Of a stretch of DNA of 59,109 bases, positions 1 to 59,109 are shown one piece after another. The notes beneath the pieces are model-generated. The model saw nothing but the letters and a program-made list of their open reading frames with translations. It did no database searches and was not told the origin of the DNA. Position 1 is the stretch's first letter. Each line of letters opens with the position of its first letter. This DNA is from Sphingobacteriaceae bacterium (GTDB taxonomy: Bacteria > Bacteroidota > Bacteroidia > B-17B0 > Aurantibacillaceae): the NCBI GenBank assembly GCA_947480015.1, contig CANKBS010000022.1, positions 1 through 59,109 on the forward strand, written 5' to 3'. The position numbers and the translations under genes were made by a program.

Positions 1-161
1 CTTTTCTGCACAGCATCGGCCCAGAGCTTGGCTTTCAGCTTCTCATCTTCTTTAATATGTTTTACAATGTTACTGGTATACCAAAAAGAAACAATCACAA
101 TCACAAATGCGGTTGCTGCTAATCCTAATTTCCAACGTTGTTTTCTGGCGTAAATGTTCAC
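1..161 (-). CDS. Probable sensor histidine kinase, N-terminus only (runs off the window)
   Basis: An open minus-strand frame begins at a GTG (complement of 159-161) and leaves the window at base 1, giving about 53 residues. The start reads VNIYARKQRW, followed by one hydrophobic segment of about 18 residues (LGLAATAFVIVIVSFWY) and then a charged stretch ending KLKAKLWADAVQK. This short cytoplasmic start, single membrane helix and basic linker resembles the beginning of Bacteroidota sensor histidine kinases, but no catalytic domain lies in the window, so the family call rests on resemblance only. No ATG occurs upstream in frame as far as I followed it (to about 190), so GTG is the best start. 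Confidence 0.5.
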   Translation of the reverse strand, partial: MNIYARKQRWKLGLAATAFVIVIVSFWYTSNIVKHIKEDEKLKAKLWADAVQK

Positions 162-194
162 AGTACAAGAATGCTTGTATAAATATAGTGTTTT

Positions 195-2786
195 TTAAAA
201 ATCTTCTTCTACTTCGCGCTTTTTAGGTTCTAGCGATTTTTTAGGTGCATTGTTTCCGGGATTTTCTAACTCAAAACCAGGCTCTGATTTTACTGTTCTC
301 TTAGGCAGACTGTCTTTTTTAAATAAACCAAATTCATCTCTTAATAATTGTTTCAGATTTTGCTTTTCTTGCTTCAAATCGTTTCTTACTTTTTCTTTCA
401 GTCCTTTTCTATCGTATTTTATAATCGGATTATCGATGTTGCCCGTCATTTTAATAAACACCGAACGACGATTCTCCGGATCCTTCTCCATTTGAGCAAA
501 CTCGTCATTTTTGTTCTTCCTTTTGCGTGATAGGAGGTCTGAGATAAGCAATTGAATATGATAATCAATATCGTTATTAAAACTGTGTGTGCCCCAGAAA
601 TCGATGTTAATTGCCGAATTTTTAATGCTTGTTTTAGGAATGCTAATCAAACTGTTTTTGATTTCAACCGTACTTTGCAAACTAGAAAATTTGATCCTTT
701 CTAATTCCTGAACATCAACAAATTTGGATAAACTCAATAAGGGTTTAAAATCAACAAGTTCTCCTCGTTCAATATTCAGCGTACAACTCGAGGCCATGGT
801 ATTGAGATTGGCTTCCAGTCGATTATTCCAGATGCCTGAAAAATCAATACCTGCATTTATAAAACCTTTAATGTTCTTATCCTGCAGAGTACTTTGACCG
901 AAATTATTTAATTGATAAAATAAGGCGTTTACATTGATGTTCTTTAAATTACTTTGAAGCACGACCTCTAATTTGTTTTTCGAATTATCGGCAAATAAAT
1001 TTATTTCTGCCTCACCATCCATGGTTTGTAATTTCACATCACTAATAATCGCTTTCTGCTTGTGAATTTCCATTTCGGCACTAAGTTCCGTGGCTTCAAA
1101 TTTTCCGAAAGAGAACTTAGCAACACTGGCATTTAATTTAAACTGCACATTTTCAGGAATCAAAGCTTTATCATTCACCCTTGTTTGCGCATTACTGGTA
1201 TAAAAGTCTTCAAGTTTAATGTAATTCGAATTTAGGTTTCCACTTATGATGAGGGGTGAATTACGATCCATTAAATAATTAAATACACCCGGAATTTTTC
1301 CGTTCAAATTTAAGTCTGAGCTCCCGCGTTTTAGCTTCAAATCATGCACTTCTATCTCGCGCTCTTTAGCCGTTAATGAACAATTTTCTATGGCATACAT
1401 TTTTTCATCGCCTTTAAATTGAGCTTGTAGACTTGAAACGCGAACACTTAAATTTAACTTTACTTTGGTTGAAAAGGTTTGGTCCTTCAAATCACTCAAT
1501 AGGCCATCCATTTCGGTATGCAGACTTATTTTACCTTTTAATAAACTTAAAGTGTCTATTGGCCAAAAATTTTGAATGTTCTCTAAATCGGCTTCGGCAC
1601 TGGCGTTAAGTTGAATAAAGGGCTCTTTAAAGTTTTGAATAAGACAAGTAGCTTTTATTTCATCGTTATTTAGTTTGGCAAAAATATTACTCAATTGTAA
1701 TTCCGAGTTAGCCTGACTTAATTTAAGCTTGCCTTCCACATTAATTTCTGTGGCTTTGGTGTTAAGGGCCTTATATGTAATCTGTCCTTGTTTAATTCCG
1801 AAATCACTTTCAATCTTAAAATTAGTGGCGTTCTTATAATGCACATTTCCGCTTGCGTAAAAATTACCGGAGCTCTCATAATCATTTACTTTGCTTTTAT
1901 AATTTTCAGGTAATAATGATAAAAGTGATGCAATGTCTAATTGAGGGGCCTTAAAATTCAGATTCAGGTTTTCTAAACTGTCTTTATAAACAAAATCGCC
2001 CGATAATTTCATGGCCAGTTGATTCACACTAAAATCGGCCTTCTCAAAGCGGTAAGTGTTATTACTATAACTCAGTTTAATTAAATAATCGCTGTTTTTA
2101 CCTTTTAAAAAACTACTCTTGAGATGTGCTATTTGATGAATATAAACCTTGCCTTTTGATTCGAGTTCAAAATCATCGAGATTAAAACTTCCTTTAAACT
2201 CAACTTTTTTGAGTTCCAGTTCGGTCTTAAATAACAGTTGCCGATCGCGATAACTGAATCGACAGTTTTCGATGCTAATTAATTTGAGATTAAAACTCAC
2301 GCTGTCAGCAGATTTGCCTTTTGTACTGTCCGCCTCTTCCCAAAACATGTAATTTGTTCTGCCGTTTTTTAACACCTTCAGTTTGGCCACCGCATCCTTA
2401 ATCTTAATTTTATTTATGTCGTACTTTTTGTTCCAAAGATCGTCTATATTAAAATGTAGATTGAGGTTGTTGGCATATAAAAGTGTGTCGCGATTCTTGA
2501 TGGTCAAAGCTTCCAGAATGAGCACTTTTTTAAATTCGATTGAACAATCGGGAAAAGATTTTATGATGGTAAGTTCAATGTTTTTGGGATCGATCTTAAC
2601 TTCTGCTTTTAAATGTTTGTTTAATTCCAAAACAATGGCAGCCTTCACTTCGTCTTCATAAATAAATAAAAGACTAAGGAGTGAACTAATTAGGGCAAGA
2701 ATTACTAAGATGAGAATTATGAAAATTTTACTCAACTTTTTAAAGACTGATGCCTTTGGTTTACTTATTTCTTGATTTTCTTCCAC
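195..2786 (-). CDS. Large AsmA-like membrane-anchored protein
   Basis: The 863-residue protein has a short basic cytoplasmic start, one membrane helix at about residues 21-43, and then a long beta-rich periplasmic region. The C-terminal 250 residues have the AsmA-like pattern (an LNIERGELVDFKPL-type stretch, then FSSLQSTVEIKNSLISIP). AsmA-family proteins belong to the same broad group as TamB and YhdP and act at the inner membrane/periplasm in outer-membrane lipid or protein homeostasis; the exact cargo is unknown. The tail after about residue 790 is charged and probably disordered. Translation starts at GTG, because a stop codon lies only two codons upstream and no ATG fits. It is probably transcribed alone. 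Confidence 0.85.
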   Translation of the reverse strand: MEENQEISKPKASVFKKLSKIFIILILVILALISSLLSLLFIYEDEVKAAIVLELNKHLKAEVKIDPKNIELTIIKSFPDCSIEFKKVLILEALTIKNRDTLLYANNLNLHFNIDDLWNKKYDINKIKIKDAVAKLKVLKNGRTNYMFWEEADSTKGKSADSVSFNLKLISIENCRFSYRDRQLLFKTELELKKVEFKGSFNLDDFELESKGKVYIHQIAHLKSSFLKGKNSDYLIKLSYSNNTYRFEKADFSVNQLAMKLSGDFVYKDSLENLNLNFKAPQLDIASLLSLLPENYKSKVNDYESSGNFYASGNVHYKNATNFKIESDFGIKQGQITYKALNTKATEINVEGKLKLSQANSELQLSNIFAKLNNDEIKATCLIQNFKEPFIQLNASAEADLENIQNFWPIDTLSLLKGKISLHTEMDGLLSDLKDQTFSTKVKLNLSVRVSSLQAQFKGDEKMYAIENCSLTAKEREIEVHDLKLKRGSSDLNLNGKIPGVFNYLMDRNSPLIISGNLNSNYIKLEDFYTSNAQTRVNDKALIPENVQFKLNASVAKFSFGKFEATELSAEMEIHKQKAIISDVKLQTMDGEAEINLFADNSKNKLEVVLQSNLKNINVNALFYQLNNFGQSTLQDKNIKGFINAGIDFSGIWNNRLEANLNTMASSCTLNIERGELVDFKPLLSLSKFVDVQELERIKFSSLQSTVEIKNSLISIPKTSIKNSAINIDFWGTHSFNNDIDYHIQLLISDLLSRKRKNKNDEFAQMEKDPENRRSVFIKMTGNIDNPIIKYDRKGLKEKVRNDLKQEKQNLKQLLRDEFGLFKKDSLPKRTVKSEPGFELENPGNNAPKKSLEPKKREVEEDF

Positions 2787-3191
2787 CGACTAAATATGCA
2801 TTAAATTAAGACTCGTTTTCCCAATTAGTATGGTAAAAGATAAACAATTGCTTTTTTATAATTTTATGTTAAAATGCAGAAACAAATTCGGTGGGTTTAA
2901 AACGTGTGTTTATTGAAATTATGCCATTAATGGCTTTGATGCGTTTATCGGGTTCAAACTTATAACAAGTTCCTTATGTGTATCGCATGAAACAATTGCC
3001 CAAATGAACCCTCGGAGATTTTATGAGTTGGGGTAATGAATTTCGGAACCGAAATCGTTAATTGATTTAGAGGGGCCTAACAAGCGTAATTCGGCTAAAA
3101 CCTTTACTAAAGTTTGTTATGTGAAAACGTTGGCGTTTGCGGTTTGCGAAAAACTTAAAAAGCCGTGTTTCAATTTATAAGTGCTTGGCGC
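2787..3191. other. Gene-free stretch with a possible decayed coding relic
   Basis: No intact gene is visible. On the plus strand three protein-like open segments follow one another in different frames: 2831-2917 (ATG, 28 codons), about 2901-2966 (KRVFIEIMPLMALMRLSG) and 3040-3180 (46 codons ending KLKKPCFNL). Between them are readable pieces such as VPYVYRMKQLP and GDFMSWGNEF. This looks like a gene broken by several frameshifts and stops, but I do not recognise the family, and chance open frames are possible. Confidence 0.35.
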
Positions 3192-3932
3192 TTAATCTTC
3201 TTTGATAAGTTTTCCATTGCCATCCCCACCCAAACATTCAATTGTGCCCGGAATGCCTTTGTAATAAATGTTTCCTGCGCTCCAAATATAATAGGAGAAT
3301 TTTGTTAAGCCTGTAAAATTAAAATAAACATGCCCAATACTATAGGTTGAAATATAGGTGTAATCGCTTACTATAAAATTTTCGGCAAAGGTGTAATTTA
3401 GGCCATTGGTATAAATAAGGAGCGATTTGGCTGAACCATTAAGATAAATATCGCCATTACCGTGCGAACTGCTTCTAATCTCCGTAAACTGACCGTTAAC
3501 ATGGATATCCCCGGAATTCTCTATATGAATTCTTAACGAATCCTGTTTGTAGCCGTCGGCAAAAGTAATTGGTCCTACCCCATAATTATTCACCTTGGCA
3601 ATCTTAGGCACGGTTACAATAATCTTAATTGTTTTTTTATAGCCCCTTACAAAATTGCATTTGTTGTGGTTTTCAATAATAAGCACATTATTCACAACTT
3701 TGGTCGTGATACTTTTTAGTAAATGTGCGCCGGCAATGACCTCAACTTTATATTCGGGTCCGTTAACAATAGTCAAATCAATTTTATCATAAACCGATAA
3801 CTCATTAAAACTGCCCGGATAGCGCGTTTCGCTTGTTTCTTTGCCGTTAGATTTAAAACAATCAAAGGCGTTTTGTTTGGTACAGGACAGCGCCAAAAAA
3901 ATAATGAACAGATATAAGAGTTTTGCTTTGAT
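3192..3932 (-). CDS. Head-GIN domain (DUF2807) putative lipoprotein
   Basis: The body of this protein is a repetitive right-handed beta-solenoid-like domain typical of DUF2807 'head GIN' proteins (FNELSVYDKIDLTIVNGPEYKVEV near the start, then NSGDIHVNG and GNGDIYLNG repeats). These are exported, surface-associated proteins of unknown function common in Bacteroidota. The only conventional start (TTG at 3896) leaves four residues before the lipobox cysteine in LALSC. The frame stays open to a stop at 3954-3956. Starting at the ATC at 3930-3932 gives MKAKLLYLFIIFLALSC, a textbook lipoprotein signal peptide. I therefore place the start there, as a near-cognate codon or a mutated or miscalled ATG. 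Length from there is 246 residues. Confidence 0.75.
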   Translation of the reverse strand: MKAKLLYLFIIFLALSCTKQNAFDCFKSNGKETSETRYPGSFNELSVYDKIDLTIVNGPEYKVEVIAGAHLLKSITTKVVNNVLIIENHNKCNFVRGYKKTIKIIVTVPKIAKVNNYGVGPITFADGYKQDSLRIHIENSGDIHVNGQFTEIRSSSHGNGDIYLNGSAKSLLIYTNGLNYTFAENFIVSDYTYISTYSIGHVYFNFTGLTKFSYYIWSAGNIYYKGIPGTIECLGGDGNGKLIKED

Positions 3933-4021
3933 AGACGTTATTTTTGGCCTGCACTAAATATATGAAATTTTGAGGGGATGTATTCAAGTTGGCACGAAAG
4001 AAAATGGAAGAGAAAGACCAA

Positions 4022-4130
4022 CAATTATGAATAGCCTTTTTGCTTTGCAACTAGGGCGATGCGAAAGGTGGCTTGAATTAAAAACTTCAAAAATTAAGGC
4101 CACTCAATTATGAATGGCCTTTCTGCTTTG
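4022..4130. repeat. Two near-identical 26-bp direct repeats, 83 bp apart (duplicated terminator half)
   Basis: Bases 4022-4047 and 4105-4130 match at 24 of 26 positions. The second copy is the right arm and flank of the tRNA-Arg terminator hairpin, and the first copy is flanked by a mismatched version of the same hairpin. The pair looks like a duplicated tRNA terminator in which the distal copy has decayed. Confidence 0.6.
4096..4121 (-). terminator. Rho-independent terminator of tRNA-Arg
   Basis: A perfect 7-bp stem (AAGGCCA at 4096-4102 with TGGCCTT at 4115-4121) closes a 12-base loop. On the minus strand it is followed by AATTTTTG. It lies 12 bases beyond the tRNA 3' end. Confidence 0.7.
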
Positions 4131-4132
4131 TG

Positions 4133-4206
4133 TAGCCCCACTTGGATTCGAACCAAGGGCCGCCGGTTTAGAAAACCGGTGCTCTATCCAGCTGAGCTAT
4201 GGGACC
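4133..4206 (-). tRNA. tRNA-Arg (anticodon TCT)
   Basis: A 74-base cloverleaf reads on the minus strand. The acceptor arm GGTCCCA pairs with TGGGGCT, with G-T wobbles at positions 1 and 3. The D arm has AGCTCAGCTGGATAGAGC, the anticodon stem CCGGT/ACCGG encloses loop TTTCTAA with anticodon TCT (reads AGA), and the T arm is CTTGG-TTCGAAT-CCAAG. The discriminator base is A. CCA is not encoded, so it must be added after transcription. Confidence 0.96.
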
Positions 4207-4311
4207 ATGTCTCTAAAATAGACTTCTACACCTATTTTTGAAGAATGCAAAGGTAAAAAAAGATATTATTTAAACAATTATAATTATTTTAGTGCGTTAA
4301 GTCATAAAGCT

Positions 4312-6264
4312 CTGAAACTATCAGTAATTATAGTCAATTACAACGTTAAACACTTTTTAGAACAGTGTCTTTTTTCGGTATTTAAAGCCTTAAAAACCAT
4401 CGACTCGGAAGTGTTTGTGGTAGACAATAACTCGGTAGATGGCTCTGTGGCGTTGATTCGCGAAAAATTTCCCGAGGTTATACTCATTGCCAACACTTGT
4501 AATGTCGGATTTTCAGTAGCCAATAACCAGGCTATTCAAGCCGCGCAAGGTGCGTACCTTTTACTCTTAAACCCCGATACCGTCGTACAAGAAGACACCT
4601 TTGAGAAAACCCTTGCCTTTATGGACAGTCATCGTGATGCCGGTGGTCTCGGGATTAAGATGTTGGATGGCAAAGGCGGTTTTTTGCCGGAGAGTAAACG
4701 TGGCCTTCCCACGCCTGCCGTAGCTTTTTACAAGATTTTTGGGCTTGCGAAGTTGTTTCCAGGCTCACATAAATTTGGACAATACCATTTAACTTACCTC
4801 GATAAAAACAAAAATCACCCGGTTGATGTGCTAAGTGGCGCTTTTATGTTAATGCGGAAAGAAACCATAGATAAGGTGGGTTTGCTAGACGAAACCTTTT
4901 TTATGTATGGCGAAGACATTGACCTTTCATATCGCATTACTAAAGCAGGTTACAAGAATTATTATTTTGCCGAAAGCAGCATCATACATTACAAAGGCGA
5001 AAGCACTAAAAAAAGCAGTGTCAACTATGTGATTGTGTTTTACAAGGCCATGGCCATTTTCGCTAAAAAACATTTTAGTCAGAATAATGCGCGCTTGTTT
5101 AATTTTTTAATTCATTTTGCTATTTATGTTCGGGCAGCGCTGGCTATTGTGGCGCGGTTTGTAAAACAATTATTCTTTCCGGCTATTGACTTTATACTCA
5201 TACTGGCAGGCCTCTATATCTGCAAAACGGTATACGAAATCAAATTTAAATTGTATCCCAATTTTTACTCCAAAGAAATTCTTGATCTGTTCTTTCCGCT
5301 CTATACACTCATTTGGATGTTGTTTGTGTATTTAAGTGGTGGTTATGATGTGCCAACACGTCTTCGGAAAATTACGCGCGGTGTGTTAGTAGGTTCGGCA
5401 TTTATTTTGATCATTTATTCTCTTATACCAGAGAACTATCGCTTTTCGAGAGCGCTTATTTTAATTGGTTCGGTTTATACATTTTTGGTTTATTTACTTA
5501 CTCGCTTTCTTTATCACATCATAGGATTAAAACGATTTAAATTAGGCAAGAAAAATTCCGATTCACGCATTGTTATTATTGGAAGTGAGGCTGAGTTTAA
5601 TAGGGTGAGCGCCTTACTGAATGAAACAACCATTAATTCCAATTTTCTTGGTTTTATTAGTAATGAAACAAATGGTGTAAAAAACAAATCCTATATCGGT
5701 CATTTCCATCAAATTGAAGAAGTGATTTCTATTTACAAAATCAATGAGATTATTTTTTGCGCAAAAGACATTTCGTCGCAGGAAATAATTAGTAAAATGA
5801 TCAGCCTGGTTTCCAAAGATCTTGAATTTAAAATCGCACCCCCTGAAAGCCTTTCTATTATTGGTAGTAATAACATCGATACCGCGGGGGATTTATATAT
5901 TATTGATGTAAATAACATAGGTAAGCCTGAAAACAGACGGAATAAAAGATTTTTGGATCTAAGTTTAAGTGTGCTTTTTTTATGTTTATTCTGGATCCTG
6001 ATCTGGTTTCAAAAAAATAAAATCGGTTTTATAACCAATAGTTTTAGAGTGCTTTTTGGCTTTTATTCATGGGTTGGTTATGGTAAAGGTTTAAAAAAGG
6101 ACTTGCCTTCCATTCGTCCCTCGGTATTTAGTCCTGCCGACAGATTACAAAACAATCCTTCTGAAGAACGCATCACAAAATCATTACTCAATTATTCTCG
6201 CGACTATACCATTGAAAAAGACCTTCAAATCATCTTTTCCGAACTACGTGAATTGGGCCGATAA
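4312..6264 (+). CDS. GT2 glycosyltransferase fused to membrane/Rossmann part of an initiating sugar transferase
   Basis: The N-terminal 230 residues are a GT2 domain: first strand LSVIIVNYNV, then VVDNNSVDGS, NVGFSVANNQAI and the metal-binding LLLNPDT. The LSGAFMLMRKETIDKVGLLDE segment is typical of rhamnosyl-type GT2 enzymes. Membrane helices follow, then a nucleotide-binding-like domain (SRIVIIGSEAEF) and a final helix block (KRFLDLSLSVLFLCLFWILIW) that copies the layout of polyprenyl glycosyl-1-phosphate transferases. The catalytic part of that second enzyme is missing; only a VGYGKG/RPSVFSP stub remains. The first ATG (4411) would delete the essential first strand, so CTG at 4312 (CTG AAA CTA TCA GTA) is the likely start, giving 650 residues. 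A role in O-antigen, capsule or glycoprotein glycan assembly is inferred. Confidence 0.8.
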   Translation: MKLSVIIVNYNVKHFLEQCLFSVFKALKTIDSEVFVVDNNSVDGSVALIREKFPEVILIANTCNVGFSVANNQAIQAAQGAYLLLLNPDTVVQEDTFEKTLAFMDSHRDAGGLGIKMLDGKGGFLPESKRGLPTPAVAFYKIFGLAKLFPGSHKFGQYHLTYLDKNKNHPVDVLSGAFMLMRKETIDKVGLLDETFFMYGEDIDLSYRITKAGYKNYYFAESSIIHYKGESTKKSSVNYVIVFYKAMAIFAKKHFSQNNARLFNFLIHFAIYVRAALAIVARFVKQLFFPAIDFILILAGLYICKTVYEIKFKLYPNFYSKEILDLFFPLYTLIWMLFVYLSGGYDVPTRLRKITRGVLVGSAFILIIYSLIPENYRFSRALILIGSVYTFLVYLLTRFLYHIIGLKRFKLGKKNSDSRIVIIGSEAEFNRVSALLNETTINSNFLGFISNETNGVKNKSYIGHFHQIEEVISIYKINEIIFCAKDISSQEIISKMISLVSKDLEFKIAPPESLSIIGSNNIDTAGDLYIIDVNNIGKPENRRNKRFLDLSLSVLFLCLFWILIWFQKNKIGFITNSFRVLFGFYSWVGYGKGLKKDLPSIRPSVFSPADRLQNNPSEERITKSLLNYSRDYTIEKDLQIIFSELRELGR

Positions 6265-6335
6265 TTGTTAAACTTTGTTTAGGCTTTTGTATGACTGAAA
6301 TAATAGTAACACCTTTAGTTTATAGAATAACACAC

Positions 6336-6785
6336 ATGAAAAAAATCGCTGCACTTGTTTTTGGGCTCTTTACTTTTTTTGCTGCCAATTCCCAAAGTAA
6401 AAACCCTGTTATTTGGTCCGCTTCATACAAATCCATTTCTGCAACAGAGGGCGAGATTGTTATAATTGCAGCTATTGAAAAAGGCTGGCACATATACTCT
6501 CAAGATACAACTAGCGCAGGACCCGTTCCCACTTCCTTTAATTTTGCGCTAAATAAAAGCTACCTATTAGTTGGCAAAGCTCTTGAAATCGGAGCGCAAA
6601 GCATCTTTGATAAAACCTTCGAGGCGCAAATTTCTTCTTTTTCAGATAAAGCAGAATTTAAACAAAAAATTAACCTCTTAAGTAAACAACCTTTAACGAT
6701 TTCTTTCAAAGCAGAATATATGAGTTGTAACGACATGATGTGTCTGCCCCCGAAACAAGTTGACCTTAGTGTTAACGTTCAATAA
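6336..6785 (+). CDS. Stand-alone DsbD N-terminal (alpha) domain protein, periplasmic
   Basis: The protein has a signal peptide (MKKIAALVFGLFTFFAANSQ) and then a single immunoglobulin-like domain resembling DsbD-alpha, including the WHIYSQ motif and a cysteine pair in SCNDMMCLPP. Reducing power passed by DsbD goes through this kind of domain to periplasmic substrates. The next gene, 40 bases downstream, is a full DsbD whose own N-terminus is homologous, so this looks like a duplicated alpha domain working as an extra partner. I chose ATG 6336 over an in-frame ATG at 6291 because it gives the clean signal peptide. Mature length is about 130 residues. Confidence 0.8.
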   Translation: MKKIAALVFGLFTFFAANSQSKNPVIWSASYKSISATEGEIVIIAAIEKGWHIYSQDTTSAGPVPTSFNFALNKSYLLVGKALEIGAQSIFDKTFEAQISSFSDKAEFKQKINLLSKQPLTISFKAEYMSCNDMMCLPPKQVDLSVNVQ

Positions 6786-6825
6786 AATTAATAGTATTTT
6801 TACTTCATTAAAAGGAATCGCGTAA

Positions 6826-8880
6826 ATGAAAAAACTAATATTTCTCTCCCTGTTTTTTAGCTTAAACTTATTTGCACAAGAAAATCCGGTTAGCTGGACT
6901 TTTGAAACAAAAAAAATTAGCGCATGTGAATACGATCTGGTTTTTAAAGCCAAAGTTGAAGAGCCGTGGCATATTTATTCCGTTGTAAAATTAAGTGAAG
7001 ACGGGCCTAATCCAACTTCATTTGTATTCAATAAATCAAAGGATTATGAATTGGTTGGCAAAATAAAAGAAAGTACACCAATCAAAGAATTTGATAAAGT
7101 ATTTGAGGTAAATGTGGCCTTTCATAATAATGCTGCAACTTTTACCCAACGCATAAAATTACTTTCTTCTAATAAAGTTACCATAAAAGGTAAATACGAA
7201 GCGCAAGCTTGTACTGAAGAAAAATGCGTTTTCCCTCCTGCCGATAAATTCAGTTTTGACTTGCAGGGCGGTGCTGCCTGCGCATCAGGCAACACTGTTA
7301 CAGCTGGTACCGAAACCCTGGTGAACGATACACTAGCAAAAACGCCTGTTCTGGTTAAAGATTCTACAAGCAAAGAAATTGCCATTAAAGAAACGGCTTA
7401 CAATGACGATGAAGTTGCCGCTACAAACATGTCGTGGTGGGCAATCTTTTTAGCCGGTTTTATTGGTGGCTTTGCTGCATTACTTACACCCTGCGTGTTT
7501 CCCATGATTCCAATGAATGTGAGTTTTTTTACCAAACAATCAAAAACAAAAAAACAGGGTATAAAAAACGCCTTGATTTATGCCGTATTTCTCATTGTAC
7601 TGTATGTTGGTTTAGGCCTAGGCGTTACTCTCGTTTTTGGTGCAGGAGCCCTGCATAGCCTATCCACCAACGTTTGGTTTAACTTAGCATTCTTTTTGCT
7701 CTTATTAGTATTTGCCATTTCCTTTTTAGGCGCTTTCGAAATTGTTCTACCAAGTTCCTTCGTCAATAAAATGGATGCTAAGTCCGACAAAGGCGGTTAC
7801 ATTGGCATTTTCTTCATGGCCTTCACCTTAGCACTTGTTTCATTCAGTTGCACGGGCCCTATTATTGGAACCTTATTAGTGCAAGCTGCCGCAGGTGGTG
7901 GTATATCGGGGCCCTTTTGGGGTATGTTTGGTTTTTCATTAGCGCTTGCTCTGCCTTTTGGTTTGTTTGCTGCCTTTCCGGGTTGGTTAAATTCATTACC
8001 AAAATCGGGGGGCTGGTTAAATTCGGTAAAAGTCGTGTTAGGCTTTTTGGAATTGGCTTTGGCACTCAAATTTGCTTCTAACGCCGACTTGGTGATTGAG
8101 GCTGGCATTCTTACCCGTGAAGTGTTTATCGCCTTGTGGATCGTTATTTTCGGTTTATTAAGCGCTTATTTACTTGGCTTATTTAAAACAGCCCATGATT
8201 CAGATTTAAAACATGTTTCCGTTACCCGATTGTTTTTTGCCATCACCTCCCTATTCGTAACTGTATATTTAATTCCAGGTTTATGGGGCGCACCATTAAA
8301 ACTATTTAGCGGCGTGCTTCCTCCTTTCGATTACTCAGAGTCGCCTCATGGCTTTGGTGGCTCTAGTAATAACAGCAATCAACAAACTTCCAGCCTTAAC
8401 TCGGATGCTGAGTTTGGTAAATTTATGGAGGTGAATAAAAATGGCATTGTTTATTTTAAGAACGATTATGCCAATGCATTAGCCTATGCTAAAAAAGTTG
8501 GTCGCCCGCTAATGGTTGATTTTACCGGCCATGCCTGTGCCAATTGCCGTAAAACAGAAGATAATGTTTGGCCCGATGCTGAAATCATCAAGCGCCTGAA
8601 TAACAACGTCGTCTTGGTTTCCTTATATGTTGATGACAAGCGTGAGCTTGACCCTAAAGACTACATGACTGTTGAATGGTATGGGCAACAACGCGAAATA
8701 ACCGATATTGGCGATAAGTTTAAATATATGGAAGAGAAACTTTACGGACAAAGCACGCAGCCCCTTTACGTAATACTCGACCATAATGAAAAACTGTTAA
8801 ACCCAGTTAGAGGCTACAATCCAAGTATTGAAGAATACAAAAAATGGATGGATGAAGCCATTTCACACTTTAAAAAATAA
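6826..8880 (+). CDS. dsbD: Thiol:disulfide interchange protein DsbD
   Basis: All three DsbD modules are present. A signal peptide and alpha domain carry WHIYSV and the cysteine pair of CTEEKC. An eight-helix membrane domain carries TPCVFPMIPMNVSFF and SFSCTGPIIGT, whose cysteines carry electrons across the membrane. A C-terminal thioredoxin-like gamma domain has the active-site HACANCRKTE. The enzyme moves electrons from cytoplasmic thioredoxin to periplasmic proteins, for example in cytochrome c maturation or disulfide repair. At 684 residues it is somewhat longer than the E. coli protein, partly through a Ser/Thr-rich linker near residue 150-200. It forms a probable operon with the upstream alpha-domain paralogue. 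Confidence 0.95.
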   Translation: MKKLIFLSLFFSLNLFAQENPVSWTFETKKISACEYDLVFKAKVEEPWHIYSVVKLSEDGPNPTSFVFNKSKDYELVGKIKESTPIKEFDKVFEVNVAFHNNAATFTQRIKLLSSNKVTIKGKYEAQACTEEKCVFPPADKFSFDLQGGAACASGNTVTAGTETLVNDTLAKTPVLVKDSTSKEIAIKETAYNDDEVAATNMSWWAIFLAGFIGGFAALLTPCVFPMIPMNVSFFTKQSKTKKQGIKNALIYAVFLIVLYVGLGLGVTLVFGAGALHSLSTNVWFNLAFFLLLLVFAISFLGAFEIVLPSSFVNKMDAKSDKGGYIGIFFMAFTLALVSFSCTGPIIGTLLVQAAAGGGISGPFWGMFGFSLALALPFGLFAAFPGWLNSLPKSGGWLNSVKVVLGFLELALALKFASNADLVIEAGILTREVFIALWIVIFGLLSAYLLGLFKTAHDSDLKHVSVTRLFFAITSLFVTVYLIPGLWGAPLKLFSGVLPPFDYSESPHGFGGSSNNSNQQTSSLNSDAEFGKFMEVNKNGIVYFKNDYANALAYAKKVGRPLMVDFTGHACANCRKTEDNVWPDAEIIKRLNNNVVLVSLYVDDKRELDPKDYMTVEWYGQQREITDIGDKFKYMEEKLYGQSTQPLYVILDHNEKLLNPVRGYNPSIEEYKKWMDEAISHFKK

Positions 8881-8940
8881 ACCTGAGCGGAATCAGTTTT
8901 TATTTTGTTGGATTTAAAAAATCACTAAACCATAAATATT

Positions 8941-8948
8941 TATATTTG
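8941..8948 (+). promoter_or_regulatory. Bacteroidota -7 promoter element for ferritin
   Basis: TATATTTG matches the TAnnTTTG consensus and ends 15 bases before the ferritin ATG, implying a very short leader. No convincing TTTG at -33 was found. Confidence 0.45.
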
Positions 8949-8963
8949 TAAAAAATTCCAGCT

Positions 8964-9491
8964 ATGTTATCACCTCAAGTAAGTAAAGCTTTAAATAAGC
9001 AAATTGAATTAGAAGGGTTTTCCTCACAATATTATTTAGCTATGGCCAGCTGGGCTGAAACACAAGGCTTGAATGGTGTGTCGGCTTTTTTATATCATCA
9101 CTCAGATGAAGAACGCTTGCATATGCTAAAGCTGGTGCGCTTTGTGAACGAGCGCGGTGGACATGGCGTGGTTCCCGCATTAAAACAACCACCGGTAACT
9201 TTTAAATCGGTTAAAGCCGTTTTTGAAGAGATTTTAAAACATGAAATGACTGTTACTGCCGATATTAATGGATTGGTGGATGCCACTCTAAAAGAAAAAG
9301 ATTATACCACACATAACTTTTTACAATGGTACGTAAGCGAACAAATAGAAGAAGAGGCTTTGGCAAGACAAATTGTAGATAAATTAAAACTGATTGGAAA
9401 CGATAAAGGTGGTTTGTACTTTTTTGATCGCGACTTAGAAGCCATGGCAAAAGTTGAAGCCGCAAAAGAGACCACAGACAAGAAAAAATAA
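8964..9491 (+). CDS. Bacterial non-haem ferritin
   Basis: The 175-residue four-helix protein aligns along its length with FtnA-type ferritins. The ferroxidase ligands sit at the same numbers as in E. coli FtnA: Glu17, Glu50 and His53 (in LEGFSSQYYLAMASWAE and HHSDEERLHM), with further acidic residues in the third helix (EILKHE) and QIEEE in the fourth. It would oxidise and store iron as a 24-mer in the cytoplasm. The gene has its own -7 element and an intrinsic terminator, so it is probably a single-gene unit. Confidence 0.94.
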   Translation: MLSPQVSKALNKQIELEGFSSQYYLAMASWAETQGLNGVSAFLYHHSDEERLHMLKLVRFVNERGGHGVVPALKQPPVTFKSVKAVFEEILKHEMTVTADINGLVDATLKEKDYTTHNFLQWYVSEQIEEEALARQIVDKLKLIGNDKGGLYFFDRDLEAMAKVEAAKETTDKKK

Positions 9492-9510
9492 GGCTTTATT
9501 TAACTAAGGA

Positions 9511-9795
9511 TTATTTAGTAACGAAGACGTAAACGTCTTCGTTTTCCTTTTTCATTAAGTACTGCTCGCGCGAAAAGGTTTCGAGACTTTTTTTATTGGT
9601 TCGCAAATCGTTTAAATTCACTTTGTTATTCTCAATTTCAGCCAGGTAATAATTCTTATCCTTTTCGAGCTTTTTACACTTTTGAATTAATTCGTACTGG
9701 GTAAACACATCGTTTTTATCAAAAAACACTAGCCAAACAACCAGTCCAATGATCGTTAAAATATACTTATTACGAATAATCTTTATTAAAAACAT
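9511..9795 (-). CDS. Septum formation initiator family protein (DivIC/FtsB-like)
   Basis: The small bitopic protein begins MFLIKIIRNKYILTIIGLVVWLVFF, a single membrane helix, followed by a coiled coil (YELIQKCKKLEKDKNYYLAEIENNKVNLNDL) and a short C-terminal strand (VYVFVTK). This is the standard FtsB/DivIC layout; these proteins bridge divisome subunits FtsQ and FtsL. I prefer the ATG at 9795 over one ten codons upstream (9825) because family members begin close to the helix. Length is 94 residues. It converges on the ferritin gene and is divergent from the L,D-transpeptidase-like gene 61 bases away. Confidence 0.85.
   Translation of the reverse strand: MFLIKIIRNKYILTIIGLVVWLVFFDKNDVFTQYELIQKCKKLEKDKNYYLAEIENNKVNLNDLRTNKKSLETFSREQYLMKKENEDVYVFVTK
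9520..9553 (+). terminator. Intrinsic terminator of ferritin, embedded in the 3' coding end of the opposite gene
   Basis: A perfect 10-bp stem (AACGAAGACG at 9520-9529, CGTCTTCGTT at 9534-9543) with a TAAA loop is followed by a T-rich tract (TTTTCCTTTTT). It reads as a terminator on the plus strand, 28 bases after the ferritin stop. The same bases encode the last residues (ENEDVYVFV) of the convergent DivIC/FtsB-like gene. Confidence 0.8.
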
Positions 9796-9855
9796 GTTAT
9801 TTTTATAGTGAAATAGCTCTCTCAAATTTAAAGCTTTCGTTTTTTTTTATCCCGC

Positions 9856-10605
9856 ATGCTTAAAAAGATTATCACTATATGCCTGTTAGTTTGTTTTGGA
9901 CTTTGTTTTTCCTTTCAACAAGCCGGTTTTAAAGCCATTCAATTAAAGAATAGTAGGGTTAAAACAGCTTATAAGAATAAATGGGCCGACTTAGAAAGTA
10001 CCTTAAAATCAAAAAAGATTGATCCGCATCAATTTGACCTCTTTATTCGCGTGACTAAACAAGAAGCCATTGTTGAAGCTTGGGTGAAGAATAAATCGGA
10101 CATTACTTATCAGAAATTGAAGAGTTTTGGCGTTTGTGCTAGTAGCGGTTCCCTAGGTCCAAAAAGAAGGCAGGGTGATGGCCAAGTTCCTGAAGGTTTT
10201 TATGAAATCACCGCGTTTCAGCCCAACAGTAATTATCATTTGGCGTTAAAAGTTGGCTATCCTAACAAAAGTGATCGTAAAAAAGCTTTAAGCGCCGATC
10301 CCGGTGGAGATATTATGATTCATGGCAATTGTGTCACCATTGGCTGTATCCCCATTCAGGATGGTCCAATTGAGGAATTATACGTGTTAGCTACCGAAGC
10401 TAAAAATGCGGGGGGGAGTATTCATACCTATATTTTTCCCTTTGCCTTAAACGAAAAAAAGCTTGAAGAACACCGCGCTTTTAATAAAGAAACACAAGAC
10501 TTTTGGAAAAATTTAAAAAAAGCTTTCAATTACTTTGAATTAAATCATAGCTTGCCGAGCATTAGCATTGATAGTAGTGGTAATTATGTAATTGCCACAA
10601 AATAA
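9856..10605 (+). CDS. YkuD-fold L,D-transpeptidase-like protein, YafK/DpaA type
   Basis: After a signal peptide (cleavage near residues 20-25) the protein carries a YkuD-fold catalytic core with HGNCVTIGCIPI; His156 and Cys164 fit the active site. The HGxCxxxGC spacing matches the YafK branch. E. coli YafK (DpaA/LdtF) cleaves Braun lipoprotein from peptidoglycan rather than forming cross-links, so a peptidoglycan hydrolase or transferase role in the periplasm is likely; which reaction applies here is not known. It is followed after two bases by the DUF4296 lipoprotein gene, so the two are probably co-transcribed. Confidence 0.85.
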   Translation: MLKKIITICLLVCFGLCFSFQQAGFKAIQLKNSRVKTAYKNKWADLESTLKSKKIDPHQFDLFIRVTKQEAIVEAWVKNKSDITYQKLKSFGVCASSGSLGPKRRQGDGQVPEGFYEITAFQPNSNYHLALKVGYPNKSDRKKALSADPGGDIMIHGNCVTIGCIPIQDGPIEELYVLATEAKNAGGSIHTYIFPFALNEKKLEEHRAFNKETQDFWKNLKKAFNYFELNHSLPSISIDSSGNYVIATK

Positions 10606-10607
10606 AT

Positions 10608-10997
10608 ATGAAAAACTTTTCTGCTTATATCTTTGTTTCTTTATTCGCTCTTATCCTAATCGTGAGTGCCTGCGCCTCAAAAGAAGAAAGAGAAACAAAA
10701 GTGCCTCTTGAAATACTGGATGAGAAGTTGTTTACCGAAATACTAAGTGATTTTGCCTTAGCTGAAAGTGCGGTAAACCTTAATATTAAAGCTTCCAATT
10801 TAAGTAAAACCGATTCGGTTTATGCCTTCGATCCATTAAAAGATCACAAGGTTCGTGTTTCGCAATTTGATTCTGCCCTTGTGTTTTACGCCAATCATGC
10901 TGAGTTGTACAAACGGGTTTACGAAAATGTATTAGTAAGTTTAAGCGAATTTCAAACTAAAAGAACCAACAGTCCTAAGGATACGGTTTCCAAATAA
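10608..10997 (+). CDS. DUF4296 putative lipoprotein
   Basis: This 129-residue protein has a lipoprotein signal peptide with cysteine in VSACASKEE. It then has the DUF4296 pattern: VPLEILDEKLFTEILSDFALAESAVN followed by the VSQFDSALVFYANHAELYKRVYENVLVSL segment. Function is unknown; the family is restricted to Bacteroidota. The TAA at 10995 is in the same frame as the recombinase-like fragment that begins immediately after it, suggesting that the fragment landed at or drifted to the very end of this gene. Confidence 0.85.
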   Translation: MKNFSAYIFVSLFALILIVSACASKEERETKVPLEILDEKLFTEILSDFALAESAVNLNIKASNLSKTDSVYAFDPLKDHKVRVSQFDSALVFYANHAELYKRVYENVLVSLSEFQTKRTNSPKDTVSK

Positions 10998-11666
10998 GGA
11001 ACTTTTCAAAGTTACCGTTGTTTAAGTAAAACAACATGTTTGTCTGATTTGACTGATATGTTAATGGCACTAAATCAAAGTCGGAATTATGAAAAACTAA
11101 TTCCTTTAGTATACGAAAGCCAAAAAAGCAAACTGGAGAAAGTCCTTGTAAAAATAGAATCGGATAATTTACTTGGAGTATACGACTCAATTGAGATATA
11201 TAAAGGTGTTAAACGAGACCTCACTGCACAATACAGATTAATTAAAACATTCATTGAAACTATAAAGGCAGAACTTACCCAATTAAGGAACCATCAATTA
11301 TGGTTGGATTGGATCGACCAATTTGGTGTGGAGTTTAATAACACCGATAATTTAAGTGAGACCAAAAAGAAGCGATTAATTAATGGGGTGGTAAAAGACA
11401 TTTTGGTTAATTACGACCAAGCGCAAAAACTGCATCGTGTGCGAGTGAATTTCAGGTTGCCCGTGCTTCGGAGCGTGGGCGAAATTCTGCGAGCAGATAA
11501 TGCGGTTTTGAAGCGGGTTGGAATTACACCAAATAAGGCTGAAACCATTGAAAACACAGGGGTACCAGACACTGTATCTTCGGCATCATTCTACCGTTAC
11601 ACTCTTGGCCAAATTACGTGGCTGATCAACATTACAACCGCGCATCACAGCTATGTGATACGATAA
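10998..11666 (+). pseudogene. C-terminal remnant of a serine recombinase
   Basis: The open frame runs from just after the DUF4296 stop. TTG at 11040 is the first usable start, but no N-terminal catalytic domain is present. The helical part followed by LSETKKKRLINGVVKDILV and HRVRVNFRLPVL matches the far C-terminal tail of Bacteroidota site-specific serine recombinases (coiled coil, then I-V-x-Y-D...H-x-V-x-x-F-R-L-P). The resolvase catalytic serine domain and most of the zinc-ribbon part are missing. The last 27 codons run antisense into the 3' end of glmS. It is almost certainly a leftover from an excised or decayed mobile element. Confidence 0.65.
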
Positions 11667-13430
11667 GAGTTGTAAAGGGATAACCGAAATAAGTGGCACT
11701 AAAAACTCATCCGTTTCGGGTATTTCAATTGTAAAATCGGCCATGGCCTTTACTTCTTTGTCACCCGAAGTAACCACCGCTGTAATTCTCCCTTTGCGTG
11801 CTTTTACTTCTTGAATGTTACTGACTACTTTTTCGTAATTAGCGCCTTTGGTAGCAATAACAAACACCGGCATTTCATTATCTATCAAAGCAATGGGTCC
11901 ATGTTTCATTTCAGCAGCCGGATACCCTTCAGCGTGTATGTAGGAAATCTCTTTTAATTTTAAGGCGCCTTCTAGCGCTACCGGGAATGATACGCCACGG
12001 CCTAAATACAGGGCGTTTCGGCTATCTTTATACACCTGTGCAATGTCACGCAATTTATCGTTTAGTTTTAAAACCTCCTCAATTTTTGAAGGAATGGATT
12101 CCATTTCGTATAACAACTGACGGTAGCGACTTTCGGCCATAGTGCCTCGCACCTTAGCCATGTGTAAAGCCATAAGCGTTAACACCGTTACCTGAGCGGT
12201 AAAGGCTTTGGTTGAGGCTACACCAATTTCGGGACCGGCATGGGTATAACTTCCTCCGTGCGTTGCACGAGCAATCGACGAGCCTACAACATTGCATATT
12301 CCAAGTACTGTAGCGCCTTTCGATTTTGCTAATTCAACTGCGGCAAGCGTGTCGGCGGTTTCACCACTTTGTGAAATGGCAATTACAATATCATCGGGAT
12401 AAATAATTGGATTACGGTATCTAAACTCTGAAGCATATTCTACCTCAACGGGCACTCTGGCAAACTCTTCAAACAAATATTCGCCAACCAAACACGCATG
12501 CCAAGAGGTGCCACAAGCAACAAAAATAATTCGTTTAGCTTTTTCAAATTTCTTTTCGTGTTCAACAATGCCACCCATTTTGATTTCACCTTCAGAAGCC
12601 ATCAAACGCCCACGCATACTATCGAGTACCGAACGTGGCTGTTCATATATTTCCTTTAGCATAAAGTGGTCGTAACCACCCTTCTCAATAGATTCGAGTT
12701 CTAAGGTAAGTTGTTGAACGTATGGGGTAATTTCTTTGTCCTTTAAATTTCTAATCTTTAATTCTTGCCCTTTACGCAAAATGGCCACCTGCTCATCGTC
12801 GAGATAAACCACGTTTTTTGTGTATTCAATAATAGGCGAAGCGTCGGAGGCGATAAAAAAATCATCAGCGCCAATACCAATAACCATGGGACTGCCCTTT
12901 TTTGCTGCCACAATAGTATCAGGATCGTTTTTATCGAGCACCACAATGGCATAAGCGCCAATAACCTGACGCAAAGCTGCTTGCACAGCGTGACCCATTT
13001 TCATACCTTCATGTAACTGAATGTCTTCAATGAGATGAATTAATACTTCGGTGTCGGTTTCCGAAAGAAAAGTATGTCCACGCTTAATCAAGCCTTCTTT
13101 TATAGAAGCGTAATTTTCGATGATACCATTATGAATCATCACCAAATTTTTGGTTTGTGAATAATGTGGGTGTGAATTCACATCGTTCGGCTCACCATGC
13201 GTAGCCCAACGGGTGTGCCCAATACCAACATTTCCACTGGTATCCTGATCTATTACAAAATTTAGTAACTCCGAAACCTTACCCTTTTTCTTAAAAACAT
13301 TTAGGCTTCCTTTTTTGTTAATCATGGCCACCCCGGCACTATCGTAACCGCGATATTCTAAGCGTTGCAAGCCTTTTATTAAAATCGGGTAGGCTTCTCT
13401 GTTACCCACATATGCTACTATTCCACACAT
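11586..13430 (-). CDS. glmS: Glutamine--fructose-6-phosphate aminotransferase (isomerizing)
   Basis: The 614-residue enzyme has an N-terminal class II glutamine amidotransferase domain (MCGIVAYVG, with Cys2 becoming the catalytic N-terminal cysteine, and GIGHTRWATHG). Two sugar isomerase (SIS) domains follow (VACGTSWHA, SQSGETADT, LGRGVSFPVALEGALKLKEISYIHAEGY), ending in DQPRNLAKSVTVE. It makes glucosamine-6-phosphate, the first committed step to UDP-GlcNAc for peptidoglycan and lipid A. The length is full. The 3' end, the attTn7 target in many bacteria, abuts a recombinase remnant on the other strand. Confidence 0.98.
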   Translation of the reverse strand: MCGIVAYVGNREAYPILIKGLQRLEYRGYDSAGVAMINKKGSLNVFKKKGKVSELLNFVIDQDTSGNVGIGHTRWATHGEPNDVNSHPHYSQTKNLVMIHNGIIENYASIKEGLIKRGHTFLSETDTEVLIHLIEDIQLHEGMKMGHAVQAALRQVIGAYAIVVLDKNDPDTIVAAKKGSPMVIGIGADDFFIASDASPIIEYTKNVVYLDDEQVAILRKGQELKIRNLKDKEITPYVQQLTLELESIEKGGYDHFMLKEIYEQPRSVLDSMRGRLMASEGEIKMGGIVEHEKKFEKAKRIIFVACGTSWHACLVGEYLFEEFARVPVEVEYASEFRYRNPIIYPDDIVIAISQSGETADTLAAVELAKSKGATVLGICNVVGSSIARATHGGSYTHAGPEIGVASTKAFTAQVTVLTLMALHMAKVRGTMAESRYRQLLYEMESIPSKIEEVLKLNDKLRDIAQVYKDSRNALYLGRGVSFPVALEGALKLKEISYIHAEGYPAAEMKHGPIALIDNEMPVFVIATKGANYEKVVSNIQEVKARKGRITAVVTSGDKEVKAMADFTIEIPETDEFLVPLISVIPLQLLSYHIAVMRGCNVDQPRNLAKSVTVE

Positions 13431-13476
13431 AAATGAAACAAATTAATTCATTACTTAAAATTAAAGATAGATGTTT

Positions 13477-15099
13477 TTAGCCTATCATTTGCAGAAAACT
13501 AATCTCCTTGCCGGTTAAAAAACGGTGTTTGCCTCGGGGCAGATCCTTTTTCGTAAGTCCCGCAAATACCACGCGATCGAGCTTTAAAATATCATAGCCC
13601 AAGTGTTCGAAAATACGACGTACAATGCGATTACGCCCACTGTGAATCTCAATGCCCACTTCTTTTTTTCCTTCACCAACAAAGGCAAGATCATCGGCTT
13701 TAACAACACCATCCTCTAACTCAAGTCCTTCTATAATGGCTTTAAAATCTTCGGGCTTTAAGCCTTTATTTAAGCTTACATGGTATACTTTTTTTATACC
13801 GAATTTTGGATGTGTTAGTTTTGTTGTCATCTCACCATCGTTGGTGAATAACAATAAACCGGTTGTGTTTCTGTCTAGTCTTCCTACCGGGTAGATGCGC
13901 TCTCTGCAGGCGCCACTTACCAATTCCATAACCGTTTTACGCTCCTTTGGATCGTCAACAGTAGTAATATAATCTTTAGGTTTGTTGAGTAACAGATACA
14001 CTTTTTTCTCTGTTCTTACCGAGGCATCCCCAAAGGTTACTTTATCCGTTGGGTTTACTTTAGCGCCCAGCGTGGCAACCACCACGCCATTCACTTTTAC
14101 CACGCCACTTAAAATCAGGTTATCTGCCTCGCGACGAGAAGCCACGCCGGCATTAGATAAATATTTATTCAAACGAATCAATCCATCAGAGCTGGCTTGT
14201 TTTTTAACTGGTGCCGGACCTCTTTGTTTTTTAGCATCGAAGCGCTGATTTTGTGAAAAGGCTTTGCCCTCTTCAAACTCATCGTATTTTACACGACGGG
14301 TATCATCACCTTCGGTAACTTTACGCGGTTTGGTTAAACGGCGTTTAGGTGATTTATTGCCATCAGAGCCCGGTTTATCTCGATGCCCGCCTTCTGGTTT
14401 TTTAAATTTGGCGAACCCATCATCCTTATTAAACGGTTTTTTGTATGGCTTTTTGTCTTTTGAATCAGACGCTCTCCTGCGCGGTTTGTCGGCAGAACTG
14501 CTGTCCTTATCAAAATCCTTCTTAAAAGGCTTACGTTCTTCTGAATCAGAAAAAACACGTTTTGGTCGCTCGCTACTTCTTTCTTCGCGATCAGAGCTAA
14601 ATTCACGGTTAAATGGTTTGCGTTCGTCTGAACCCGAAAAACTACGCTTTGGGCGCTCACTGTTCTTTTCTTCGCGATCGCCGCCAAACTCACGTTTAAA
14701 TGGCTTGCGCTCTTCTGAACCCGAAAAACTGCGCTTTGGCTTATCCCCGTATTTTGAATCTTTGTTTGTACCAAACGATTTTTTAAATGGTTTCTTTTCA
14801 TCTGAATCGCTAAAAGCACGTTTCGGACGGTCGCTATAAGAGGGCTTATCTTTCGAAAAATCTTTCTTGAAGGGTTTGCGCTCATCCGATCCGATGTAGG
14901 TTCTGCGTGGCTTTTCGGTGCCGGCAGGCCCTTTATCATCGCGATAACTTTTATTTTTGGTGAACGAGCGTTTTGTTTTATAATTTAGGGGTTTTGATTT
15001 TTCTCCACCCTCCGAAGCCCTTTTAGGCTTGCGGTTAGGGCCGCCTCTGCCCGATCTGCCCTTGTTTTCTGATTCAGATCTATTGTCGAATTTACTCAT
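13477..15099 (-). CDS. RluB/RsuA-family pseudouridine synthase with long repetitive basic N-terminal arm
   Basis: Residues about 306-540 form the enzyme. It has an S4 RNA-binding domain (IRLNKYLSNAGVASRREAD) and the RsuA/RluB catalytic domain with GRLDRNTTGLLLFTNDGE, where the aspartate (about residue 409) is the nucleophile, and a C-terminal RNRIVRRIFEHLGY motif. This branch modifies 23S or 16S rRNA. The first 300 residues are low-complexity, rich in K, R, S, D and E, and contain five to six near-repeats of 27-29 residues built on RPKRSFSGSDERKPF. Such basic arms are common in Bacteroidota RluB proteins and probably bind RNA or ribosomal precursors. It lies 46 bases upstream of glmS on the same strand. 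Confidence 0.92.
   Translation of the reverse strand: MSKFDNRSESENKGRSGRGGPNRKPKRASEGGEKSKPLNYKTKRSFTKNKSYRDDKGPAGTEKPRRTYIGSDERKPFKKDFSKDKPSYSDRPKRAFSDSDEKKPFKKSFGTNKDSKYGDKPKRSFSGSEERKPFKREFGGDREEKNSERPKRSFSGSDERKPFNREFSSDREERSSERPKRVFSDSEERKPFKKDFDKDSSSADKPRRRASDSKDKKPYKKPFNKDDGFAKFKKPEGGHRDKPGSDGNKSPKRRLTKPRKVTEGDDTRRVKYDEFEEGKAFSQNQRFDAKKQRGPAPVKKQASSDGLIRLNKYLSNAGVASRREADNLILSGVVKVNGVVVATLGAKVNPTDKVTFGDASVRTEKKVYLLLNKPKDYITTVDDPKERKTVMELVSGACRERIYPVGRLDRNTTGLLLFTNDGEMTTKLTHPKFGIKKVYHVSLNKGLKPEDFKAIIEGLELEDGVVKADDLAFVGEGKKEVGIEIHSGRNRIVRRIFEHLGYDILKLDRVVFAGLTKKDLPRGKHRFLTGKEISFLQMIG
14401..14913 (-). repeat. In-frame tandem repeat, about 87-bp unit, inside the pseudouridine synthase gene
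   Basis: Codons for residues about 63-233 repeat a 29-residue unit (RPKRxFSxSxERKPFKxxF plus a variable charged linker). Three central copies are exactly 29 residues; outer copies are 27-28 and more diverged. The copy number is likely to vary by recombination between strains. Confidence 0.75.
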
Positions 15100-15113
15100 G
15101 TTACAAATTTAGT

Positions 15114-15482
15114 TTACTTTAATTTCGGATAAAATGCATCCTCCAAATGTTTTACAGTATGATTGTTATTATTCTGAAGGATTGCAATGATGTCAAATCT
15201 GGCTTCTAAATCAAGATTTTTTTGAATCATATACTGACCTGCTGCTGCAATCAAAAACTTCTGCTTTTGTTTGGTGACGAATACTTCCGGCTCCCCAAAG
15301 ATATCACTTTTTCGGGTTTTAACCTCAACAAATACAACGCATTGGTCTTTTTTAGCGATTATGTCAACCTCTAGCTTTTTATAGCGCCAATTTGCTTCCA
15401 AAATGACATACCCCTGTTTTACAAGATGTGCTCTTGCAATGTATTCGCCATGGTCGCCTATTTTTTTAGAACTATTTTGCAT
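15114..15482 (-). CDS. YraN family protein (UPF0102)
   Basis: The protein is 122 residues, the usual family length, and shows the nuclease-like core: KIGDHGEYIARAHLVKQGY, then NWRYKKLEVDIIAKKDQCVVFVEVKTRKS. The E...D...EVK residues match the restriction-endonuclease-like (PD-(D/E)XK) fold. The cellular role is not settled. It sits 14 bases upstream of the pseudouridine synthase gene on the same strand, so an operon is likely. Confidence 0.93.
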   Translation of the reverse strand: MQNSSKKIGDHGEYIARAHLVKQGYVILEANWRYKKLEVDIIAKKDQCVVFVEVKTRKSDIFGEPEVFVTKQKQKFLIAAAGQYMIQKNLDLEARFDIIAILQNNNNHTVKHLEDAFYPKLK

Positions 15483-15610
15483 TAAATTATTTGTTCTATA
15501 CTAAAATACATAAATTAGTGTTCTGAAATAAAAGAAATTTTATAATCTGAATTGCACATACGATTGGTTTTAAAAGTTGAACTATCAGCAGTTTATTAAA
15601 AACAAACCCT

Positions 15611-16252
15611 ATGAAAAAAATCTTAATGTTCGCCTTTGTGTTTTTTAGTTTAACAACCTTACTGGCACAGGGTTTCAGTGGCACTATTGAATTTAAATAC
15701 GGCACGCAAAAAGACACCACGCTGAATGTTTATATGGTAAAAAATAAATTGGTTAGACTCGACCAATACGGTAAAAAAAATCCGACCAATATTGAAGGCG
15801 GATTTATTTTTAACATACCCGCCGGTGAGGTTAAGTTCTTAAATCCAAAGCGTAAAGTTTGGGGGCTTCAAATAAGCGAAACGCCACAAATTATTAGAGG
15901 CGTATGTGTTGTAATTAAGGGGGCCGCGACTAAAACCATTGCAGGATACAAGTGCAGCGAATACACGGTAAAAAACGCTGAAGAAAACACGGTAATTACT
16001 TATTGGATTGCAGATGGTAAGTTTACTTTTTTCTCGCCGCTCGTTAAATTATGGAACCGAAAAGATAAACAAAGTATCTATTTCGGACAAATTAAAAACA
16101 TTGGCGAAGGCAGCATGCCACTGCTAAGTGAAGAGAGGCAACTAACCGATGGTAAATTATTAACCAAGCTGGAGGTTAGCAAAATAAATACAAGCGCACC
16201 AGACGAATCGGCATTTGCTATCCCAGCAGGCTACAATAAACTCGATCAATAG
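15611..16252 (+). CDS. DUF4412-type secreted protein
   Basis: A signal peptide (MKKILMFAFVFFSLTTLLAQ) is followed by a lipocalin/LolA-like beta-rich domain: GTIEFKYGTQKDTTLNVYMVKNKLVRLDQYG, then IAGYKCSEYTVKN and ITYWIADGK, ending FAIPAGYNKLD. These blocks are the DUF4412 signature. The role is unknown; the fold suggests binding of a hydrophobic ligand in the periplasm. A second, dead member of the family lies at 34.1-34.9 kb. A strong terminator follows at 16274, so it is a single-gene unit. Confidence 0.75.
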   Translation: MKKILMFAFVFFSLTTLLAQGFSGTIEFKYGTQKDTTLNVYMVKNKLVRLDQYGKKNPTNIEGGFIFNIPAGEVKFLNPKRKVWGLQISETPQIIRGVCVVIKGAATKTIAGYKCSEYTVKNAEENTVITYWIADGKFTFFSPLVKLWNRKDKQSIYFGQIKNIGEGSMPLLSEERQLTDGKLLTKLEVSKINTSAPDESAFAIPAGYNKLDQ

Positions 16253-16273
16253 TCTCGTTTTGTTTTTAGTTAG

Positions 16274-16296
16274 AAGGGCCTTAGTGGCCCTTTTTT
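16274..16296 (+). terminator. Rho-independent terminator after the DUF4412 gene
   Basis: AAGGGCC (16274-16280) pairs perfectly with GGCCCTT (16286-16292) around a TTAGT loop, and a run of T follows to 16296. Confidence 0.85.
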
Positions 16297-16339
16297 ATGC
16301 GCATTCTGAACAAATAAGCTTCAACTCTGTTGTCAGTTT

Positions 16340-16798
16340 ATGTTACATAAAATAGAAGTTAAACAATTTATTAAATCCGATCTGGAAACGGTTTGGAATT
16401 TTATTAGTTCGCCAAAAAATCTTTCTAAAATAACACCGGCTCATATGGGATTTCATATTCTGGATGATTCGGATATTTCGGCGATGTACCCGGGTCAGAT
16501 AATTGAATATCACATTTCCCCATTTGCGGGCATTAAAATGAAATGGGTTACTGAAATAACACATGTAAAAGAAAAAGAATTTTTTGTTGATGAGCAACGC
16601 TTTGGCCCTTATGCATTCTGGCATCATAAACATTTTATTAAAGAGGTTTCTGGCGGTGTAGAAATGCGTGACACCGTGCATTACAAAGCTCCTTTTGGTT
16701 TTCTGGGCAAACTCGTTAATAGCATTTTCATTAAAAAACAATTAAAGGTCATATTCGCCTACCGTTATCAAAAAATGGAAGAGCTTTTTAATACTTAA
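16340..16798 (+). CDS. SRPBCC (START-like) ligand-binding family protein
   Basis: The 152-residue protein has the helix-grip pattern of SRPBCC proteins: an opening KIEVKQFIKSDLETVWNFISSPKNLSKITP, a beta-sheet core with IIEYHISPFAGIKMKWVTEI, RFGPYAFWHHKHFI and the long C-terminal helix FIKKQLKVIFAYRYQKMEELF. These bind hydrophobic small molecules or act as accessory enzymes; no catalytic residues can be assigned. It starts a tight plus-strand cluster with a small ORF, an SDR protein and a flavin reductase (gaps of 1 base, an overlap and 2 bases). Confidence 0.85.
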   Translation: MLHKIEVKQFIKSDLETVWNFISSPKNLSKITPAHMGFHILDDSDISAMYPGQIIEYHISPFAGIKMKWVTEITHVKEKEFFVDEQRFGPYAFWHHKHFIKEVSGGVEMRDTVHYKAPFGFLGKLVNSIFIKKQLKVIFAYRYQKMEELFNT

Positions 16799-16799
16799 T

Positions 16800-17066
16800 A
16801 TGGAAGAGGGGTTTCAATATTGTTATTACAGCGGTCTACCTTCTCCTCTAGCCTATATGGAGCAATATTCAGAACCCTTAGAAATGAATGAAACTGAGCG
16901 CCTATTGCTTTCAAAAGTGCTTTGTGTATGTGGTGACAAAAGATTAATTCGTATAAAAGCTTGGTCACAAAATCAGTCAAAAACTGCCTTACAGAGGCTT
17001 TTGAGAAAAAATAAAATAAATCAAAAACATGGCAAATACATATTTATTCGCAGGAGCCTCCAGTAA
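16800..17066 (+). CDS. Small hypothetical protein between SRPBCC and SDR genes
   Basis: An 88-codon frame begins with ATG one base after the SRPBCC stop, consistent with translational coupling, and overlaps the SDR start by 38 bases. The protein has no signal peptide. It has a Tyr/Pro-rich start (EEGFQYCYYSGLPSPLAYMEQ) and a basic C-terminus. I recognise no family. It may be a degraded gene, since its tail runs into the next gene in another frame. Confidence 0.4.
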   Translation: MEEGFQYCYYSGLPSPLAYMEQYSEPLEMNETERLLLSKVLCVCGDKRLIRIKAWSQNQSKTALQRLLRKNKINQKHGKYIFIRRSLQ

Positions 17067-17721
17067 AATGGCTGAAAGCGCTGCGAGTCTTTTAAAACAA
17101 CAAGGTCATTCGGTTATTGGCCTTAGCACTAAAGAGACGCATTCGGATTACGACGCGTTTTACACACTAAGCGCTTACGAGTCGGCTAACTTTCCTAAGA
17201 TTGAAAAACCAATCAATGGTCTGGTTTATTTTCCGGGTACCATTCTTTTAAAACCATTTCAGCGATTTACCGAAGAGGATTTTATGACTGATTTTAAAAT
17301 TAACACCTTGGGTGCCGCCGCCTTTATTCAAACTTACTTAACTAATTTGAAGGGCAGTGACAATGCTTCGATCGTTTTAATAAGTTCAGTAGCGGCCCGT
17401 GCAGGCATGCCCTTTCATAGTTCTATAGCCATGGCTAAAGGAGCATTGGAAGCACTTGGCAGATCTCTGGCTGCAGAATTAGCGCCGGGCATTCGAGTTA
17501 ATTGTATTGCGCCCTCCTTAACGAATACAAAGCTGGCTGAAAAGTTTTTAAACAGTCCTGAGAAATTAGATGCCTCTCAAAAAAGAAATCCGCTTAAAAA
17601 AGTTGGAGAAGCTTCAGACCTTGCAAATGCCATTGAATTTTTACTCTCGGAAAAAGCAGCGTGGATTACAGGACAATGCATGGCCGTTGATGGCGGAATG
17701 AGCACTTTAAAACTGATGTAA
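17029..17721 (+). CDS. Short-chain dehydrogenase/reductase family protein with atypical active site
   Basis: The 230-residue protein has the SDR fold: N-terminal FAGASSKMAESAASLL in place of the classical TGxxxGxG, a LISSVAARAG strand carrying the conserved serine, and a C-terminal NCIAPSLTNTKLAEKF plus ITGQCMAVDGGMS. In the catalytic motif the tyrosine expected four residues before Lys is replaced (SSIAMAKGALEALG), so the usual Y-x-x-x-K proton relay is absent. It could be a non-catalytic or differently acting SDR. It is coupled to the flavin reductase two bases downstream. Confidence 0.85.
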   Translation: MANTYLFAGASSKMAESAASLLKQQGHSVIGLSTKETHSDYDAFYTLSAYESANFPKIEKPINGLVYFPGTILLKPFQRFTEEDFMTDFKINTLGAAAFIQTYLTNLKGSDNASIVLISSVAARAGMPFHSSIAMAKGALEALGRSLAAELAPGIRVNCIAPSLTNTKLAEKFLNSPEKLDASQKRNPLKKVGEASDLANAIEFLLSEKAAWITGQCMAVDGGMSTLKLM

Positions 17722-17723
17722 TA

Positions 17724-18356
17724 ATGCAAGAATTTTTTACTGAAGACATTCAACAATTAAATAAATTAGTAAGGGCGTCCTTTATTAATTCGTTAGGTGG
17801 TTTTAAAAGCTTGGTTCTCGTTGGCACCCGTAATTCGAACAAACAAGAAAATCTTGCCCCTTTTAGTTCGCTGTTTCATATTGGTGCTAATCCTGCTCTT
17901 TGTGGTTTAATAGTAAGGCCCGATGAAGTGCCGCGACACACCTTATCAAATATCTTAGAAACACAAGAATACACCGTTAATCATGTAAATGAGGGCATGT
18001 ACTTTAAGGCGCATCAAAGTTCCGCGCGCTATGCTTCGGAGGACTCTGAATTTGAATCGGTGGAATTATCGCCAGAATATAAACACGGTATAATGGCTCC
18101 TTTTGTAAAAGAAAGTGCGGTTCAGTTTGCCTGCAAACTAGAACAAAAAATAGATCTTGAAATTAACGGAACCATACTTATAATAGGTAAAATAATATAT
18201 GTCAATATTCCAGATAACAGTTTGTGTGCGGATGGCTTTATTGACATAGAGGCTGCTGGGACGCTCACGCTTAGTGGTTTAGACAGTTATCATTCAACCA
18301 CCCGATTAGCGCGTTTGTCTTATGCCAAACCAGGCAGCTGGCCAAAAGAAATTTAA
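17724..18356 (+). CDS. Flavin reductase family protein (FMN-binding split barrel)
   Basis: The 210-residue protein follows the split-barrel flavin reductase pattern: LGGFKSLVLVGTRNSNKQENLAPFSSLFHIGANPALCGLIVRP, where N...L-A-P-F-S lines the FMN phosphate site, then HTLSNILETQEYTVNHVN. Members use NAD(P)H to reduce FMN, or bind FMN without turnover. The gene is the last of the SRPBCC-ORF-SDR cluster and is two bases after the SDR stop, so a shared redox pathway is likely; its substrate is not apparent. It converges on the holin-like gene seven bases on. Confidence 0.88.
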   Translation: MQEFFTEDIQQLNKLVRASFINSLGGFKSLVLVGTRNSNKQENLAPFSSLFHIGANPALCGLIVRPDEVPRHTLSNILETQEYTVNHVNEGMYFKAHQSSARYASEDSEFESVELSPEYKHGIMAPFVKESAVQFACKLEQKIDLEINGTILIIGKIIYVNIPDNSLCADGFIDIEAAGTLTLSGLDSYHSTTRLARLSYAKPGSWPKEI

Positions 18357-18362
18357 CCGGAA

Positions 18363-18713
18363 TTACTCTTTGTTGTTTACACCAAACACCATGTTTAAGA
18401 TGCCGGTAAATACCGACAAGATGAGACTAAACACCAGTGCCCACCAAAAACCGGTAACATGAAATCCGCTGACTAGTTTTTCGGCGAAAATTATAATGAA
18501 AGCATTTATTGCTAAGAGAAAAAAGCCGAGTGTAAATATGGTTATTGGAATAGTGAGAAAGGTAAGCACGGGCCTTACTATAGTGTTCAAAAACGCTAAA
18601 ACAACCGCCACCATTAATGCAGATAAATAATCATCAACCGATACGCCAGGTAGAAATTTAGCAGTAATAAAAACTGCAGCTGCAGATATAATTATTTTTA
18701 AAAGAAAATTGAT
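18363..18713 (-). CDS. Phage-holin-4-type four-helix membrane protein
   Basis: The protein has four hydrophobic helices and the family signature (LPGVSVDDYLSALMVAVVLAFLNTIVRPVLTFLTIP, then TLGFFLLAINAFIIIFAEKLV, GFHVTGFWWALVFSLILS). Despite the name these are chromosomal membrane proteins of unknown role. The first ATG (18614) would remove the whole first helix. The frame is open upstream to the previous gene's stop, and N-F-L-L-K-I-I-I-S, the usual family start, is preceded by ATC at 18711-18713. I place the start there, giving 116 residues, normal for the family. Only nine bases separate it from the upstream gene, so it is translated from the same message. Confidence 0.8.
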   Translation of the reverse strand: MNFLLKIIISAAAVFITAKFLPGVSVDDYLSALMVAVVLAFLNTIVRPVLTFLTIPITIFTLGFFLLAINAFIIIFAEKLVSGFHVTGFWWALVFSLILSVFTGILNMVFGVNNKE

Positions 18714-18722
18714 AGGCCGAAA

Positions 18723-19988
18723 TTACGTTTTTTGTTTCTTCTTTTTTGCTGCGGGAAATAAAATATTATTTAGAATTAAGCGATAACCCGGCGAATTAGG
18801 GTGCAGCGTGAGGTCGGTTGGCGGTTCTTCAACGCGGTGCTCGTAATCTTCAGGATCATGACCACTATAAAACGTCCAAGTGCCTTTACCACAATCGCCG
18901 TGAATGTATCGCGCCTCACCATAAGCTTTTGTTTCTCCCATGATTAATACATTCTTTTTAATATACTTTTTATCAAACGCGGCGGTTTGTCCCCAAAAAC
19001 CTTGAATGGTGCTGGTATGGTTTTGGCACAACATGGTTGGGATGGGATCCCATTTAGCTGAAAATTCAAACAAACTAAACAAATCGGTTTTTTGAGTAGG
19101 CCCAAATTGACGGCGCGAGGTATAGGTGTCAATTGTTGAATACTCATATTCGTAAGGATTCATGCTTAATTTGTAATCTTCAAATGCAAAACTTTTACTG
19201 TAATCTAATTTGCTGTTTGCGTTTTTATCTGCCGGGTCATGATCAAACATGGTTTCACAAATGTCGATACCCTCAGCTGCCAGAGCAATGTCGTAACTAT
19301 CGGTTGCGCTGCACATAGCAAACAAAAAACCACCATTAAAAACAAATTCCTTTATTTTTTTTGCCGAATACCCTTTCATTAATGACACTTTTGTGAAACC
19401 TAACTTTTTAGCCATTGCTTCATTTTCACGCACCTCAGCTTGATACCAGGCGGCGTTTTGAAATGCGGCATAAAATTTACCGTATTGACCGGTAAAATCT
19501 TCGTGATGTAAATGTAGCCAATCGTAATCTTTTAATTTTTCCAAATAAATTTCTTCATCGTATAACACATCATATGGTATTTCGGCATACTTCAAAACAA
19601 GCGTTACCGCATCGTCCCAGGGCTGTTTGCCTTTCGGAGAATAAACAGCAATGCGAGGTGCCTTTTCGAGTTTAACAGCATCTTGATTTACTTCCGGATT
19701 TCCAATATCTGATAAAATGGAATTGCGTTGTGCGTCAGAAATCGTTTCATAACTTATCCCGCGTATCACACATTCATTCGATACAGCTTTTACATTCGGA
19801 ATTAAAAAGCTACCCCCTCGGTAATTCAATAACCAATGAATTTCCAGTTCACCTTTTAAAGCCCAGTAGGCCAATCCATATGCTTTTAAATGATTCTTTT
19901 GTACATCATCCATGGGAATTAACAAATAAGAAGCTTGTGTTCTTACTTGAAGACAGCATAATAAAAACAGTATAAGGAATCGCTTCAT
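18723..19988 (-). CDS. Secreted protein of the Bacteroidota 'asparagine synthetase B'-annotated family
   Basis: The protein has 421 residues with a signal peptide and a conserved start of the mature part (LLIPMDDVQKNHLKAYGLAYW). It then has KAPRIAVYSPKGKQPWDDAVTLVLKYAEIPYDVLYDEEI, a glutamine-amidotransferase-like Rossmann fold, with DWLHLHHEDFTGQYGKFY, GGFLFAMCSATDSYDIALAAEG, and near the end YIHGDCGKGTWTFYSGHDPEDY. Homologues carry the name asparagine synthetase B, but the ATP-dependent synthetase domain is absent and the protein is exported, so that name should not be taken as function. The Cys in FAMCSATDS may be catalytic (inference). Confidence 0.8.
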   Translation of the reverse strand: MKRFLILFLLCCLQVRTQASYLLIPMDDVQKNHLKAYGLAYWALKGELEIHWLLNYRGGSFLIPNVKAVSNECVIRGISYETISDAQRNSILSDIGNPEVNQDAVKLEKAPRIAVYSPKGKQPWDDAVTLVLKYAEIPYDVLYDEEIYLEKLKDYDWLHLHHEDFTGQYGKFYAAFQNAAWYQAEVRENEAMAKKLGFTKVSLMKGYSAKKIKEFVFNGGFLFAMCSATDSYDIALAAEGIDICETMFDHDPADKNANSKLDYSKSFAFEDYKLSMNPYEYEYSTIDTYTSRRQFGPTQKTDLFSLFEFSAKWDPIPTMLCQNHTSTIQGFWGQTAAFDKKYIKKNVLIMGETKAYGEARYIHGDCGKGTWTFYSGHDPEDYEHRVEEPPTDLTLHPNSPGYRLILNNILFPAAKKKKQKT

Positions 19989-20059
19989 TTAGTCAAGTCT
20001 AAGATACGCAATGGCGCGACGTGCGCGCTAAAAAGTGATTAGAAAAAAGGTTAAAACAA

Positions 20060-20896
20060 TCAAGAGGTGCTGATAGAGGTGAGTTTATTTCGCAAATCGG
20101 AAATTCGTTTTGTGATGTTCGTTATTGCCTTTTTATCATATTTAGTAGCGGTTTCAGCTGTGTTAAAAGCCTCTAACAAAGATTTCAAATCATCATATAT
20201 GAATTGATCTTTTGGCTCCAGAGTTACGGCTTCTATCATTACTAAAACATTTTGTAACGATTCTTTCTGATGAACGATGGCTTTAACTATATCTTCGCTT
20301 TCTATTGACTGGGCCATTTGACAAGAAACATAGAGGCCTTCAATCCAGCAACCAGTTAAGATTACAGCAGACGTAGCGGGACGGTTATTGTACTTTAATA
20401 TCTCATCCACTTTTCTAAATGCACCAATTACAATTTCAAGTGTTGAATCGTTGTTGTTAAGATTAGCGTCGATTCGCTCGAACATGTGTTGATCAAAGGC
20501 GCTGTTAACGCCAAGCTGACCGGCCAATACATTTACACATTTTAAAAAGGTCATGCTTTCTTGAGTTTGATCAAAAGAACTGGCAATACTCAAATCTGAA
20601 CCATAGATGCCAAGATTAACTGCTTTTGCAAATTCGATTGAATACTTATTTACTGCGGTTGGATCGTTGAGCAAATCGGGATTGTACTCCACTTTATTTT
20701 CTTCGATTAAATGCATAACCAACTTACGATCGGGCATTGAATTAAAAACGTTTTGCGCATTGAACTTGCTTTCTTGTAAACTTGGGTGCCCGTGTTCCTC
20801 TGCTGTAATAATTTCTTCAGCCTTTTCACCACCACCACAAGACAAAAAAGTCAATGAAGAAATAAGTAGAAGGCTATTAAAAATGTTACGTATCAT
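20060..20896 (-). CDS. Hypothetical lipoprotein
   Basis: ATG at 20896 gives a lipoprotein signal peptide (MIRNIFNSLLLISSLTFLSCGGG, cysteine in LSC); an earlier in-frame ATG at 20926 would add a non-signal extension. The mature part is all-helical, about 260 residues, with no motif I recognise; it contains SIEFAKAVNLGIYGSDLSIAS and a central AVILTGCWIEGLYVSCQMAQ. It starts 38 bases downstream of the MORN-repeat gene on the same strand and may be co-transcribed with it. Confidence 0.75.
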   Translation of the reverse strand: MIRNIFNSLLLISSLTFLSCGGGEKAEEIITAEEHGHPSLQESKFNAQNVFNSMPDRKLVMHLIEENKVEYNPDLLNDPTAVNKYSIEFAKAVNLGIYGSDLSIASSFDQTQESMTFLKCVNVLAGQLGVNSAFDQHMFERIDANLNNNDSTLEIVIGAFRKVDEILKYNNRPATSAVILTGCWIEGLYVSCQMAQSIESEDIVKAIVHQKESLQNVLVMIEAVTLEPKDQFIYDDLKSLLEAFNTAETATKYDKKAITNITKRISDLRNKLTSISTS

Positions 20897-20933
20897 GTGG
20901 GTGATATAGATACACAAATATAACAATAATTGA

Positions 20934-22667
20934 TTATTTCCTTGTTCCGTTTTGGTAATTCATGCGGTTAACTTCTTTTCCGTTTTTGTCGAAGAAAATC
21001 CACTCTCCATCAGGCACAGATTGCGATTTGCCTTTTCTGCGCTCGCTTACAATTTTGTAATTGCAAATACTCTGCACCTGGTTATTCGGATAATAGCTAA
21101 TGCTTTTACCACTTAATTTACCCGATTTAAAATGTTGTATTCTGCTAATCCCGCCCGTTTCAAAGTAATACGTCCATTCGCCATTCTGATGCCCTTTTTT
21201 ATACGTGCCTTTGGTATCAACAAAATTTCCTTTTTCAAACCACTGCATGTATGTGCCGTGTTTAATGCCATTCACATAACTACAGGTTTCTCTAAATTGA
21301 CCGCTTTCAAAAAAATAATTCCAGGTGCCGGTTTTAGCGCCTTTGGCATTATAATTTCCAATGTAATTGGCTTTGCCACTCGTATACCAGCCCTGCCAAA
21401 AGCCAACCAGCGTAGATCCTTTTATGGTGCCTTCATCTTTCTTTGCTCCATTATCCCACCAGCTGGTCCACAAACCGTCCTCTTTCCCGTTTACATAGGG
21501 GCCTTCCTGTAGTTTTTTGCCATTTTCCCACCAGGTCGTCCAGATGCCCGTTTTAAGGCTGTTGTCAAAATCGCCTTGTTTCCATTTCTCGCCTCCTCGG
21601 TAATAATAATTCCAAGTGCCTGTTTGTTTGTCGTTCAAAAAATGGCCTTCACTTTCAATTTTTCCATTGGTGTAATAGTACGTCCATTTTTCTTCGCGAC
21701 TATTATCACGTAACGTTCCCATCATGTCCAGCGTGCCTTCCGGTGTATAAAACATCCAAACCCCATTTTTTTTATTAGCCGAAAAATTTCCTTCGCTTTT
21801 TATTGTATGGTTTTTAAAATATGAGGAATAATACCCATTCAACAAGCCGACTTCATAAGTGGCTTCGTAATCTAATTCGCCGTTTTGGTGGAAGAACCGC
21901 CATTGCCCATCTTGCATGCCGCCCTTATACGAACCCATGGCTTTGATGATCCCGTTATCATAACTAGCAGTCAAACTGCCGCTTCCTCCTGTAATAAGTT
22001 GTCGGCCTTTCTCATCCCAAAGATCCATCAATAACAAAAGCGTATCCTTGTATTCCTTGGTAAATTTTTTCGCGCCATTTTCATAATATTCTTCCCATAT
22101 ACCACAAGGGGCGTTGTTGCAATAATTTTGAATACTTGCCGGTTTCCCCGATTTGTAAAAGCTTGTAGCTTTTCCGTTCTTTTTATCCTTTTCGAAGACA
22201 CCTTGACTTTCTAATTGGCCATTCTCAAAGTAATACAACCATTCCCCTTCTTTTTTGCCTTTCTCAAAAGTTTCTTTGCTTTTAATTTGCCCGTTTTCAA
22301 AATAGGAGGTCCAAACACTATCCGCAAAATCATTCTCGTAACGGGTGATTTGAGCTACCTTACCCGTTTTAAAATAATACACATTGGTTCCCCACTTTTT
22401 TCCCTTAAGGTAATTTTCGAGAGCTTTTTTTGTGCCGTTCTCGTAATAAAATGCCCACAGGCTATCCTCTTTACCGTAGTCATAAAAACCACGGCGACTT
22501 ACCTTACCCGTCACATAATACTCGGCATGCGAGCCGTGAGGCATCCCTTTGTAATAATCGGTTTCTGATTTTAATTGAGTTTGTTTGGCGTCAAAATATT
22601 CCTTTTTTGGTTGAGAAGAAATGGCCAGACTAATAAATAAGAAAATAATAGATGTAGTAAAACGCAT
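20934..22667 (-). CDS. Secreted MORN/YwqK-repeat protein (first copy)
   Basis: A signal peptide is followed by about 22 tandem copies of a 20-25-residue unit of the type YYENGxxKxxxxYKxGKKxGxWxxY. This is the MORN-like repeat found in YwqK-type proteins, which automated pipelines often label toxin-antitoxin YwqK antitoxin. There is no toxin gene next to it, so I do not adopt that label. The repeats form an extended beta-meander and probably act as a scaffold or surface-binding protein. A paralogue of almost the same length (556 aa) heads the two-component operon at 51.5 kb. Confidence 0.85.
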   Translation of the reverse strand: MRFTTSIIFLFISLAISSQPKKEYFDAKQTQLKSETDYYKGMPHGSHAEYYVTGKVSRRGFYDYGKEDSLWAFYYENGTKKALENYLKGKKWGTNVYYFKTGKVAQITRYENDFADSVWTSYFENGQIKSKETFEKGKKEGEWLYYFENGQLESQGVFEKDKKNGKATSFYKSGKPASIQNYCNNAPCGIWEEYYENGAKKFTKEYKDTLLLLMDLWDEKGRQLITGGSGSLTASYDNGIIKAMGSYKGGMQDGQWRFFHQNGELDYEATYEVGLLNGYYSSYFKNHTIKSEGNFSANKKNGVWMFYTPEGTLDMMGTLRDNSREEKWTYYYTNGKIESEGHFLNDKQTGTWNYYYRGGEKWKQGDFDNSLKTGIWTTWWENGKKLQEGPYVNGKEDGLWTSWWDNGAKKDEGTIKGSTLVGFWQGWYTSGKANYIGNYNAKGAKTGTWNYFFESGQFRETCSYVNGIKHGTYMQWFEKGNFVDTKGTYKKGHQNGEWTYYFETGGISRIQHFKSGKLSGKSISYYPNNQVQSICNYKIVSERRKGKSQSVPDGEWIFFDKNGKEVNRMNYQNGTRK

Positions 22668-23042
22668 AGGTTAAAATTAACCAGCATAACGTTAAGAAGT
22701 ACTTTTAGATACGCTTCTTGTGAACAATTTTTTATTGAAAAGTGCTGGTTGCTTTCGTTGTGAGAATTTATCAATCCTACTTTTTACATGTGCTTTTTTT
22801 GTTTTTTCAGATAACACTTATAAACCTATTCTGATGGTCTAATATCTAAGGCCGTTCCTTTCGTGAATTCTGTCAGTATGTAATTGGAGTCTTTTATTTT
22901 ACTATTCTTTAGCATTTGAATCATTGAGACCATAAGGAAATAGTTCTTAATTATGAATACTCAACGGCATGAAAAGGATAACAATAAAACCAATTCTGTT
23001 TTATGTCAAAAAATTCCAGAAGATTTTGGCGCCTACAAAATA
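22668..23042. other. Intergenic stretch, no gene recognised
   Basis: This lies between the MORN gene and lepA, both on the minus strand. The only plausible reading frame is a 33-codon plus-strand ORF (22953-23054, MNTQRHEKDN...) that overlaps the end of lepA. It has no recognisable family, and I do not call it. The sequence is AT-rich and I see no clear terminator. Confidence 0.4.
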
Positions 23043-24833
23043 TTAGTCGTTTAACTTTAACACCGCCATAAAAGCGCTCTGTGGAATTTCAACATTTCCT
23101 ACTTGCTTCATACGCTTTTTACCTTCTTTTTGTTTTTCAAGTAATTTACGTTTACGGCTAATGTCGCCACCATAACACTTAGCGGTTACGTCTTTACGCA
23201 TGGCACTTATAGTTTCACGCGCAATGATTTTAGCACCGATAGCAGCCTGAATAGGGATTTCGAATTGCTGTTTCGGAATGAGCTCTTTTAATTTTTCGCA
23301 GATCTTTTTTCCAAATTCATAGGCGTTGCTGCGATGAATTAAGCAGGATAATGCATCCACCGGTTCGCTTTTTAAAAGAATGTCCAGTTTCACCAAATCC
23401 GAATTACGCATGCCGGTTGGATGATAATCAAAAGAAGCATACCCTTTAGAAATAGATTTTAATCGGTCGAAGAAATCAAAAACAACTTCTCCCAATGGCA
23501 TTTCGAAAACCAATTCCACACGGTCGGCTGTTAAATAATTCTGTGTGACTATTTGTCCGCGCTTTTCGATACACAAGCTCATAACCGGACCAATAAAATC
23601 AGATTTAGTAATGATATTGGCTTTAATATAAGGTTCTTCAATGCGTTCAATACGTCCCGGATCGGGCAAATCGCTTGGGTTATTAACCGTTACCACATCG
23701 CCATTGGTTTGATATGCAATATACGACACATTGGGAACCGTTGTGATTACCGTCATGTTAAACTCACGTTCTAAACGCTCCTGCACAATTTCCATATGCA
23801 ACATGCCTAAAAAGCCGCAACGAAATCCAAAACCCAATGCCAATGAGGATTCTGGCTCCCAGGTTAATGAAGCATCGTTTAACTGCAATTTCTCCATGCT
23901 GTAACGTAGCTCTTCAAAATCTTCGGTGTCTACCGGATAAATACCCGCAAATACCATGGGTTTTACTTCTTCAAATCCATTAATACCTTCGCTACATGGC
24001 CGATCAAAATGCGTGATGGTATCCCCTACTTTTACTTCCCTGGCACTTTTAATGCCTGAAATGATATAGCCCACGTCGCCCGTGCTGAGCTGATTGCGGG
24101 GCTCGGGTTTTAATTTTAAAACCCCGACTTCATCGGCATTATAAACGGAGCCGGTATTAAAGAATTTTACTTTCTCGCCTTTTTTAATCGTGCCATTGGT
24201 GATTTTAAAATAAGCAATAATGCCTCGGAATGAATTAAAAACCGAATCAAAAATCAAAGCCTGTAAGGGCGCTTCAGGATCACCCACCGGTGGGTGAATG
24301 CGGTCGATAATGGCCACTAGAATTTCTTCAATCCCCATGCCTGTTTTTCCGGAAGCCGGAATAACTTCCTCGCGCTCGCAACCAATGAGGTCAACAATCT
24401 GATCCGTCACCATCTCGGGTTCGGCGCTTGGCAAATCCATCTTATTTAAAATAGGGATGATGGTAAGATTATGTTCGAGGGCTAAATACAAATTAGAAAT
24501 GGTTTGTGCCTGTATGCCCTGTGCCGCATCAACGATCAATAAAGCGCCTTCGCAGGCCGCTATTGAGCGTGATACCTCGTAACTAAAATCAACGTGACCC
24601 GGGGTATCAATTAAATTTAATACAAATTTTTCGCCTTTGTATTCATACTCCATTTGTATGGCGTGACTCTTAATGGTAATGCCGCGTTCTTTCTCAAGAT
24701 CCATATCGTCTAACACCTGTGCCTGCATGTCGCGCTTATTAACGGTGCCGGTGTATTCTAATAGTCGGTCGGCCAAAGTGCTTTTCCCATGGTCGATATG
24801 GGCAATAATACAAAAGTTACGTATGTTTTTCAT
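23043..24833 (-). CDS. lepA: Elongation factor 4 (LepA)
   Basis: The protein is 596 residues, full length. The translational GTPase domain has all G motifs ([28 protein letters not shown]). EF-G-like domains II, III and V follow ([37 protein letters not shown]), and the LepA-specific C-terminal domain ends with [28 protein letters not shown]. LepA acts on ribosomes in back-translocation or 30S biogenesis. It has its own -7-type promoter element about 110 bases upstream. Confidence 0.98.
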
Positions 24834-25137
24834 TTAATTTTTTTCTCTCTTCTTTACCTCTACTCATCTTGAACATTAAACATCCCTATTTATTCTTGGT
24901 GTTTCTGTCCTGCCTAAGTATCTAGGTAGTTTTAAGGGGGACAAATATACTAAATTGCTGGAAATGAAAGGGTAAAGTCGGGTTTAAAATTATATAATTA
25001 GTTTTATTCCAGGTGGTGAGCAATATTGTCTAACCTCATCACGTTTAGTAAATTATAAGCCACATAGCAACCTATTCTTGTGTTTTTAACCGCATATACT
25101 CGAAATCGAAAAATAAAGCAATAACTTTAATAGACTA
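24834..25137. other. Divergent intergenic region between lepA and a T9SS cargo gene
   Basis: It holds the probable lepA promoter (-7 element at 24942-24949). No further gene, repeat or terminator is seen, and no convincing promoter could be assigned to the rightward gene. Confidence 0.4.
24942..24949 (-). promoter_or_regulatory. Bacteroidota -7 promoter element for lepA
   Basis: The minus strand reads TATATTTG, a full match to TAnnTTTG, about 110 bases upstream of the lepA ATG. No clear -33 TTTG is present. Confidence 0.4.
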
Positions 25138-25803
25138 ATGAAGCTCTCAAAAATAATTATATTTATTTTTTTTCTGTTTTTAGTAAAAAATACTAGTTGT
25201 CATACTTTCCCACTGGGGTCTGTATCCTATGACTTGTGCCCCGGGGTAACATGCACAACAAGTAGCGGGATAAAAGTTTCCGCAAATTCTAGTGACGTAA
25301 CGTATTATATTAATACGATTGATAGCATGACTGTTTGGGTTGGTCTTAAATCTGCTGTTTGTGTTATCAATCCTCCATCAATTAGTTTTAACTCTTTACC
25401 ACTTAACTATACCCCGAATTTTCAAAAACATAATTATGGTTACCTGTTTCGTCTTATGGGGACGCCTGGACATTATGGGTTTGAGATTTGGGTTGGAAAT
25501 TCTCCTCAATACATTTCTTTTATATTGGCTTTAAATCCGGTAGGAATTAAAGAACAAGAAAATAAGGAGGATCAAATTTCGGTTTATCCAAACCCTACAA
25601 AAAATGAAGTCACCGTTTCTTATCAAAACGAAAACATTAAAAACATTCAGATTTACAATTCAGAGGGAAAACTCTTTGGAAATTTTAAACCTGATAATCT
25701 TAGCACTAACATCCCATTAAAAGACTTTCCTCCTGGAATTTATTTCGTTAATGTGATTTTACCTTCCAATAAAATCATTGTTCGTAAAATAAGCGTTCAA
25801 TAA
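25138..25803 (+). CDS. Small T9SS cargo protein with type A sorting domain
   Basis: A signal peptide (MKLSKIIIFIFFLFLVKNTSC) is followed by a cysteine-containing beta-rich region of about 120 residues with no family I recognise. The last about 75 residues are a Por secretion system sorting domain: QISVYPNPTKNEVTVSY, IYNSEGKLFG, and the ending LKDFPPGIYFVNV...KIIVRKISVQ. The protein would be exported by Sec, then carried across the outer membrane by T9SS and anchored or released. The cargo domain function is unknown. Confidence 0.85.
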   Translation: MKLSKIIIFIFFLFLVKNTSCHTFPLGSVSYDLCPGVTCTTSSGIKVSANSSDVTYYINTIDSMTVWVGLKSAVCVINPPSISFNSLPLNYTPNFQKHNYGYLFRLMGTPGHYGFEIWVGNSPQYISFILALNPVGIKEQENKEDQISVYPNPTKNEVTVSYQNENIKNIQIYNSEGKLFGNFKPDNLSTNIPLKDFPPGIYFVNVILPSNKIIVRKISVQ

Positions 25804-25898
25804 AACCCCCAATAGGCTTTCTTTCTCATAACATTTGTAATGTCTTCAAGGCAATTTCCTAATTTTGCGTTTTTCACTTTCTTAAATCAAATCTGGTC

Positions 25899-28385
25899 TT
25901 GCCCTTCGATCCCTTTAAAATAGATCTTCCTGTAACCGACATCATTGAACAGGTGCGCTCTCAACTGGCTAAAGCAAACACGCTCATTGTAAATGCTCCG
26001 CCGGGCGCCGGAAAAAGTACGCTCTTACCTTTAGCTTTATTAAACGAAGCCTGGCTTGGAGGGAAAAAGATCATCATGCTCGAACCCCGCCGCTTAGCCG
26101 CCCGCACCATTGCAGCCCGCATGGCTTCTTTATGGGAAGATGATCTCGGGAAAACCATTGGTTACCGCATTCGTTTTGATAACCGTGTCAGCGCACAAAC
26201 ACGCCTGGAAGTGGTTACCGAAGGGATCCTCACCCGCATGCTGCATCAGGACAATGCTCTGGAAGATGTGGGTCTGGTGATTTTTGATGAGTTTCACGAG
26301 CGTAGTTTGCATGCCGATGTGGCCATGGCCCTGTGCCGTGAAGCCCAGCAGGTATTACGTCCCGACCTTCGTATTCTGGTCATGTCGGCCACGCTCAACA
26401 TGCCTCAATTAACATCTTTATTAAAAGCAGAAGTGGCCATTAGTGAAGGCAAACAATATCCGGTTGAAGTTATTTACACTCAGGATGCCGATGAATCGCT
26501 GCTTCCCGAACTCTGCGCCCGTTTGGTAATGCGCGCCATGAGCGAGAACAAAGGCGATGCCCTGGTTTTTTTACCTGGTGAAGGCGAGATCAGAAAAACA
26601 GAAGAGATTCTCAAAGCTCAGGCAGGTGATTTTTTAATCCATCCGCTCTACGGCCAGTTGCCGCAACAGGAGCAGTTTCTGGCCATCATGCCCAATAAAT
26701 TCGGAAAACGAAAAGTGGTTTTAGCTACCTCCATTGCCGAAACGAGTTTAACCATTGATGGCATTCGTATTGTTATTGATAGTGGCTTCGGACGCACTTC
26801 CCGCTTCGATGCCAAATCGGGATTATCTCGCTTAGAAACCATTCGCATCTCCAAAGATTCTGCCGATCAGCGTGCCGGTCGCGCCGGTCGATTAAGCAGC
26901 GGGGTTTGTTATCGCATGTGGACCAAAGCTACGCATGAAAGACTCACGGAACACCGTGTTCCTGAAATCATGGAAGCTGATCTGAGCGATCTTGTTTTAG
27001 ACATGGCGCAATGGGGTGTGAGTGATATTCAGCAACTCATCTGGTTAACACCGCCTCCAAAAGCCGCTCTCATTCAGGCAAACGATACCTTGCATCAAAT
27101 AAATGCACTCGAAAACGGTCGCATTACTTTGCATGGCAAACAAATTCATAAACTGGCATGTCACCCACGCATTGCCCATATGCTGCTGCTAGCTGAGGAT
27201 TTATCTGATAAACAACTGGCCACCGACCTTGCCGCCGTGCTGGAAGAAAGAGACCCCTTGCCCCGCGATTCGGGCGTCGATATTAATTTAAGGGTGGAAG
27301 CTTTGCGCAGAGCCAGAAATAACAATAGCCTTGGTAATCGCTTCAGTCGTATTGAAAAAGTTGCAGCATCTTATCGTAAAATGTTGGATGTAGAAATTAA
27401 TAATGGACCTGTTGACGTTTTTGAAACCGGACTTTTACTTGCCCACGCCTACCCCGAACGTATTGCATTTGCTCGTCCGGGTAACAATGCCCAATTTCAA
27501 TTAGCTAATGGAAAATATGCTATGATCGGTCATAAAGATGATCTGGCGCATGAACCCTGGCTGGCTGTGGCACACATGGATCTGCGCGATGGATTGGGAA
27601 AAATATTTTTAGCGGCCCCCTTAAATCCAAAAGATCTACAAAGCCTGGTGAAAGAGCAGGAAGTAATAACCTGGGATACGCGCAAAGGCGGATTAATTGC
27701 AACAAAAGAACTAAAAATTGGAAGTATTGTTCTTCAATCAAAACCACTTAAATCGCCCGGCGCTGAGCATTTAGTGGAAGCTGTTTGCAAAGCCATAAAA
27801 AATGAAGGCGGCAATTTATTGGGCTTTGATGAAAATATGCAGCAATTACAAAATCGCATTTTAAGTTTAAAACAATGGAATAGTGAAGAGAATTGGCCGG
27901 ATGTATCAAGCGAAACGCTTCTCGAAACCAATAAGGACTGGTTAGCGCCGTACTTAAAAGACGTGAAAAAACCGGAAGATTTAAAAAAAATTAATTTATC
28001 GGAAGCTTTGTTTCATTCTTTGGATTGGGATAAGCAGCAAGCTCTTCAGGAATTAGCACCCGCTAAATTAGATGTGCCCAGTGGCTCAAAAATAAACATT
28101 CAGTATTTTCCAAATGGTGCAACTCCTGTGTTATCGGTACGTTTGCAGGAAGTATTTGGCTTAAGTGATACACCTACTGTTAATAAGGGCAAAAATAAAG
28201 TCGTGATGCACTTGTTGTCTCCCGGCTACAAGCCCGTTCAGGTAACCTCCGATTTGAAAAGTTTCTGGAACAATTTATATTTCGAGATCAAAAAAGAATT
28301 ACAACGACGGTACCCGAAACATTCCTGGCCAGATGACCCCTGGACCGCTGCTGCAGTGGCCAAGGGAAGAAGTCAGAAAAAGTAA
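25899..28385 (+). CDS. hrpB: ATP-dependent helicase HrpB
   Basis: The 828-residue DEAH/RHA-family helicase has Walker A APPGAGKST (about residues 33-41), DEFHERS in motif II (the DEFH variant typical of HrpB), MSATLN, and the C-terminal helicase motif DQRAGRAGR. The helicase-associated HA2/OB region and the HrpB-specific C-terminal domain follow, ending in KHSWPDDPWTA. Substrate and cell role remain unclear. The start is TTG at 25899 (TTG CCC TTC GAT); a nearby ATG at 25840 is out of frame. The gene converges on the T9SS gene with a five-base gap. Confidence 0.95.
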   Translation: MPFDPFKIDLPVTDIIEQVRSQLAKANTLIVNAPPGAGKSTLLPLALLNEAWLGGKKIIMLEPRRLAARTIAARMASLWEDDLGKTIGYRIRFDNRVSAQTRLEVVTEGILTRMLHQDNALEDVGLVIFDEFHERSLHADVAMALCREAQQVLRPDLRILVMSATLNMPQLTSLLKAEVAISEGKQYPVEVIYTQDADESLLPELCARLVMRAMSENKGDALVFLPGEGEIRKTEEILKAQAGDFLIHPLYGQLPQQEQFLAIMPNKFGKRKVVLATSIAETSLTIDGIRIVIDSGFGRTSRFDAKSGLSRLETIRISKDSADQRAGRAGRLSSGVCYRMWTKATHERLTEHRVPEIMEADLSDLVLDMAQWGVSDIQQLIWLTPPPKAALIQANDTLHQINALENGRITLHGKQIHKLACHPRIAHMLLLAEDLSDKQLATDLAAVLEERDPLPRDSGVDINLRVEALRRARNNNSLGNRFSRIEKVAASYRKMLDVEINNGPVDVFETGLLLAHAYPERIAFARPGNNAQFQLANGKYAMIGHKDDLAHEPWLAVAHMDLRDGLGKIFLAAPLNPKDLQSLVKEQEVITWDTRKGGLIATKELKIGSIVLQSKPLKSPGAEHLVEAVCKAIKNEGGNLLGFDENMQQLQNRILSLKQWNSEENWPDVSSETLLETNKDWLAPYLKDVKKPEDLKKINLSEALFHSLDWDKQQALQELAPAKLDVPSGSKINIQYFPNGATPVLSVRLQEVFGLSDTPTVNKGKNKVVMHLLSPGYKPVQVTSDLKSFWNNLYFEIKKELQRRYPKHSWPDDPWTAAAVAKGRSQKK

Positions 28386-28390
28386 GGCGC

Positions 28391-31300
28391 TTAGTTTACA
28401 ACCACTTTTTTAACGGCTTGCTGATTGTTTTTGGTAATGGTCAGCACATACATGCCCGGTTTTAAAGATGAGGTGTTGATCTCACATTTATCCTGCTCTC
28501 TCGAAATTGGCACCGTCACTTCTCTTCCTAACACGTCACTCATCTTTAATACAGCACCGTCCAGAGGAGCGCCCTGTAAAAAGAACTTTTCGTGCGCGGG
28601 ATTTGGATACATGGTAATATGGGCTTCCAAATCGTTTTTACCAATCCCTAAAGGATTATACGTTGAAAAACTAAATTCGAACCTGCTTCCAAAATCAGCC
28701 TGAAAGGTTTTAATAGTTCCTCCCGCCGCGTCTTTAAGTTTTACATAACCCGCTCCCTGAGCTGTATTGGCCCACCATTGCACGCCATCATGACCAATAT
28801 CTTCCACCACCAGTTTATAACAACCAAACAATTGGTAGCTGTCTTGATAGGTGTTATTAGCAATGGTAAATGAATTTAGACCCGCAACATTTCCCTGATC
28901 ATCATACAAGGTGTAAGAGTTTTCGTAAGGATTATTATTTGTTCTGAACTCAATCATAAAATCGTTTGCGATGGATATAGGCGCTTGAAAAGCTGAGCTG
29001 TATTTGTTGTTGTAGACATATTGATCGTTCGCTCCATTCACTTTTTTAATCTCCGCTTTAAATACATTGCCCGTTGGCAATGTACTGTTCATCCAAAGGT
29101 TTCCAATTGGTAGTGCTATGGTTATGGTATCCATAAAAGCCAAACTTCCGGTCCACGTATAGGTTTCTTTTGCCGCCGCATTGTTTACGGCATATTCAAT
29201 TTCCATACTGGTAATAGTGCTTGATCCGGTGTTCTGAATTAAAAGAAGCGGATTGGCACAGATAGGATTGGTGCGTGAATACAGAACTTTGGTACTAGGC
29301 GCCAATACATCCAAAATAGCAGCGTCTACACTGCGGTTGGCCCCTCCATATGTGATTAACTGATTCGCTACTAAATAACGATAATCGCCGGTAGGGTTTG
29401 GTGGATTAGAACAACTATAATCTAAACTCGCCGAGGTTCCAGGACTTACGAAAGGAGTAATGTCCATTTCTTTTAGTAAAGAACTTTTTCCGGGGCACCA
29501 GCCTTCTCGATCGTAAATCCAGGTGCCTCCCTGAGGAAAAATAGGGTTGGTTGAACAACCAATGGTAAGGTTCCAATTAAATTCATTTGCCCCGCCATTC
29601 ACATTAAAATAATGATTAATGGTTCCTCCGTTTTGTCTGAATTCACCTTGGGCGCCATGCCCCGTTATAGTAGATCGAATTTTAAAAGACTGCCCGTTGC
29701 TTAACATGGCGTTGTTTAATACAGGAAAGCGTGTATCGTTTACAATGCTGTTAATGCCAGCTCCGCCTGCTCTGGCAGCACCCTGCCACAATTGCTTAAA
29801 TTCAATAACGTCTCGTGGCGGCGTTCCCACAATAAAAATAAAGTCGAGATCCATTTGCTCCTGATTTTCTCCGCCTAAGGTCATCACTAGTCGTTTTTTT
29901 CCTTTTAAAATCGGCGTAAAATCGGTCACATCGTAGTACCAGGTTTTACCGGTAGAACCTAGATCAAGTCCTTTGCCATACGGCGTAACAAACGACATAA
30001 TCTCGTTGTAATAAGGATAACGTTTAAAATAATTTAAGTTGCTGATGTTAATGGTTCCTTGAGAAGGAGTGGCCAGTGTGCCTGTTAGCACCCCTGTATC
30101 GCCATTATAAATGTTTATCGGACGCGACTGATAAAGGCTGGTAGTTGAAACCAAATTAACGACATCGTTTGTCATTGGCGCTACGGTTGCTGTTGACGTG
30201 ATTGAATACTGTTGTACCACATTTGGATTCCGCACGATAGAGTCTTTAACCATAACGGTGTTAGTGCTCATTGCATAGGTTCCTTTTAAGAATACAAGAT
30301 TTGGACGAAGGTTCGATTCAAAAAAACTTCGGTTCAAATTATTTCCACGATCATAGGTCCATTGTAAATTTACACCGTTAGAAACCAAATTGTTTTTCGA
30401 ATCCGTTACGCTTAATCCCGTTCCTTCATTCATCCGGTAATACGCAAGTAAATTACTGTAAAAAGGATGTGTGGCGTTCATCGGTTTATTCATCCACCCT
30501 TGAATGTCGCTTAATCCTAATTCTTTATTCCAAATACACAATTCATTTATTTTGCCTTTGTAATTATTCAAAAAGTCTTTATCCTTTCCTAAAATTAATG
30601 TGAGAATGGAAATCGGTTTTGTTTTTCCCGTACCAGTAAACCAAAGCGCTCCGTTTAAATAAATGTTCATATTTCCGGTAACGGCATTTTTTGTAACCGC
30701 CCAGTGGTTCCATTGGCCACCCTGCTCAGAGGCAAGGGCTGTTTTGTTTATGCGGTCATACCCGCCGGCACTATATCCACAATCAAAATACATACTGCCG
30801 TCACTCCAAGGTAAATGTAAATTCAAATTTCTTTCGTTAGAAGTACTGCCGTAACCATAAATGAGAGACGTGTTGGCGGGCAACATACTTGCATTACCAT
30901 AAACCCAAAACGAAACCGTTATTTCATTTGAGATACTTCCCATCATCGAGGTATTTAAGTTCACATGCCCTAGTGCCGAAAGATCTAAAGCATAATTATT
31001 GTTAGCATAAAGCGCAAGAACTGAGGCACTGGTCGTGCCGATCAAAACAATAGCATTACCCGGATTGGTGTTTGTAAATGAAAGTTCAATTAAAACATTG
31101 TCAGTCCCGTTCCAAACAAAAGGTGTGTGAAATTGAATCCGGTTACTTCCTACTGTAAAGGTTTTATTTGCGTTGTATACATTGGTAAAACCACTCAAGG
31201 TGGCGGTAGCTGAATTTAAACTGCCCGCTGTTGTGTGTTGCAATCCCACTTTAAAAAAGTTTACGCTTCCGCCTGCATTAGCCACACTTAATAACAAGCC

Positions 31301-31861
31301 GTTTATGTTGCCCGCTACAAAACCTGCTGTACTCAACTCGGCGGCCGTATACAAAAGTTGAGTCTTTCCTGAGCGTTCATTTGTTTTTAATAAAGTGCCT
31401 ATGGTGCCAGTACCCAGTCCAAGCGTGTATTGATTTTCAGACACAATGGAGGATAATGAAACTGTGGTTTGAGAGAAATTATAATAATCATAAATAGGCT
31501 GCGTTGTATACGGAAATACTGTACCGGTGAAATTTGAGATAACGTGACTCGCCTGCAGATTCAAATCGTTTTCAATCCGGTTCGAATCTACCAGATAGGT
31601 ATTGCAGGAATAATCCCATTCGCCACAACCTTGATTTGGCGCTGCTTGTGTTGAGATGAGGTTGTTTTTACAACGCATGTTGTATTTTAAAATAACCTTC
31701 TCGTAGGTGAGATTACTTGGAGGAAAACTAATAAAGGTGTCGCGAGTGGCGCTGCCGTATTTAAATGCTTTTACCCTGAGGGTATCGCCTGTTACTTGTG
31801 CGCTTACTTTAAAGCCAAGCACAATCATCACAAAATAAATAATACTTTTTTTCATCATCAT
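28391..31861 (-). CDS. PNGase F-like / LamG secreted protein with T9SS sorting domain
   Basis: The protein has 1156 residues. After a signal peptide comes a PNGase-F-N-like region (CGEWDYSCNTYLVD). Residues about 290-470 form a LamG/concanavalin-like fold (ISNEITVSFWVYGNASM, WNHWAVTKNAVTGNMNIYLNGALWFTG, GKINELCIWNKEL). Residues about 690-850 match the C-terminal domain of peptide-N-glycosidase F (STITGHGAQGEFRQNGG, GGTWIYDREGWCPG, followed by YSCSNP). A type A sorting domain with MYPNPAHEKFFLQG ends in QAVKKVVVN. PNGase F removes N-glycans; whether this relative keeps catalytic activity cannot be judged here. It would be on the cell surface or secreted. Confidence 0.85.
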   Translation of the reverse strand: MMMKKSIIYFVMIVLGFKVSAQVTGDTLRVKAFKYGSATRDTFISFPPSNLTYEKVILKYNMRCKNNLISTQAAPNQGCGEWDYSCNTYLVDSNRIENDLNLQASHVISNFTGTVFPYTTQPIYDYYNFSQTTVSLSSIVSENQYTLGLGTGTIGTLLKTNERSGKTQLLYTAAELSTAGFVAGNINGLLLSVANAGGSVNFFKVGLQHTTAGSLNSATATLSGFTNVYNANKTFTVGSNRIQFHTPFVWNGTDNVLIELSFTNTNPGNAIVLIGTTSASVLALYANNNYALDLSALGHVNLNTSMMGSISNEITVSFWVYGNASMLPANTSLIYGYGSTSNERNLNLHLPWSDGSMYFDCGYSAGGYDRINKTALASEQGGQWNHWAVTKNAVTGNMNIYLNGALWFTGTGKTKPISILTLILGKDKDFLNNYKGKINELCIWNKELGLSDIQGWMNKPMNATHPFYSNLLAYYRMNEGTGLSVTDSKNNLVSNGVNLQWTYDRGNNLNRSFFESNLRPNLVFLKGTYAMSTNTVMVKDSIVRNPNVVQQYSITSTATVAPMTNDVVNLVSTTSLYQSRPINIYNGDTGVLTGTLATPSQGTINISNLNYFKRYPYYNEIMSFVTPYGKGLDLGSTGKTWYYDVTDFTPILKGKKRLVMTLGGENQEQMDLDFIFIVGTPPRDVIEFKQLWQGAARAGGAGINSIVNDTRFPVLNNAMLSNGQSFKIRSTITGHGAQGEFRQNGGTINHYFNVNGGANEFNWNLTIGCSTNPIFPQGGTWIYDREGWCPGKSSLLKEMDITPFVSPGTSASLDYSCSNPPNPTGDYRYLVANQLITYGGANRSVDAAILDVLAPSTKVLYSRTNPICANPLLLIQNTGSSTITSMEIEYAVNNAAAKETYTWTGSLAFMDTITIALPIGNLWMNSTLPTGNVFKAEIKKVNGANDQYVYNNKYSSAFQAPISIANDFMIEFRTNNNPYENSYTLYDDQGNVAGLNSFTIANNTYQDSYQLFGCYKLVVEDIGHDGVQWWANTAQGAGYVKLKDAAGGTIKTFQADFGSRFEFSFSTYNPLGIGKNDLEAHITMYPNPAHEKFFLQGAPLDGAVLKMSDVLGREVTVPISREQDKCEINTSSLKPGMYVLTITKNNQQAVKKVVVN

Positions 31862-31961
31862 CTGTTTTTAACTGGGGCCTCTTGAATTATTCAAGACGCT
31901 CCTGAAAGTAAAAATAAGAAAATAATAAGGATAGAGTTAGGAATTAAATAAATCGGAAGGA

Positions 31962-33356
31962 TTAAAGGCTCTTTCTCTCGAGGTCTATTTTTTCATCACC
32001 GGGCCGATATGGCACATAGGTAAAAATAAACTGAAACATTTCTTCACTTGTTTTCATGCTTTCAACGCCATTCCCTTGAGTAATGGTGCGTGCTGGATGA
32101 AACGGATTAAATGGATTTTCATTTCTGTTATCATAAGTTCCGTAAACAAAAATGGTAGAGCCTTTCTCGATTTTAAGCGGATGCTTATATGTATAATAAT
32201 ACTGCCATCTGAAATCCCATTTATCTATCTTAATGAGCGGTATCGTGTCGCCATTCGGTTTTAAAGCAAAGGCCCAGAACGATTTTCCGATTAAATGCAT
32301 GTGTGGATTAACCGATAACAAAGAAATGTCTTTTGGTAAAGTGCTTCTCGTTAAAAAAGTTTTTATTTTATTTGGTGGAATAATAAATTCAGGTTCTATT
32401 GAGGTCATGCCAAAGGTGCCCAACTGGGTTTCTACGATGGGTCGCTTAATAGGGGTTTTTCTATAAAACACGTTGATGTAGCTGCTATCTAAAACATCTT
32501 TATTGCTTGGCCCATAATGGATATTATTCAATAAAAACAAACCGTTCTTTTTAAAATGATATCCCCCTACTTCATCGGGATAAGAAGGGGGTAAATACCC
32601 CGGCAAATAATAAACCGTATTGGGCGTTAAGGTTGGAAACCGTGGACTTAAAGCATCCGTATAGGGAATATGCATGTTCTGGTAAACCGCCATCAATTGC
32701 GCTCTGGTGTCGCTATGCATAGACTGCCCGCTCATATAATTAAAGCTGCGTTTCGCATCATAGCTGATCAAATGTCCGTTTACGTGATGCACCAACTTTC
32801 TTTGATGAGGCACAAATTCCACAAAATCGACAATCGTATCTTTGTCAATATGATAAGGAAACTTAATAATCAGAAAAGCATCGCTTCCGTTCCCTTTTAA
32901 CTCTACAGCCTCTTTCGCCCTAATGGTCAGATCTGGTTTTCCAAAACAAGATTCCTTAAAAAACGCTGGGGCTTTTGCTTCATGGGTGGTGTCGCCACGC
33001 AAATTACCGGATTCTGACCAAACTTTGATTTCTTTAATTTCATCAGCACTTAAAACCCTTTCGCCAATAAAATGCGAATAGTTTAAATTGGCAGGCCATG
33101 GCGGCATATAATGCGATTGTGTGACAAACTTAATGAGTGCCGATTTTTTAACCGCATCGGCATAATTCATCAATGCAAACGAACCACTTTGGCCGGGGCG
33201 GTGACAAGGCGTGCAGTTTTTATAAATAATAGGGGCAATGTGCTCTGACCACGTAATTATTTCTTTTTCGCCTTTGTTTTTATTTCCACCTTGTTGATTG
33301 CAGGAAAAGAAAAGGCCAAGTATAAATAGAAAAAGATAATTAACGGTTTTATTCAT
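31962..33356 (-). CDS. Lipoprotein with cytochrome c and copper ascorbate-dependent monooxygenase-like domains
   Basis: The lipobox cysteine is residue 19 (LFFSCNQQ). A single haem c site (CTPCH, residues 48-52) is followed by the PPWPAN motif typical of this fused family. The C-terminal 250 residues resemble a copper type II ascorbate-dependent monooxygenase (PHM-like) domain: KLVHHVNGHL, YLPGYLPPSYP and VNPHMHLIGKSFWAF supply histidines for copper. Such proteins are common in Bacteroidota and planctomycetes and are thought to be periplasmic redox enzymes, with substrates unknown. It is transcribed after the DUF420 gene, 24 bases upstream. Confidence 0.85.
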   Translation of the reverse strand: MNKTVNYLFLFILGLFFSCNQQGGNKNKGEKEIITWSEHIAPIIYKNCTPCHRPGQSGSFALMNYADAVKKSALIKFVTQSHYMPPWPANLNYSHFIGERVLSADEIKEIKVWSESGNLRGDTTHEAKAPAFFKESCFGKPDLTIRAKEAVELKGNGSDAFLIIKFPYHIDKDTIVDFVEFVPHQRKLVHHVNGHLISYDAKRSFNYMSGQSMHSDTRAQLMAVYQNMHIPYTDALSPRFPTLTPNTVYYLPGYLPPSYPDEVGGYHFKKNGLFLLNNIHYGPSNKDVLDSSYINVFYRKTPIKRPIVETQLGTFGMTSIEPEFIIPPNKIKTFLTRSTLPKDISLLSVNPHMHLIGKSFWAFALKPNGDTIPLIKIDKWDFRWQYYYTYKHPLKIEKGSTIFVYGTYDNRNENPFNPFHPARTITQGNGVESMKTSEEMFQFIFTYVPYRPGDEKIDLERKSL

Positions 33357-33380
33357 GTTTACTTCTTAAAATAAGAAGAA

Positions 33381-33971
33381 CTAATAATTGTAATAAGGGC
33401 TTATCATTAAATAAACCACAACTCCGGTTACAGTAACATATAGCCATATTGGATATGAAAAGCGGGTTAGTTTTTTGTGTTTTTCGCGCTGATCGGTTAA
33501 ACCATAATAGAAGGACAATAAAACCATGGGCAAAACGACAATTGCTAAAAAGACATGCGATAACAAAATAATCACATACAGGGGCTTAATCCCGGCAACC
33601 ATTGCAGATTCCGCCGCACTCATAATTCCATCATGATCCACATCTCCGTACTTGGTGTCGGGAACAAAATAATGCGCCGTTACATAACTTACCAAAAAAA
33701 CCGAACTCAAAATAAAGGCGGTAAGATTTAATTTTTTGTGTAATGGGATATTCCTTTTTTTTATCGCAGCTAATGAGAATACTAATAATATACTACAGGC
33801 TCCGTTTAATATGGCGTTTAACGCCGGCAGCTTATAAATAAAGGCCGGAAAACTATCCGGACGCGGAATTACTTTTTGATTTAACAATGTTACAACCGCA
33901 CAGATGGCAATTGTTGTAATATAGGTGGCGTTTTTAATTGCCTTTTCATTGGTAACAGTAAGAAGTGCCAT
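33381..33971 (-). CDS. DUF420 membrane protein (CtaM/YozB-like)
   Basis: The 196-residue protein has five hydrophobic helices and the DUF420 motifs: LPALNAILNGACSILLVFSL, PLHKKLNLTAFILSSVFLVSYVTAHYF, and ILLSHVFLAIVVLPMVLLSFYYGL. In Gram-positive bacteria CtaM (YozB) is needed for the assembly of haem-copper oxidases, so a role in cytochrome oxidase maturation is likely. It lies just upstream of a haem/copper lipoprotein gene and is probably co-transcribed with it. Confidence 0.88.
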   Translation of the reverse strand: MALLTVTNEKAIKNATYITTIAICAVVTLLNQKVIPRPDSFPAFIYKLPALNAILNGACSILLVFSLAAIKKRNIPLHKKLNLTAFILSSVFLVSYVTAHYFVPDTKYGDVDHDGIMSAAESAMVAGIKPLYVIILLSHVFLAIVVLPMVLLSFYYGLTDQREKHKKLTRFSYPIWLYVTVTGVVVYLMISPYYNY

Positions 33972-34128
33972 TTTAAATTTTTTTTCGTAAAAGTAACTTG
34001 CGGAAGCCTATAAAAAAAATAATGCGGATAAATTCCTGCGTTTTTTGAATTTAATCCAGCAATGGATAAATTCCGGAAAAGCAAAAGGCTCCGATTTATT
34101 CGAAAAACGCTTACTGTCGTATAAACTA

Positions 34129-34881
34129 TTGCTCGCGACAAGAACCGTCAACCTTAGTCTTTCATTTTTTATTTCAGCATTCGTTTACTCGCAGAATGGC
34201 GCTCTATATTGAATGCCAAATCGCTACAAGTGCCGGCTATCACTGAACTATTGTGATTAGCTCTTCCGACTATGGCAGCATGACCGAATTCAACACGCTC
34301 AACCCACAAATGCCCGGCGGTGGCATGCTGATCGCAACTCTTGCAAAAAAAACAAGCCCCTTGTTTATACCATTAACGATAAAAGTAAAAGTTATTCGGA
34401 GCTTTCGCCAACCGATCCAAGTAACAACGACACTAAAACGTATGCCGTAAAAAAATTGGGAGAAGAAACCGTTAATGGATATAAATGTATTCACGCCCTC
34501 ATTACCGAGGGCACAGAAACAAGCGAGGCTTGGAATACCAAAGACATAAGCGAATTTGCCAAGTACCCCGAGGCCTATAAAACAAACAAGCGTATTAGTT
34601 CAGCAAAACGCGATCAGGCTTTAAAAACCGCCGGTTGTGACAGGCTCCCGGTTAAATCCGTTCACAAAGGAAATACACGTGAAGGTGACATGACTATGGT
34701 ATTACTAAAAATCGAAAAGAAAACATTCAGCAAAAATGATTTCGACCTGCCCGCAGGCTATACAAAAACGTCAAGTGGCGGTGCTGTTAGCGGCATGAAA
34801 AGTCAACAGGAAATCATGAATATGAGCCCTGAAGAAAGAGCCAAATACATGGAGGAGTTAAAGAAACAAAACGGCCACTAA
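34129..34881 (+). pseudogene. Frameshifted DUF4412-family gene
   Basis: A DUF4412 gene can be read in three pieces. An N-terminal signal-like piece (FFISAFVYSQNGALY) is in one frame. A middle piece reads ALYIECQIATSAG, then TIVISSSDYGSMTEFNTLNPQMPGGGM in the next frame, interrupted by TGA at 34244-34246. The C-terminal piece from about 34350 on (LVYTINDKSKSYSEL to the end) is back in the first frame. Frame switches fall near 34200 and at a run of eight A at 34345-34352. At least three lesions make a functional product unlikely. The C-terminal 141-codon frame from 34456 would be a fragment if annotated. Confidence 0.75.
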
Positions 34882-36827
34882 AAATTAAAATAATTCTGCT
34901 TGATATAATACTGCGCCGAGTGATAAAGGCTTCTGCTTAAATGATAAATGGAGTCTACTTTACTCTTATTTTCCTGATAGTAATTTTTTGCGTCCATTTC
35001 TTTATACTTCACGTAGTTTTTTTGATCGTTGCTCAGCAAATGATAAAAGAAATAATCGTCTTTGGTAACAAAACCCAATTTATCATCAGCGCTGAAAGAA
35101 ACAAAATCTCTTTTGTCTTTAAATAGGTTTAAGCCAAAACTAAAATTTAGGTAGTCTACTTTTAACAACGAACTCAGCGTTTTTACAAGATCTGCCTGGC
35201 TGCCCAGATTGTGATTTATTTCTTTATTTAAAAATTTTGGGCAATGCACAATCAACGGCACGTGATGATAAGTAATGGGCATGTCGTAAACATCATTCAT
35301 AATCTGCCCATGATCACCTAAAAACACAAACACGGTATTCGCATACCAAGTTTGCTTCTTTGCCTCGTCCATAAAGGTTTTTACCGACCAGTCGGCATAC
35401 AAACTGGCGTTTTCTTTTTCGTTTGAACCACTTGGTTTAAAAGGTATATCCGTTGGTATATGCCAAGGACCATGGTCGGTGCCCGTCATCACCATAGCTA
35501 AAAAGGAGGCGCCTGCTTTTTGGATATTAATAGTTTCAATGAGTTTATGATATAACAAATGATCGGGAACACCCGTAACGCCTATGCTTTCGTAGCTTTT
35601 GAAATCGTTACTGCTTATAAGATGATCGTAGCCGTTGAGTTTAAAAAAACCTTCCATGTTGTCAAACACCGGGTCGTGACTCACACAAAAGGTTGACTGA
35701 TAGCCAAACGGCTTTAATAAATTAGCCAGGGTTATAAAGGGTTTTTTAGTGTCTTGTCTTAATCCTTGCTCGGTATAAATAGAAGGAAAGCCCGTAGCGC
35801 TCGAGAACAAACCGTTAAAGGTGTGAATACCAGAAGAGAAAAAACGGTCAAAAAAAACAGACTTTTTTGCGAGTTCGGTTAAATGAGGCGAAAGGTTTTT
35901 GTTTTTATAAAAGCCCATCTTGGCCGTGGTCATGCTTTCCATCAATACCACAATTACATTTAGTCTTCTGATCGAGTCAACCGGCGTAAATGAAAGAATC
36001 TCCTTATTTAGGATACCATCTACAGGGAAAAAATTAGCTGGATAATAAGCTTTACAAATTTTCAGATCTTTTTCAATGTCTTTCAAATAGTCGGCATTTG
36101 ATTCCTTCCTGCTTAAACTTTTAATAAGTGTGAAATTCGGATTTAAAGCAATCTGATTCATAAAAGCATTTTGATTCACAATGGCCATCCCCTCATGCAT
36201 TGTGCTTTTTGAGGCCAGGCGTCCTCTAGCGGCAATAACCAGCAATAAAGCCAGCGCCAAAAACACGACGACTTGTTTTGTTTTATTTAAAGCAAGGCCT
36301 TCGTTTAAATTTTTTACATGCTCACGAAAGACTATTTTAATTCTGAAAACAAACAGTATAAAAACCGCCAAAAACAACAACAAAAATCCCCAATAAGCAA
36401 AGCTGCTAAAAATGAGTTGCAGGCTGTAACCGGGACTCAAACGCCAAACCAGGATACTTTTATTAATGTGACTTCCAAATTGCGAAAAGTATGGGATATT
36501 GGCGGCAGAAATAAAAAAAACCAAAGCGCTCACAACACTTACAAAAATCTTTAGCCATTTAAATAAACTTGGGTGATGTGTTAACACTAATTCGTCTAAG
36601 GCCATCACCAGAGCGGGGAACATAAGCAAATAAGAAATTATAATCAAATCAAAGCGAAGGCCTAAAACATAGGCGCTTACATAATCCCCAATCGCCTCGT
36701 GGTTATTGTTCGGAAGATTGAATGCACAAAAGAAAATTCTAAAAAGCGTAAAAATAAAAATATATAAAATCCCGAGCCTCACAGTTGTTTTAAAAAAAGA
36801 AGGCAGTGAACTAAGCAGGTTTCTCAT
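34878..36827 (-). CDS. LTA synthase-like sulfatase family membrane protein
   Basis: Residues 1-200 hold five membrane helices. Residues about 285-600 form a sulfatase/alkaline-phosphatase-type domain facing the periplasm. The expected metal and nucleophile residues are visible: Glu297 in VLMESMT, Thr336 in GIHTFNGL (the position of the LtaS nucleophile threonine), TDHGPW and LGDHGQ. In Gram-negatives such proteins transfer phosphoglycerol or phosphoethanolamine to membrane glycans or lipid A. The ATG shares one base with the recN stop, so the two genes are translationally coupled. Confidence 0.88.
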   Translation of the reverse strand: MRNLLSSLPSFFKTTVRLGILYIFIFTLFRIFFCAFNLPNNNHEAIGDYVSAYVLGLRFDLIIISYLLMFPALVMALDELVLTHHPSLFKWLKIFVSVVSALVFFISAANIPYFSQFGSHINKSILVWRLSPGYSLQLIFSSFAYWGFLLLFLAVFILFVFRIKIVFREHVKNLNEGLALNKTKQVVVFLALALLLVIAARGRLASKSTMHEGMAIVNQNAFMNQIALNPNFTLIKSLSRKESNADYLKDIEKDLKICKAYYPANFFPVDGILNKEILSFTPVDSIRRLNVIVVLMESMTTAKMGFYKNKNLSPHLTELAKKSVFFDRFFSSGIHTFNGLFSSATGFPSIYTEQGLRQDTKKPFITLANLLKPFGYQSTFCVSHDPVFDNMEGFFKLNGYDHLISSNDFKSYESIGVTGVPDHLLYHKLIETINIQKAGASFLAMVMTGTDHGPWHIPTDIPFKPSGSNEKENASLYADWSVKTFMDEAKKQTWYANTVFVFLGDHGQIMNDVYDMPITYHHVPLIVHCPKFLNKEINHNLGSQADLVKTLSSLLKVDYLNFSFGLNLFKDKRDFVSFSADDKLGFVTKDDYFFYHLLSNDQKNYVKYKEMDAKNYYQENKSKVDSIYHLSRSLYHSAQYYIKQNYFNF

Positions 36828-38485
36828 TAATTGAGGCTTAATAATTCTTTAGCGTTTTTAAGGGCCGATTGTGTGGGATTGCTGGTGCTGAGCATTTTCG
36901 CTATTTCAACCACCCGATCATCTTTACTTAATTCTTTGATGTATGAAACCGTTTTGTCTTCATCGTCATTCTTATACACGAATAAATGATGTTGCCCCTT
37001 ACTTGCCATTTGCGGCAGGTGTGTAATGCTAATTACCTGCATGGTATGACCCATTTTTAGCAAAATACTTCCAATTTTATCAGCCACATCCCCACTCACG
37101 CCAGTGTCAATTTCATCAAATATAATGGTTGGTAATTGCTTTTTGCTAGCCAGCAATGCCTTTAGGCTCAGCATTAAGCGCGACAATTCTCCACCGCTTG
37201 CCACTTTTTGCAGGTCACTTAAGTCTCCGCCTTTATTTGCGGTGAACAAAAATCGTAAATGATCAAAGCCTGTGCTTCCTATTTCGGCCAAGCCTGTTAA
37301 TTCAATTTTAAAATTCGCGTTTTCCATCGACAAGTCGGTTAACATGTCTTTTACTTGTTTTTCAATGCCGGCGATAGACTTGCGCCTTTTGTCACTTAGC
37401 GCTTTAGCAAAAATTACGCAAGCAGTTTTTAATTTTGTGATCTCTTTTTTGGTTTTTTCTATTTCTGTTTCTAACGAACTAAATTGTTGGAGTTTGATTT
37501 CTATTTCTGTTTTAATTTTAATTAATTCAGCCTCGTTGTTCACCCCATGCTTTTTTAGCAATCGGTTGAGTTTGTCCATGGCCGAATTAATTTGTTCTAA
37601 TCTGGCTGTATCAAAATGCACGTTGCTTTCTATGTCTTCCAAGTCAGATGCCAGCTCTTTTAATTCAATATAACTCGAATTGATTCGGTCGTACACGTCG
37701 GAATAATTTTTTCCGAATTTGGAAATGTGTTGTAATGCAGATTTAACCGTGGCCAAGGCGCTTAATATATTTACGTCGCCTCCATTAATAATATTAGCGG
37801 CGTTTAATAAACCCGCTTTTATACTTTCTGCGTTTTCAAGACTAGCACTTTCTTCTTCCAGTATTTTTAAAGCCCCTTCCTTTATCTCAGTTTGATCTAA
37901 TTCGTCAAACAAAAACCGATAATAATCCAGTTCCTTTCTAGCTTGTGATTCTTGCGCCAACAAGTCCGTTAGGTTCCCTTCCGTTTTATTCAATTTAGAA
38001 AACGTCTGCTTAAACTCTTTGTATTCACCTAGTGTGCCGGCAAATGCATCCAATAATTCTAGTTGAAAATTACTTTGATTTAACAAAAGGGTTTGATGTT
38101 GCGAATGGATGTCAATGAGTTTTTCAGATAGCGCTTTTAAAGCGGTAAGATTAACGGGCGAGTCATTCAAAAAACTTCTTGATTTCCCATCAACACTAAT
38201 TTCACGACGTAGTATAATATCCGAGTCGTAATCCAAATCGTTTTCTTCAAAAAATCCACGCAAGTCTAATCCTACCGTTTCAAACTCGGCTTCAACAATG
38301 CATTTTTTAGTTTTACTTTTTAAGGCCGCCAAATCGGCACGTTTTCCTAGTGCTAAGCCTAGCGCTTCCAAAAAAATTGATTTTCCGGCACCGGTTTCGC
38401 CGGTAATTACAGTTAAATGCCCCGGAAAACTCACGTCCATTTCATTAATAAGAGCAAAATTGCTTATATATAGTCGTTTAAGCAT
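36827..38485 (-). CDS. recN: DNA repair protein RecN
   Basis: The 552-residue SMC-like ATPase has Walker A ITGETGAGKSIFLEAL near the N-terminus, long central coiled coils, an ASGGELSRLMLSLKALLA signature, and Walker B PTIIFDEIDTGVSGDVA. It ends with the H-loop VISITHLPQMA. RecN acts in double-strand break repair by holding broken ends. It is followed directly by the LTA-synthase-like gene with a one-base overlap, an unusual pairing that probably reflects operon packing only. Confidence 0.97.
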   Translation of the reverse strand: MLKRLYISNFALINEMDVSFPGHLTVITGETGAGKSIFLEALGLALGKRADLAALKSKTKKCIVEAEFETVGLDLRGFFEENDLDYDSDIILRREISVDGKSRSFLNDSPVNLTALKALSEKLIDIHSQHQTLLLNQSNFQLELLDAFAGTLGEYKEFKQTFSKLNKTEGNLTDLLAQESQARKELDYYRFLFDELDQTEIKEGALKILEEESASLENAESIKAGLLNAANIINGGDVNILSALATVKSALQHISKFGKNYSDVYDRINSSYIELKELASDLEDIESNVHFDTARLEQINSAMDKLNRLLKKHGVNNEAELIKIKTEIEIKLQQFSSLETEIEKTKKEITKLKTACVIFAKALSDKRRKSIAGIEKQVKDMLTDLSMENANFKIELTGLAEIGSTGFDHLRFLFTANKGGDLSDLQKVASGGELSRLMLSLKALLASKKQLPTIIFDEIDTGVSGDVADKIGSILLKMGHTMQVISITHLPQMASKGQHHLFVYKNDDEDKTVSYIKELSKDDRVVEIAKMLSTSNPTQSALKNAKELLSLN

Positions 38486-38684
38486 AGCGCCAATTTCGCA
38501 TTATTTACACAGTTAAAAAAACAGAATTACTAAAAGGCACTTTTATTTTTTTCAACAGGGCAATCCATTCCCTCAGTCAAGCCCATATTTTAACCCTTTT
38601 TAAATAAGTTTTACTAACTGAACCCTATTTAACCCAACGCTCGAGGCCCACTTGTCGTATAATTGTTGTACCAAAACTTTTTTT

Positions 38685-39554
38685 ATGAGACAGCTAAAAA
38701 TCACCAAACAGATCACCAATCGTGAAACCGCTTCTTTAGACATGTACCTTCAGGATATTGGGCGCGTTGAGCTAATTTCAGCGCAGGAAGAAGTTGTTTT
38801 GGCCCAAAAAATCCGCGCAGGAGATCAATATGCGCTGGATAAATTAGTCAAAGCCAATTTGCGCTTTGTGGTATCGGTAAGTAAACAATATCAAAATCAG
38901 GGGCTGAGCTTGCCTGATTTAATAAATGAAGGCAATTTTGGTCTGATTAAAGCTGCTCAGCGTTTTGATGAAACGAGGGGCTTTAAATTTATTTCCTATG
39001 CTGTTTGGTGGATCAGACAAAGTGTTTTACAGGCCTTGGCCGAACAAAGTCGTATTGTGCGCTTACCCCTCAACAAAATCGGCGCTATCAATAAAATAAA
39101 TAAAACCATGTCCAAGCTCGAACAAGATCTTGAGCGTGAACCCAGTTATAACGAGTTAAGTGACGTTCTTGAAATGTTACCTCAGGATATCAGTGACACC
39201 ATGCGCAATCACAATCGCCACCTAAGTATGGACGCTCCATTATCAAGCACTGTTGAAGACGGGGGCTGTATGTACGACCTCATGCAAAACGAAACTTCAC
39301 AAAATCCGGATAAACTTTTGTTGACAGAAAGCCTGCAAATGGAAATTTTCAGGGCTCTGGCAACCCTAACCGAACGCGAAGCCGATGTGGTAAAATTATT
39401 TTTTGGCCTATCAGGAAAACACGCCCACTCATTAGAAGAGATCGGCGAAAAGTTTCAGTTAACCCGTGAGCGCGTGCGTCAAATTAAGGAGAAAGCTGTT
39501 CGTCGTTTAAAACACGGCTCCAGAAGTCGTTTACTAAAAGCTTATTTGGGCTAA
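38685..39554 (+). CDS. rpoD: Primary RNA polymerase sigma factor RpoD/SigA
   Basis: ATG at 38685 gives [32 protein letters not shown], the standard start of the 287-290-residue Bacteroidota primary sigma factor, which lacks region 1.1 and the non-conserved insert. It has region 2 ([35 protein letters not shown]), regions 3 and 4 ([31 protein letters not shown]). It directs transcription from TTTG/TAnnTTTG promoters, the type seen elsewhere in the window. A longer frame opens at TTG 38652 but adds a non-conserved tail. It converges with the CHAT gene, one base apart. Confidence 0.96.
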
Positions 39555-39555
39555 T

Positions 39556-42387
39556 TTACTTACTCAACATTACAAAAGCACTCCAGTAAAAAGGCTCCTT
39601 AAACTTTATTTTTAATTGTTTAATGGCGTCGGAAAATGCCAGTGCCTTGTTGCCGCTTTTTGCGTAATTAGTATAGAAAAGCGTCATGAGTTGCATGGTG
39701 GCATCATCACTCACGCTCCATAAACTCATTATTATGCTATTAGCGCCCGCAATTAAAAACGCGCGCTGTAATCCATAAACGCCCTCGCCCTGCTTAACAC
39801 TTCCTAGGCCCGTCTCACATGCGCTTAACACAACCAGGTCTGTTTTATCTAAATTTAAACTCATGGCCTCATACGCCGTTAATACGCCGTTCTCGCTCTT
39901 TGGAGACGGGTGGAAGTTCTCATCAAATACATTCTCACAACCAGCCAACAAAACACCACTTCTTAACAAGGGGTTTTCTTTTGCGGCAGAAATATCTACA
40001 CCCAACACTTTATTTGTTTCAACCTGACTCAAATCAGCCAGAAAATAACCGTGTGTAGCAACGTGTAAAACACTTGGTGAATTGGCTTCCTTCACGTTTG
40101 TTTCGGTTGCGGTGGCGCCATATAAGGACGTGGTTTTTATTTTATAGGTGGCTAGTAGTTTCGAAATGTTTTTTACTTCAGCCTCAGTGCCAGGCAGTTG
40201 TGGTATAACACCCTTCTTACCGTATAATGGGTTCCCGATCAAAAAAGCCGTGCTGGGTTTTACAGAGGCGTTTTCGTTTTGTTTAATGTCCAATATGTCT
40301 TTCGTATTGCCGACAAATTGAATGTTAAATTTATCTACAAGGTATTTTCCACTATCGTCTTTTAAAGCATTAATGCTTAATTGGTGGTATGCGCCGTCTA
40401 AGGATAAGTATATTTTGTTCATCCCCTTTAGTTGATCGTCCAATACTTTCCATGTAATGCCATAGGCCTCATTTTCAGGTTTAATGGTGATGGTCTTTCC
40501 TCTGAAGTTCAAAATAGCTTTTTGAATGTTTTGTCCTCCACCAAGTGCAATCAATTTTATATCGCGCGCGCTTAATAATAACGCCACGTAATTTTGATTG
40601 CCCGTAAACCCATTCGCGTATTCATTTAATTCTACAATCTCAACCGCACATTCTCCTGCCTTTAGTTGTGCCTGTATGGTTTCAAAAGTAATTGGCTTTT
40701 CGTCAACACTTGCCTTAAATAAGGCGCTTTTTTGTGAGAGTTCGCGTTCCAATTCGTCGGCCCTTCTTTTTAAACTATCTAAATTTACTTGCTCCTCAGC
40801 TAATTCTTCTTTGCTTAACTGATAGGCTTGATTTAAATTTTCTTTAGTCTCTAACCATTGTGCATACGAACTTTTAAGCGATTCATCGGGGCTTGACGAA
40901 ATGATGTTTCTTATTTTAGATGAATTGTTTAATAAAAACCCCTTGGTGTTAATAATCGCATTGTAAAATTGTTTTACTAAGTCAACATCGACTTTAGAAT
41001 TGCTTGTCGCAAACGCATAAAAACGCTGCAAGCGCGTATTAGTCTTATCCCAATACAGTGTTTTTTCATTGTCATTTAATGCTGTAAAATACGTGTTTAT
41101 ATAAGACAGGGTGTTGTCGATTACAACATGGTAATTGGTTTTTGCTTCAGTAATGTTATTACCCTGCCATTGCGTGAGTGCGCAATCTTCTAAAGCTTGA
41201 ACGTAATTAGGATGGTTTTCGCCATAAATATCCTTTTTGGTAGATACGACTTTTAAAATCAGTTCGAGTGATTTAGCTGTGTTGTTTGAGAATCGATAAT
41301 AATTGGCTAACTCCTGCTCAACCGCAATAGTAGCGGGATTGGTTTCGCCTAGTTGGCGTTTATTAATGTCGTATGCGCTTTGTAATAACTTTTCAACCTC
41401 TGTGGTTTTACCCATTTCCATGTACAATTGAGCAAGACCCTTTTTTAGATGCGCCAAATCAGGATGTGCGCCTAATTTTTTTTTCTTAATAGCAATTGCC
41501 TTCAAATAAAGCGCTTCAGCGTTGGGGTATTTCTTTTCAAAGCGGTAAATGTTCGCCAGGTTAATTTGTAATTTGATATAATTACTTGAATTTTCTTTTA
41601 ATACCGATGAAGCTTCCGTTAAGCCCGTGTTCATTTGGCTTTCGGCATCTTTCAGTTTATTCATGTCGAGATAGGTCATGGCAAGATTATTATATATCAA
41701 CGCTTTGGCAAGCGCGTCATGCTCAGAATTAGCCATCTCCAGGGCTTTTTTCAAATCTGCTTCTGCTTCTGTATAAAACCCGGTTTCCTTTTTTAGTGCC
41801 GCATTGTTATTAATTGACACGATTAACATGCCTTTGTTTTCTGCGCCATCTCTCAGCTTTATGGCCTGTTCACAAAATGGTTTTGCTTTATTAAACCTTC
41901 CTCGCGATTGATAGAGAAGACCCAGATCGCTTATGGTTTGAGCGTAATTAGTGCTTGCCTTTTTACCATCCTCTTCATAAAGTAATTTGGCAAGTTTAAA
42001 ACTCTGTTCGGCCATGGCAAATTTATTACTAGCCATTAAAATTTCTCCATTTTTAAGATTGGTATACGCCCGGTCCTCCAAACTTTTTTCTTCATGATTC
42101 GCAAATTTTGCAGAGTTTAATAACGTGCTACTAAACACATTTCCTTTTTCTTCGGCTTCAAAAGTGCCTCTGTTATCTAAAAAACATATGGCATAGTTAA
42201 AATTACTTTCATCATATTCTTTGCGCTGCTTTTCTAAACCTTCTGTCGCCTTTTCTCTTGCCTTTTGCTTTACTTTGTCTCTGACTTCATTGGCCTTGTC
42301 TTTCATAAATCCGCCCATATCAAGTTGGGCCCCGCTTTCTAAAGCCAGAAAGATCAAGGCGCTTACGAATATTGAAATAATTTGCAT
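39556..42387 (-). CDS. Secreted CHAT-domain protease with TPR repeats
   Basis: ATG at 42387 gives a signal peptide (MQIISIFVSALIFLALESGAQ). The first 450 residues carry tetratricopeptide repeats (for example ISDLGLLYQSRGRFNKAKPFCEQAI, YNNLAMTYLDMNKLKDAE, LANIYRFEKKYPNAEALYLKAI), a coiled coil follows, and the C-terminal 300 residues form a CHAT (caspase-HetF-like) domain. The catalytic pair is intact: His779 in VATHGYF and Cys857 in LSACETG. CHAT proteases act in regulated proteolysis; an exported one suggests a periplasmic or surface role. It is divergent from a TPR gene and convergent with rpoD. An earlier in-frame ATG (42417) would hide the signal peptide. Confidence 0.9.
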   Translation of the reverse strand: MQIISIFVSALIFLALESGAQLDMGGFMKDKANEVRDKVKQKAREKATEGLEKQRKEYDESNFNYAICFLDNRGTFEAEEKGNVFSSTLLNSAKFANHEEKSLEDRAYTNLKNGEILMASNKFAMAEQSFKLAKLLYEEDGKKASTNYAQTISDLGLLYQSRGRFNKAKPFCEQAIKLRDGAENKGMLIVSINNNAALKKETGFYTEAEADLKKALEMANSEHDALAKALIYNNLAMTYLDMNKLKDAESQMNTGLTEASSVLKENSSNYIKLQINLANIYRFEKKYPNAEALYLKAIAIKKKKLGAHPDLAHLKKGLAQLYMEMGKTTEVEKLLQSAYDINKRQLGETNPATIAVEQELANYYRFSNNTAKSLELILKVVSTKKDIYGENHPNYVQALEDCALTQWQGNNITEAKTNYHVVIDNTLSYINTYFTALNDNEKTLYWDKTNTRLQRFYAFATSNSKVDVDLVKQFYNAIINTKGFLLNNSSKIRNIISSSPDESLKSSYAQWLETKENLNQAYQLSKEELAEEQVNLDSLKRRADELERELSQKSALFKASVDEKPITFETIQAQLKAGECAVEIVELNEYANGFTGNQNYVALLLSARDIKLIALGGGQNIQKAILNFRGKTITIKPENEAYGITWKVLDDQLKGMNKIYLSLDGAYHQLSINALKDDSGKYLVDKFNIQFVGNTKDILDIKQNENASVKPSTAFLIGNPLYGKKGVIPQLPGTEAEVKNISKLLATYKIKTTSLYGATATETNVKEANSPSVLHVATHGYFLADLSQVETNKVLGVDISAAKENPLLRSGVLLAGCENVFDENFHPSPKSENGVLTAYEAMSLNLDKTDLVVLSACETGLGSVKQGEGVYGLQRAFLIAGANSIIMSLWSVSDDATMQLMTLFYTNYAKSGNKALAFSDAIKQLKIKFKEPFYWSAFVMLSK

Positions 42388-42511
42388 ACAGGGGGTTTGG
42401 AGATTAAAATTAACCAATTTTTATTAAAAATCTTTTGTTTAGAAGATTTATTTGGCCTATTAAATCAGGGCTTATAGCTCCATATATTTATGTGGTTATC
42501 AAAAATCTCTA

Positions 42512-43567
42512 ATGAAACTAGTATTCTCTTTTTTATTAATTGCTTGTTTTTATTTTGGTCAATCGCAAGACACTGTAAAGGTTGGAGCGAACCTAAGTAC
42601 CGACCAGCTCGCCGAAGAAGATTATAATATGGGGTTACTTGCTCTTAAAGACAAAAACTACCAACAGGCCGCTGAACTTTTCTCAAAGAGCCTTTCGGCG
42701 AAACCAGGTTTCGATAAAGCGCATGCAAACCGATCGGTTGCATACACCCATTTAGGAAAATACAACGAGGCTTTGTGGGATGTTAATTTAGCGATTATCG
42801 CCAACCCGCAAAACCCTGAAAATTATTTTAATAAAAGTTTGATTTATATGGGCATGCAGCTCCCCGACAGCCAGAGCATTGCGCTAGACGCTTGTTTAAA
42901 TCTTAACCATGACCACGCAGAAGCGGCCTATTATAAAGGGCTGCTTTCATACAAATCTGGCGATTATGAAAAATCAATTTCGTACTATTCAATGGCCATT
43001 TCATCAAACAGAAACTATGTGTTTGCCTATAACGATAGGGGCAGCGCTAAACGCGCTTTGGGTGACCTGCCAGGCGCTATTGAAGATTACACCAGGGCAA
43101 CGCTGATCGATAGCTCCTACGCCTTTATTTATAATAATTTGGGCACTGCCGCGCGCTTAAACAAAAGTTTTCCAAAAGCAATTGCAGCCTTCACCAAAGC
43201 CCTTGCCCTTGATCATACTTATTTATTGGCTTTAAACAACCGTGGCGTTGCAAATTTTGATCATACTGATTTTAAATCGGCACAAAGTGATTTCGAATTG
43301 GCGCTTACGCTCGACTCAAAAAATTCCTTTGCATACAATAATCTTTGCTCCATCGCTCTTAAAACCAAAGATTTTAAAAAAGCCAAAGACCTTGCTTCCA
43401 GGTCAATCGAGCTCGATCCAAACAACGGTCCGGCATATTATAACCGCGGCATTGCAAAACAAATGCTTCGTGAAGAAGAATCGTGCTGTGCAGATTGGAA
43501 AAAAGCGCTTGAGCTTGGTGTAAAAGGAGCAAAAACATTCATTAACGCCTCTTGCAAGGAACACTAA
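42512..43567 (+). CDS. Secreted TPR-repeat protein
   Basis: A signal peptide (MKLVFSFLLIACFYFGQSQ) is followed by about eight TPR units over residues 30-340, such as AAELFSKSLSAKPGFDKAHANRSVAYTHLGKYNEAL and FNDRGSAK-type repeats with the final SIELDPNNGPAYYNRGIAKQM. No other domain is seen, so it is a periplasmic protein-protein interaction scaffold by inference. The stop lies nine bases before the ATG of the PorE-like gene, so the two form an operon; the CHAT-TPR protease gene is divergent across a 124-base gap. Confidence 0.85.
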   Translation: MKLVFSFLLIACFYFGQSQDTVKVGANLSTDQLAEEDYNMGLLALKDKNYQQAAELFSKSLSAKPGFDKAHANRSVAYTHLGKYNEALWDVNLAIIANPQNPENYFNKSLIYMGMQLPDSQSIALDACLNLNHDHAEAAYYKGLLSYKSGDYEKSISYYSMAISSNRNYVFAYNDRGSAKRALGDLPGAIEDYTRATLIDSSYAFIYNNLGTAARLNKSFPKAIAAFTKALALDHTYLLALNNRGVANFDHTDFKSAQSDFELALTLDSKNSFAYNNLCSIALKTKDFKKAKDLASRSIELDPNNGPAYYNRGIAKQMLREEESCCADWKKALELGVKGAKTFINASCKEH

Positions 43568-43576
43568 TTGTTGACA

Positions 43577-45727
43577 ATGAAAAAAATCAAAGCGATCGTT
43601 TTGTTATTTTGTTTGACCGGTCTTGGTTTTTCACAAAGTATTGAATTTGTTAAGACCAATTTTCCTGGGAAAAAAGACGAATTAAAAGAGGCTATTCATA
43701 AACTCGCCATTGGTACTGACTTTTACGCTCAAGGACGAAGCCAATATAACGATTTTAGAAAGGCCTATTTTATTGAACATAAATACTTTCCTGTTGGACA
43801 TCACGACACCCGCAAGGCCGGTTATGCTGAATTTAGGGCCGCTCTTTCCCCACTTAGCGATGCCCATCGTTTCAATCCCAATAATGCTGTGCTTAATTAC
43901 ATGCTTGGTTTTATTTGGTTTAGTGCGGACCCAGGTAGCAAAGAAACCTTAAGGTTTTTTGAAACCGCTTATACCCTAAACCCTGACCTAAACCACGATA
44001 TTGCATATTGGCTAGCCTGGACTAATCAGTTAAATACACAATGGGACAATGCTTTAAAATATTACAACATATATTTAACTAGCTTGCTGCCAAAAGCTAA
44101 AATGAATGTGGCTTTTATTGACGATGTGCGTAAAAAGATTTATGAATGTGAGAACGGGAAAAATCTTAGCGCGGAGCCTGAGCGGGTTTTTGTTGAAAAT
44201 CTTGGGCCCAATATTAACACCTCTTACCCCGAATACGGCCCGTCAATTTCAACAGACGAGGCCACCATTTTTTTCACTTCTCGCAGGCCAAACTCGATTG
44301 GCGGCAAAAAAGATGAAACCGATAATGGTTATTTTGAAGATGTTTATTTTTCTGAAAAGGTTAACGGCAAATGGTTGCCTTCTAAGCCGCTTAGTAAAAA
44401 CGTAAATACCGAAAGTCATGATGCAACGGCCGGACTTTCGCCCGACGGAAGTAAGCTATATGTTTACCGCTCCTTGGGTAACGACGGGGGGGATTTATAT
44501 GAAACCGTTTTGTTTGGGATGGATTGGGAAGAACCCGATCATATGAACAAAAACATCAACACGAAGTATCATGAATCTACGGTTAGTTTAAGTTTTGATG
44601 GAAAGCGGCTGTATTTTGTCAGCGATAAAGAATCGGGCTATGGTGATGCCGATATTTATTATTCTGATATGGATATTAATGGTGAATGGGGGCCGGCTAA
44701 AAACCTTGGTCCTGAAATAAACACCAAATACGGCGAAGAGGGCGTCTTTATTCATCCCGACGGAACAACTTTATACTTCAGCAGTAAAGGCTATAATTCG
44801 ATGGGGGGTTATGATGTTTTTAAAAGCTCGCTTTTAGATGGCAAATGGCAGAATCCGGTTAATCTAGGCTACCCAATTAATGGACCAGACGATGATGTTT
44901 TTTTCGTTGTTAGTGGAAGTGGGAATAGGGCTTATTTTGCTTCCGCTAAATCAGGCGGCTTTGGCGAGAAAGATCTTTATAAAATTACTTTTCTTGGGCC
45001 CGAAAAACAGCCTTTACTAAATAGTCAAGATCAACTTTTAGCGGTTATAGATAATCCCATTAACAATCTAAAAATAGAAAATGCTGTTGAGGTGAAATCA
45101 TCAAAATTAACCCTTCTTAAAGGAATCGTTTCTGACGAGAAAACAGAAAAGCCTTTAGAGGCAAGTGTTGAGTTGATTGATAACGAGAAAAACGTTTTGC
45201 TTGCCACCTTTAAATCGAATAGTGTTAGCGGTAAATACCTAGTTACCTTGCCAAGCGGCCACAATTATGGTATAGCGGTTAAGTGCCGTGGTTATCTTTT
45301 TCATTCGGAAAATATAAATCTTCCAGAAGCTACTGACTATCAAGAGTTTACGCTAGATGTTGAAATGAAAAAAATGGAAGTGGGCAATTCGATTGTTCTT
45401 AAAAACATCTTTTTTGATTTCGATAAGGCCAGCATCAGGCCTGAATCGCAGAACGAATTAAATCGTTTGGTTAAGCTCCTACGCGAGAATCCGGCTATAA
45501 AGGTCGAAATCGGCAGCCACACAGACGATATTGGTTCAGTTGAATATAACCTTCAACTAAGTGAAAATAGATCAAAATCTGTTGTAGAATATCTTATATC
45601 GAAAGGTATTCCAACAAGCCGATTAGTGGCGAAGGGATATGGCGAAACAATCGCACTTGATAAAAACGATACCGAAGAAGGTCGCCAACATAATCGTCGT
45701 ACCGAATTTAAAATACTTTCCAAATAG
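43577..45727 (+). CDS. PorE-like OmpA-family protein: TPR, PD40 propeller, carboxypeptidase regulatory-like and OmpA domains
   Basis: ATG 43577 gives a signal peptide (MKKIKAIVLLFCLTGLGFSQ); a frame open from TTG 43568 is not used. Domains in order are a TPR-like region (residues about 25-205), a PD40/WD40-like six-bladed propeller (about 215-480, with PDGSKLYVYRSL, FDGKRLYFVSDK, PDGTTLYFSSKG), a carboxypeptidase-regulatory-like domain (about 515-600), and an OmpA peptidoglycan-binding domain (IFFDFDKASIRPESQNEL to the end). The order matches PorE, which links the type IX secretion machinery to peptidoglycan. This fits the two T9SS cargo proteins in the window. Confidence 0.88.
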   Translation: MKKIKAIVLLFCLTGLGFSQSIEFVKTNFPGKKDELKEAIHKLAIGTDFYAQGRSQYNDFRKAYFIEHKYFPVGHHDTRKAGYAEFRAALSPLSDAHRFNPNNAVLNYMLGFIWFSADPGSKETLRFFETAYTLNPDLNHDIAYWLAWTNQLNTQWDNALKYYNIYLTSLLPKAKMNVAFIDDVRKKIYECENGKNLSAEPERVFVENLGPNINTSYPEYGPSISTDEATIFFTSRRPNSIGGKKDETDNGYFEDVYFSEKVNGKWLPSKPLSKNVNTESHDATAGLSPDGSKLYVYRSLGNDGGDLYETVLFGMDWEEPDHMNKNINTKYHESTVSLSFDGKRLYFVSDKESGYGDADIYYSDMDINGEWGPAKNLGPEINTKYGEEGVFIHPDGTTLYFSSKGYNSMGGYDVFKSSLLDGKWQNPVNLGYPINGPDDDVFFVVSGSGNRAYFASAKSGGFGEKDLYKITFLGPEKQPLLNSQDQLLAVIDNPINNLKIENAVEVKSSKLTLLKGIVSDEKTEKPLEASVELIDNEKNVLLATFKSNSVSGKYLVTLPSGHNYGIAVKCRGYLFHSENINLPEATDYQEFTLDVEMKKMEVGNSIVLKNIFFDFDKASIRPESQNELNRLVKLLRENPAIKVEIGSHTDDIGSVEYNLQLSENRSKSVVEYLISKGIPTSRLVAKGYGETIALDKNDTEEGRQHNRRTEFKILSK

Positions 45728-46504
45728 AAGTTGCCCCAGCTCAACTTGTTTTCTTAACGGCGTCTAAAAACAATAGGGCAGGTGTTATTGCCCATTATTC
45801 GAATTTTCACCTATTAATCCGTTTATGGCTTTAGAACACCAAGGTCCGCTTTAGTAATGAATAAGATTAGCTGCGTTAATTGTAAACACGGCAAGGAAAT
45901 GAGGGTTATAAAGGTGGCGCCCTGTCTGCGTTTTAGTATTGTATAAAACAGTTAAAGTTTAATAAGCGGCGGGATTAATAACAAACACTTGCGCATATTC
46001 GAAAAGCAAGTTTCGGATCCCTACTTAGTATTCACTTGTGCGTCTTTTTGTGCTTGGTTAGTCTTCTTTTTGATTAGCCTAATTGTTTCGTGACGCAGTT
46101 CCTGCATTCTTCATTATTTCCTATATATTCATTGTCAGATACCGGTAGTTGAAAGTTGTCATTTTGAAATGATATTCTCGGGCAATTGTGTTTGATTATG
46201 TTGTACGCCGTTAAATCTGAATATATGCCCCCTTTGATCTTTCTTCACTCATTTAGCCTTTCATTCAATTTTAAATCACCTCAATTTATTTAAGTTAAAC
46301 GCCATTGCATTTGTTAACTAATCGTGATAAGGCATCTGTAAATCCTCAGGCATCACGCAAGCGGATTGTCTTTCTGATTTTTGTCGAATTGAAGCTGCGA
46401 AGTACGCTCGTCCGCTATGCACTTGCCGGCACAATTTAAATGTCCCTCCAATGACCTATCAATCATATTCTATCCATAAAAGCAGCGAAAATGTATTTGT
46501 ATTA

Positions 46505-46520
46505 CGTTCCACGTGAAACA
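46505..46520 (+). other. parS-like ParB-binding site 1
   Basis: CGTTCCACGTGAAACA differs from TGTTCCACGTGAAACA only at the first base. It lies in gene-free DNA. Confidence 0.75.
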
Positions 46521-46907
46521 TTTCTTTATTTGTTGAATCGGAGAAATTAGAAAAACGAAGCAGTCTGGTGGATAGATTGGTTTTAATTGTAGTCTATATC
46601 GTGACACGCTACCTGGTCCTTTTCGGGTAGCCAAGCATAAGGCGCTTAGCCACGAAATGGTTAAGCGCAGAGGGCAAATCATCCGTCTCCTAATCTCCGG
46701 AGGCGAATACTTATCACTAAACACATCACCATATTTGGTGTTCGCGAATAACTGGGTACATTTATCCAGCTTTTCTTCTTTCACTCAAATCACCTCTAAT
46801 TTGTTTAGCCTATGCTTTTCCACTTTATTTGAATATAGCCATTTGAGAAAAAAGCCTGTATTGTAGCATTAGCAGTAATTAAGATATTTGCGATAGATAA
46901 ACAACCA

Positions 46908-46923
46908 GGTTCCAAGTGAAACA
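46908..46923 (+). other. Degenerate parS-like site
   Basis: GGTTCCAAGTGAAACA matches the parS 16-mer at 14 of 16 bases; the central CACGTG core is changed to CAAGTG, so ParB binding may be weak or lost. Confidence 0.4.
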
Positions 46924-47034
46924 ATATATTTCTCGAGGGCTGCAAACAAGCACCGGTAGATTAAGCCTTGCATTCTGCCCCTCCTGGTGGATAAAGCCAA
47001 AACTCACCAGGCCCTTGCCTAATTGACAAAAGAA

Positions 47035-47059
47035 AACCCCGAATGATTAGTCCGGGGTT
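47035..47059 (-). terminator. Intrinsic terminator of the methyltransferase gene
   Basis: AACCCCG (47035-47041) and CGGGGTT (47053-47059) pair around an 11-base loop. On the minus strand a T-rich tail (TTTTCTTTTG) follows. It lies 24 bases past the methyltransferase stop. Confidence 0.75.
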
Positions 47060-47082
47060 GTTTAGCATTCTCTAATAGCGTT

Positions 47083-47967
47083 TTATTGATGTTTAAAGAC
47101 ATAAATAAGGCTTGAATAGTTGCCGGTGGTGTTTGCCCTTGTGTTTGAGCTTAATCCGCTTAAAAAGGCTTTGTAATAGTTAATTTTATTGTGCTTATAT
47201 TTTTCGCTTAACATACTTACATAAAAACTATCAAATTTCATGGGCTTGGTTTCAACAAGCTTAAACCCGTAATTGGACAGAAGTAAACAAAGCGTTTTTG
47301 GCTCAAAATGATATAAGTGTCGAGGCACATCATAAGCGGCCCAAAAGGATCCATACTTATCTGCATCATGCGACTTATAATTAGGAACTGCAATTATAAG
47401 GGTACCATCGCTACTTAATTTTGATTTAAATAAACTTAAGGTCGCGTCCAATTCTGTGACATGTTCCAGAACGTGCCACAAACTGATGGCGTCAACTTGT
47501 TTTCCTTCAAGGGACCCTGACAAGTCATCGTTGTTTTGAGCAACATCCAAACCCTGCCCGAGCGCTAATCTTCTTGCGCCCGAATCGGGTTCCATTCCCA
47601 TTGTTTTCCATCCAGCCTCAGAACAAGTTTTTAAAAACAAACCGGTTCCACAACCATAATCCAAAATTGTTCCACGTGAAACATGAGCGGATAACAAAGC
47701 AAGTTTGTTTTTTAAGGTATAATTTCGAACCAAGTGGTAGAGCTTTGCAATTAATCCCCTCTTAGTGTTAGAATGTGAAATGTAGTCCTCGGACTTATAA
47801 TATTCACCTAAAGAAGCTAAATCTGGAAGTGGGTTTGTAAATACAAAATCACAAGATGTGCACTTTGAGAGTTGAAAAGTTTTATGACTAACTGTATGAT
47901 CAATGCAGCTAATAAAGTTTTTGAAGGTTTTACTTTTGCAAACCGGACACTCGAGATAATTATACAT
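47083..47967 (-). CDS. Class I SAM-dependent methyltransferase with N-terminal zinc-ribbon
   Basis: The protein has 294 residues. The N-terminus has a zinc-ribbon-like set of cysteines (CPVCKSKT...CTSCDFVFTNP), then the SAM-binding motif ILDYGCGTGLFLK, WHVLEHV, and a Rossmann core with IIAVPNYKSHDADKYG. This 'methyltransferase type 12' layout is common in cell-wall and glycan gene sets; the substrate is not identifiable. Its motif I codons overlap a parS site (47668-47683), so the DNA carries two signals. It ends at a terminator and starts 24 bases from the mnmG stop. Confidence 0.85.
   Translation of the reverse strand: MYNYLECPVCKSKTFKNFISCIDHTVSHKTFQLSKCTSCDFVFTNPLPDLASLGEYYKSEDYISHSNTKRGLIAKLYHLVRNYTLKNKLALLSAHVSRGTILDYGCGTGLFLKTCSEAGWKTMGMEPDSGARRLALGQGLDVAQNNDDLSGSLEGKQVDAISLWHVLEHVTELDATLSLFKSKLSSDGTLIIAVPNYKSHDADKYGSFWAAYDVPRHLYHFEPKTLCLLLSNYGFKLVETKPMKFDSFYVSMLSEKYKHNKINYYKAFLSGLSSNTRANTTGNYSSLIYVFKHQ
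47668..47683 (+). other. parS site 2 (perfect), inside methyltransferase gene
   Basis: TGTTCCACGTGAAACA is an exact copy of the parS sequence, located in coding DNA and encoding (minus strand) HVSRGT just before the SAM-binding motif. Confidence 0.85.
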
Positions 47968-47975
47968 AATAGATT

Positions 47976-47991
47976 TGTTCCACGTGAAACA
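47976..47991 (+). other. parS site 3 (perfect), ending at the mnmG stop codon
   Basis: A second exact TGTTCCACGTGAAACA lies in the 24-base gap between mnmG and the methyltransferase gene. It ends one base before the mnmG stop codon (47992-47994). Confidence 0.85.
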
Positions 47992-49893
47992 TTAACGGCC
48001 CAAATGGATTAATAGGACTGATACATCCGCAGGGTTAATTCCTGAAATTCGACTTGCTTGTCCAATTGTACCTGGTTTAAATTTTTTTAATTTTTCCTTT
48101 GCCTCGGCACCTAAACCGCCAATGGTATCAAAATTAAAATCGGGATTAATACTATAATCTTCCAATCGTTTCAGCTTGTCGGCATTCTCCTTTTCTCGTT
48201 CAATATACCCTTCATACTTCATGAGAATTTCAGCCTGCTCTAAGGTTTCTTTATCGTACGGCCCCATGGCGTCTTTTAAATTCGTATCCCATGGCAACAA
48301 ATCATTGATTCCAATGTTGGGGCGCGAAACGATGTTGAAATATCGTAATTTTTGATTAATAGGGGCAGACCCGATCGATTCTAAATATGGATTAAAATCA
48401 TTTGGTTCGGCACTTGTGTTTTTAAAATAAGAAATAACCTTGTTGTAACTAAACACTTTTTCGGTTACCCTATTAAAGCGTTCTTCACTTGCTAGACCAA
48501 TGGCTCTTGAAATTGGGGTTAGTCTGACGTCGGCATTGTCCTGTCTCAACAATAAGCGATATTCAGCACGCGATGTAAACATGCGATAAGGTTCATCGGT
48601 ACCCTTCGTAACTAAATCATCTATTAATACACCTATGTATGCTTCGTAGCGATGTAAAACCAACGGTTTCTTTTCACTAATTTTTAAGTGTGCATTAATA
48701 CCAGCCATTAATCCTTGACTTGCCGCTTCTTCATATCCGGTTGTTCCATTAATTTGCCCGGCAAAATATAAATGCTCGACTAGGTGAGTTTCGAGTGTAA
48801 GTTTTAATTGTGTTGGCGGGAAGTAATCATATTCGATAGCGTAACCGGGGCGGAACATCTTTGCCTTTTCTAGACCCGGGATCAACCTTAATGCCTTTTG
48901 CTGAACATCTTCTGGGAGCGAAGAAGAAAAACCATTTAAATAAATCTCAACGGTATTCCACCCTTCGGGTTCTACAAACAACTGATGCCTTTCACGTTCG
49001 CTAAAGCGCGTAATTTTATCTTCAATGCTTGGACAATATCTTGGACCAAGGCCTTGAATTCGTCCCTGAAACATGGGCGATTTTTCAAAACCTGTTTTTA
49101 ATATATCATGTACTTTTTGATTTGTATAAGTAACATGGCAAGGAACTTGTTTTTTAATGGTATCACCAATAAAAGGGGAGGTGTTATCGAGATAAGAAAA
49201 CTTATCAATAATTTGATCTCCGCCTTGTTCTTCCATTTTTGAGTAATCCAGCGATCTGCCATCTATCCTTGGTGGGGTGCCCGTTTTCATCCGGCCACTT
49301 TCGAATCCTAATTGGACTAAGTGTTCCGTTATCCCGTAGCTTGCCGATTCCCCTGTTCTACCTCCGCCAAGTTGTTTTTCTCCAATATGGATAATTCCAT
49401 TTAAAAACGTTCCGTTGGTGAGCACAACTGCTTTGGCTTTAAACGCCATTCCCATTCCGGTCACGATTCCTTCTACTCGTTTTCCGTCCTCTGAAACAAT
49501 AAGACGTTTAACCATGTCTTGCCAAAAATCAACATTTGACGTTTGCTCTAACATTTCGCGCCAGGTTTGTGCGAATAACATACGATCATTTTGTGTACGC
49601 GGACTCCACATGGCAGGACCTTTACTGCGATTAAGCATACGGAACTGAATGGCACTTTTATCAGACACTATTCCACTATAACCGCCGAGCGCATCAATTT
49701 CACGAACAATCTGTCCTTTGGCAATTCCACCCATGGCAGGATTACAGCTCATTTGGGCAATTGTTTGCATATTCATAGTAACCAGCAAAACTTTTGAACC
49801 AAGGTTAGCTGCCGCCGCCGCCGCTTCACAACCGGCGTGTCCGGCGCCAACAACAATTATATCGTAGGAATTTTCCAAGTAATTTTTTTGCAA
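47992..49893 (-). CDS. mnmG: tRNA uridine-5-carboxymethylaminomethyl(34) synthesis enzyme MnmG (GidA)
   Basis: Full-length (633 residues) FAD-binding protein with the N-terminal [22 protein letters not shown] dinucleotide fold, [22 protein letters not shown], the MnmG motif [12 protein letters not shown], and a C-terminal helical domain ending in [23 protein letters not shown]. With MnmE it installs the cmnm5 group on U34 of several tRNAs. No ATG start exists; TTG at 49893 opens the frame but TTG at 49878 (MENSYDII) fits the family start better, as a promoter -7 element overlaps the former. mnmG is an origin-proximal gene in many bacteria. Confidence 0.97.
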
Positions 49894-49898
49894 AGATA
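49891..49898 (-). promoter_or_regulatory. Bacteroidota -7 promoter element for mnmG
   Basis: The minus strand reads TATCTTTG (TAnnTTTG). It overlaps the upstream TTG of mnmG (49893), so the transcript would start inside the longer frame, favouring the TTG at 49878. Confidence 0.4.
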
Positions 49899-49972
49899 GA
49901 CAATAATTTGTGGTGCTGCTTTGTTAGAATTATAAGAAATCAGTTAATTGGAATGATTGTTCCGTATTAAAA

Positions 49973-50500
49973 TTAATCAACAGCCTCTTCGAGCAGGTCC
50001 ATCTTCTCTTCAGCGTATTTTCCATTTAGGGCTTCAATTATTATGTCTGATTTATCTAGGACATAGAAATATGGAATTTTATTATCTTCAATTTGCAGTT
50101 GTTTTTGAATTGCTTTAATATCCGTTTTTTCAGTATCCATAATGTAGGGCCAAAACTCTTTATCTGTACCCTTTTTAAAATCTTCGACTATTTTCTTAAA
50201 ACCGCTAATCATTGGAATAAAAACAAAATTAACGTCATAAATTTCTGCCATATCAAACGTTGATCCGCCTTTATCCTTTTTCATAAAAAGGTTATACAAA
50301 GGATTGAGCCATTTTTTAAGCTCGTCTTCTGCTTGTTTATTATAGGCAATTGCAATAACTGTAAACTTGCCATTATTAAAAGGAAGGTTGATTATTTTAT
50401 CGTTAAGATTTATCCCGACCATTTGAGGGAAGGTCTTTCCTTTTTGGCCTTTTAAACCCAATGTAAGCGCCAATAGAACTAGTAAACTTAGCTTTTTCAT
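49973..50500 (-). CDS. Secreted thioredoxin-fold-like protein
   Basis: ATG at 50500 gives a signal peptide (MKKLSLLVLLALTLGLKGQ); the frame runs upstream to 50551 but overlaps rpiB. The mature part of about 155 residues has the AhpC/TlpA-like order: PQMVGINLNDKIINLPF, FTVIAIAYNKQAEDELKKWLNPLY, then IPYFYVLDKSDIIIEALNGKY. No CxxC redox motif is present; the TVIAIAYNK site lacks cysteine, so a classical thiol-disulfide role is unlikely. It follows rpiB by four bases and is probably co-transcribed. Confidence 0.75.
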   Translation of the reverse strand: MKKLSLLVLLALTLGLKGQKGKTFPQMVGINLNDKIINLPFNNGKFTVIAIAYNKQAEDELKKWLNPLYNLFMKKDKGGSTFDMAEIYDVNFVFIPMISGFKKIVEDFKKGTDKEFWPYIMDTEKTDIKAIQKQLQIEDNKIPYFYVLDKSDIIIEALNGKYAEEKMDLLEEAVD

Positions 50501-50504
50501 CCTA

Positions 50505-50936
50505 TTAAATATCAATTTTTTCAATTCTACTTTGATGTCTCCCCCCTTCAAATGGCGTGTTTAAAAAAATATCAACACATTTTTTTGCTTCTTCCAGTGA
50601 AATATACCTCGCGGGTAGTACAAGTATATTTGCATTATTATGTTGCCTGGATAATTTTGTGATTTCCGTATTCCAGCATAACGCTGCTCTTATTCCTTTG
50701 TGTTTATTAGCACTCATGTTTATTCCATTGCCACTTCCGCACATGAGTATTCCCAATTGAACTTCATTTGTTAATACGGCTGTCGCAACAGCATGCCCAA
50801 AGTCCGGATAGTCTGCTCTTTCTGTTGAATAACAGCCCTTATCACTAATTTGAATATTTAAGTCCTTTATGTAATTACGTAACTGTTCTTTTAATTCGTA
50901 ACCTGCATGATCGGATCCAATGGCTAAAGTCATCAT
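50505..50936 (-). CDS. rpiB: Ribose 5-phosphate isomerase B
   Basis: The protein starts (M)MTLAIGSDHAGYELKEQLRNYI and contains the LGILMCGSGNGINMSANKHKGIRAALCW block with the catalytic cysteine and HNNANILVLPARYISLEEAKKCVDIFL, the RpiB/LacA-LacB signature. About 144 residues is the family length. It converts ribose-5-phosphate and ribulose-5-phosphate in the pentose phosphate pathway. An in-frame upstream extension (to 50960) is not conserved; the tandem ATGs at 50936 and 50933 are both suitable. Confidence 0.95.
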   Translation of the reverse strand: MMTLAIGSDHAGYELKEQLRNYIKDLNIQISDKGCYSTERADYPDFGHAVATAVLTNEVQLGILMCGSGNGINMSANKHKGIRAALCWNTEITKLSRQHNNANILVLPARYISLEEAKKCVDIFLNTPFEGGRHQSRIEKIDI

Positions 50937-50957
50937 ATGTAATTCAAATTTAAGATT

Positions 50958-50965
50958 CAAAAGTA
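50958..50965 (-). promoter_or_regulatory. Bacteroidota -7 promoter element for rpiB
   Basis: The minus strand reads TACTTTTG, a TAnnTTTG match, 22 bases upstream of the rpiB ATG. Confidence 0.4.
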
Positions 50966-51486
50966 CTCAAAAACTTAATTAACACTGATAAAATAACACA
51001 TTGATACTGAACCTTTCAAAAATCAAGTATTCAACATTACTAGTGTTAGTTACTTTTTTTATAGTTAGTAACTGTTTAAACTATTATGGTGTTAAATCAA
51101 ATCTGATATGTGCTTGTAATAATATTACTAATTTCAAATTAATCTTATTAGAATTCATCTTAATTTATAAACTCTCTTTTAGCTTTACTAACATCTATTT
51201 TATAACATTACTTATTAAGAATGATAACTACTAACTATTGTTAATAGTAATTACATACTTATTAATCAAGCCTTTAATTTTGTAATTTTGTTTAATACTT
51301 GTTCACTTCTATTTATAAACCAAAATAACAACAAATAGTAGTGGTATTTACTAACCATATTAACAAGCTATATGTAAGTACATTTTTTTTTTAAAAATTA
51401 AAAAGAAAGAAATTGTATCTTATATAATCAGGTAATTGAATTTGTTTCATTTTTGATTTATTTCATTTACATTTAATGTGACATCA
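50966..51486. other. Very AT-rich gene-free leader region upstream of the MORN/kinase operon
   Basis: About 500 bases without a credible gene; a plus-strand frame at 51001-51234 is low-complexity and starts with TTG. Two tandem copies of TAATTTTG (51275-51282, 51283-51290) match the -7 element and could serve the downstream operon, with a leader of about 190 bases. Composition is visibly more AT-rich than most of the window. Confidence 0.4.
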
Positions 51487-53157
51487 ATGAGGATTCTAAT
51501 TCAATATAGCGTAATTTTATTACTACTGATTGTTTTTTTAAAAAACAATCTTATCGCACAGACTACCAATCCAAATGGTTATAATAAATTTTATTATGAG
51601 AATGGTAAATTAAGCAGCGAAGGTACTATGAAGGATGGTAAACCGGATAGTTATTGGAAAAATTATTATAAAAACGGAAAATTAAAAATCGAAGGTAATA
51701 GAAAAAACTTTCAATTAGATTCCATATGGAAATTTTATGACGAAAAAGGAAGAATTTCGAAATCGATACATTACCAATTGGGAAAAAAATCTGGCATAAC
51801 AGCTGTTTATGATTCTCTTGGAGTAATGCTTAGTTCGGAAAATTATATAAATGATTATAAAGAAGGCTTAAGTAGGACATTTTATAAAAATGGTAAGACA
51901 AAAAGTATCGTACCTTACGTTAAAGGGAGACAAGAAGGGATAATGTATGAATATAGTCAGGATTCATTAATAACGTCAATTTCTCATTACACCGGTGGTA
52001 TTTTACAAGGTTATGAAAAAATTAATCAAAAAGACGCCTTAAATAAAAAACAGGGTATTTGGAAAGAATTTTATAATGATAATGTATTAAAAAAGGAACA
52101 GCGATTTAATGATGATTCGTTAGATGGTTATGTAAAAGAATATAATGTAAAAGGAAACTTAATACAAACTAAGAAATACGATAATGGTAAACAAATATTT
52201 AATGCACCAGAAATAGCAAATGTTACGGTTTATAGAGAACTTTTTGATGATGGCACGCTTAAGTATGAAGGTGTTTATAGTGACAGTATTCCAATAGGTA
52301 CACATTATAAATATATTCAAAAAATGCGCTGTGATAGCAGTATTTTTAGAAGGGACGATACCACGGATATATTTATTAAAAGACTGGTATGTAGAAAAGT
52401 ACCTATACCCGATAGCGCATTAGAATTTTTTGATGGCGTGGTTATAGGACGCGGAGCTGTTGATAGTGTAAGAAATAGAATAGGTTTTTGGGTTGAATAT
52501 CATAATACAGGTGAATTTAGATCCAAAGGAATATATAAACAGGGTTATAGGGTAGGTGATTGGGAGTTTTTTTATGCTTCAAGCAAATTAGAACAAAAAG
52601 GTCAATATGATAAAAAAGGGCGTGAGCAAGGTGCCTGGAAATGGTATTATGAAAGCGGTAAATTAATGCGGGAAGAAAATTATATAAATGGAAAAAGAGA
52701 AGGCGAATTAATTGATTATGATGAGGATGGTAAGATAACATTACAAGGTAATTTTATAGATAATAAAAAAGAAGGAAAATGGCGCTATGAAACACCGGAG
52801 TATTTAGAGTTTGGTAATTATGTGAATAATGAACCGGATAGTATATGGAAAAGTTATTATATGCCAGGAAAGATTAAGTTTTTTGAAGGTAAATTTCAAG
52901 CCGGAGAACCTGTTGGATTACATCAAGCGTTTCATCCTAATGGGGTTAGAAAATATATTGGTACTTACGTGAGTGGTATGAAAGATGGGGATTGGAAATA
53001 TTTTGATGAAGAAGAGTTTAATTACTTGATTATTAATTATAAAAATGATATTGAAATAAAATGGCAAGGTGAAAAAATAAGACCTAGTTATGAAGAAAGT
53101 TTGCGTACTTATAATATTAAAATTAACGAAAATAAAACGCAAACTATAAGAAAATAA
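51487..53157 (+). CDS. Secreted MORN/YwqK-repeat protein (second copy), first gene of a two-component operon
   Basis: ATG 51487 gives a signal peptide (MRILIQYSVILLLLIVFLKNNLIAQ). The rest (556 residues in all) is a chain of MORN/YwqK repeats of the type YYxNGKLKxEGxxKxxxxDxxWKxY. It is clearly related to the protein at 20.9-22.7 kb but has a more AT-rich sequence. The stop is four bases before the histidine kinase start, so it is translated with the kinase and response regulator; it might bind a signal for the kinase (inference). Annotators may call it a YwqK antitoxin, but no toxin is near. Confidence 0.85.
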   Translation: MRILIQYSVILLLLIVFLKNNLIAQTTNPNGYNKFYYENGKLSSEGTMKDGKPDSYWKNYYKNGKLKIEGNRKNFQLDSIWKFYDEKGRISKSIHYQLGKKSGITAVYDSLGVMLSSENYINDYKEGLSRTFYKNGKTKSIVPYVKGRQEGIMYEYSQDSLITSISHYTGGILQGYEKINQKDALNKKQGIWKEFYNDNVLKKEQRFNDDSLDGYVKEYNVKGNLIQTKKYDNGKQIFNAPEIANVTVYRELFDDGTLKYEGVYSDSIPIGTHYKYIQKMRCDSSIFRRDDTTDIFIKRLVCRKVPIPDSALEFFDGVVIGRGAVDSVRNRIGFWVEYHNTGEFRSKGIYKQGYRVGDWEFFYASSKLEQKGQYDKKGREQGAWKWYYESGKLMREENYINGKREGELIDYDEDGKITLQGNFIDNKKEGKWRYETPEYLEFGNYVNNEPDSIWKSYYMPGKIKFFEGKFQAGEPVGLHQAFHPNGVRKYIGTYVSGMKDGDWKYFDEEEFNYLIINYKNDIEIKWQGEKIRPSYEESLRTYNIKINENKTQTIRK

Positions 53158-53161
53158 AACC

Positions 53162-53650
53162 ATGAATTTAATTTCAAAACAGAAATTTCAGGTAGACAGC
53201 AAAACATTAGAGGCGTTACCTGTTGCTGTTATTTTATTAAATTCAAAAGAAGTGTTGTTTCTCAATAAAGAAGCAATAAAGCTCATTAACACGGAGCTGA
53301 AAGCAAAACCAGTATTTAAAAAAAATGGGGCCACTAATAAATTATTACTTAAGGGAGAGTTTAATAAGATAAGAAAACAGGCTGAAAAAAATAGCGATAA
53401 GGCCGTTGTCTTAAAATTATCTATAAAAGATTTAAAAGGGAATAATATACTTGTTGAGGCTAAAACTACTAAAGTGCCATTTCAAGGGAAAACTGTATTT
53501 CAACTTATATTTTCAGAAATCAAGTCGGAAAAGACAGAATCTAAAGAAGCAAATGAGTTAATAAAAATAATCAGCCAAAACAGCCTTGATGTTATTTTTA
53601 ATTTCAGTTTTTATCCCGATACGCATGTAAAATTTATCAGCGAATCCTGA
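53162..53650 (+). CDS. N-terminal part of a multi-PAS sensor histidine kinase, cut by a one-base frameshift
   Basis: This 162-residue frame has one complete PAS domain (residues about 10-120) and the start of a second (NSLDVIFNFSFYPDTHVKFISES), then hits TGA at 53648. Reading on in the next frame gives LKTVLGFSPKEIYANP, exactly the rest of that PAS domain. So the gene continues in the next ORF and one base, probably a C in TCCCTG, is missing near 53645. The joined product would have 1010 residues. Confidence 0.8.
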   Translation: MNLISKQKFQVDSKTLEALPVAVILLNSKEVLFLNKEAIKLINTELKAKPVFKKNGATNKLLLKGEFNKIRKQAEKNSDKAVVLKLSIKDLKGNNILVEAKTTKVPFQGKTVFQLIFSEIKSEKTESKEANELIKIISQNSLDVIFNFSFYPDTHVKFISES

Positions 53651-53658
53651 AAACCGTT

Positions 53659-56193
53659 TTGGGGTTTAGTCCTAAGGAAATTTACGCAAATCCTTTAATA
53701 ATTCGGGATCAAATTTATAAGGACGATCAAAAGTATATTATTACCAGTAAAAAGGATTTTTTAAAGTTGTCAAAGAATAATCATGAAAGTAAAGCGCTAG
53801 TTAGATTTATAAACAAAAAAAAACAAAACAAATATCTTGAAATAATTGCTAATCCTGTTTACGATTCAAATTCCAATATGACGGGAATTATTGGAAGCAT
53901 ACGCGATGTTACCAAAAGAAAAGAAACAGAGGAATTATTAATTGAAACCAAAAACAAATTTGATCTCATCACTAATAACGGCAATGATATTATTGCGTTT
54001 TATACCTATTACCCGGTTGAGAAATACCTTTATGTAAGTCCAAATATTAAGAAGATACTAGGATTTGATAATAAGGAATTATTATTAGATGATGATTTTT
54101 TCACAAAACGATTAGTGAGTAATAAGGAAGAGTTTTTAAAATCCGAAAAATTAATTAGGGGCTTTCAGAAAAACGATATAGTCAAAAACCACCACTTCTC
54201 ATTTAAGATTTTAAATAAATCGGGAGAAGATGTTTGGCTGGAGAACAACCTCGTGCCAATTACTAATTCGGAAGGAAAAATAGAGTTTTTCATTAACATC
54301 TTACGCGACATAACCGAGCAGAAAGAGGCGGACATAGAAATAGAAAATCAATACATCAACTACAGAAACCTTCTGGATAATTCACCTGTGGCTTACGTTA
54401 TACACGATCACGGCACGTGTTTATACGTAAATAACGCTTTACTTAAGTTATTAAAATTAAAAAGTAAAGCTCAGATTTTAGGGAAGTTTACACTGGATTT
54501 TTTTGTTGAAAACGACAGAAAAACAGGTCTTCAAAGAATTCAGGAGGTGTATAAGAATAAAAACGCTAAAAGGAAATTTCATAATTATACCGTTCGCGAT
54601 CAGGAGGGAAACTTAGTGGAGGTAGAAATAAAATCGGTTTCTATTAAGTTTAACGACAAAGACTGCGTTTTGTCGTTGGTAAATAATTTAAGCGAGCAGC
54701 GGTTAAGGGAAAAGGAAAAGTTACGGGTTTTACTTACCGAATCAGATAATATTCAATTACAAAAAGAAATTAAAGAAAGACAGGAAGCTGAAAAAAGTTT
54801 AACTGAAAAAACCGCGCATTTAAGTTCTATTTTTGAAAGCTCTACCCACCTCATTTGGACCGTTAACAGTCATTTACAGCTTACCTCCTTTAATCAAAAT
54901 TTTCACAATATTGTTAAATTGCAACATGGGATTAGTGTAAAGCCCGGGCATGTTATTGACGAACATTTATTAAAAAACCGGGAGGAATACGTTAGTTTCT
55001 GGTACCCAAAATATGCCGAAGCCTTTAAAGGAAATAAATTAGAATTTGAAAAAGAAGATTTTAATGAGGGCATGGTTTATCGGAAAATTTTCATAAACCC
55101 GATATACAATAAAAATAGAACCATCAGGGAAATAAGCTGTATTGCAAATGATATAACTGATTCTAAGATTTATGAACAAAAGCTGTTAAGTCAAACCGGA
55201 AAACTAAGTGCGATTTTCGACAGCAGCCACCATTATATTTGGACGATAAACAGGGAGGAAAAATTAACCTCCTTTAATAAAAACTATTATGATTTGATAA
55301 CTGCGCTTTATAATACGAAGCCTTTTGTTGGACTTGTTTTAAATCGCGGCGTATTATCAAACGATGTTGAGTATACGGGGCTCTTGCAGTTTCATTACGA
55401 CAAGGCCTTTAATGGTCTAGCCACTAATTTTGAAATAGAAACAAATGATAAGGATTATAAGAAGGTATATTTGGAAATATTTTTAAATCCAATTTATGAG
55501 AATGGTAAAGTGGTTGAAGTCAGCGGGATTGCCCATAACATAACCGACAAAAAACACGTGCAACAACGTATGGAGATTTCATTAAAGGAAAAGGAAATCT
55601 TGTTGAAAGAAGTTCATCATCGCGTAAAGAATAACATGCAAGTAATTAGCAGTATTTTAAATTTACAGTCATCATATGTTTCAGATGAATACGCCTTAAC
55701 CTTATTAAAAGAAAGCCAGAATAGGATAAAAACAATGGCTTACATTCATGAGAGTTTGTATCAGAACAAATCATTTACTTCGGTTGATTTTTCTGATTAT
55801 GTTTATACGCTAGTTAATAATATTGTACAATCTTACGCCGCTTCAAGCGATAAAATTAAACTGGAGTTGGATATAGAAAAGGTAAGCCTGTCGCTTGACA
55901 GCTCCATACCGGCCGGCCTGATCATTAACGAAATCATTACTAACGCCATCAAGCATGCGTTTCCGGGCGACAGAAAAGGGGTGATTACTTTTAATTTAAG
56001 ATGCGAAAATAATTTTGTAATTTTAGAGTTGAAGGACAACGGCGTAGGCTTTGCTTCCGGTATCGATTTTGAAAACAGCCACACGCTGGGCTTACAACTG
56101 GTTAATACCTTGGTTGAACAAATTGAAGGCAAACTAAAATTTAAGTCAGATAAGGGCAACGGCACGGAAGTGTTAATTACTTTTAAAATGTAA
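53659..56193 (+). CDS. C-terminal part of the split sensor histidine kinase (PAS domains, HisKA_2, HATPase)
   Basis: The frame is open for 844 codons with no further lesion. It holds the rest of the second PAS domain and four more (DVTKRKETEE, DITEQKEADIE, NDITDSKIYEQ and HNITDKKHVQ mark their ends). A HisKA_2 domain follows (KEVHHRVKNNMQVISSILNLQS, phospho-accepting His at about 55615-55635), then an ATPase domain with NEIITNAIKHAFPGD and DNGVGF. This is a cytoplasmic, soluble-looking kinase with no membrane helix. TTG 53659 is only the first start in this frame; the protein's real start is probably 53162. Confidence 0.88.
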   Translation: MGFSPKEIYANPLIIRDQIYKDDQKYIITSKKDFLKLSKNNHESKALVRFINKKKQNKYLEIIANPVYDSNSNMTGIIGSIRDVTKRKETEELLIETKNKFDLITNNGNDIIAFYTYYPVEKYLYVSPNIKKILGFDNKELLLDDDFFTKRLVSNKEEFLKSEKLIRGFQKNDIVKNHHFSFKILNKSGEDVWLENNLVPITNSEGKIEFFINILRDITEQKEADIEIENQYINYRNLLDNSPVAYVIHDHGTCLYVNNALLKLLKLKSKAQILGKFTLDFFVENDRKTGLQRIQEVYKNKNAKRKFHNYTVRDQEGNLVEVEIKSVSIKFNDKDCVLSLVNNLSEQRLREKEKLRVLLTESDNIQLQKEIKERQEAEKSLTEKTAHLSSIFESSTHLIWTVNSHLQLTSFNQNFHNIVKLQHGISVKPGHVIDEHLLKNREEYVSFWYPKYAEAFKGNKLEFEKEDFNEGMVYRKIFINPIYNKNRTIREISCIANDITDSKIYEQKLLSQTGKLSAIFDSSHHYIWTINREEKLTSFNKNYYDLITALYNTKPFVGLVLNRGVLSNDVEYTGLLQFHYDKAFNGLATNFEIETNDKDYKKVYLEIFLNPIYENGKVVEVSGIAHNITDKKHVQQRMEISLKEKEILLKEVHHRVKNNMQVISSILNLQSSYVSDEYALTLLKESQNRIKTMAYIHESLYQNKSFTSVDFSDYVYTLVNNIVQSYAASSDKIKLELDIEKVSLSLDSSIPAGLIINEIITNAIKHAFPGDRKGVITFNLRCENNFVILELKDNGVGFASGIDFENSHTLGLQLVNTLVEQIEGKLKFKSDKGNGTEVLITFKM

Positions 56194-56201
56194 TTTTTAT
56201 T

Positions 56202-56960
56202 ATGGAAAAATTAAACATATTTATTGTTGAGGACGAAAGTATCGTTGCAAAAGACATTCAGAATAGCCTTACAAAATTGGGCTATCATGTTGTAGGATTT
56301 GCCAATAACGGGCCGGACGCGATTGAAAAAATAACAGAAACAATGCCAGATCTGATATTAATGGATATTATGATTAAAGGAGGTTTAACCGGAATAGAAG
56401 TAAGTGAAAAAATCAGGGAAAAAATGAACATACCCGTGATTTTTTTAACCGCATATGCCGATGAGGCTACGCTTTCGCGGGCTAAAATAACTGAGCCTTA
56501 TGGTTATATTTTAAAACCGTTTAAAGAAATTGATTTGCACTCAACCATTGAAATGGCGGCATATAAACACCAGAAAGATGCAGAGTTATTAAAAGAACGC
56601 GATTTTTTATATTCTTTGGTTGAGAATAAAGACGATAAAAGCAAAGATATTTTATTTGTGAAATCGAATAGTCGCCTGGTTAAGGTGTACCTTAAAGATA
56701 TTTATTATGTAGAAGCATTAAAAGACTATGTCATAATTAATACTGAGTTTGCCCGCTACACCGTTCACAGCACCATGAAAGATCTTGATAAAAAGCTGGG
56801 AAATACAGAGTTTGCGAGAATTCATCGCTCATTCATCGCCCGACTTGATAAAATTCAAAGTATCGACAATCAAAATGTTGTACTTGAAAACGAAAAAAAG
56901 GTTATTCCGGTTGGCGGCTCTTACAGAGAAGAATTGATGCAGAAATTAAATCTACTATAA
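56202..56960 (+). CDS. LytTR-family response regulator
   Basis: The 252-residue protein has a receiver domain (acidic pocket IVEDES, phospho-acceptor Asp55 in LILMDIMIKGG, Thr in FLTAYADEA, Lys in YILKPF) and a LytTR DNA-binding domain at about 150-250 (VYYVEALKDYVIINT, RIHRSFIARLDKI, VIPVGGSYREELM). It lies nine bases after the kinase stop. The receiver is of the type paired with HisKA_2 kinases, so kinase and regulator are cognate by position and class. Targets cannot be read here. Confidence 0.95.
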   Translation: MEKLNIFIVEDESIVAKDIQNSLTKLGYHVVGFANNGPDAIEKITETMPDLILMDIMIKGGLTGIEVSEKIREKMNIPVIFLTAYADEATLSRAKITEPYGYILKPFKEIDLHSTIEMAAYKHQKDAELLKERDFLYSLVENKDDKSKDILFVKSNSRLVKVYLKDIYYVEALKDYVIINTEFARYTVHSTMKDLDKKLGNTEFARIHRSFIARLDKIQSIDNQNVVLENEKKVIPVGGSYREELMQKLNLL

Positions 56961-57016
56961 ATCCTATATTTTTAGAATAACTAAGTTATTAAAACGTTAC
57001 TGTTTTAATTTTTCGA

Positions 57017-58399
57017 ATGTCAAAAACAAAAAGCACATATTTCTGTCAAAATTGTGGCGCTCAATCAGGCAAGTGGATAGGGAATTGTCCGAGCTGTGGG
57101 GAATGGAATACCTATGTGGAAGAGGTGATCAAAAAAGAAACCAAAAACGATCGGCTTCAGTTGTTTACCTCAAAAAAAGACACGAAAAAAACAGCAAACA
57201 CATCTGTTTTATTGCAGGATGTGGGATTACAGGATTTTCCAAGAATAGCGGTTCCCGGTAAAGAATTAACCCGCGTGCTGGGTGGCGGCATTGTGCCGGG
57301 AAGCCTTGTTTTATTTGGTGGCGAACCGGGCATCGGGAAATCGACCTTAATGTTACAATTGGCGTTGCGTTTAAAAAACTTAAAAATTTTATACGTAAGT
57401 GGCGAGGAAAGTGAGCAGCAAATTAAAATGCGGGCCGAGCGCATTGGCATTACCACCGATACTTGCTTTATTTTACAGGAAACGAATACACAAAACATTT
57501 TTCAGCAGATAGCGGTCATTGAACCACAATTGGTGATTCTTGATTCAATTCAAACCTTGTACACAAGTTATGTCGACAGCAGTCCGGGCAGCGTTAGCCA
57601 AGTAAGAGAGTGCGCGGCTGAGTTTTTGCGCTTTGCAAAGGAAACCAACACGCCCGTTTTTATGATAGGCCATATAACGAAGGAGGGCAGCTTAGCGGGC
57701 CCAAAAGTATTGGAGCACATGGTTGACACGGTTCTGCAGTTTGAAGGCGACAGGAACCATATTTATCGCCTTTTAAGAGCTACCAAAAATCGTTTTGGTA
57801 ATACGAACGAAATGGGTATTTATGAAATGAACGGTGACGGGCTCAGAGAAGTTACAAATCCTTCAGAAATATTAATTACAAACAGAGAGAATGCAACAAG
57901 TGGTGTAGCAATTTCGGCTACCATGGAAGGCAATAGACCGATGCTAATTGAAACTCAAGCTTTGGTGAGTAGCGCTGCTTACGGTACACCACAACGATCC
58001 TCAACGGGCTTTGATTTAAGAAGATTAAATATGTTATTGGCGGTTTTGGAAAAACGCTGTGGTTTTAAACTGGGGATAAAAGACGTGTTTATTAATATTG
58101 CAGGGGGTATACGCGTAGAAGATCCAGGAATTGACCTGGCCCTGGTGTGCGCCATATTAAGCAGTAACGAAGACTTGCCCATACCTCAAACGGTTTGTTT
58201 TGCTGCAGAAGTAGGATTAACCGGAGAAATAAGGCCGGTAAACAGAATAGAACAAAGAATTTCGGAGGCTCAAAAACTTGGCTTCGAAAAAATATTCATA
58301 TCATCCTTTAATTTAAAGGGGCTTAACCAGAAGAATTTTAAGATTGGAATTATTGCGGTTTCGAAAATGGAAGAAGCCTTTAGTCAACTGTTTGGCTAA
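57017..58399 (+). CDS. radA: DNA repair protein RadA
   Basis: The 460-residue protein begins with a four-cysteine zinc finger (Cys10, 13, 24, 27 in CQNC...CPSC), then Walker A GGEPGIGKST, the RadA-specific KNRFGNTNE motif, and a C-terminal Lon-protease-like domain (IAGGIRVEDPGIDLALVCAILSS). RadA drives branch migration during recombinational repair. The gene starts 57 bases after the LytTR regulator and is probably independent. Confidence 0.97.
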   Translation: MSKTKSTYFCQNCGAQSGKWIGNCPSCGEWNTYVEEVIKKETKNDRLQLFTSKKDTKKTANTSVLLQDVGLQDFPRIAVPGKELTRVLGGGIVPGSLVLFGGEPGIGKSTLMLQLALRLKNLKILYVSGEESEQQIKMRAERIGITTDTCFILQETNTQNIFQQIAVIEPQLVILDSIQTLYTSYVDSSPGSVSQVRECAAEFLRFAKETNTPVFMIGHITKEGSLAGPKVLEHMVDTVLQFEGDRNHIYRLLRATKNRFGNTNEMGIYEMNGDGLREVTNPSEILITNRENATSGVAISATMEGNRPMLIETQALVSSAAYGTPQRSSTGFDLRRLNMLLAVLEKRCGFKLGIKDVFINIAGGIRVEDPGIDLALVCAILSSNEDLPIPQTVCFAAEVGLTGEIRPVNRIEQRISEAQKLGFEKIFISSFNLKGLNQKNFKIGIIAVSKMEEAFSQLFG

Positions 58400-58404
58400 A
58401 ACAC

Positions 58405-58820
58405 TCATTGGGTTTTTGACCCGTATAATAAAGACAATGTTAAATCCTCGCCCTTAAGAAACGCCACGGCCTTATGATCTAATAAAACCAAGAAATTTTC
58501 ACACGTTTTGGTTTGAATGGCGCATGGGCCTAAGAATCAAGAATAAAAAGCTTATCATAATAGGTTGAAAACATAATAACTTTTATCTCAGGGTATTTTG
58601 ACTTTATTTTCGGGAGAGCAACGAGGCCACTCATTACAGGCATATTAATATCCAAAATAATAATGTCAGGTTTTGAACATTCTAATTTATCCAAGAGTTC
58701 TTGTCCGTTTTCAGCACCAAATAGAACATTTATGTTATCTAAGAGTTTAAGACCATCGATAAGACTTTCACGGAACAACTTATGGTCTTCTGCTATGCAG
58801 ACTTTAATACAGGTATCCAT
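58405..58820 (-). pseudogene. Frameshifted, HTH-less NarL-type response regulator
   Basis: ATG 58820 opens a receiver domain (CIKVCIAEDHKLFRESLIDGL, LDINMPVMSGLVALPKIK, VIMFSTYYDKL), which stops at 58530 shortly after the switch-Thr segment. In another frame the C-terminal part of a receiver continues (LGPCAIQTKTCENFLVLLDHKAVAFLKGEDL, with Lys at the conserved position) to TGA at 58405-58407. The DNA-binding LuxR-type domain that normally follows is missing. The gene is thus broken by a frameshift near 58545 and truncated, just beside radA. Confidence 0.65.
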
Positions 58821-58980
58821 TTTTTGGGAAGACGAAGGAGAGGAAATATTGATATAATGAATTCTAAGTAGGGTTAAGTTTGAACTTTTCAAAGTTTACC
58901 TTTTCATAAACACATAGCTTTTGATATAAGCTATTTTCAAGATTAGTTAAATATGAGTCTATTGGAAATTCCACTATAAC

Positions 58981-59076
58981 AGCCCCCATTTGACCGCTTA
59001 AAATAGCCCTCACTTGACCGGAGCAAACAGCCCCCACAAGATCGGAGTAAAGGGCCCCCACCTTTTTGGTATAATC
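58981..59076 (-). repeat. 24-bp tandem repeats resembling an IS21-family terminus
   Basis: Three 24-base units (58981-59004, 59005-59028, 59029-59052) and part of a fourth (59053-59076) share a GGGGGC / CGGTCAA-like core on the minus strand; they encode 8-residue peptides such as GAVCSGQV in frame. Multiple short tandem repeats of this kind mark the ends of IS21-family elements, where IstA binds. No transposase is within the window, so the element, if present, lies beyond 59.1 kb or is gone. Confidence 0.5.
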
Positions 59077-59109
59077 CTTACTGTTTTTCGTGTTTGATTT
59101 AACGGTTTC

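Follow-up and report, generated by a model that had tools for sequence, protein, structure and literature searches.

A Fast-Changing Spacer Bordering a parS Region and a Probable Replication Origin between rpiB and a MORN-Repeat Gene in a Genus of Bacteroidota

Gene Organization of the Locus

The window, i.e., the whole stretch of 59,109 nt analysed here (G000:C22:1-59109), belongs to a genome of 66 contigs and 3.77 Mb. In the part under study (Table 1), an OmpA/PD40 gene is followed by a long spacer, a methyltransferase gene, mnmG (gidA) and rpiB, and a gap of 517 bp separates the latter from a divergently transcribed gene encoding a MORN-repeat protein. A terminator-like hairpin follows the mnmG and methyltransferase genes. 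In and around the MORN gene (51,001-54,000), the GC content is very low (28-30%) and the G-over-C skew strong (0.28-0.29), sharper than elsewhere in the arm. The relatives of mnmG that carry a name, nearly all of which bear that of Bacteroidota or of a genus within it, assign the window to this phylum. Genes 66-68% identical to the mnmG of the window are also present on two MAG contigs titled Azovibrio and Limnohabitans (L032 and L050); because of this identity to a Bacteroidota gene, the two titles look like those of mislabelled bins.

Table 1. Genes, sites and proposed elements of the locus, with their positions in the window.
Feature	Position	Strand	Remarks
OmpA/PD40 gene	43,568-45,727	+	Left flank of the spacer
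Spacer	45,728-47,082	.	Convergent intergenic region at the parS region edge, read here as not oriC
parS, 1 mismatch	46,505-46,520	.	Only site with ≤1 mismatch inside the spacer
parS-like, 2 mismatches	46,908-46,923	.	Inside the spacer
Intrinsic-terminator-like hairpin	47,035-47,059	-	Match to the consensus only, with 9 pairs and a T-rich tail
Methyltransferase gene	47,083-47,967	-	Right flank of the spacer
parS, exact	47,668-47,683	.	Within the methyltransferase gene
parS, exact	47,976-47,991	.	Between the methyltransferase gene and mnmG
mnmG (gidA)	47,992-49,893	-	TIGR00136, 833 bits
rpiB, ribose-5-phosphate isomerase B	50,505-50,960	-	Pfam PF02502, E 4.4e-57; conserved origin neighbour
Proposed oriC	50,961-51,477	.	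517-bp gap from which rpiB (-) and the MORN-repeat gene (+) diverge
Variant DnaA-box-like site TAATTAACA	50,976-50,984	+	Pattern match
Variant DnaA-box-like site TAACTAACA	51,044-51,052	-	Pattern match
Partial variant box TTACTAAC	51,064-51,071	-	Pattern match
Variant DnaA-box-like site TTACTAACA	51,185-51,193	+	Pattern match
Conserved oriC core (R1 match)	51,208-51,320	+	Window among the 15 training sequences
Partial variant box TTACTAAC	51,348-51,355	+	Pattern match
Partial variant box ATATTAAC	51,357-51,364	+	Pattern match
Candidate unwinding element	51,369-51,468	.	15% GC, the minimum of the window at the 100-bp scale; putative function
MORN-repeat (MORN_2) protein gene	51,478-53,157	+	Pfam PF07661; other conserved origin neighbour

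The Gene-Free Spacer

The spacer had been put forward as a candidate replication origin (oriC) in the original prediction. Its gene-free nature is real, since the list of open reading frames and the Pfam, NCBIfam and Rfam collections give no recognisable gene in it, and, by eye, no gap among the listed ORFs of the window is longer, as had been claimed. The sole ORF of at least 90 aa that it contains (46,470-46,784, minus strand, 104 aa) matches nothing in Pfam or NCBIfam at E ≤ 0.001, and a search of Rfam over 45,600-47,200 gave zero matches at E ≤ 1. The inward orientation of the flanking genes is also correct, the OmpA/PD40 (+) and methyltransferase (-) genes converging on the spacer, while mnmG, described as adjacent, is nearby but one gene further, beyond the methyltransferase gene.

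The sequence signals on which the prediction relied are present in the spacer but in numbers expected by chance. Six sites differ from TTATCCACA at no more than two positions (one 8/9 and five 7/9) versus 4.6 expected, and 95 of 300 Markov shuffles contain at least as many; with up to one mismatch there is one versus 0.35 expected (reached in 91/300 shuffles). The duplicated element, a AAATCACCTC repeat, is indeed found at 46,273 and 46,787; exact 10-mer repeats in the spacer are, however, two versus 1.9 expected, and 147 of 300 shuffles reach this number. Both canonical DnaA boxes and the duplicated AAATCACCTC element were rejected as origin signals, being at chance level. As for parS, a one-mismatch and a two-mismatch site fall inside the spacer, and the two exact sites lie just outside it.

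The comparison with relatives gives a similar picture: none of the 30 other genomes of the genus matches the DNA of the spacer at E ≤ 0.001. Against the homologous gaps of four relatives, the best matches (in G017, G022 and G019) have E values of 0.002-0.03 and fall on the two parS-like sites of the spacer, the other matches being short, with E of 0.097 or more. Because congeneric DNA matches are lacking, the best matches to relatives are the parS sites, and parS sites cluster here, the spacer is regarded as a variable, fast-changing one bordering the parS region.

It could also be a decayed gene, which would be compatible with that reading. In fact, the homologous place of the relative G001, whose gene order is conserved and whose genome is in a single contig, measures 3.4 kb and carries, at the same position, an ORF of 826 aa on the minus strand; however, when 35 translated pieces of the spacer were compared with loci including this region of G001, a single match at E ≤ 0.1 was obtained (L028, 18 residues, E 0.066), and decay from a gene appears unlikely. 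By eye, the 826-aa ORF (L119 10056-12536) is rich in repeats, and its C-terminus may be of the type IX secretion kind.

That the spacer itself is oriC can be given almost no credence. Apart from its length and its one-mismatch parS site, this assignment could count on Roseivirga and other Cytophagales, in which a cluster of canonical boxes is located on that side of mnmG, beyond a methyltransferase and/or a Big_5 gene, and on the Cytophagales locus L004, whose skew minimum is at that cluster. Against it are the chance level of the boxes, the lack of congeneric matches among 30 genomes, the convergent flanks, and the cumulative GC-skew minimum, which is found 4.5 kb away in the window and at the site between rpiB and the MORN gene in G001 and in a second relative, G046. 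The original prediction had thus pointed to the right neighbourhood, with the skew minimum, the parS cluster and mnmG all near, but to the wrong gap.

A Proposed oriC between rpiB and the MORN Gene

The replication origin is most likely the gap between rpiB and the MORN gene, about 4 kb to the right of the spacer. This gap has a GC content of 20.3% and includes the GC minima of the window at scales of 100 and 200 bp as well as most of its lowest-GC 500 bp (51,046-51,545); it therefore holds an AT-rich element of the kind looked for in oriC, a part of which is a candidate for the site of unwinding. The cumulative GC-skew minimum, calculated on 59,109 nt with a right arm of 8 kb only, is at 51,572, i.e., 95 bp past the end of the gap. 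The main ORFs point away from the gap in 5/5 cases on the right side and in 19/35 on the left, where the gene strand bias is weak.

In two relatives with near-complete genomes, the local skew minima are within 0.3 kb of the homologous conserved core. In particular, in G001 (one contig, 4.60 Mb) the cumulative skew over a 100-kb stretch is lowest at 957,971, with the core match at 957,600-957,713, and in G046 (two contigs, outside the training set of the model described below) that over a 180-kb stretch reaches its minimum at 2,329,163, with the core at 2,328,758-871; both stretches were chosen around the candidate, and the rest of the two chromosomes was sampled. Among the sampled 20-kb stretches of G001, the skew sign fits this origin and a terminus near 3.3 Mb in 16 of the 19 non-straddling ones; the same fraction (16/19) was obtained for the non-straddling stretches of G046, whose terminus was taken as opposite, and the sign is the reverse in 3/19 stretches of each genome.

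The gap can be aligned in 15 genomes, from which R1, a sequence-only DNA model of the conserved core of ~117 bp, was built. When run on 32 genomes of the genus, R1 finds exactly one match in 29, 15 of which had not been used for training, and no match in G015, G024 and G068; a single conserved locus is thus present in 29/32 genomes, and an origin is proposed for an otherwise uncharacterised genus of Bacteroidota. The flanks of the 29 matches, some of which are cut by contig ends, include rpiB in 25 cases and the MORN gene in 27. In one MAG (SZAS-3, L002 1603-9801), the block P192-rpiB-gap-MORN-HK-RR is inverted relative to mnmG, and therefore the genes still point away from the gap on both sides.

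Being flanked by divergent genes, the gap must hold promoters, and AT-rich promoters are common; it could consequently be the regulatory region of both neighbours, with a skew switch occurring there by coincidence. This alternative is very unlikely. In G005 the core persists with mnmG in the place of rpiB, and in 7/15 loci (genomes G006, G018, G020, G007, G012, G013 and L002; loci L132, L134, L135, L136, L138, L150 and L002) it is kept although an extra ORF of ~1 kb on the plus strand is inserted between the core and the MORN gene; moreover, the core occurs in one copy per genome, and the nearness of the skew minima in G001 and G046 argues against a coincidence.

The parS sites support the assignment of the region. 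They were called with TGTTYCACGTGRAACA, which is taken here to be the 16-bp parS consensus; at ≤1 mismatch, there are three sites in the whole genome of the window, four in G001 (952,999-954,347) and four in G046 (2,321,613-2,325,487), and all of them are 3-7 kb from the R1 core. The reversed pattern, used as a control on the same three whole genomes, gave 0 matches. As in the chromosomal parS/ParB centromere, 16-bp sites are clustered beside the origin and the genome of the window encodes one ParB (TIGR00180, E 8.2e-56); nothing unusual was seen with respect to that system.

Variant DnaA Boxes

A cluster of canonical DnaA boxes is absent from the proposed oriC; the canonical pattern TTWTNCACA occurs once over the 15 gaps versus 1.7 expected, with 0 sites in the gap of the window. 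A different 9-mer, TWAYTAACA, which is close to the canonical TTATNCACA with C changed to A at position 6, occurs instead 32 times over the 15 gaps versus 3.3 expected (sd 1.7; maximum of 8 in 200 first-order Markov shuffles), figures that measure enrichment and not probability, since the 15 sequences are related and not independent; the box was also derived from the very sequences that it is meant to account for. This 9-mer resembles boxes with A at position 6 found in relatives. The gap of the window has three full TWAYTAACA sites only, together with partial ones (Table 1). As regards a DnaA-trio beside a box, inspected by eye, chance occurrences are likely in a sequence so rich in AT. A position-weight matrix trained by EM proved unspecific and almost a palindrome (14 hits in the proposed oriC, 9 in the spacer and 389 in the whole window at score 6), and explicit patterns were therefore preferred to it.

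The position of the origin, its conservation, the enrichment of the motif, the skew and the clustering of parS are computed properties of these loci, and from them a course of initiation can be proposed. DnaA would bind a cluster of TWAYTAACA boxes in and around the ~117-bp core and would open the adjacent DNA of 15-20% GC; the forks would then depart in both directions, generating the skew switch, and ParB would load at the parS sites 3-5 kb away and successively segregate the new origins. As a whole, the explanation in which the spacer marks the edge of the parS region and oriC is the gap beside rpiB, with variant boxes, is considered very probable. A search based on TTATCCACA would have failed in this genus.

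Comparison with Known Origins

An AT-rich origin beside rpiB/mnmG with parS is a known kind of object, and boxes with A at position 6 (A6) have already been reported. With the DnaA-dependent oriC described by the criteria of Ori-Finder and DoriC, the proposed origin shares the skew minimum, the AT-rich gap between divergent genes, the vicinity of mnmG, and repeated 9-mers close to TTATCCACA in the gaps of the genus; it departs from the norm in the A at position 6 and in the lack of enrichment of canonical boxes. In a report on a Flavobacteriaceae genome, the Ori-Finder origin is likewise located by mnmG (PMC12843772), and in Elizabethkingia Ori-Finder is reported to give an origin that has three TTATCCACA-type boxes (PMC8994065).

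A6 boxes are mentioned in other phyla. Mycoplasma hominis has two putative TTATTAACA boxes upstream of dnaA, a sequence shared with the putative DnaA box in both M. mobile and M. arthritidis (PMC2751442); TT(T/A)TCAACA was proposed as a mollicute motif in the phytoplasmas (PMC3322544); and one TTATCAACA box was predicted on the linear chromosome of Cyanothece (PMC4674748). These boxes have the same A6 but belong to other phyla, and those of the mycoplasmas lie beside dnaA; the Mollicutes might represent a parallel case. A lineage-specific change inside the 9-mer is also described for the Epsilonproteobacterial oriC, where the preferred change is T at position 5, whereas in the present genus it is A at position 6, and where DnaA residues 435 and 438-439 are named as possible causes (PMC5043019). 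Searches of openly accessible full texts gave no report of A6 boxes in Bacteroidota or of a link between residue 435 and position 6.

DnaA Residue 435 and Box Position 6 in Bacteroidota

The genome of the window has one DnaA gene. The motif HTTV/HSTV is absent from all the 31 DnaA loci of the genus that were searched, and it was this empty result that drew attention to residue 435 (in what is taken to be the E. coli numbering; equivalence was assigned by alignment to B. subtilis DnaA), which is Ala in the 30/30 loci of the genus that were viewed. Among the other Bacteroidota viewed, Ala435 is found in Flavobacteriaceae and several other families, Ser435 in Chryseobacterium/Kaistella, Sphingobacteriaceae and Cytophagales, and Thr435 in the one Chitinophagaceae genome and in some others. 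Residue 435 contacts the bases and, together with 438-439, is a possible determinant of specificity according to the Epsilonproteobacterial study cited above (PMC5043019).

Sites with C at position 6 (C6, TWWYNCACA) and A6 sites (TWWYNAACA) were counted in four sets of gaps, and enrichment was expressed over the Markov expectation. In this genus, enrichment is 0.5 for C6 and 4.2 for A6, and in 20 other Ala435 gaps it is 2.1 and 3.2, respectively; the values are 10.7 and 3.0 in eight Chryseobacterium-type gaps upstream of rpiB and 12.0 and 2.4 in seven gaps between Big_5 and TPR genes, but the Ser435 set is biased toward C6, since its gaps were noticed through box clusters or gene order. Because A6 is enriched in all four sets, the main change between them is the preference for C6. 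Ser435 was seen in 7/8 Chryseobacterium-type loci (all but L052) and in 7/7 Big_5-TPR loci; L035, L025, L043 and L048 (Ser435) and L054 were left out of the sets.

The 20 Ala435 gaps come from a survey of 48 genomes, in which 25 rows with less than 190 bp upstream of rpiB were set aside (18/19 of the Ser/Thr435 rows and 7/27 of the Ala435 ones) and two more had no DnaA match, which left for the comparison 20 rows with Ala435 and a single one with Ser435 (G073). Gap lengths in the survey, including that of G073, follow a rough rule based on stop-to-stop frames of 90 codons, and those of the Chryseobacterium-type gaps other than that of G073 were set by eye.

Upstream of rpiB, L033 and L073, which have Ala435 and are outside the enrichment sets, show 0 C6 sites and three and four A6 sites, respectively, and the Flavobacteriaceae locus L061 has seven TTATNAACA sites starting from 918, the skew of that locus being lowest at 1,266. 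A counter-example is L069, which has Ser435 and no C6 box in its gap. The box clusters of the Cytophagales are on the 3' side of mnmG, between the Big_5 and TPR genes (L004, L024, L074 and L079), and those of Chryseobacterium are upstream of rpiB, in the pgk-rpiB gap in L044. The proposed oriC resembles this Weeksellaceae-type origin (Chryseobacterium L014, L041, L044 and L045) in having a cluster of box-like sites upstream of rpiB; the difference is in the boxes, C6 being enriched ~11-fold and A6 ~3-fold in the Weeksellaceae, and in their DnaA, which has Ser435.

In the other Bacteroidota, DnaAs with Ser435 occur mostly alongside C6-rich origins and those with Ala435 alongside A6-rich origins. 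On a tree of 56/59 DnaA sequences (G005, G111 and G148 were left out), built with the column of residue 435 retained, this residue changes about three times among Ala, Ser and Thr, and the comparison thus amounts to at most two or three independent contrasts. From these data it can be proposed, with roughly equal chances of being right or wrong, that the DNA code of the initiator shifted in a broad branch of the Bacteroidota, the replacement of Ser/Thr435 by Ala accompanying that of C by A at position 6 of the box (TTATNCACA to TTATNAACA); the canonical box would have been abandoned in the present genus, while the Ser435 Weeksellaceae carry C6 boxes in the corresponding location, upstream of rpiB. 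Programs that look for origins by TTATCCACA would in that case place them wrongly, or overlook them, in these bacteria. If the link holds, it represents a testable one-residue shift of specificity in a nearly universal bacterial initiator, with natural variants of both sorts at the same chromosomal address.

The Runella locus L079 contains, between the Big_5 and TPR genes, a stretch (13703-14277) in which 500 bp include 13 matches to TTATCCACA with at most one mismatch, together with one unassigned ORF of 108 aa; it is a candidate canonical origin and may serve as a contrast case. Finally, short second ORFs similar to DnaA domain IV were observed in two genomes (G001:C1:1330448-1330648 and G041:C117:1203-1406), and they are perhaps stand-alone DnaA-C proteins of mobile elements.
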